Positions 1-27,453 of a DNA stretch of 27,453 nt are shown one piece after another (positions within the stretch are counted from its first letter, which is position 1; every line of letters starts with the position of its first letter). The position numbers and the translations under genes are program-made. Source of the DNA: a virus; the IMG/VR virus record IMGVR_UViG_3300008110_001169, positions 1,812-29,264 of that record; one strand, written 5' to 3'. A model generated the notes under the pieces. That model saw only the letters and a program-made list of their open reading frames with translations. It made no database searches and was not told the origin of the DNA.

Positions 1-1203
1 TCTCTCATTGATAGACAAACATCTAAGATTAATGAAAAGTATGATGCTCAAGCAGCCGCTCTTACAAAAATTTCTGATATTAATTCTGAAATTGCCAACC
101 AGCAAAAACAACAATTAGGTTTAGCAGATGCACTGTCTCGTGGTGATATAGCAGCAGCAGCCGCTGCAGCGCAAGAGATGAGAGCAACTGCAGCAGCAAA
201 TGCACAAGGAAGACAGTCTGGAGTTCTTGACGCTGCTCGTGCTGCAGAACTATCTGGAGTAACATCTGGTGGAATGACAAGGGCACAGATTGAAGAACGT
301 CAGTTCCAGATATCTCAGCAAAGTTTTGCATTACAGCAACAGCGCAAGGTTCTTGAGCAATCAATTGCAGATATTGAAGCAAAACAAATTGCACCACTTA
401 ACGTAGCAAGACTTGCTGCAGAAACTGCAATTCGTGTAGAAGAAGATAAAATTTATAAGATTCAACAAGATAGACTTGTTCCTGCACAAGCAGCATTAAC
501 AAAGGCTGAAGGATTATTAAAGGCTACACAGGATAAACTAAAGGCTGATCTTGACATTATCGAACAAGACAAGCAAGCCTGGGCTGATGCAAAGGTTGCA
601 AGAGACCTAGCCTTACTTGATCAAGGTGCATACAAAGAAGCACTTGTAAAAACTGAGGGAGTTGCAAAGGGTGTACTAGATAAGATACTTGCCCTAAATA
701 CAACAGTAAGAACAATCCATAATATTCATACAACATATACATCATCAGGTAGTCCTAGTGGTGGTGGAAGCAGCACACAGAAGAAGATGTATGGTGGCAA
801 AATCATGCCAATGAATTATGGAGGTATGGTTCCTAAGTATATGGCTGTTGGTGGCAAGGTTGGCTCTGATACCGTACCTGCAATGCTAACTCCTGGAGAG
901 TTCGTAATGAATAAGGCTGCAACTAAGAGATTTGGTCCAATGCTTGAAAATATGAATAACTCTAAATATCCTTCTATGATTAAAGATTTGACCCCAACAA
1001 CCTATACAAATGTTAATTCATCTATGGTAACACCTATCGTAAATAATATGTCAACAACTGTAAGCGATAACTCCAGCACCATGTATAATTATAATGTAGG
1101 AATTAATGTTAATGAATCTAATGCAAGTTCTAACGATATTGCAAGAGCCGTTATTGGTCAGATTAAATATATTGATTCCCAGAGAATTAGAGGACAGAGA
1201 TAA
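1..1203 (+). CDS. Tail tape measure protein, C-terminal part (5' end outside window)
   Basis: The frame is open from base 1 to the TAA at 1201-1203, so this is the last 400 codons of a longer gene; the ATG at 178 is only an internal methionine. The first two thirds is Ala/Gln/Glu-rich and predicted alpha-helical coiled coil, as expected of a protein that spans the tail lumen and sets tail length. At about 850-945 it carries GGKVGSDTVPAMLTPGEFVM, a signature seen near the C-termini of many phage tape measure proteins. The last 90 residues are Asn/Ser/Thr-rich. The stop overlaps the next start as TAATG, and minor tail genes follow, as in siphoviruses. I see no tail-sheath gene, but the upstream genes are not in the window. 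Confidence 0.88.
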   Translation, partial: SLIDRQTSKINEKYDAQAAALTKISDINSEIANQQKQQLGLADALSRGDIAAAAAAAQEMRATAAANAQGRQSGVLDAARAAELSGVTSGGMTRAQIEERQFQISQQSFALQQQRKVLEQSIADIEAKQIAPLNVARLAAETAIRVEEDKIYKIQQDRLVPAQAALTKAEGLLKATQDKLKADLDIIEQDKQAWADAKVARDLALLDQGAYKEALVKTEGVAKGVLDKILALNTTVRTIHNIHTTYTSSGSPSGGGSSTQKKMYGGKIMPMNYGGMVPKYMAVGGKVGSDTVPAMLTPGEFVMNKAATKRFGPMLENMNNSKYPSMIKDLTPTTYTNVNSSMVTPIVNNMSTTVSDNSSTMYNYNVGINVNESNASSNDIARAVIGQIKYIDSQRIRGQR

Positions 1204-1844
1204 TGGCTACAGCCGCATACCTAACTGGAAGACGCAGATACCAACGACCACAGGCCATCCTATGGTCTGAGAACGCTGGAACTCTTCAGGATGGTCTTTA
1301 TGTACCAACAGGCTATGAAATAGGCGCAGATGCCCCAGAGGGGGCTGACGCAGCCCTTCTAGACCAGTTCATGATCTTGTCTGACGATAATCGAGGGGAA
1401 CTTCAGTTTAATCCAACAAGAATAGAACAACGTCAAAGAACTATCAATGGTAGGATGAGGTCTTATCATATTGCAGATAAGTTAACTATGTCATTGTCTT
1501 GGAATAATCTTCCATCAAGAGGTTTTTATCTACCCCCAGATTTTAATGTCACAACAGGTGCATCTCCATATAAGAGAGTCGCTAATGAAGAACATACCTC
1601 AGATGGTGGTGCTGGTGGAGTAGAAATTTTGGATTGGTATGAGAACCATCCTGGACCATTCTGGATGTATCTATCATATGATAAGTATAGTAATTTTGGC
1701 AAAGATACTGCAGCATATGGTCATCTACAGCAATACAATCAAATCATGCAAGTCTATTTTGCTGACTTTAACTATACAGTTGTAAAACGTGGTGGAAGCA
1801 ACTTTGATTTCTGGAATATATCGGTAACACTGGAAGAGGTCTAA
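1203..1844 (+). CDS. Minor tail protein directly after tape measure
   Basis: 213 aa. The start overlaps the tape-measure stop (TAATG at 1202-1205). The protein is rich in aromatic residues and beta-prone (FWMYLSYDKYSNFG, YFADFNYTVVKRGGSNFDFW), with no signal peptide or membrane segment. Its place between the tape measure and the long hub-like protein is where distal tail or baseplate-adaptor proteins lie in siphoviruses, so a role joining tail tube to tail tip is inferred. I do not see a diagnostic motif, and 'minor tail protein' is as far as the sequence supports. Confidence 0.7.
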   Translation: MATAAYLTGRRRYQRPQAILWSENAGTLQDGLYVPTGYEIGADAPEGADAALLDQFMILSDDNRGELQFNPTRIEQRQRTINGRMRSYHIADKLTMSLSWNNLPSRGFYLPPDFNVTTGASPYKRVANEEHTSDGGAGGVEILDWYENHPGPFWMYLSYDKYSNFGKDTAAYGHLQQYNQIMQVYFADFNYTVVKRGGSNFDFWNISVTLEEV

Positions 1845-1845
1845 G

Positions 1846-4800
1846 TTGTTTGTTAACGAAGCACTAAAGACTCATCTAGAAACCTCATCAACTGTTCAAC
1901 TGCAGTCATTGGTTTTGGCTGAGTGGAATATGAACATGCCAGATAATATATTTAAACTCGGCAACTATAGATATCGACCAACAACTGCTGGGTCAACATA
2001 TCTTAATCTGCCAAACACTTTTGATATTTCTGACACTGGAAACTTTTATACTGGTGCAACTGATGCAGATATTACAGTGGACGGTGGGTTTGATGATTCA
2101 GATGTTCCACAATCTTTTACATCTAGCAATGAAAAAATGAAGATGATTTATTCTTTAGAAGATTGTCTTAAGCCGTTTAGACCTAGATCTGGAATCAATA
2201 AACCACTTTATTTTAACAACAAGTTCTTGCCTAACTCTGGTGCAAGCATGGCTCAACGCCCTAGATACTATATGCCTTCTAGATATGATCAATTTAAATA
2301 CTGGACTTCTTATAGAACAGAAGCAAGTGTAGAGCGTGGAATAGCAAAAAATAAATCTAACTCTTTGTTTTATATTGATGATGCTGTACCATTTGTTGTT
2401 TATAAAGAAAATGTTCCCGCAAATAGACTTGTAGTAAAAATGCAAACAAATGTGGGAGACGTTAATCTTGGACCATTTAAAAATGGCTCAACTGAGTTTG
2501 CTGATCCATTCTTTGGTGCTGCAAACAAAACAACCCCAACAAGATGGAAGATTCAATATCTTAAAGGAAACAACTGGTCAGATGCCTACAACTTTACTGA
2601 AAATGATACTCGTCAAGATGGAACCCCAATCATTGGTTCTAATGGATATGTTGAACTTGAGTATGGCCTTATTATTCCAGAAGACTACAGATCATCTTTT
2701 ATTTTTGCTGAGCGGTATTCATCAGCAACATTGCTACCAGATACATCTATTCAAGGTTATGCATATCTAGTAGTAGAAACTGGTAATACCAGAGGAACAT
2801 TTTATATCTGGATAGACGGAGAGTACGAAACATTTACCCCAGAATATGGGTGGACTCTTGGTTCTGAATCAATTACTAATAACTCAGGGTTTGTAACTGA
2901 TCTTACATCTCCAGACTCTTTTACAGATACCGTCGTAGGTGGAACAACATATAGAGAATTTGAATATATTCGTGGCATTAGAATCGTTGTTGACACGATG
3001 AACAAGTTTGATTCAACATTTGATTTAATTGAAATGTCACCTAGACTAGTTGTAGATATTTCAGACAAAGTTATTGATTTTAAGATTACAAAAACACTTT
3101 CAGATATTGGAGTTACGTCTCTTCCAGTTGGTCAACTACTTGCCTCAAATGGATCTCTAACTGTGTTTGATGATGATCAAGCCTTTAATGAAGAAAATAC
3201 CACAAGCATTATATCTAAATATATAAGAAAAAACATTAAGTTTAATTTTTATGAAACAGTTCTTGATGTTGATGGGTTTGATTATTTCATTCCAATAAAG
3301 ACATTATACTCAGAGGGATTTCCACAAGCAGATATAACTGCTGGAACCATATCCATTAGCCTTAGAGACTTTTTCTTTTTCCTAGAGTCTATGCCAGCCC
3401 CTAGACTTCTTACAACACAGACCTCATTAAGTTATGCCATAACGCTACTTCTTGATTATATCGGAGTAAGTAATTATACTTTTAAAAGAGTTGCAAATGA
3501 GTCCGATCCAATTATTCCATTTTTCTTTATAGCGCCAGATCAAAACGTTGCACAGGTTTTAAATCAACTTGCACTTGCTACACAAACAGCAATGTTTTTT
3601 GATGAATACAATAACTTTGTAGTAATGAGCAAAGACTATATGATGCCAACAGCAGCACAAAGATCTACAGACTTTGTGATAAGCGGATCAAATAATCAAA
3701 CAGACTCAGGCGTAATTGAAAATGCTACATCTGGAAATCTACCAAATATTATCTCTATTGCATCACAAGATAATAAAATTTATAACGATGGAAAGATTAA
3801 CTATACTGCTAGATACATTCAAAGATCATACGGAGTTATCCGTGATGCACACAAACTTGACCGTGATAAAACTTGGGTATACAAGCCATCCCTTTTGTGG
3901 GAATCGGCAGGTACTGAAAACCTTAAGACAATTAACGAAGTAGCAGCAAAACAATCGGCATATAGCCTATCCGCAATACCTATTAACTCAAATGTTTTAA
4001 ACACTCCTCCAGTAGTAGTACAAAATGCTATGACCAATAATGTTATTGATCTTGGAGAGAACGTATACTGGCTAACAAGATACCAAGGATATGTTTATTC
4101 AAATGGAGAGGTCATTAAGTTTGATGCCGCCCAATTTAATATCACTGGAACTGGCAATGTTTGGATATCAAGCAACCAAGAGTATCAGAAATACTTTGCA
4201 TCACTTCCTTTTAATGGCAAGATCTATCCTACTGGTTTAATTAGAATATATGCTTTGCCATATTATGAAACAGTAGACGGAATTACCAGAATGCAAAACG
4301 GTGCAGTGGTTGAGCATGGCCGTGCACAGTTTGGGACTAAGATAACCTCACATACTGCTGGAATCGATCCGTACTGGTCTAATAATGATTATGTTCGTGG
4401 ATGCGATATGCAATCTCAATATCTATTTACCACACAACTAGATTCAGATGTTACTCTGCCAGCAACTACAGTCGGGGCAGCAGGGGTTAACAGTGCAACA
4501 GCAAAACAAACAACAAGAAACGGTATTATAAAGAACTTTATGGCAACAAATTATTTGACAGAAACTGCTGTAAATAATTTAAAATCAACAGAGGCTGGAA
4601 CTATTCAATCATCAGCACTTGTAATGAATGGCCCATCTTTTAAAACAACTGAGACTCCATTAAACTTTGTTTCTTATGTATATAAAAATTTAAATAATGC
4701 ATACAAGCACTTTGGAACAAGACTTCGTATTGTTGGTAAGATTGAAAATAGTACCACAAGAACACAAACCCCAATTGGTAGTACTACGTATTTCCAGGCT

Positions 4801-5055
4801 CCAGGAACTCAGCCAAATCAAAATGTGAATATTGGTGGAGGTTCGGGTGGAGTTGCAGTCTTGCTTAATCCAGAAACAAATAATGGATACTACTTTGAAA
4901 TCGTTGCTCTTACAGAGGATAACATTAACTCATACCTTAAGTTAAATACTAAAAATGAGGCTGAACTTTCAATTAATAATATTATGTTCTATAAGATTAA
5001 AAAAGAATCATCATCAGATAAGGCCATTCCAGTAAAACTTTGGGGAGGTGTTTGA
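1846..5055 (+). CDS. Large tail-tip / hub-like minor tail protein
   Basis: 1069 aa, translated from TTG at 1846; the ribosome site GGAAGAGG at 1832-1839 sits 6 bases upstream, and no ATG lies nearby in frame. Residues of roughly 395-620 contain a block (DKVIDFKITKTLSDIG, then SLRDFFFFLESMP, then DQNVAQVLNQLALATQTAMFF) that resembles hub proteins which thread the tail tip. The N-terminal part and the C-terminal 350 residues are beta-rich, Asn/Thr/Tyr-rich and look like carbohydrate- or surface-contacting beta-sandwich regions. It probably forms the central tail-tip complex with the next gene. The 3' end overlaps that gene by 8 bases. The family call rests on position and general pattern, not on a catalytic motif. 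Confidence 0.68.
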   Translation: MFVNEALKTHLETSSTVQLQSLVLAEWNMNMPDNIFKLGNYRYRPTTAGSTYLNLPNTFDISDTGNFYTGATDADITVDGGFDDSDVPQSFTSSNEKMKMIYSLEDCLKPFRPRSGINKPLYFNNKFLPNSGASMAQRPRYYMPSRYDQFKYWTSYRTEASVERGIAKNKSNSLFYIDDAVPFVVYKENVPANRLVVKMQTNVGDVNLGPFKNGSTEFADPFFGAANKTTPTRWKIQYLKGNNWSDAYNFTENDTRQDGTPIIGSNGYVELEYGLIIPEDYRSSFIFAERYSSATLLPDTSIQGYAYLVVETGNTRGTFYIWIDGEYETFTPEYGWTLGSESITNNSGFVTDLTSPDSFTDTVVGGTTYREFEYIRGIRIVVDTMNKFDSTFDLIEMSPRLVVDISDKVIDFKITKTLSDIGVTSLPVGQLLASNGSLTVFDDDQAFNEENTTSIISKYIRKNIKFNFYETVLDVDGFDYFIPIKTLYSEGFPQADITAGTISISLRDFFFFLESMPAPRLLTTQTSLSYAITLLLDYIGVSNYTFKRVANESDPIIPFFFIAPDQNVAQVLNQLALATQTAMFFDEYNNFVVMSKDYMMPTAAQRSTDFVISGSNNQTDSGVIENATSGNLPNIISIASQDNKIYNDGKINYTARYIQRSYGVIRDAHKLDRDKTWVYKPSLLWESAGTENLKTINEVAAKQSAYSLSAIPINSNVLNTPPVVVQNAMTNNVIDLGENVYWLTRYQGYVYSNGEVIKFDAAQFNITGTGNVWISSNQEYQKYFASLPFNGKIYPTGLIRIYALPYYETVDGITRMQNGAVVEHGRAQFGTKITSHTAGIDPYWSNNDYVRGCDMQSQYLFTTQLDSDVTLPATTVGAAGVNSATAKQTTRNGIIKNFMATNYLTETAVNNLKSTEAGTIQSSALVMNGPSFKTTETPLNFVSYVYKNLNNAYKHFGTRLRIVGKIENSTTRTQTPIGSTTYFQAPGTQPNQNVNIGGGSGGVAVLLNPETNNGYYFEIVALTEDNINSYLKLNTKNEAELSINNIMFYKIKKESSSDKAIPVKLWGGV

Positions 5056-5929
5056 AAACATCTATGCTTTATCAGAAAACTATTCTCAGAACAGCGTGTT
5101 TACTGTAGGAGAAACTCTTTCCAAGGCTTTTGGTGATACTCAAATTGATGCCAGCGAGTCATTTAGAAAGTATGCAATGAGTGGAATGGTTCAGTCAACC
5201 TATCTATCTGGAATTAGTGCTCAAGAGCCTCCTAAATATAATCTTTATTTTGAAGAATTTGGAACCATTATGCGAGAAGCAGCATACTTTGATATTAAGT
5301 ATGACCGTGCATACCCAGCACTTTACGCACAACTATCTCCTACTTTTAATAGAATTAAGGGTTATACCACTTCTGGATTCCAGGCAGATTCTTATGGCGC
5401 AGAGTTCCTTATATTTAATTCAACTGATTCATGGCTTAACCTTGATGAGACTAGCGGTAACTTCCTAAGAATTCAGGGTATAACATTTACACAAGATACG
5501 ACACACGAACTAACTGTAGACGAATACTTCCAAAAGCGTGGTAATCTATCAGACCCAGAATTCAAAGGTAGCGCACTGGCATTTTCACCTTTAGTAGAAA
5601 AGTCTAAGTATGATGAGATTAGACAAAGTAGAATGATCTATGGCAAGAATGAGTTTGCCATTGACAGTATTTATATTCAAACCCAAGATGATGCAGAAGC
5701 CCTTATGGGATGGATTATTAATAAGGTTATGCATCCAAAAAAGTCTATTGGAGTAAACCTATTCTCAATCCCAACATTGCAACTTGGAGATATTGTTACA
5801 GTTAACTATAAAAATAGCGATGGTTTGGATCTTGTAACACCTTCTGCTTCAAGGTTTGTGGTCTATAATATAGACTATACAAGAAATAACAATGGACCAA
5901 ACATGACAATATATTTAAGCGAGGTGTAG
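5048..5929 (+). CDS. Tail-tip protein, second hub-associated component
   Basis: 293 aa, starting at GTG 5048. This is the first possible start after the in-frame TAA at 5033-5035, and the GGGGAG just before it suggests translation coupled to the preceding gene, which ends 8 bases inside. The protein ends with a beta-rich region (LGDIVTVNYKNSDG, RFVVYNIDYTRNN, MTIYLSEV) typical of tail-tip proteins in which a small beta-barrel closes the polypeptide. No enzyme motif is visible. Gene order makes it a partner of the 1069-aa protein; the pair may be one functional hub split in two. The annotation is by context and general fold pattern. Confidence 0.6.
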   Translation: MFENIYALSENYSQNSVFTVGETLSKAFGDTQIDASESFRKYAMSGMVQSTYLSGISAQEPPKYNLYFEEFGTIMREAAYFDIKYDRAYPALYAQLSPTFNRIKGYTTSGFQADSYGAEFLIFNSTDSWLNLDETSGNFLRIQGITFTQDTTHELTVDEYFQKRGNLSDPEFKGSALAFSPLVEKSKYDEIRQSRMIYGKNEFAIDSIYIQTQDDAEALMGWIINKVMHPKKSIGVNLFSIPTLQLGDIVTVNYKNSDGLDLVTPSASRFVVYNIDYTRNNNGPNMTIYLSEV

Positions 5930-5930
5930 T

Positions 5931-6827
5931 ATGGGTGCTTATGATGATGGCGGAATGACTAAGGCAAAATTGGCAGCAGCACAAGCAGCAGAAACTAAAC
6001 GTGAAAATCAACGTGCTGCAGATCAAGCAATGCTTAAAAAAGCAGAAGAATTAAAAGCAAAAGCAGAAGCAAATCTTGCCAATGTACTAAAAACACAGGT
6101 AGCGGTTGCAGCAGCACAGGGTGCTACTGGTGACTATAGTAATATGAGTTCTATTATGAAAAATCCTGAAGCATATCAGGCTTTTAAGGATGCTCGTTTA
6201 GAAAGAGTTAAAGAAACTAGAATTGCTAATACACCATTAAAACCAGCAACAACAACTGTAGTCACACCATCTAGCACTGGCACTACCTATTATGGTGGCA
6301 GTACAACAACTACTACAACAACTACTCCAACTCCAACTCCCGCAACACCAGCAACAGTTTCTCCTGTAGTTCAGGCACCTCCTGCTCCACCAGTAAAAAC
6401 AGCCCCTATAGATACAGTTTTATTTAATGATGAACAAGTTCCAATTGAGGTTATGAGTGACCTTATATTTGAAGATATTGGTGGCCACGAATTAATTAAT
6501 ATTGCTAGAAATGATATTATTAATGGTCAAGATATATCCTATCAACCAATTAAAAATTTAACATCTTTACAACAGCAGTATAACCCAAACAATATTTTAA
6601 GTGTTCAGTCTACATCAGATAAGTATTTTTCTAACTTTGCTATCAAACTAGAAAACAAGACTCCAAATGTTGGTAATGGCCCTTTTGGATCAAATGTCTA
6701 TATTGACCCCCTTACTGGCAATATGGTTGTTGATGCTATTAATCTTGAGACTGATGAGCAAATTGAGATAGAAATCACTCTAAGTGGTACAATATATGAA
6801 GCAGATTTAACTGGGAGCGAATCATGA
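5931..6827 (+). CDS. Tail-region protein with helical N-terminus and Thr/Pro linker
   Basis: 298 aa with a clear ribosome site (GAGGTG) before ATG 5931. Three parts are visible. Residues of about 10-60 are an Ala/Lys/Glu-rich helix, probably a coiled coil. Residues of about 100-165 are a low-complexity linker with a run of eight threonines followed by alternating Thr-Pro, Ala-Pro and Pro-Pro. The C-terminal 130 residues look folded and end with a beta-rich segment. This plan, oligomerising helix then stiff exposed linker then head, is common in virion appendages. Its place between tail-tip genes and putative receptor-binding genes fits a structural role. No known family is recognised. Confidence 0.5.
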   Translation: MGAYDDGGMTKAKLAAAQAAETKRENQRAADQAMLKKAEELKAKAEANLANVLKTQVAVAAAQGATGDYSNMSSIMKNPEAYQAFKDARLERVKETRIANTPLKPATTTVVTPSSTGTTYYGGSTTTTTTTTPTPTPATPATVSPVVQAPPAPPVKTAPIDTVLFNDEQVPIEVMSDLIFEDIGGHELINIARNDIINGQDISYQPIKNLTSLQQQYNPNNILSVQSTSDKYFSNFAIKLENKTPNVGNGPFGSNVYIDPLTGNMVVDAINLETDEQIEIEITLSGTIYEADLTGSES

Positions 6828-7969
6828 TTACTAATACTGGCAAGTCTATTATTGGCAAATACCTGCTTGGACAGGCTCCAGCATATGCCTCATACCTTGC
6901 AATCGGCTGTGGGCCTACCCCATTGGCTACTGGAGATACTCCAGCAAACTTCTCTACAAAACAAAACCTAGACTTTGAGATGTTTCGCATTCCCATTTCT
7001 TCCAGGGGATTTGTAAATGAAGAAGGAGTATCAAAGATAGTCCTAACAGCAGAACTTCCAACAGAAGAAAGATATGAGATTAGCGAAGTTGGTATTTATT
7101 CAGCAGGTTCTAATCCATCTGCAGGAGCATATGATAGCAAGACTGTGTTTGCATTTACAACTGGTGAGAACTGGCAACATCACACAGCCGTAGCAGCAAC
7201 TGCAATTGATACTGTTTCTGCCCCACTTGATGATCCAGAAGATAATAATATTATTGCCATTGCAGATCCTGTATTTCAAACAAATGCAGATAACGCTATT
7301 TTTTATAAACCATCTCGTGCAGACAGATATGAAAGATGTAGATTCTTAAATAATACAATTTTAATGCAAGGTGATGATGCAGATCTTACAATAAGCGAAG
7401 ACAGTGGCCCAACGCAAGATCATTTTGTTGTTGAGGCTGGATCAAACCATATACATTTAACTGGAGCAAATGTAGACTTTACAAGAAACTCTCCAATTGA
7501 TGAACTTAGATTAGCATTTTCTTTAATTAGTAAAGATGGAGATTCTGTCTCAGTTCCAGATACAGTTAGAATTCTTGTTGATTTTTCTTCTACAGATGCA
7601 GGTACTGGAGAATTTGCAAGGTTTGAAGCAGAATTAACAAATGGTGTAGGTGCTGGAGAATATGACTTTACAACCAATAGATATTTTGTTGTATCAAAGC
7701 AACTTCAAGAACTTTACACAACAGCAAACTTTACATGGAATGCTGTTACTGTCGTAAAAATCTACGCTTGTGTTATAGATGCAGGTGTGCCTTCAGAAGA
7801 TTACTATATTGGTCTTGATGCTATTAGACTTGAGAATATTGCAACGGTTAATCCAATCTATGGACTAACGGGATATTCAATCATTCAGAATGCTGATGCA
7901 GAGACAGTAGTTAAGTCTCCCAATACAAGTAACTATGTAGAATTTAGATTCTCAATTGGTGTTACATAA
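6824..7969 (+). CDS. Tail-tip / receptor-contacting structural protein
   Basis: 381 aa, ATGA overlap with the previous gene. The N-terminus (GKYLLGQAPAYASYLAIGCG, then TPLATGDTPA) matches the opening of many phage tail appendage proteins, in which a short helix is followed by a YxAIGxG strand and a beta domain of about 110 residues. A second domain at about residues 190-340 is a probable beta-jelly roll (LRLAFSLISKDGDSV, VRILVDFSSTDAG, DYYIGLDAIRLENI) of the sort used for sugar or surface binding. It is likely a tail-tip appendage. The specific target cannot be read from the sequence. Confidence 0.58.
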   Translation: MITNTGKSIIGKYLLGQAPAYASYLAIGCGPTPLATGDTPANFSTKQNLDFEMFRIPISSRGFVNEEGVSKIVLTAELPTEERYEISEVGIYSAGSNPSAGAYDSKTVFAFTTGENWQHHTAVAATAIDTVSAPLDDPEDNNIIAIADPVFQTNADNAIFYKPSRADRYERCRFLNNTILMQGDDADLTISEDSGPTQDHFVVEAGSNHIHLTGANVDFTRNSPIDELRLAFSLISKDGDSVSVPDTVRILVDFSSTDAGTGEFARFEAELTNGVGAGEYDFTTNRYFVVSKQLQELYTTANFTWNAVTVVKIYACVIDAGVPSEDYYIGLDAIRLENIATVNPIYGLTGYSIIQNADAETVVKSPNTSNYVEFRFSIGVT

Positions 7970-8730
7970 TGGCTGTCGATCCTGGAATTAAAAAGGCTAA
8001 GATTCCTGTCAATGAACTTCCTCCGATAAGCAGCGAAACTGAAGGGTATAGCCTAAGATACAGAGTTATATCAGAAGATAAAAACCGTGTATCACATTGG
8101 TCACCTTTATACCTTGTTAAGCCACAGTATAAATATGTTCCAGGGTCCATTAAGTTTGCATCTGCTAATCAAGTTGCAAGTATAACTTGGGACTCAGTAA
8201 CTGTTTTAAAAGATACCGTAACTATTCAAGAAATTAATAATAAGGCTCTTAATACAGACATTGCTACACTGACAACTTCTGGAGCACACTACATGAAGGT
8301 TGGTGATTGGGTTACCGTATCTGGAGTAGACGCTACGTTTAATGGAACATATGAACTATCCGCAGTTACTGCAAATACATTTAGTTATTATAAAGATAGT
8401 GGAAATGTTGCCTCTGTAGCCGTTAGTCCATTAGGAACATATAAAAGAAATTCTGTAATTCAAAAAGCAAAAGAGTATGACATTTGGGTTCGTTGGGACA
8501 GAAATGATGGTGGTGACTGGTTGTATAAACAAAGAATTGAAGGAACAAATATTTCTTTTCCACATCAATCTATTTACACAATAAATGGTGTCGTTCAAGC
8601 ATCTGCCCCTAACAGACTTAGTATTGAAATATTCTTAAAAGGATATCCAATAACAAGAGGGGACGGAGTTCCTTTAGCAGCAGGAACACCATTCTTAAAG
8701 GTTTATAGGTTGCTAAATGAGACCATCTAG
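7969..8730 (+). CDS. Tail protein with fibronectin-III-like domain interrupted by a small beta domain
   Basis: 253 aa, TAATG overlap with the upstream gene. Strands around ASITWDSV (about residue 65) and YDIWVRWDRNDGGDWLYKQR (about residues 170-190) look like the two halves of a fibronectin-III-like sandwich. Between them, at about residues 95-140, lies GDWVTVSGVDATFNGTYELS, a compact module often seen in phage fibre and tail proteins. The insertion is itemised as a finding. A function in surface attachment is inferred. The end of the gene is followed at once by a promoter-like element and a new gene. Confidence 0.55.
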   Translation: MAVDPGIKKAKIPVNELPPISSETEGYSLRYRVISEDKNRVSHWSPLYLVKPQYKYVPGSIKFASANQVASITWDSVTVLKDTVTIQEINNKALNTDIATLTTSGAHYMKVGDWVTVSGVDATFNGTYELSAVTANTFSYYKDSGNVASVAVSPLGTYKRNSVIQKAKEYDIWVRWDRNDGGDWLYKQRIEGTNISFPHQSIYTINGVVQASAPNRLSIEIFLKGYPITRGDGVPLAAGTPFLKVYRLLNETI

Positions 8731-8739
8731 TGATATAAT
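8710..8739 (+). promoter_or_regulatory. Putative extended -10 promoter giving a leaderless transcript
   Basis: TTGCTA (8710-8715; 4 of 6 match to TTGACA) is followed after 18 bases by TATAAT (8734-8739), and TG precedes it (TGATATAAT, an extended -10). The expected transcription start falls about at 8745-8747, next to or at the ATG at 8748. No Shine-Dalgarno sequence precedes that ATG, which fits leaderless translation, common in actinobacteria. The element spans the end of the previous gene and the gap. Confidence 0.6.
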
Positions 8740-8747
8740 GGATATAT

Positions 8748-9191
8748 ATGGCTAAAGTACCGCTTCCAGAACGAGGTCAACCCCTAGACGTTACATACGT
8801 TTACCAGTTGGCTAATGCAATTAATGACCTGTCAACACAGGTATCTTCTGCAACCTATAACTATACAACTGTAGACACTATTAGTGCAGGAAAACAAAGC
8901 ATTAAAACATCCGAGGCTCGTATGATCGGTGGCTATGTTGAAGTAGCAAATAACAGTACAGTGACAGCATCATCCGAAAAAACATTCGCTTATGATTTTC
9001 CAAGCGATTTTAAGTATCAACCAATAGTAACTGCAACTGCAGTCAATATCGGAAACACTCCTGCTGGACAAAATGTAAATGTTATTTTAAAGACAGTTAC
9101 TACATCAAGAGTAGAAGGCATTGTTAGATTTGGTGCATCTGGAGATCTCTCCCTTGCAGTAAATTTGATTGTTATTGGTATTCCAAACTAA
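8748..9191 (+). CDS. Small beta-rich tail-associated protein
   Basis: 147 aa. The ATG at 8748 has no purine-rich ribosome site and lies 8 bases after a TATAAT, so it is probably translated from a leaderless message. The C-terminal 90 residues alternate short strands (TVTASSEKTFAYDFPSDFKY, QPIVTATAV, VNVILKTVTTSRVEGIVRFG), reminiscent of H-type-lectin-like or fibre-end domains. The N-terminus (TYVYQLANAINDLSTQVS) is a short helix that could trimerise. It ends the run of tail genes, which fits a fibre-tip role, but separate transcription suggests it may be needed in different amounts. Family not identified with certainty. Confidence 0.55.
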   Translation: MAKVPLPERGQPLDVTYVYQLANAINDLSTQVSSATYNYTTVDTISAGKQSIKTSEARMIGGYVEVANNSTVTASSEKTFAYDFPSDFKYQPIVTATAVNIGNTPAGQNVNVILKTVTTSRVEGIVRFGASGDLSLAVNLIVIGIPN

Positions 9192-9203
9192 ACAAGGTGG
9201 GTT

Positions 9204-9395
9204 ATGATTATTTGCAAGAAATGCAAAGGTCGTATGTTTGTTGATAGACAATATACAACTAGTGAGCATTTAGAAACTTTTTGTGTGCTATGTGGCTCAC
9301 GTACTTTTTTTCACCCGCCTTCAGAAAGTGAGCAAGGTCGATGGATACTGCAAAAGGAAAAATCCAGAGCCAGCAATACAATAACGAGCCTGTAA
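9204..9395 (+). CDS. Small zinc-ribbon protein
   Basis: 63 aa; AAGGTGGG lies just upstream of ATG 9204. Two pairs CKKC (residues 4-7) and CVLC (about 28-31) frame a 20-residue loop, a typical single zinc ribbon. Such small proteins are frequent in phage genomes and are usually thought to bind nucleic acid or a protein partner. It is the first of three zinc-ribbon genes in this window. The 3' end overlaps the next gene by 55 bases. Confidence 0.6.
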   Translation: MIICKKCKGRMFVDRQYTTSEHLETFCVLCGSRTFFHPPSESEQGRWILQKEKSRASNTITSL

Positions 9396-9883
9396 TAAAA
9401 GGAAACCAGAAGGTCTGGTTTTTAAACGGGGATCTCGTAAGGCTGTATCACAGTTCACGTTCTACTGGAATGGTAACTGTTTATAATATTAACAAAGATA
9501 GAATTGAAACATGTCTTCGTTCTGACTTTAGAAAAAATAGACAAAGGGCATACACTATAGCAGAAACTGCAATACTTGTCAATAGGCATCGCAAGTATAT
9601 GCCAAGTTTAATTAAACGAGGAGTCATACCTCCTCCAGTTGGTTCAAGCATTGGTGGAAAAACTGGTTTTCAAATTAGGGCTTATTACTCAGAAGATCAC
9701 GTTAGAGATATCCGTGCTATACTTGCAAGTATACATATTGGGCAACCAAGAAAAGATGGTTTAATAACAAACAATATGACTCCTACTAACCAAGAATTGA
9801 CACGGCGCATGGGAGACGGTATACTTACATATACGAAGACTGAAGATGGAAGATTTATTCCAGTTTGGTCTGAAAGTATTTAA
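9341..9883 (+). CDS. MerR/excisionase-like DNA-binding protein, putative regulator
   Basis: 180 aa, ATG at 9341 within the 3' end of the zinc-ribbon gene. Residues of about 72-125 (AYTIAETAILVNRHRKYMPS, then LIKRGVIPPPVG, then IRAYYSEDHVRDIRAIL) fit a winged helix-turn-helix of the MerR/excisionase type: a helix-turn-helix, a wing ending in Pro-Pro, then a third helix. The N-terminal region of about 60 residues is beta-prone and basic (KVWFLNGDLVRLYHSSRS). It sits between tail genes and replication genes, a logical place for a switch protein, and could act on a nearby promoter. No effector domain is seen. Start choice is uncertain because the overlap is long. Confidence 0.55.
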   Translation: MDTAKGKIQSQQYNNEPVIKGNQKVWFLNGDLVRLYHSSRSTGMVTVYNINKDRIETCLRSDFRKNRQRAYTIAETAILVNRHRKYMPSLIKRGVIPPPVGSSIGGKTGFQIRAYYSEDHVRDIRAILASIHIGQPRKDGLITNNMTPTNQELTRRMGDGILTYTKTEDGRFIPVWSESI

Positions 9884-9904
9884 AACTATGAAATGGGTGG
9901 GGTA

Positions 9905-10114
9905 ATGGAAAACGATTCAACAAAGGTAAACGTAACGCTTGGATACACTCTCAATCTGGGTAACTTCCAGTCACTGAGACTTGATCTGGGTATCGTTGAT
10001 GGTAAGCGTGAGGGTGAAACTACAGACCAGGCATTTGAACGTGTCTATAAGTTTGTAGAAGATAAACTTACAGAGAAGATTAAAGAAGCACAAGAAGAGG
10101 CTGCTGAAGGTTAA
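9905..10114 (+). CDS. Small conserved-looking phage protein of unknown function
   Basis: 69 aa from ATG 9905; an in-frame ATG at 9893 would add four residues, but GGGTGGGG lies between them and better serves 9905. The protein has a beta-hairpin part (VNVTLGYTLNLGNFQSLRLD, then LGIVDGKREGE) and a charged helix at the end (AFERVYKFVEDKLTEKIKEA, then QEEAAEG). The VTLGYTLNLGNFQS pattern recurs in small proteins of phage replication modules as I know them, but no function is assigned. It is next to the helicase genes. Confidence 0.5.
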   Translation: MENDSTKVNVTLGYTLNLGNFQSLRLDLGIVDGKREGETTDQAFERVYKFVEDKLTEKIKEAQEEAAEG

Positions 10115-10116
10115 AC

Positions 10117-10425
10117 ATGGCTGATCGCAAAGACCGAATGGCTTTGCTCAGTAGGTATAGCAAACTGCATACTGCCAAGTATGAGCAAAAGCCATCTCTT
10201 AATCTAAATGTTGAGCAGTGGGCTTCTGATGCTTTAGTAGAGTCATATGGCATTGTTCAATGCTATGAACTACTTGAGTACTACTTCAGTGTTGCACAAG
10301 AACCATCTTGGAATTATTTTGCATACAATGCAGAAAAGATTCTTAATGGAAAGAAAGATTATCTATCAGATTTAGAAGAGCGCAAAGAGCGCAGGGCGTT
10401 AGCGAGGAAGTGGCTTAGTGAATAA
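10117..10425 (+). CDS. Small hypothetical protein preceding the helicase
   Basis: 102 aa, start two bases after the previous stop, with GAAGG as ribosome site. It is charged and mostly helical, with an aromatic stretch (ELLEYYFSVAQEPSWNYFAY, then NAEKILNGKKDYLSDLEERK) and a basic C-terminus. Its stop lies 8 bases inside the DnaB-type helicase gene, so the two are translationally linked. A helicase-loader or accessory role would fit that position, but I recognise no loader motif and have no proof. Confidence 0.45.
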   Translation: MADRKDRMALLSRYSKLHTAKYEQKPSLNLNVEQWASDALVESYGIVQCYELLEYYFSVAQEPSWNYFAYNAEKILNGKKDYLSDLEERKERRALARKWLSE

Positions 10426-11638
10426 TACAGAGGCAAGAGTAATCTCAGCACTATTACAAGACAAGCAGATGCATGTTTTGTTGCAGGCAAATGTTGAGAA
10501 CCTTCTTAGAACGCATACAGATGTTTGGAACTTTATACGCCTATACTTTGACAACAATGGTACTGTTCCACCAGCCTCACTTGTTGTAGAAAAGTTTAGA
10601 GACTTCCAGCCAGTTGATGGTGTTGGTGCTACAAAACATCATCTAGAAGAGTTGCAGACAGAATACCTAAATGACAGCCTCAAGGATATTCTTCGATCTG
10701 CTGCGGGAGAAGTACAAGGCGGCGAGGGTACAAAGGCACTAGATGAACTAATTACTAAGACTTCAGAGTTAAAGAAGAATACATCTGCTATCCGTGATAT
10801 TGATGCTACAGATTTAGATTCAGCAGTAGCGTACTATGAGAATGTTCAAAAGATGAAAGAGACTGGTCAGGTTGGCATTAAAACTAATCTTCCAGGGTTT
10901 GACAACTATCTACCTTCTGGAATTATGCCAGGTCAACTAGGAGTATTCTTAGCCTATCCTGGTATTGGTAAGTCGTGGATGGCTTTATACTTTGCTGTTC
11001 AGGCATGGAAGCAGGGCAAGTCTCCTTTGATTATTAGCCTTGAAATGTCTGAGACAGAAGTTCGTAACCGAATCTTTGCAATTATGGGCGAGGGCTTGTG
11101 GTCACATCGTAAACTATCTAATGGTGAGATAGAGATTGATATGCTTAAGAAGTGGCACGAGAACAAGGTTGCAGGTAGACCAGAATTCCATATCATTTCT
11201 AATGACTCTGGTGGAGAAGTAACTCCTTCAGTAATTCGTGGAAAGATTGATCAGTACAAGCCAGACTTTGTTGTTGTAGACTATCTGCAGTTAATGAGTC
11301 CAAACCAAAAGGCTGATTCTGAGACGGTACGAATGAAGAACCTCTCAAGAGAACTTAAACTAATGTCCATTGGTGAAGAAGTACCTATTATCGCTATTTC
11401 ATCTGCAACACCAGATGATGTAAAGGATCTTAGCAGTGCTCCTACTCTTGGTCAAACTGCATGGTCAAGACAGATTGCTTATGATGCTGACTGGGTTATG
11501 GCTTTAGGTCGTGCAACAAATAGTGATATTATTGAGTGCGTTTTTAGAAAGAATCGTAATGGATTCATGGGTGACTTTTTAGTGCAGGTAGACTTTGATA
11601 AGGGATACTATCGCTATAAAGATTATGAAGACAAGTAG
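10418..11638 (+). CDS. dnaB-like: DnaB-type replicative helicase
   Basis: 406 aa, starting at GTG 10418 with GAGGAAG about 8 bases upstream. The replicative helicase unwinds the fork 5'->3' as a hexameric ring. Walker A is AYPGIGKS (residues 179-186). Walker B is FVVVDYLQLMSP with Asp288. SLEMSETEVRNR corresponds to motif H1a in the DnaB family, and the N-terminal part is about 150 residues of helices. It is a little shorter than bacterial DnaB (about 450-470), as often in phages. It overlaps the small gene upstream, and the primase and SSB follow, making a replisome operon. Confidence 0.93.
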   Translation: MNNTEARVISALLQDKQMHVLLQANVENLLRTHTDVWNFIRLYFDNNGTVPPASLVVEKFRDFQPVDGVGATKHHLEELQTEYLNDSLKDILRSAAGEVQGGEGTKALDELITKTSELKKNTSAIRDIDATDLDSAVAYYENVQKMKETGQVGIKTNLPGFDNYLPSGIMPGQLGVFLAYPGIGKSWMALYFAVQAWKQGKSPLIISLEMSETEVRNRIFAIMGEGLWSHRKLSNGEIEIDMLKKWHENKVAGRPEFHIISNDSGGEVTPSVIRGKIDQYKPDFVVVDYLQLMSPNQKADSETVRMKNLSRELKLMSIGEEVPIIAISSATPDDVKDLSSAPTLGQTAWSRQIAYDADWVMALGRATNSDIIECVFRKNRNGFMGDFLVQVDFDKGYYRYKDYEDK

Positions 11639-11644
11639 TATAAT
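11639..11644 (+). promoter_or_regulatory. Putative -10 element directly after the helicase gene
   Basis: TATAAT starts right at the helicase stop codon (TAG 11636-11638). Its end is 5 bases before the GTG at 11650. No good -35 is visible at 15-18 bases upstream and there is no extended TG. The expected start site lies at about 11650-11651, so a GTG-first leaderless mRNA is the simple reading. It could instead be a chance match in AT-rich DNA. Confidence 0.4.
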
Positions 11645-11649
11645 AGAAT

Positions 11650-11970
11650 GTGTATCATCATAAGCCAATTAAAAACTTTGGCATAAGTGGAAACATTTAT
11701 GATGAAGCCCATATGCCTAGACTTAAGAATGAGTATATATGGCTTGTGGTAGCGCAGATGCGAGAAAAAGGATATGTGCCAAGATTTGACATAGATCCCG
11801 ATTTTACGGTACAATATAATGAGAAGAAGCAAATATTTGAGTTTGAACTAACAGTGTACGGAATATATGTAGGAAAAAGGAAAAGTGAATGGATAGCAGG
11901 AATAGACGAACACAAGGCGATATCTATACAGAAGAGCAAATCAGAAGAGTACTCAACGGAATCGGCGTAG
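11650..11970 (+). CDS. Small hypothetical protein, possibly leaderless
   Basis: 106 aa from GTG 11650. No purine-rich ribosome site is present before it; a TATAAT lies at 11639-11644, so it may be the first codon of a leaderless message. The next in-frame start is ATG 11713. The protein is polar with repeated aromatic residues (MREKGYVPRFDIDPDFTVQY, then FEFELTVYGIYVGKRKSEWI) in an alpha/beta pattern. It overlaps the primase by 82 bases. Function is unknown, though its site between helicase and primase suggests a replication accessory. Confidence 0.5.
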   Translation: MYHHKPIKNFGISGNIYDEAHMPRLKNEYIWLVVAQMREKGYVPRFDIDPDFTVQYNEKKQIFEFELTVYGIYVGKRKSEWIAGIDEHKAISIQKSKSEEYSTESA

Positions 11971-12833
11971 ATGTAGAAGCAGAGTTTGGTAATGAATTAA
12001 TCGTCTACTGTCCTTATCACAATAATACAAGAACACCAGCAGGAGAAATATCTAAAGAGTTTGGTAGATTCTTTTGCTTTGGATGCCAAGTTACAAAAGG
12101 TTTAGATGAGTTTGTTATGACTATATCTGGACGAACATACTTTGAAGCAATTAGATATATCAAGAGTAAAGGTCAAGAAACTGATCTTACATCCGTAATC
12201 AATAAAACACTTTACAGTCCACCAGATTTTGTTCCTTATGATGAGTTGCTTATTAAAAGACTTCATAATCAAGCCATGGAATCTCCAAGAGCAGTTAGAT
12301 ATTATGAAGGTCGTAAAATAACTAAAGAGTCTATGATTAAGTTTAGTTTGGGCTATTCAGAAAATCAGGATTCAGTAATTGTTCCAATGCATAATCATGA
12401 AGGAATGTGTTTAGGTTTTGTTGCTAGAACAGTTGAGGGTAAAGAGTTTAAGAATACTCCAGGACTACCTAAGAGTAAGATCCTGTTTAACCTAAATAGA
12501 ATCAAGGCCTCTAATACAGTCTATGTTGTAGAGTCATCCTTTGATGCTATCCGTTTAGACCAAGTAGGTTTCCCAGCAGTTGCTACTCTGGGTGCTAATG
12601 TGTCTGTATCTCAAATCAGACTATTAGAAAAGTACTTCAATAATGTTGTGCTTATTGCAGATAATGATGAAGCAGGAGTTATCATGGCAGAAAAGTTAAT
12701 TGAAAAACTTGGATCAATGGTTACTGTTGTTAATCTAGATAAAAAATACAAAGACATAGGTGATATGGATGATCAGTCAATTAAAGAACTTGAGTTCTCG
12801 TTTGACAATTCAATCACTGCTATGCTAAAATAA
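11889..12833 (+). CDS. dnaG-like: DnaG-type DNA primase
   Basis: 314 aa, starting at ATG 11889 with GGAAAAG a few bases upstream. It makes RNA primers for the phage polymerase. The zinc-binding CHC2-type motif is C41-x2-H44 and C63-x2-C66. The TOPRIM catalytic part contains E215 in VVESSFDAI and D258-N-D260 in LIADNDEAG, the acidic metal site. With about 314 residues it lacks the C-terminal helicase-binding region of bacterial DnaG (about 580-600), so it is a short phage primase. It works with the DnaB-like helicase upstream and the SSB downstream. The first 27 codons overlap the preceding gene. Confidence 0.92.
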   Translation: MDSRNRRTQGDIYTEEQIRRVLNGIGVDVEAEFGNELIVYCPYHNNTRTPAGEISKEFGRFFCFGCQVTKGLDEFVMTISGRTYFEAIRYIKSKGQETDLTSVINKTLYSPPDFVPYDELLIKRLHNQAMESPRAVRYYEGRKITKESMIKFSLGYSENQDSVIVPMHNHEGMCLGFVARTVEGKEFKNTPGLPKSKILFNLNRIKASNTVYVVESSFDAIRLDQVGFPAVATLGANVSVSQIRLLEKYFNNVVLIADNDEAGVIMAEKLIEKLGSMVTVVNLDKKYKDIGDMDDQSIKELEFSFDNSITAMLK

Positions 12834-12839
12834 AAGATA

Positions 12840-12855
12840 ACAAACAAAGGAGAAT
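12840..12855 (+). promoter_or_regulatory. Strong leader and ribosome site of the SSB gene
   Basis: ACAAACAAAGGAGAAT ends 2 bases before ATG 12858. The AAAGGAGAA core is a near-perfect Shine-Dalgarno. Almost the same leader (ACAAACAAGGAGAAAG) precedes the gene at 23151. Confidence 0.7.
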
Positions 12856-12857
12856 AT

Positions 12858-13514
12858 ATGAGCGTAGTAAAGGGACTCAAAAACATTAATGCCCTGCTCG
12901 ACAAGCCAAAGTATGACGAAAATTCACCAAAGGTGAAGTGGCTAAAACTTGCTGACGGACAGTCAGTAAAGATTCGTTTCATTGAAGAACTAGATGAAGA
13001 CTCTGCAAATTATAATGCAGAACGTGGTCTTGCTCTAGTTGTTAAAGAACACACAAATCCAAAGGACTATAAGCGTAAGGCTGTAGACACAATGGAATCA
13101 GAAGGCCGTGACTGGGCTGAAGAGATGCATCGCAAGGATCCAAAGGCTGGCTGGAGAGGCCGTCTTCGTTTCTATTGCAATGTACTTGTAGATGATGGAA
13201 TTGAAGCACCTTATGTGGCTATTTGGTCAATGGGTGTTAGCAAGCAGTCTGCATTTAATACAATTCGTGAGTATGCTCTTGAAACAGGAAGCATCTCAAA
13301 CGTACTATGGAAAGTAAAGCGTAATGGTCAGGGAACTGAAACCTCTTACACAATTATTCCAGGCGCTCCAGACAAGGAGCCATTTGATTGGGCTGAAGTA
13401 AAGCCTTATCCTCTTGAGTTGGCATTAAGAAACATTCCTTATGCTGAACAAGAAGCATTCTATTTGGGCTTTGACGGTCCATCTACTTCTTCTGCTACCA
13501 ACATCGACTGGTAG
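12858..13514 (+). CDS. Single-stranded DNA-binding protein of the phage type
   Basis: 218 aa, with a strong ribosome site at 12847-12854. It coats ssDNA at the fork and in recombination. The core VKWLKLADGQSVKIRFIEEL is followed by a beta-rich, aromatic block (LRFYCNVLVDDGIEAPYVAI, then WSMGVSKQSAFNTI), a pattern of phage OB-fold SSBs unlike bacterial SSB. The tail is short and ends in NIDW; the aromatic end may contact replisome partners, as C-terminal tips of SSBs do. Lysine is mostly AAG (15 AAG, 4 AAA by my count), which suggests high expression. It lies between primase and polymerase. Confidence 0.8.
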   Translation: MSVVKGLKNINALLDKPKYDENSPKVKWLKLADGQSVKIRFIEELDEDSANYNAERGLALVVKEHTNPKDYKRKAVDTMESEGRDWAEEMHRKDPKAGWRGRLRFYCNVLVDDGIEAPYVAIWSMGVSKQSAFNTIREYALETGSISNVLWKVKRNGQGTETSYTIIPGAPDKEPFDWAEVKPYPLELALRNIPYAEQEAFYLGFDGPSTSSATNIDW

Positions 13515-13517
13515 TAG

Positions 13518-16500
13518 ATGAATTACGTAGGCTTACACGTACACACACACTATTCATTATTTGATGGTGTTGCTACTCCAGAAGAATATATTGACCGAGC
13601 AGTTGAACTTGGTATGTCAGCATTGGCTATCACAGATCACGGAACTTTATCTGGGCATCGGGAACTGTACCGCATTGCAAAAGCAAAAGGTGTAAAGCCT
13701 ATTCTTGGCGTAGAAGGATATTTTTGTGCTGATAGATTTGATAAGAGGGCAAAGGCAGAACGCACTGAGCCAACTGATATGGTCTATAACCACATTATCC
13801 TTCTCGCTAAGAACCAACTTGGTTTAGAAAATCTAAACAAGATAAATGAGATCGCTTGGACTGAAGGATATTTCAGTAAGCCACGCTTTGACTTTGAGGT
13901 TCTTGAGAAGTATAGCGAAGGCATTATTGTTTTATCTGGATGTTTAAGCGGTATCATTGCAAAGGCATTAGAGCATGGAGAGTATGCTCAAGCCAAGAAG
14001 CATATTGAATGGTTTAAGAGAGTATTCAAGGATGACTTTTATATGGAACTTATGCCTCATAATGGTGCAGAAGTAAACAAACAACTTGCTGATCTTGCTG
14101 ATGAATTTAAAGTTCAAACAGTTGTAACTCCAGACTGCCATCATGTTGACTCTTCACAAAAAGAAATTCAAGAGTTTAAACTTCTTATGAACTCACATGC
14201 TAAGGTTCAAAAGGGTGTTACATATGATAAGGCTGCTAAGCATGATGATATGATGAAGCGCCTTGACTACCTATATGGCGAAGATCGACAAATGTCATTT
14301 AACAAGTTTGATATTCATCTATTGTCTTATGATGAGATGAAAGTTGCCATGGAATCGCAGGGTATAGTAAGAGAAGATATGTATATCAACTCTATAGCCA
14401 TTGCAGATAAGATTGAAGATTATGACATTAAAGACGGACTAAACCTACTACCAGTACAGTATAAGAACCCAGATAAAGAACTTAAGTCTTTAGCGCTTGA
14501 AGGTTTGAAGGCTCGTGGTTTGGACACTAGTCAAGAATACCTTGACCGTCTGGATGAAGAACTAGAAATCATTAAGGCAAAGAACTTTGGACCTTACTTC
14601 CTTGTTGTGCAGAGTATGATTGCATGGGCAAAGAAAGAGGGCATCATGGTTGGTCCTGGACGTGGATCTGCTGCTGGGTCATTGCTTTGCTACTCACTTG
14701 GAATTACAGACATTGATCCACTTAAGTATGGACTACTGTTCTTCCGATTTATTAATCCAGACCGTAATGACTTTCCTGATATCGATACAGATATTCAGGA
14801 CTCACGTCGTGAAGAAGTAAAAGATTATCTTGTTAGACAGTACAGACACGTTGCATCTATTGCTACATTCTTGCAGTTTAAAGATAAGGGTGTTGTACGA
14901 GATGTTGCACGAGTATTAGATATTCCACTAACAGATGTTAACAAGGTTCTTAAACTTGTTGATACTTGGGATGAGTATTGTTCTTCACGAACAACTGCTT
15001 GGTTTAGAGAAAAGTATCCAGAAGTAGAAATATACGGAGACAAACTTCGTGGCCGTATTCGTGGAACAGGTATCCACGCTGCTGGTGTTGTTACATCTAA
15101 GGAACCTATCTTTAGACACGCACCAATGGAAACACGCTCTGCTACAGGTAGTTCAGATAGAATTCCTGTTGTTGGTGTAGATATGGAAGAGGCTGAAAGA
15201 ATTGGCCTAATTAAGATTGATGCACTTGGTCTAAAGACTCTTAGTGTAATCAAAGATACAGTTGACATGATTAAGAAAAATCACTTTAAAGATATTAATC
15301 TTTTAGAGATTGATCTTGATGATGCTAATGTATATGAAATGCTTTCCAGTGGATACACAAAGGGTGTATTCCAGTGCGAAGCAACACCATACACAAATCT
15401 TTTGATTAAGATGGGTGTAAAAAATCTTGACGAACTTGCAGCATCAAATGCTCTTGTGCGTCCAGGCGCTATGAATACTATTGGTAAAGATTATATTGCT
15501 CGTAAACACGGTAAGCAAAATGTATCTTATACCCATCAAATTATGAAAGAATTTACAGGAGACACTTATGGTTGCGTTCTTTACCAGGAACAAGTTATGC
15601 AGACATGCGTACACCTTGGCGGTATGTCCATGTCGGAAGCAGATAAAGTTAGAAAGATCATTGGAAAGAAAAAAGATGCTAAAGAGTTTGATGAGTTCAA
15701 AGATCGTTTCGTTTCTGGTGCTTCTAAGTTTATCTCCCCTAATAATGCTTTGGATCTTTGGCATGATTTTGAAGCACATGCTGGGTATTCGTTCAACAAA
15801 TCACATGCCGTTGCTTACAGTACTGTCTCGTATTGGACGGCGTGGTTAAAGTATCACTATCCTCTTGAGTTTATGTTTGCACTACTCAAGAATGAAAAAG
15901 ATAAAGATGGTAGAACTGAGTATCTAATTGAGGCAAAGCGTATGGGTATCCCAGTTAAATTGCCACATATTAATGACTCAGATGCTGATTTTAAGATTGA
16001 AGGCAAGGGAATACGATTTGGTTTAACTGGAATTAAATACATATCAGATAATATTGCTGAGAAGTATATTGCTGCTAGACCGTTTAAGTCCTATAAAGAA
16101 CTTGAAGAGTTTACCTTTACAAAGGGCAATGGAGTAAATAGTCGTGCACTTCAAGCACTTAGAGTAATTGGTGCAGCCAACTTCTCTGATAACCCACGTA
16201 ATGAACAAGAGATTAAAGAAAACCTGTACGATTATCTAAACCTTCCAGAGTTTAATATTACAGTTCCTTCTCACTATCATGCTTTTATTCAAGAGGTTTG
16301 TGACTTTGAAGAAAAAGGTTCATTCATACTAATGGGTATGGTTAAATCTATCAAACGTGGTACTGGATGGTCAAGAGTAGAGGTTCTTGATAAGACTGGA
16401 TCTATTGGTATCTTTGATGAAGAGCAAACAACTATTGAGCCAGGCAAGACTTACCTTTTGCTTGCAACAGATAATAGAATTGTTTCGGCAATCCCTATTG

Positions 16501-16616
16501 AAGAGATTAAAACATCTCCACACGCATTGGTAAAGTTCTTAAACTATAGACAGTTACCATTTACAGAAGAAGAAATGTTTGTTGTATCGATATCTTTATT
16601 GCAAAGCAGTGCATGA
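13518..16616 (+). CDS. dnaE-like: DNA polymerase III alpha subunit (DnaE type) with PHP domain
   Basis: 1032 aa, ATG 13518 three bases after the SSB stop. It is the replicative C-family polymerase of the phage. Residues 1-210 form the PHP domain with all nine expected metal ligands: H7, H9, D16, H41, E66, H92, C142, D206, H208. The palm has GPGRGSAAG and PDIDTDI (D421, D423, D425), and D568 in LIKIDALGLKTL; these correspond to the catalytic aspartates of E. coli alpha. The C-terminal 110 residues include an OB-like part (SFILMGMVKSIKRGTGWSRV). It is shorter than bacterial DnaE (about 1160) but looks complete. It stops inside the MazG-like gene (ATGA). Confidence 0.95.
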   Translation: MNYVGLHVHTHYSLFDGVATPEEYIDRAVELGMSALAITDHGTLSGHRELYRIAKAKGVKPILGVEGYFCADRFDKRAKAERTEPTDMVYNHIILLAKNQLGLENLNKINEIAWTEGYFSKPRFDFEVLEKYSEGIIVLSGCLSGIIAKALEHGEYAQAKKHIEWFKRVFKDDFYMELMPHNGAEVNKQLADLADEFKVQTVVTPDCHHVDSSQKEIQEFKLLMNSHAKVQKGVTYDKAAKHDDMMKRLDYLYGEDRQMSFNKFDIHLLSYDEMKVAMESQGIVREDMYINSIAIADKIEDYDIKDGLNLLPVQYKNPDKELKSLALEGLKARGLDTSQEYLDRLDEELEIIKAKNFGPYFLVVQSMIAWAKKEGIMVGPGRGSAAGSLLCYSLGITDIDPLKYGLLFFRFINPDRNDFPDIDTDIQDSRREEVKDYLVRQYRHVASIATFLQFKDKGVVRDVARVLDIPLTDVNKVLKLVDTWDEYCSSRTTAWFREKYPEVEIYGDKLRGRIRGTGIHAAGVVTSKEPIFRHAPMETRSATGSSDRIPVVGVDMEEAERIGLIKIDALGLKTLSVIKDTVDMIKKNHFKDINLLEIDLDDANVYEMLSSGYTKGVFQCEATPYTNLLIKMGVKNLDELAASNALVRPGAMNTIGKDYIARKHGKQNVSYTHQIMKEFTGDTYGCVLYQEQVMQTCVHLGGMSMSEADKVRKIIGKKKDAKEFDEFKDRFVSGASKFISPNNALDLWHDFEAHAGYSFNKSHAVAYSTVSYWTAWLKYHYPLEFMFALLKNEKDKDGRTEYLIEAKRMGIPVKLPHINDSDADFKIEGKGIRFGLTGIKYISDNIAEKYIAARPFKSYKELEEFTFTKGNGVNSRALQALRVIGAANFSDNPRNEQEIKENLYDYLNLPEFNITVPSHYHAFIQEVCDFEEKGSFILMGMVKSIKRGTGWSRVEVLDKTGSIGIFDEEQTTIEPGKTYLLLATDNRIVSAIPIEEIKTSPHALVKFLNYRQLPFTEEEMFVVSISLLQSSA

Positions 16617-16834
16617 TGATTGTCTCAGAAGTAACTGAGGTAATGGAGGCTGTTCGTAAAGATAAGGGTGAAGAAGAAATCACCAAAGAGTTTGCAGATA
16701 TTATTATTCGAACACTAGATCTATACACAGGAATGGTAGAGGCTGGATATACACGATTGTCTCTTGATGCTATGCTTGCAGAAAAGGTTGATTTCAATAA
16801 GACCCGTCCAGAAAAGCACGGGGTACGATTCTAA
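16613..16834 (+). CDS. MazG-like nucleotide pyrophosphohydrolase, probably N-terminally short
   Basis: 73 aa. The MazG pattern is clear: SEVTEVMEA (acidic residues that bind Mg2+) followed by KEFADIIIRTLDL and a C-terminal KHGVRF. MazG-type enzymes hydrolyse (d)NTPs and some alarmones. Usual length is about 95-120 residues, so the first helix is largely missing when translation starts at ATG 16613 or 16616. The frame stays open upstream to a TAG at 16547 and the extra residues look like a suitable helix (IDIFIAKQCMM). No ATG, GTG or TTG lies there in frame; this is discussed as a finding. It joins polymerase and RecA genes in an overlapping operon. Confidence 0.75.
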   Translation: MMIVSEVTEVMEAVRKDKGEEEITKEFADIIIRTLDLYTGMVEAGYTRLSLDAMLAEKVDFNKTRPEKHGVRF

Positions 16835-17850
16835 TGTCAGTAACAATGGAAGAAGTATTAGCACAACTTAACCCTAAGTTGCGTAAGACTATTATGATTG
16901 GAGACTCAGTTCCTCCAACAGAGTATGCAGAAACACCTAGTTTTGGTTTAAACCGTGCATTAGCAGGTGGGCTACCTTATGGTCGTCAAGTACTCATCTG
17001 GGGTTCTAAGTCATCTGCAAAGTCTTCTCTATGCCTTCAGATGATTGGCTTAGCACAGAAAGAAGGAAAGATCTGTGCATGGATTGATGCAGAAATGTCT
17101 TATGATCCAAAATGGGCAGAGCGTCTTGGTGTTGACTCATCTAAACTAATTTATTCTCAGGCTCGTACAATTAATGAGATGGTTGATGTAGGCACTAACC
17201 TAATCAATGCTGGTGTAGATATTGTTGTAGTTGACTCAATTACCTCATTACTTCCAGCAATTTACTTTGAAAAAGATTCAGATGAACTAAAGCAACTAGA
17301 AAATACTAAGCAGATTGGTGCAGAATCTCGTGACTTCTCAAATGCTTGGAAGATGATTAACTATGCTAACAACAAAGTTAAGCCTACGCTATTTGTTTTA
17401 ATTTCACAGTCTCGCAATAACATTAATGCAATGTACACAAGCCAGCAACCAACAGGTGGGCAGGCTACAAAATTTTACTCGTCAACAGTAATTAAACTGT
17501 TCTCATCAGAGTCTGATAATCAAGCCATCAAAGGTAAGATTAAGATTGGCGATAAGTTGATTGAAGAAAAGATTGGTAGAAAGATTCGTTGGGAACTGCA
17601 GTTCTCTAAGACTTCTCCAGGTTTCCAATCAGGCGAGTATGACTTTTATTTTAGAGGAGATGACATTGGCATTGACTCTATTGGTGATCTTGTAGATACA
17701 GCAGAAGCAGCAGGACTTGTAAATAGAACTGGTGCATGGTATCAACTAGATGATGGCACAAAGGTTCAAGGTAGAGATGGCTTTATTAATCGTGTCAGGG
17801 AAGATCTTGACTTACAGCAACAGTTAAAAGACAAGTTAACCAATGGCTAA
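16834..17850 (+). CDS. recA-like: RecA/UvsX-like recombinase
   Basis: 338 aa; the ATG overlaps the previous TAA (TAATG). It pairs homologous strands, used in recombination-dependent replication and repair. Walker A is GSKSSAKSS (residues 57-65), with Ala in place of the usual Gly before Lys. IDAEMSYDPKWAERLGVD corresponds to the catalytic-Glu region of RecA (IDAEHALDP). Walker B is VDIVVVDSITSLLP. ISQSRNNINAMYTSQQPTGG corresponds to the glutamine and loop L2 region. GAWYQLDD matches the GAWYSY segment near the end of the RecA core. Bacterial RecA is about 350 residues, so this is near full length. Confidence 0.92.
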   Translation: MSVTMEEVLAQLNPKLRKTIMIGDSVPPTEYAETPSFGLNRALAGGLPYGRQVLIWGSKSSAKSSLCLQMIGLAQKEGKICAWIDAEMSYDPKWAERLGVDSSKLIYSQARTINEMVDVGTNLINAGVDIVVVDSITSLLPAIYFEKDSDELKQLENTKQIGAESRDFSNAWKMINYANNKVKPTLFVLISQSRNNINAMYTSQQPTGGQATKFYSSTVIKLFSSESDNQAIKGKIKIGDKLIEEKIGRKIRWELQFSKTSPGFQSGEYDFYFRGDDIGIDSIGDLVDTAEAAGLVNRTGAWYQLDDGTKVQGRDGFINRVREDLDLQQQLKDKLTNG

Positions 17851-18022
17851 AGACTTTAGCGTATATCCTGGGAAGTTTCCTTGCAAAAAATGTGGTGAAG
17901 AAGTTAAATCTCTTAGATTGTGGACAGATAGTGGAGATGCAACTTGGATGTGTGAGTCAAAACACGTATCTAAAGTTAACCTTATCCCACAAAAGAAAAA
18001 GAAGGCAGACTTTGTAGAATGA
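17843..18022 (+). CDS. Small zinc-ribbon protein (59 aa)
   Basis: A short gene between RecA and the nuclease. ATG 17843 overlaps the RecA 3' end, and the TGA at 18020-18022 overlaps the ATG at 18019. The protein has FPCKKCGEEV (C14, C17) and MCESKH (C37, H41), an evident zinc ribbon, then a lysine cluster KKKK. Both gene overlaps are of the kind used throughout the operon, so I regard it as real. The role is unknown; the basic tail suggests nucleic-acid contact. Confidence 0.72.
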   Translation: MAKDFSVYPGKFPCKKCGEEVKSLRLWTDSGDATWMCESKHVSKVNLIPQKKKKADFVE

Positions 18023-18303
18023 GTGAAAGAGGAGAGTCTAAAAGGATTGGTGCCAAGCAGCACAAAAACTCTGGTAGAAACAACACTAAGGGTGATGCTT
18101 CTTGGCATAACTTTGTCCTAGATTTTAAAGAATGCTCTAAATCATTTACTCTTAATCAGGATGTGTGGGCTAAGGCAGTTACAGATGCTCTTAAGAAGAG
18201 TATGGATCCAGCCTTGGTTATTGTGCTAGGCGAGGGTACAAAGAAGGTACGTCTGGCTATAATAGAGTTAGAATTACTAGAACAGTTAATAGAAGGAGAA
18301 TAA
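18019..18303 (+). CDS. PD-(D/E)xK nuclease, Holliday-junction-resolvase-like (Hjc type)
   Basis: 94 aa, ATGA overlap with the zinc-ribbon gene. The pattern GAKQHKNSGRNNTKGDASWH and VLDFKECSKSFTLN resembles small resolvase-type nucleases: a basic loop, D26, and D35-x-K37 where others have E-x-K. A helix (WAKAVTDALKK) and a strand (PALVIVLGEG) follow, as in archaeal Hjc. The sequence is short for Hjc (about 120-140), so it may be a minimal member. Such enzymes cut branched DNA, which would serve concatemer resolution. It lies right after the RecA-like gene. Confidence 0.7.
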   Translation: MSERGESKRIGAKQHKNSGRNNTKGDASWHNFVLDFKECSKSFTLNQDVWAKAVTDALKKSMDPALVIVLGEGTKKVRLAIIELELLEQLIEGE

Positions 18304-18304
18304 T

Positions 18305-18616
18305 ATGACAGAAGGTACAGGACAAACAACGCTAGAGATGATTAATGGTTTGGCAGAGATTGCTGAGTTTATGGAAGATGAAGAACTCAATACAGCCTTA
18401 ACAATGATTGCTAAGTTAATCATTAAGCCAGACATTCCTGCTCCAGTAGCAAGCATTGAGATTGTAAGGCTTCAGGCAATTGCAGGAAAGTTGGCTCTAA
18501 AGGCTACATGGATGGCAAATGTTGACAAGAATAATAGAGCAAAGAAGAACATTTATTACACTGCTGCAGAAGCAGTTAACAACCTGGTATCAGCACTTAA
18601 ATACATAATGCGCTAA
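18305..18616 (+). CDS. Small helical hypothetical protein
   Basis: 103 aa with the strong ribosome site AGAAGGAGAA upstream of ATG 18305, one base after the previous stop. It is mainly helical with several Ala-rich segments (ETAE-like helices, KLALKATWMANVDKNN) and an amphipathic C-terminus ending in ALKYIMR. No motif is recognised. It is sited in the recombination block, so an accessory role there is possible. Confidence 0.5.
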   Translation: MTEGTGQTTLEMINGLAEIAEFMEDEELNTALTMIAKLIIKPDIPAPVASIEIVRLQAIAGKLALKATWMANVDKNNRAKKNIYYTAAEAVNNLVSALKYIMR

Positions 18617-18619
18617 ACC

Positions 18620-18628
18620 TGCTATACT
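18620..18628 (+). promoter_or_regulatory. Putative extended -10 promoter before the Cas4-like gene
   Basis: TGCTATACT fits an extended -10 (TGnTATAAT) with one mismatch. No clear -35 is seen. It lies in the 30-base gap before ATG 18647/18650, which has its own AAGGGG ribosome site, so any message would have a short normal leader. Weak evidence, based on a single element. Confidence 0.4.
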
Positions 18629-18646
18629 TATATAAAACAAGGGGAT

Positions 18647-19465
18647 ATGATGACGAAGAGTTTACTACAGCAAGTTATGCTTAAAAGTGTTTCAAAGAAG
18701 AATACGATAATTGATTCAGATGCATTGATTGAAAAGATCAAATCTGGCTACATAATTAATCGTGGTCCAAAGTTCCAGACAAAGAAGACATTTGCTCCAT
18801 CAACAATTGCCTATAGCCATGGAGAATGTCCACGCTACTGGTATCTTGCTTTTGATGGTGCTACATTTGAAGATAATGCAGATGCTTATGGTGCAGCAAA
18901 TATGACTGCAGGTACGCTATCACATGCAAGAATTCAAGATGCAATGATGAATTCTGGAGTGGCAAAGATCTATCGTGATGATGATAATCAGCCAACAACA
19001 GAATTTAAGATTAGGTATGATGATCCACCTATCTTTGGTTATGGCGATGCCATGATTGAATGGGAAGGTGAAGAGATTGTCGGAGAAATCAAGACAATGC
19101 TTAATGAAGGTTTTGAGTATCGAAAGAACTCCATGAAGCCTAAGACTGGTCACCTAATTCAGTTGCTTATTTATATGAAGATTCTTGGAAAGAAGAAGGG
19201 TGTTCTTATTTATGAAAACAAGAATAACCATGAACTTCTAGTTCTTCCAGTAGAGGTGGACGATAACTATCGTGAGTGGATTGATAACGCTTTTGCTTGG
19301 ATGCGTGAAGTACGTAAGGCTTGGGTAGATCGTACTCTTCCAACAAAAAATTATCGTGCTAATTCAAAAATTTGTAAGACATGTCCAATCAAGGCAGCCT
19401 GTGATGAAGCAGGCACTGGAGTAGTCAAGATCAAATCTATGGAGGGGCTGATTGAAACTTTGTGA
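18647..19465 (+). CDS. Cas4/RecB-family PD-(D/E)xK nuclease with Fe-S cluster
   Basis: 272 aa, starting at one of two adjacent ATGs (18647, 18650); AAGGGG suits 18650 better. The nuclease core is D134 in GYGDAMIEW, E147-x-K149 in VGEIKT and Q172-x3-Y176 in QLLIYM. Four cysteines fit an Fe-S cluster: C61 before RYWYL, and C243-x2-C246-x5-C252 near the C-terminus, as in Cas4 and AddB. These proteins are 5'-3' or end-processing exonucleases. No CRISPR array or cas1/cas2 is here, so a recombination role with the RecA-like protein is more likely. It overlaps the next gene by 14 bases. Confidence 0.87.
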   Translation: MMTKSLLQQVMLKSVSKKNTIIDSDALIEKIKSGYIINRGPKFQTKKTFAPSTIAYSHGECPRYWYLAFDGATFEDNADAYGAANMTAGTLSHARIQDAMMNSGVAKIYRDDDNQPTTEFKIRYDDPPIFGYGDAMIEWEGEEIVGEIKTMLNEGFEYRKNSMKPKTGHLIQLLIYMKILGKKKGVLIYENKNNHELLVLPVEVDDNYREWIDNAFAWMREVRKAWVDRTLPTKNYRANSKICKTCPIKAACDEAGTGVVKIKSMEGLIETL

Positions 19466-19742
19466 GAGATGTGATAATCATTTTACTCCTAAAGTAAGTT
19501 ATCAGATTTACTGTGGTACGGAGTGTAGAGATGCTGCAACTAAAGATAAGATTGCAGAAAGATATCATATTACTCGTAGACAGAAGAGAATAGGTAAAAC
19601 AAGAAGATGCTTAGGCAGTTGTGGAACCTCTCTCTCTATCTATAATGATTCAGGATTTTGCGCTAACTGTAATGTTAGCAAGAAGGCAGTAGATAAAACA
19701 TTAAAAGATTTGAAGGGTTTCTTTGATTATGAACAAGAGTAA
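19452..19742 (+). CDS. Zinc-binding protein with two metal sites
   Basis: 96 aa, starting at TTG 19452 with a strong GGAGGGG ahead. It has CERC (residues 4-7), then C and GTEC around residues 21-25, and a second set further on, CLGSC and CANC. This is two zinc ribbons joined by a basic helix (ITRRQKRIGKTRR), an arrangement that would suit binding to nucleic acid. A relation to transcription or DNA-processing factors is possible, though I cannot name a family. It overlaps its neighbours by 14 and 20 bases, so it shares their operon. Confidence 0.65.
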   Translation: MKLCERCDNHFTPKVSYQIYCGTECRDAATKDKIAERYHITRRQKRIGKTRRCLGSCGTSLSIYNDSGFCANCNVSKKAVDKTLKDLKGFFDYEQE

Positions 19743-20325
19743 GTGGGGCGTTCCAGTAATGCCTAATAATATTTGTTCTATTGATGCTAGTACAATGAGC
19801 ATTGCTTTTGCTATATTTAATACTAAAGAAGAATCTTTAGGTGCAGTTGGTAAAATTTATTTTGAGGGTAATAATATCTACGAAAGGGTAATGGATGCTG
19901 GTCAAAAGGTCAAGTCCTTTATTGATTATTATGGTGGATTTGAGTCAATCGTAATTGAACATACCGTATTTATGAATAGCCCTAAAACTGCTGCAGATCT
20001 TGCATTAGTTCAAGGGGCTATTCTTGGAGCAGCAGGACAATCGGGAACAAAAGTTATTGGCAAGGTATCGCCTATTACATGGCAAAACTTTATTGGCAAT
20101 AAAAAGATATCAAAGGAAGAGCAGTTGCTTATTCGTTCTCAAACCCCTGGAAAGTCTGAATCTTGGTACAAGGCATATGAAAGAATGCTTCGTAAAGAGA
20201 GAACTATTAAGTTTGTTAACACTATTTATGATAGAACTATTGAAGATAATGATGTGGCAGATGCTTGTGGCATTGGGCATTGGGCTATGAATAATTGGAC
20301 AAAGGCTATAGGAGTTGACAAATAA
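19723..20325 (+). CDS. RuvC-like Holliday junction resolvase
   Basis: About 200 aa. The frame starts at TTG 19723; ATG 19729 or the ATG of MPNNICSIDA are alternatives, as no start has a clearly superior ribosome site. The RNase-H-like catalytic set is visible: D21 in SIDASTMSIAFAIF, E79 in IVIEHTVF, and D177 with D180 in DNDVADACGIGHW. RuvC cleaves four-way junctions symmetrically, and phages use such enzymes to clear branches from replicating DNA before packaging. A second, unrelated resolvase-type nuclease is encoded 1.4 kb upstream. Confidence 0.85.
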   Translation: MIMNKSKWGVPVMPNNICSIDASTMSIAFAIFNTKEESLGAVGKIYFEGNNIYERVMDAGQKVKSFIDYYGGFESIVIEHTVFMNSPKTAADLALVQGAILGAAGQSGTKVIGKVSPITWQNFIGNKKISKEEQLLIRSQTPGKSESWYKAYERMLRKERTIKFVNTIYDRTIEDNDVADACGIGHWAMNNWTKAIGVDK

Positions 20326-20329
20326 CATC

Positions 20330-20485
20330 ATGGCTGGTAAACTATATACAAGCGAGATTTGGCTACGTAAGAGATATCTTATGGATAAAAAGTCTCCAGA
20401 GGACATTGCTAAAGAGTGCGGGGCAAGCGTAGAAACAATCTACGTGTACCTTGCTAAATTTGGATTAAGGAAGTCAAGACGATGA
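20330..20485 (+). CDS. Small helix-turn-helix DNA-binding protein (51 aa)
   Basis: A short gene in the gap after the resolvase, ATG 20330 to TGA 20485. The protein reads as one helix-turn-helix: LMDKKSPEDIAKECGASVET followed by IYVYLAKFGLRKSRR, with a basic C-terminal end. The next gene starts at 20482 inside its stop codon (ATGA), in the operon's usual style. Similar tiny HTH proteins of phages may act as regulators or as terminase-type DNA-recognition partners. The role is inferred from fold only. Confidence 0.7.
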   Translation: MAGKLYTSEIWLRKRYLMDKKSPEDIAKECGASVETIYVYLAKFGLRKSRR

Positions 20486-20607
20486 ATAAAGCACAAAGAG
20501 TTCTTATTGGTTTAGGTGTTGCAGGTGCAGTCGGTATTACTTTTGTAATGACAGCGCTAAAAGGATTACCAGAAGCATTTGAATGGGAAGAGGATGACGA
20601 TGAGTGA
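20482..20607 (+). CDS. Small single-span membrane protein (41 aa)
   Basis: ATG 20482 to TGA 20607. After a basic start (MNKAQR) a hydrophobic stretch (VLIGLGVAGAVGITFVMTAL) spans the membrane once, then an acidic tail ends in WEEDDDE. The gene overlaps both neighbours by a few bases. It could be an antiholin, holin or signalling peptide, but with no lysis gene nearby I would not pick one. Confidence 0.55.
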   Translation: MNKAQRVLIGLGVAGAVGITFVMTALKGLPEAFEWEEDDDE

Positions 20608-20842
20608 TAACCTAACTATCACGGTTGATCAAGTAAATCATCCAAGACATTACACAACAGACCCATCAGGGGTTGAGTGTATTGAGATTACACGTCATCG
20701 CAATTTTAATATTGGCAATGCATTTAAGTATCTCTGGAGAGCAGGGCTTAAGGATGAATCAAAAACCATTCAAGATTTAGAAAAGGCAATCTTCTATATT
20801 AAAGATGAGATTAATAGACTAGAAGGAAAATATGTCAACTGA
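20600..20842 (+). CDS. DUF3310 family protein
   Basis: 80 aa from ATG 20600, overlapping the previous stop and preceded by GAAGAGGA. A TTG at 20579 would be in frame but adds only low-value residues. The sequence has the family signature: DQVNHPRHYTT, then GVECIEITRHRNFNIGNAFK and YLWRAGLKD, then DLEKAIFYIKDEI. DUF3310 proteins are widespread in phages and small replicons, often beside nucleotide metabolism or replication genes, with function not settled. Sure of family, not of role. Confidence 0.85.
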   Translation: MSDNLTITVDQVNHPRHYTTDPSGVECIEITRHRNFNIGNAFKYLWRAGLKDESKTIQDLEKAIFYIKDEINRLEGKYVN

Positions 20843-21368
20843 AGAAGATTTGGTTAAGCATCTTGATCAGGTAAACACTGTTGTCAGTGAATACCTAAAG
20901 GGCAATGACCCAACCGTAATCTCTAAAGAATTAGATATTCCACGTACTCGTGTTGTTACATTGATTAATGAGTGGAAGGCTATGGCTTCTGATAACTCTG
21001 CTATCCGTGCCCGTGCTAAAGAAGCACTGGTAGGTGCAGATACTCATTACACTAAACTTATTTCTAAGTCCTACGAAGTTATTGATGAAGCGTCAATGAC
21101 TAACAACCTTAGCGCAAAGACTGCTGCTATTAAACTTGTTATGGATATTGAATCAAAGCGTATTGATATGCTACAAAAGGCTGGTCTTCTTGAGAATAAA
21201 GAACTTGCAGAAGAGATGGTTGAGATTGAACGTAGGCAAGAAGTTCTTGTAGGAATTCTTAGAGATATTGCTTCAGAGCATCCAGAAGTTAGAGATATTA
21301 TTATGCAAAGACTATCTGCAATTGCTAAAGAAGGAGAAGTGATTACAGTTGTCCACGATGTTCAATGA
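20832..21368 (+). CDS. Terminase small subunit (putative)
   Basis: 178 aa, ATG 20832 with GAAGGAAAA ahead. The N-terminal 60 residues contain a helix-turn-helix (VISKELDIPRTRVVTLINEW), the rest is helical. This pattern, DNA-recognition helices then an oligomerising helical region, is that of small terminase subunits, which bind the packaging site. The strongest evidence is place: the large terminase follows, overlapping by 20 bases. Weak identity alone would leave it as an HTH protein. Confidence 0.72.
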   Translation: MSTEEDLVKHLDQVNTVVSEYLKGNDPTVISKELDIPRTRVVTLINEWKAMASDNSAIRARAKEALVGADTHYTKLISKSYEVIDEASMTNNLSAKTAAIKLVMDIESKRIDMLQKAGLLENKELAEEMVEIERRQEVLVGILRDIASEHPEVRDIIMQRLSAIAKEGEVITVVHDVQ

Positions 21369-23133
21369 GTTCCTTGAAGTATTAAAAGAGAATCATTTTG
21401 TTGAAAAACCTGTTGACGCAAAGACATTTGTTGAGTCTCCAGACTATCTAGGACAACCACCACTATCTAAAATTCAGTATGAAATCGTAGAAGCGATGAG
21501 CCAAATTTATCGTAAAGAAGATTTAGAAGAACTTTATGGCTCTGTTGAGGGAGCAAGATATTATACAAAATACACAAAGAATGAGATTATCCTGCAACTT
21601 GGCAAGGGATCTGGAAAAGACTTCGTATCAACTGTAGCGTGTGCATATACAGTATATAAACTACTATGCCTCAAAGACCCTGCAGTTTATTATGGCAAAC
21701 CTGCAGGAGATGCTATTGATATTATTAACGTTGCTATTAACGCTCAACAGGCTAAGAACGTGTTCTTTAAAGGCTTTAAAAGCAAGATTGAACGCTCTCC
21801 GTGGTTTGCTGGTAAGTATAATGCAAAGGCAGACTCAATAGACTTTGATAAGTCTGTAACTGTTTATTCTGGTCACTCAGAGCGTGAGTCACATGAAGGT
21901 TTGAACTTATTTATGGCAGTGCTTGATGAAATTTCTGGTTTTGCGTCTGAAGTTGGAACAGGTAATGAGCAGGGCAAAACTGCAGAAAATATCTATAAAG
22001 CCTTCCGTGGTACTGTAGACTCTCGTTTTCCTGATCTTGGTAAAGTTGTTTTGCTTTCATTTCCCCGTTATCAAGGTGACTTTATCTCACAACGATATGA
22101 GTCTGTTATTGCTGAAAAAGAAACCATAGAAAAGAAGCATACCTTTATTATTAATGAAGACTTGCCTCATGATGATCCAGGCAATCAGTTTGAAATTTCC
22201 TGGGATGAAGATACTATTCTTTCATACAAGATACCTAAAGTATTAGCATTTAAAAAGCCTACATGGGAAGTCAATCCTACAAGAAATATTAATGATTTTA
22301 AGATTGCATTTTATACAGACCTTGCAGATGCCATGATGCGTTTTGCCTGTATGCCTACATACTCATCTGATGCATTTTTTAAGGATAGAACTAAACTCGA
22401 AAAGGTTATGACTACTAGGAATCCACTGGATAACTTTAGAAGGTTTGACCAATCGTTCCAGCCAGATCCAGATAAGATTTATTATATTCATGCTGACCTT
22501 GCACAGAAGCACGATAAGTGTGCGGTAGCAATTGCTCACGTAGATCGCTGGGTAAGTATTCAGGTAATCAAAGACTATGAACAGGTAGCCCCAATTGTAG
22601 TAGTAGATGCAGTAGCCTGGTGGGAACCTAGAGCAGAAGGCCCTGTTAACCTATCAGAAGTTAAGCAATGGATTATGAATTTACGTAGACAAGGTTTTAA
22701 TCTTGGCATGGTTTCATTTGACCGTTGGCAATCTTTTGATATCCAGAATGAGTTGCAGGCTGTAGGAATAAGAACTGAGACTGTTTCTGTTGCAAAAAAA
22801 CACTACGAAGATTTAGCAATGATGATTTATGAGGAGCGTGTGGCTATGCCTATGATCCCTATCTTGCTAGAAGAAATGTCTGAGTTGAAGATTATGAAGG
22901 GGAATCGTGTTGATCACCCCCGCAAAAAATCTAAGGACTTAGCAGATGCTCTATGCGGAGCAGTATTTGGTGCAATATCTCATACACCAAAGACTAATAA
23001 TACTGAGATAGAAGTTCATACGTGGAGTTCTGCAACCCGACTTGCGGACAAACAAGCACGTATGGTAGAATTGGATAATCGGGAAATGCCTGAAGAAGTT
23101 CGGGAATATCTCGGTAACTTCAATTTATTATAA
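21349..23133 (+). CDS. terL: Terminase large subunit
   Basis: About 594 aa. The start used is TTG 21349, about 13 bases after GGAG; ATG 21358 is an alternative, three residues in. This motor packages DNA into the procapsid and cuts the concatemer. ATPase: Walker A in LGKGSGKDF (G85-K90 with K90), Walker B MAVLDEISG (D193, catalytic E194). Nuclease of the RNase-H type: D383 in IHADLAQKHDKCAVAIAH, D458 in VSFDRWQS, D533 in DLADALCGAVFG. All active-site residues are present, so it should work. The portal gene, which usually follows, is not found here; the exported protein gene comes next. Confidence 0.95.
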   Translation: MSTMFNEFLEVLKENHFVEKPVDAKTFVESPDYLGQPPLSKIQYEIVEAMSQIYRKEDLEELYGSVEGARYYTKYTKNEIILQLGKGSGKDFVSTVACAYTVYKLLCLKDPAVYYGKPAGDAIDIINVAINAQQAKNVFFKGFKSKIERSPWFAGKYNAKADSIDFDKSVTVYSGHSERESHEGLNLFMAVLDEISGFASEVGTGNEQGKTAENIYKAFRGTVDSRFPDLGKVVLLSFPRYQGDFISQRYESVIAEKETIEKKHTFIINEDLPHDDPGNQFEISWDEDTILSYKIPKVLAFKKPTWEVNPTRNINDFKIAFYTDLADAMMRFACMPTYSSDAFFKDRTKLEKVMTTRNPLDNFRRFDQSFQPDPDKIYYIHADLAQKHDKCAVAIAHVDRWVSIQVIKDYEQVAPIVVVDAVAWWEPRAEGPVNLSEVKQWIMNLRRQGFNLGMVSFDRWQSFDIQNELQAVGIRTETVSVAKKHYEDLAMMIYEERVAMPMIPILLEEMSELKIMKGNRVDHPRKKSKDLADALCGAVFGAISHTPKTNNTEIEVHTWSSATRLADKQARMVELDNREMPEEVREYLGNFNLL

Positions 23134-23134
23134 A

Positions 23135-23150
23135 ACAAACAAGGAGAAAG
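23135..23150 (+). promoter_or_regulatory. Strong leader and ribosome site of the exported Ig-like gene
   Basis: ACAAACAAGGAGAAAG ends right before ATG 23151. AAGGAGAAAG is a strong Shine-Dalgarno. It differs by one or two bases from the leader of the SSB gene at 12840-12855. No -10 element is evident in the 17-base gap, so transcription may come from upstream. Confidence 0.7.
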
Positions 23151-24764
23151 ATGAATTCATTTAAGAAAATTGCCCTAGGTCTTGCTGCAGCGATGACTTT
23201 TGGCGTTATGTCAGCACTTCCGACAAGTGCTGCTGTAAATGCACCGACACTAGCGATTGATTCAGCAACGGATGCTGTCACCGCTGGAGAGTCTGCAACA
23301 GCAGTAGTCACAACACTTCTAGAAACATCAACAGCCTCAGTAGTTATTGCAGGCAATAATGTTTCAGCAAATATTAACTCAACAGTTAATACTCCAACAT
23401 ATGTAACAGCAAAGTTTAAGGTGACACTAGATGCACCAGCAGTTGCAGGTACATACGAGGCCAAGATTCTAACAACTAATCCAGTCAATGGGCCAACAGT
23501 TTCATGGACAGTTACAGTTAAGGCAGCGGATCTAACTCCATCTGCTTCAACTACAACTTCATTCCTTAACTCTGGCGAAGTAACTACTGCAACAGCAGAT
23601 GCTGCAGTGTATGCTCCAAAGGCTACAGCAACAGATGCAGCAGCGGTTATCGTTGTTACACCTAAGAATGCAGCAGGCGGATCAGCAACAGAGTCAATGC
23701 TTGCAACTGTAACAGGTTCAGGCCTTATTGGATACGGAACAAATGCTACAACAATGTCAGCAACTGGCCGTGCTCTAGTAATCCCAAATGGCAACTACAT
23801 TGGCGTATTTGCTGACGGTACAGCAGGAGTGTCAACAATCACTCTTACAACCCTTACAGGTACAGTAATTGCAACAGAGCAGGTAACATTCTATGGTGAT
23901 ATCGCAACAATCGTTGCTACACCAGTTAAGTCTGTTATCGCAGTTGGTGCAAATACAACTACAATCAAGGCAGTTGCAAAGGATATCGCTGGCGTAACAG
24001 TCGGTGCAGGAACACTTTATGCATACTCATCAGACGTAGCAACAGTATCTGATTCAGGTACAGCAGCAACAATCGTAAACGGTGAAGCAGTGTTCACAAT
24101 CACTGGTGTTAAGGCAGGCGGAGTCGCAGTTACAGTTAAGTCTGGAACAATCGCATCTGCTCCAGTTGCTACTCGTGTAGAGGCAGCAGCAGCAACAGTC
24201 AAGTTGTCATTTGATAAGGCTGTATATCTTCCAGGAGAAGCAGCAACTATCAAGGTACAAGTTCTTGATGCAGCAGGTCTTCCAGTATCTGGAAAGACAC
24301 ATGCTAACCTATTTGCTACAGGTGGAATCACTTCAACTTATGCATTTGGTTCAGGCTCAGATGTTCTTACAGCAACATCAATCACAACTGATACAGAAAC
24401 AGTTAAATCATACAAGGTATTTATGCCTTTGACAGAAAATGTTGTAACAGTTTCTGCAACAGGTGGAACTTCACTTCCACTTGCTGGACAGGTTGTAGTA
24501 ACAGCATCAGCAGAGGTTTCTAATGCAGCAGCAAAGGCTGCTACAAAGGCTTCTGAAGATGCAGCAAAGGCAGCACAGGCTGCTACAGATGCAGCAATCG
24601 CTGCTTCTAAGGCTGCAGATGCTGCAACACTACAAGCACAGGCTGCAGTAGATGCAGTTGCTAAGTTGTCTGCAGATGTATCAGCAATGATCGCTTCACT
24701 TAAGAAGCAAATCACAGCACTAACCGCTTTGGTCGTAAAGATTCAAAAGAAGGTTAAGGCTTAA
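23151..24764 (+). CDS. Exported Ig-like repeat protein with Ala-rich helical C-terminus
   Basis: 537 aa. The N-terminus is a signal peptide: MNSFKK, a hydrophobic core (IALGLAAAMTFGVMSA), and a likely cleavage at PTSA-A around residue 27. Residues of about 28-450 are a chain of Thr/Val/Ala-rich beta domains; the segment at about 260-345 looks like a bacterial Ig-like (Big) domain and the one at about 350-450 like another sandwich. Residues of about 457-513 are an Ala-rich helix, then KKQITALTALVVKIQKKVKA closes the protein. No LPxTG or membrane anchor. Codon use is distinct: 28 of 30 lysines are AAG. It could be a cell-surface or S-layer-like protein or a virion decoration. The role is unknown. 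Confidence 0.7.
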   Translation: MNSFKKIALGLAAAMTFGVMSALPTSAAVNAPTLAIDSATDAVTAGESATAVVTTLLETSTASVVIAGNNVSANINSTVNTPTYVTAKFKVTLDAPAVAGTYEAKILTTNPVNGPTVSWTVTVKAADLTPSASTTTSFLNSGEVTTATADAAVYAPKATATDAAAVIVVTPKNAAGGSATESMLATVTGSGLIGYGTNATTMSATGRALVIPNGNYIGVFADGTAGVSTITLTTLTGTVIATEQVTFYGDIATIVATPVKSVIAVGANTTTIKAVAKDIAGVTVGAGTLYAYSSDVATVSDSGTAATIVNGEAVFTITGVKAGGVAVTVKSGTIASAPVATRVEAAAATVKLSFDKAVYLPGEAATIKVQVLDAAGLPVSGKTHANLFATGGITSTYAFGSGSDVLTATSITTDTETVKSYKVFMPLTENVVTVSATGGTSLPLAGQVVVTASAEVSNAAAKAATKASEDAAKAAQAATDAAIAASKAADAATLQAQAAVDAVAKLSADVSAMIASLKKQITALTALVVKIQKKVKA

Positions 24765-24779
24765 TTAGTCCAACAATTA

Positions 24780-24808
24780 GGGGAGTCAGGAAACTGGCTC
24801 CCTTTTTT
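24780..24808 (+). terminator. Rho-independent terminator
   Basis: GGGAGTCAG (24781-24789), GAAA loop, CTGGCTCCC (24794-24802), then six Ts. The stem is nine pairs with one G-T wobble. It lies 16 bases after the stop of the Ig-like gene and so ends that transcription unit. Confidence 0.92.
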
Positions 24809-24819
24809 GTTGCATAAAA

Positions 24820-24828
24820 TGATATAAT
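24820..24828 (+). promoter_or_regulatory. Putative extended -10 promoter
   Basis: TGATATAAT is a perfect extended -10, identical to that at 8731-8739. No -35 fits well, since the terminator occupies that position. A transcript would start at about 24835 and carry a 30-60 base leader with GGAAAGGG at 24847-24854. Confidence 0.6.
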
Positions 24829-24892
24829 AGGGTTATCAAACATCTTGGAAAGGGTGTGACCCAACATTAAATCTTTCCTACTAAAGAGTGGT

Positions 24893-27307
24893 TTGGTGGG
24901 GATCTTAGTGGTTTTGTGGCTTATCCTAGCCCCTTTTGATCATGCTCGTGCAACAGAAGAAGTAACATCCCAAGTTTCTACATCAGACACTGCTACAGCA
25001 ACTATTTCAGCAGGATCTACAGTAACAATTGAAAGCGCAACCGCCACCATTGAGACAGCCCAGACTGCTATAACTCAGGCTGAAACTGCCACGGCAGTCA
25101 TAGAGACCCAAGCAACAGCAATTACAAGCCCTACAGAGACTATAACAGCCACTATCACACAGGCTCAGACCTCTATTGTCCAGGCTCAGGCAGTAGTAGA
25201 TAGTGCTACTGTGTCTGTCAATAATGTTACTTCTGCTCAAAGTTCCCTGACTCAAGCGGTAGAAACGCAAACAGCCATGGCTCAAGTTGTAGCAAATGAG
25301 TCTGCAACAGTATTAACTTTAACCGATAGTATGACGGTTCTTTCTGGACAGATTGATAGCCAAACAGCAGTTGTCTTATCTGATAGTGCTACTGTAACCA
25401 CAGAACAGGGTCAACTACAATTAGTTCAAGACCAAATTAATCTTGCTAGTGCGGGTAATCCACAAACCACAGATCTTCCAAAAGATGATGACTATGCATT
25501 TAAGATGACATTACCTTATGCCCTTAGACTTGGTGATCAAGAATATACGGATGTATATGTTGCTACAAATGGTTTGATATCCTTTGGACAACTCCAAGGT
25601 TGGGGAGGAAATGCACCAGCAGTTTATATTAACTTCCGTGATTGGTGGAATGTTGACTCAGATACTTACCTAAGATACTCAACAACTATTAACTCTCTTT
25701 TAATTGAGTGGATGGTTAGAGGATATGGAACTCGTTCTGGACAATTAACTAATATTATTTTTGATGCAGATGTAAACCCAATTGATGGAACATGGAAAGC
25801 AGATGTAACCTCAGTTGGTGAACCAGGAAGTGGACAAGTCCAGGTTAATCAAATAGTCAATAATCAATTAACTGGATCTGTTATACAACAAAATTCTGGT
25901 AGTACACCAACAAATCTTTCAGCACATATTGATATCACTGGTTATACACCTTATACACCACTACCACCAGACACAAATCTAGAAGAAGCATTGGCATCTG
26001 CCCAAGCAGATTTACAAGCAGCCCAATCAGTTTTATCTGCTTCTCAATCAATTCTTAATGGATTACTTGCAAGTGAGAGCGCATTGCAATCTGAGATTGA
26101 TGCAGCACAAGCAGAACTATCTGCAGCACAAGCAGATCTTGCAGAAGCCACACAAGAAGTTGCTTACTGGGAGAATGAAGTAGATAATGCAGAATCAGAA
26201 ATGACCGCTGCAGTTGCAGCAATTGAGCCAGTAGTTGAAGCAATGAAGGCTGCTGTGGTTGTTGCACAAACAATTGTCAACAATACTCTTGCGGAAGAGG
26301 AAGCAGCACGACAGGCTGCATTAGCAGCAGAAGCACAAAGACAAGCATCTATTGCAGCAGATAATGCAAGAGCAGCAGAAGCCGCAGCCGCTAGAGCACA
26401 AGCGGAAGCAAAGGCTGCAGAAGAAGCCGCTGCAAAAGCAGAAGCAGATAGAATTGCTGCAGAAGAAGAAGCAGCCCAAGCCCAAGCGGATGCTGAAAAA
26501 GCAGAGGCTGATCGTATAGCAGCAGAAGAAGAAGCAGCCAAAGCAGAAGCAGAGGCAGAAGCAAAGGCCGAAGAAGAAGCAAAGGCTGAGGCTGAGAGAT
26601 TAGAAGCAGAGGCAGAAGCAGCAAGACAAGCAGAACTAGATGCTATTGCTGAAGCAGAGGCTAAAGAGGCAGAGGCAGAGGCTGCTAGACAAGCAGAAGA
26701 AGATGCTAAGGCAGAAGCAGAAGCAAAGCAAGCAGAGTTAGAAGCAGCAGAGGCTGAAGAGGAAAAAGCACAGGCAGAAGAAGAAAAGTTAGAAAAGATT
26801 CTTGAAGAAGCCAAAGATGGAAAAGAATTAACTGAAGAACAAAAAGAAGTTGTTGTTGAGGCTTTAGTAGCAAATCTTAAGGCTGGAGAATCAATATCGG
26901 CAGCAGAAGTGAAAGCATCTGGAGTTTCATATTCAGACCTTCCACCTTCAACACCAGTTGAAATTCGTACAGATGAAAGCGGAAATGCCCTTGTAATTAC
27001 AGCAGAGGTTGCAGCACAAGTAGAATTAGTTCAAGATCCAGGAGCATTATTAGAGGCAGCATTTACTGATCCAGGAGCAGCATTAGCAGCACTTGGAAGT
27101 ATTGGTGCAGATATGACTGAGGCAGAAAGAGAAGAAGCAACAGATATGGTTGTAGCAACAGTAGTAGCAGCAGGTGCTGCGATCAATGCAGCAGCAGTAG
27201 CAGCAGGAGGAGCCACTGGAGGTAGCACAGGTGGCGGAGGAAGTTCTGGCGGGGGTGGCGGTTCAGGCGCTAACTCACCAGGTTCAAGAGGAGGAAGAAA
27301 ATGGTAA
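24893..27307 (+). CDS. Exported coiled-coil protein with NIDO-like domain
   Basis: 804 aa from TTG 24893, or about 813 if an ATT at 24866 is used. Hydrophobic N-terminus (LVVLWLILA, then HARA-T as a possible cleavage site) indicates export. Residues of about 20-185 are Thr/Gln/Ala-rich helix. Residues of about 193-337 form a beta domain with DYAFKMTLPYALRLG and YVATNGLISFG, a pattern of NIDO-like sandwiches. Residues of about 360-660 are an Ala/Glu/Lys coiled coil reminiscent of TolA or fibre stalks, with a 21-residue repeat. A helical region and a Gly/Ser-rich tail end in RGGRKW. It is preceded by its own promoter and a terminator. Function unknown; an extended surface or attachment protein is plausible. 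Confidence 0.65.
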   Translation: MVGILVVLWLILAPFDHARATEEVTSQVSTSDTATATISAGSTVTIESATATIETAQTAITQAETATAVIETQATAITSPTETITATITQAQTSIVQAQAVVDSATVSVNNVTSAQSSLTQAVETQTAMAQVVANESATVLTLTDSMTVLSGQIDSQTAVVLSDSATVTTEQGQLQLVQDQINLASAGNPQTTDLPKDDDYAFKMTLPYALRLGDQEYTDVYVATNGLISFGQLQGWGGNAPAVYINFRDWWNVDSDTYLRYSTTINSLLIEWMVRGYGTRSGQLTNIIFDADVNPIDGTWKADVTSVGEPGSGQVQVNQIVNNQLTGSVIQQNSGSTPTNLSAHIDITGYTPYTPLPPDTNLEEALASAQADLQAAQSVLSASQSILNGLLASESALQSEIDAAQAELSAAQADLAEATQEVAYWENEVDNAESEMTAAVAAIEPVVEAMKAAVVVAQTIVNNTLAEEEAARQAALAAEAQRQASIAADNARAAEAAAARAQAEAKAAEEAAAKAEADRIAAEEEAAQAQADAEKAEADRIAAEEEAAKAEAEAEAKAEEEAKAEAERLEAEAEAARQAELDAIAEAEAKEAEAEAARQAEEDAKAEAEAKQAELEAAEAEEEKAQAEEEKLEKILEEAKDGKELTEEQKEVVVEALVANLKAGESISAAEVKASGVSYSDLPPSTPVEIRTDESGNALVITAEVAAQVELVQDPGALLEAAFTDPGAALAALGSIGADMTEAEREEATDMVVATVVAAGAAINAAAVAAGGATGGSTGGGGSSGGGGGSGANSPGSRGGRKW
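26444..26727 (+). repeat. Degenerate 63-bp (21-residue) repeats in the coiled coil
   Basis: ADRIAAEEEAA recurs with its copies starting 63 bases apart (26444 and 26507), and AEAEAARQAE later recurs, also 21 residues apart. Twenty-one residues are three heptads, so duplication keeps the coiled-coil phase. The DNA copies are imperfect. Confidence 0.7.
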
Positions 27308-27453
27308 GAGTAATAAAAAATATATTAAAAGATCTAGTAGATCAGGCATGGACTCTTCTTGGAATGTTTATTGCCTGGGTGGTATTAGACGGTAGTGCAA
27401 AAACAATAGTTGGTTATGGAATCATGGCAACACTTGGCCTTTGGATTATAACT
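27301..27453 (+). CDS. Small membrane protein, holin-like (3' end outside window)
   Basis: 51 codons from ATG 27301 to the edge of the window. It overlaps the previous stop by seven bases and has GAGGAGGAAG as ribosome site. After a basic, amphipathic N-terminus (MVRVIKNILKDLVDQ) come two hydrophobic stretches (AWTLLGMFIAWVVL; IVGYGIMATLGLWIIT) with a short charged turn. Such hairpin membrane proteins are often holins, but no endolysin is in view, so 'holin-like' is an inference. Confidence 0.5.
   Translation, partial: MVRVIKNILKDLVDQAWTLLGMFIAWVVLDGSAKTIVGYGIMATLGLWIIT

Follow-up and report, generated by a model that had tools for sequence, protein, structure and literature searches.

Among the systems described so far, the surface-exclusion protein PrgA of the enterococcal plasmid pCF10 is one of those closest to the proteins reported here: it is encoded by a mobile element, exported, and holds a domain far from the cell on a long helical stalk, while its operon partner PrgB is an Ig-domain surface protein (PMC10588982). 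PrgA has been described as bearing a protease domain and as being anchored to the cell wall. Cryophage encodes cargo proteins of the type IX secretion system (T9SS), one of them with a PA14 domain, which are highly variable among near-identical phages and for which superinfection exclusion has likewise been proposed (PMC7468147). A third case is Ltp of the Streptococcus phage TP-J34, a superinfection-exclusion lipoprotein exposed on the host surface (PMC3952083).

The window, as we call the whole stretch of 27,453 nucleotides analysed here, carries two adjacent genes, P1 and P2, whose products share traits with each of these systems. P2 has in common with PrgA-type proteins a Sec signal and, in its AlphaFold2 model, a helical stalk displaying a distal domain, and the presence of P1 next to it resembles the PrgA operon with PrgB (PMC10588982). 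Unlike PrgA, however, P2 is tipped by a NIDO-motif or PA14 domain, lacks LPXTG, ends in a membrane-type C-terminus and is partnered by a small membrane protein, and the likeness observed is a weak structural one. As in Cryophage, the proteins are phage-encoded, predicted to be exported, include PA14 domains and vary between near-identical phages, but Cryophage has a Bacteroidetes host and type IX secretion, and neither a stalk, a P1, a P3 nor a conserved multigene module is described in the accessible part of its report. Like Ltp, P1 and P2 are encoded by a phage and are presumably exposed at the host cell surface, whereas Ltp is a 142-aa lipoprotein of temperate phages and P1 and P2 lack a lipobox and are 4-6x larger. 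Our literature searches for the P1/P2/P3 protein set returned no papers.

Genomic position and architecture of P1 and P2

Both genes lie where the first-pass annotation had placed them, downstream of the large terminase gene TerL (21349..23133; terminase matches phrog_17415 and phrog_2699), with P1 (537 aa) at 23151..24764 and P2 (~804 aa) at ~24893..27307, all features described being on the plus strand. The same annotation took this site for one normally occupied by portal and capsid genes, which is wrong for the lineage. In Yaboi, a Streptomyces Karimacvirus (Stanwilliamsviridae) with a TerL ~54% identical to that of the window, portal and capsid genes occupy 24.7-29 kb and TerL stands at 69 kb, ~40 kb away. 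The replication module through TerL is collinear in both genomes, which share the gene order tail, helicase-primase, DnaE, RecA, TerL, whereas HNH, hypothetical and tRNA genes follow TerL in Yaboi. A displacement of portal and capsid by P1 and P2 was rejected, since this named relative keeps TerL far from its head genes.

P1 is preceded by the ribosome binding site AAGGAG (23141..23146), and a Shine-Dalgarno-like site was found 5' of P1 in 134/134 loci. The protein begins with a Sec signal peptide of 28 aa (MNSFKKIALGLAAAMTFGVMSALPTSAA; 23151..23234), whose features recur in all 86 distinct P1 sequences. None of these 86 has a Cys in the c-region, i.e., the lipobox of Ltp/Llp-type lipoproteins is missing. 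Ig-like domains with a helical tail, as proposed from the sequence, were borne out by the AlphaFold2 model, where beta-sandwiches at residues 183-456 (23697..24518) are followed by a C-terminal helix of 78 residues with a basic end (residues 459-536; 24525..24758). Foldseek matched the Ig-like region to the adhesin FdeC, to the S-layer protein SbsC (a weak structural similarity) and to complement MG domains. At the sequence level, the match to Pfam Big_1 (E 0.0077) falls under the gathering cut-off, the Ig fold being backed by the model, and a PDB search with the P1 profile gave no match. Missing from the window allele are 31 aa that the other members of the P1 family contain. An intrinsic terminator with an 11-bp stem and a T-run (24779..24810) follows the gene and is kept in 60 of the 68 distinct regions downstream of P1. 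Moreover, P1 shows the strongest codon bias by effective number of codons (ENC 36.4, the lowest among 17 genes), and thus forms a strongly codon-biased unit ended by a conserved terminator.

Past this terminator lies an extended -10-like element (TGATATAATA; 24820..24829), and its pattern TGnTAnAAT was present in 49/49 distinct P1-P2 gaps, which gives P2 a conserved promoter-like element of its own, separate from the P1 unit. The start codon of P2 is uncertain, either TTG at 24893 or ATT at 24866. A signal peptide (...WLILAPFDHARA; 24878..24952), with an h-region and a cleavage-type motif in 92/95 distinct family members, carries no lipobox Cys in the window. Altogether, the Sec signal peptides that had been noted on both proteins were confirmed across the two families, and export of P1 and P2 is well supported by their sequences. 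Beyond the signal, P2 is modelled by AlphaFold2, with moderate scores (pLDDT 73, pTM 0.38), as an N-side stalk helix (residues 51-191; 25028..25450), an exchangeable beta-domain tip with a NIDO motif (residues 195-355; 25460..25942), an Ala/Glu-rich C-side stalk helix (residues 368-646; 25979..26815) and a C-terminal domain (residues 650-740; 26825..27097) that is conserved in alignment A3. A membrane-type helix (residues 748-777; 27119..27208) and a Gly-rich linker with a basic tail (GSRGGRKW; 27209..27304; alignment A3) close the protein. In 82 distinct tails, the best 19-residue Kyte-Doolittle value of this last helix ranges from 1.77 to 2.07, and a net charge of +2 to +4 follows it in 77 of them. 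Rich in Ala and Gly and with Asn or Gln in its sequence, the helix is a marginal membrane anchor.

The initial description of P2 as coiled coils around a NIDO-like domain holds insofar as a beta domain sits between long helices in the model, but the NIDO assignment has no Pfam support: the resemblance is confined to a motif (VYVATNGLISFG), and four tip subfamilies matched no Pfam profile, NIDO included, even with the limit set at E<=10. Pfam detected no domain, proteases included, in the tip of the window P2, the place where homologues carry PA14. In the same way, the claim that cell-wall anchors and lysis motifs are missing was right about LPXTG, absent from the window P2, and about catalytic or lysis domains, which Pfam found in neither protein, but it overlooked the membrane-type C-terminus. 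The P2 model weakly resembles PrgA (6z9l, probability 1.00, E 3.7e-3, rank 6), with low TM-scores and with flagellins scoring as well, and this match may reflect just a helix-beta-helix topology.

The membrane protein reported for the same unit is P3, a protein of 59 aa with two hydrophobic helices, which starts within the end of P2 (ATG 27301; 27301..27453, cut by the window end and complete in L100:851-1030). The 7-nt overlap with P2 recurs in 131/135 loci, and P2 stood upstream of P3 in all 76 loci sampled independently by P3 alone. A weak match of P3 to CdaA_N (19.4 bits, below the 23.8 cut-off) was not used.

Distribution of the module and exchange of P2 tips

The module is very abundant, with hundreds of IMG/VR contigs carrying it, and this spread, together with the near-universal signal-peptide features, argues that the P1/P2 pair did not arise by chance. 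Among INPHARED phages there was no homologue of P1, P2, the P2 C-terminal domain or P3, and two contig scans of 84,980 GTDB genomes, seeded by an exact conserved peptide that distant homologues could escape, yielded no P1/P2 relative. Contig G009 encodes a P1 77% identical to that of the window, plus P2, P3 and a P4-like gene set among fibre-like genes, and its polymerase, portal and terminase belong to other families. In G001, P1 is 83.6% identical and the distal tail genes have no match to those of the window. A comparison of P2 tip type with receptor-binding proteins, in the few phages with comparable tails, did not bring out a link between the two, but indicated that the module as a whole is not tied to the distal tail.

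The tip of P2 differs even between near-identical phages. Among 84 distinct P2 proteins we counted 50 PA14, 31 NIDO-like and 3 other tips, and PA14 (Pfam PF07691) scores above its gathering threshold of 24 in the homologues L107 (42.0 bits), L026 (34.4) and G009 (30.1), not in the window P2. L009 and L062, with TerL proteins 99.3% identical, have different tips, and the same is seen in 18 phage pairs with TerL identity >94%. The flanks of the swapped segment are 96.4% and 99.2% identical, and the exchanged piece runs from the promoter element through the end of P4, the gene just downstream of P3. Judging from these comparisons, P2 tips are swapped between near-identical phages as a P2-P3-P4 cassette. 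It is likewise well supported, at the level of sequence, that freshwater actinobacterial phages share an exchangeable set of genes for proteins predicted to be exported to the infected-cell surface.

Candidate roles of the module

The idea of a phage-made, exported surface module gained support from the family-wide signal peptides, the membrane-type P2 C-terminus, the membrane-protein partners and the transfer between virions of unrelated type. P1, P2 and P3, usually with a holin-like P4, would form a cell-envelope module made during infection, which most likely governs what can bind an infected cell. P1 would be secreted in large amounts through the host Sec pathway, as its low ENC, strong Shine-Dalgarno site and conserved terminator would fit, and its Ig-like domains would associate with the wall or surface. 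P2, once exported, would be retained in the membrane jointly by its C-terminal helix and P3, its stalk projecting a PA14, NIDO-like or other exchangeable binding domain outward. By engaging or covering sugars or receptors at the surface, the tip on display and the coat of Ig domains would keep further virions from adsorbing and would spare released progeny from being lost on infected cells and their debris.

Several uses had been put forward for the two proteins, and we favour exclusion because it best fits the swapping of tips; we infer localisation at the infected-cell surface, ligand binding by the window P2 tip and the exclusion outcome itself. That P1-P4 are an infected-cell surface module whose P2 tip serves surface or superinfection exclusion is our tentative first choice, and no homologue of an exclusion gene was recognised. 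We regard with more reserve, as a possibility, the fuller proposal of a mobile, tip-swapping surface-exclusion module in abundant freshwater actinophages, in which an exported Ig coat (P1) goes with a membrane-held stalk (P2/P3) and the binding domain moves between phages in cassette form. If true, it would be the phage equivalent of plasmid surface exclusion and would add a new axis of phage-phage competition. The phages that carry the module likely infect bacteria ranking among the most abundant in freshwater, and hundreds of viral contigs contain it without annotation; under either exclusion or adhesion, phages would rebuild the infected-cell surface using exchangeable binding domains, an idea that the natural tip-swap pairs make directly testable.

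Adhesion or aggregation, where the tip would bind sugars on neighbouring cells or particles and either draw uninfected hosts near a bursting cell or keep cells and virions on particles, is somewhat unlikely in our estimate. Changing ligands would suit tip exchange, which is expected of an adhesin just as much as of an exclusion protein, and a stalk with a tip is the usual layout of Gram-positive adhesins (PMC7726212). PA14 is itself found in adhesins, as stated in the Cryophage report (PMC7468147, citing Rigden 2004), and the P1 model is similar to FdeC. The present evidence fits exclusion too, however, and aggregation would probably bring little benefit to planktonic, very small hosts living at low density. 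Mimicry of a host protein, for instance to replace or reinforce a surface layer, is the least probable reading. The weak likeness of P1 to SbsC domains, and the fact that other phages fill this slot with different exported proteins sharing its signal and tail, would agree with it, but Pfam found no SLH or other wall-binding domain and S-layer mimicry is left unsupported because the pattern-seeded GTDB scans revealed no host homologue.

A place for P1 and/or P2 on the particle, as decoration or fibres loaded after export or at lysis, appears quite improbable. Tail fibres also combine a conserved C-terminal domain with a variable tip on a stalk, and the fibre-like neighbours in G009 point the same way. 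Tailed virions, however, assemble in the cytoplasm, and essentially all P1 and P2 members have Sec signal peptides. Moreover, P1 proteins 77-84% identical to that of the window occur with an unrelated portal and terminase (G009) or an unmatched distal tail (G001), and it is this transfer between unrelated virion types that makes decoration unlikely. The same two traits, signal peptides and inheritance apart from the virion modules, speak against a tail fibre or receptor-binding protein of the virion. Less improbable than decoration, but still unlikely, is that P2-P3-P4 belong to a late lysis cassette with P4 as the holin and P2/P3 spanning or weakening the actinobacterial envelope. P1 and P2 lack catalytic or lysis domains, though, and a spanin-like part would not be expected to exchange tips of a sugar-binding type. 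P4, located 3' of the window, has hydrophobic segments and matches the holin family phrog_443 (E 1.7e-4), but its label is unsure because the 'nuclease' family phrog_26427 matches better (E 2e-24). A lysis role is nevertheless possible, since this holin-like gene is accompanied by an endolysin gene 3 kb downstream; the three genes move as one, a CHAP endolysin lies <=4.5 kb away in 57/81 loci, and in other family members a small lipoprotein and a membrane protein come after P3.

Export signals, probable anchoring and expression of P1 and P2

The first-pass annotation had correctly located the genes of P1 (23151-24764, + strand), an exported Ig-like protein, and P2 (~24893-27307, +), an exported stalk protein. 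Its argument that portal and capsid genes should be expected after the terminase fails, however, because the layout of the window matches that of the Streptomyces phage Yaboi, whose portal and capsid genes occupy 24.7-29 kb. TerL of Yaboi comes at 69 kb, behind the tail, helicase, primase, SSB, DnaE and RecA genes, an order shared with the window. The nearest named relatives of the window TerL belong to Streptomyces Karimacvirus (~54%). The commonest gene order is TerS-TerL-P1-P2-P3, the last gene encoding a 59-aa two-helix membrane protein.

P1 (537 aa) has a signal peptide without lipobox; all 86 distinct P1 proteins show signal-peptide features, as do 92 of 95 distinct P2 proteins. Structure models of both are moderate in quality. 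The AlphaFold2 model of P1, of low confidence over the first 150 residues, contains Ig-like β-sandwiches (~183-456) and a single helix (459-536), and its Foldseek matches are extracellular Ig-type proteins, namely the FdeC adhesin, complement MG domains and S-layer protein SbsC. The P2 model runs from a helix through a β domain, a second helix and a small α/β domain to a hydrophobic helix; the NIDO label previously given to the β domain lacks Pfam support. Over 19 residues, this tail helix has a mean hydropathy of 1.77-2.07 in all 82 distinct tails, followed in 77 of them by a tail of net charge +2 to +4. This pattern is that of a C-terminal membrane anchor with its tail inside; since the test was a simple hydropathy one and the helix is Ala-rich, anchoring is rated as likely. 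The first 7 nt of P3 lie within P2 in 131/135 loci. In a separate set of 76 loci sampled by P3 alone, P2 lies directly upstream in 75, and the last one also overlaps a P2.

A Shine-Dalgarno site precedes P1 in 134/134 loci, a terminator follows it in 60/68, and the P1-P2 gap holds TGnTAnAAT in 49/49. The evidence for this element is its conservation, since in the window alone it is not rarer than expected by chance. Of 17 genes, P1 shows the strongest codon bias by ENC (36.4, the lowest value); it avoids TTA, AGC and further codons found in neighbouring genes, a usage consistent with high expression. The P2 start (24854-24893) is odd: in eight loci, a good Shine-Dalgarno is followed by GTG or ATG and immediately by TGA, relatives having ATG TGG there. 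Either ATT 24866 or TTG 24893 may serve as the initiation codon.

At 23311-23312 (codon ~54), an in-frame stretch of 93 nt (31 aa) is missing from the window P1 but present in the related locus L083, otherwise 99.4% identical. As the window P1 is the sole carrier of this gap among 147 P1 ORFs examined, it is a private deletion, within the first Ig-like region.

Distribution, tip exchange and transfer

Among the 599 IMG/VR candidate stretches listed for each protein, all from fragmentary records, P1 relatives were confirmed in at least 353, the P2 C-terminal domain in at least 544 and P3 in at least 592. By tblastn, none of the three had a match in 50,697 phage records, and pattern-seeded scans of GTDB contigs did not find P1 or the P2 C-terminal domain.

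The 84 distinct complete P2 proteins carry 50 PA14 tips, 31 NIDO-motif tips (four related subfamilies) and 3 of a third type; PA14 scored above Pfam gathering in the three members tested. Among 50 phages with full TerL, 18 pairs above 94% TerL identity differ in their tips. In the closest pair, loci L009 and L062 (TerL 99.3%), DNA identity is 96.4% up to and through the P2 promoter element and 99.2% beyond P4, a holin-like gene, with P2-P3-P4 replaced in between. The cassette is thus a unit of recombination. Because sugar-binding-type tips swap on a conserved stalk, the tip ligand would differ between otherwise near-identical phages.

The module also occurs on other backbones. The 136-kb contig G009 encodes a polymerase of PolA type, and its portal and terminase fall in other PHROGs than those of the window, yet it carries P1 (77% identity), P2 with PA14, and P3, in two divergent pieces (P2-P3, 40282-44360; P1, 52426-54138; loci L207-L213), with a P4-like gene, recognised by eye from sequence, beside P1. 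Contig G001 has TerL in common with the window and a P1 at 83.6%, but no distal tail gene matches. Such mobility would be unexpected for a virion-fitted protein and expected for one acting on the host surface. G001 and four other contigs (G018, G023, G027, G028) encode helicases in the same family as that of the window, at 38-86% identity; their upstream regions have no BLAST match to the window tail genes, although the G018 fragment may end short of them, pointing to exchange of the tail module.

The position of P1 is occupied in other phages by different exported proteins, which share its MNSFKK-type signal and in many cases its basic C-terminal tail. One such family (330-370 aa) follows TerL in L135, L194, L199, L142, L174, L106 and L175, sharing with P1 variants the signal and often also the tail YNALAxKWNxKNPKAKVALKK.

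Function, host and downstream genes

The step with the best support is export of P1 and P2 to the infected-cell envelope, and tip swapping on the stalk fits exclusion, adhesion or competition. We favour exclusion, because a phage would gain directly by keeping virions off already-owned cells and debris, because plasmids use for surface exclusion a stalk of similar build, PrgA (PMC10588982), and because the sole published parallel, the variable PA14 cargo of Cryophage, received the same reading (PMC7468147). Adhesion, which the tip exchange fits equally, and a role of the module in lysis are both live rivals to exclusion. From TerL kinship and the habitat literature (PMC10202952), we infer freshwater actinobacteria as hosts.

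The downstream genes were read from contig L100, which matches the last kilobase of the window at 99.8% identity; there, P3 and P4 are followed by a proteasome/HslV-like peptidase (1413-1937; phrog_1040, E 1.5e-22), a subtilase with signal peptide (2137-3009; Pfam S8, 59.5 bits), Hsp20 and a CHAP endolysin. The subtilase adds a third exported protein encoded by the phage close to the module; in 46/81 loci, an S8 relative is encoded no more than 4.5 kb from P3. Just after P3 in L087, L131, L072 and L016, a small lipoprotein (YRYxCxDPANW...CNPPxC) and a membrane protein replace P4.
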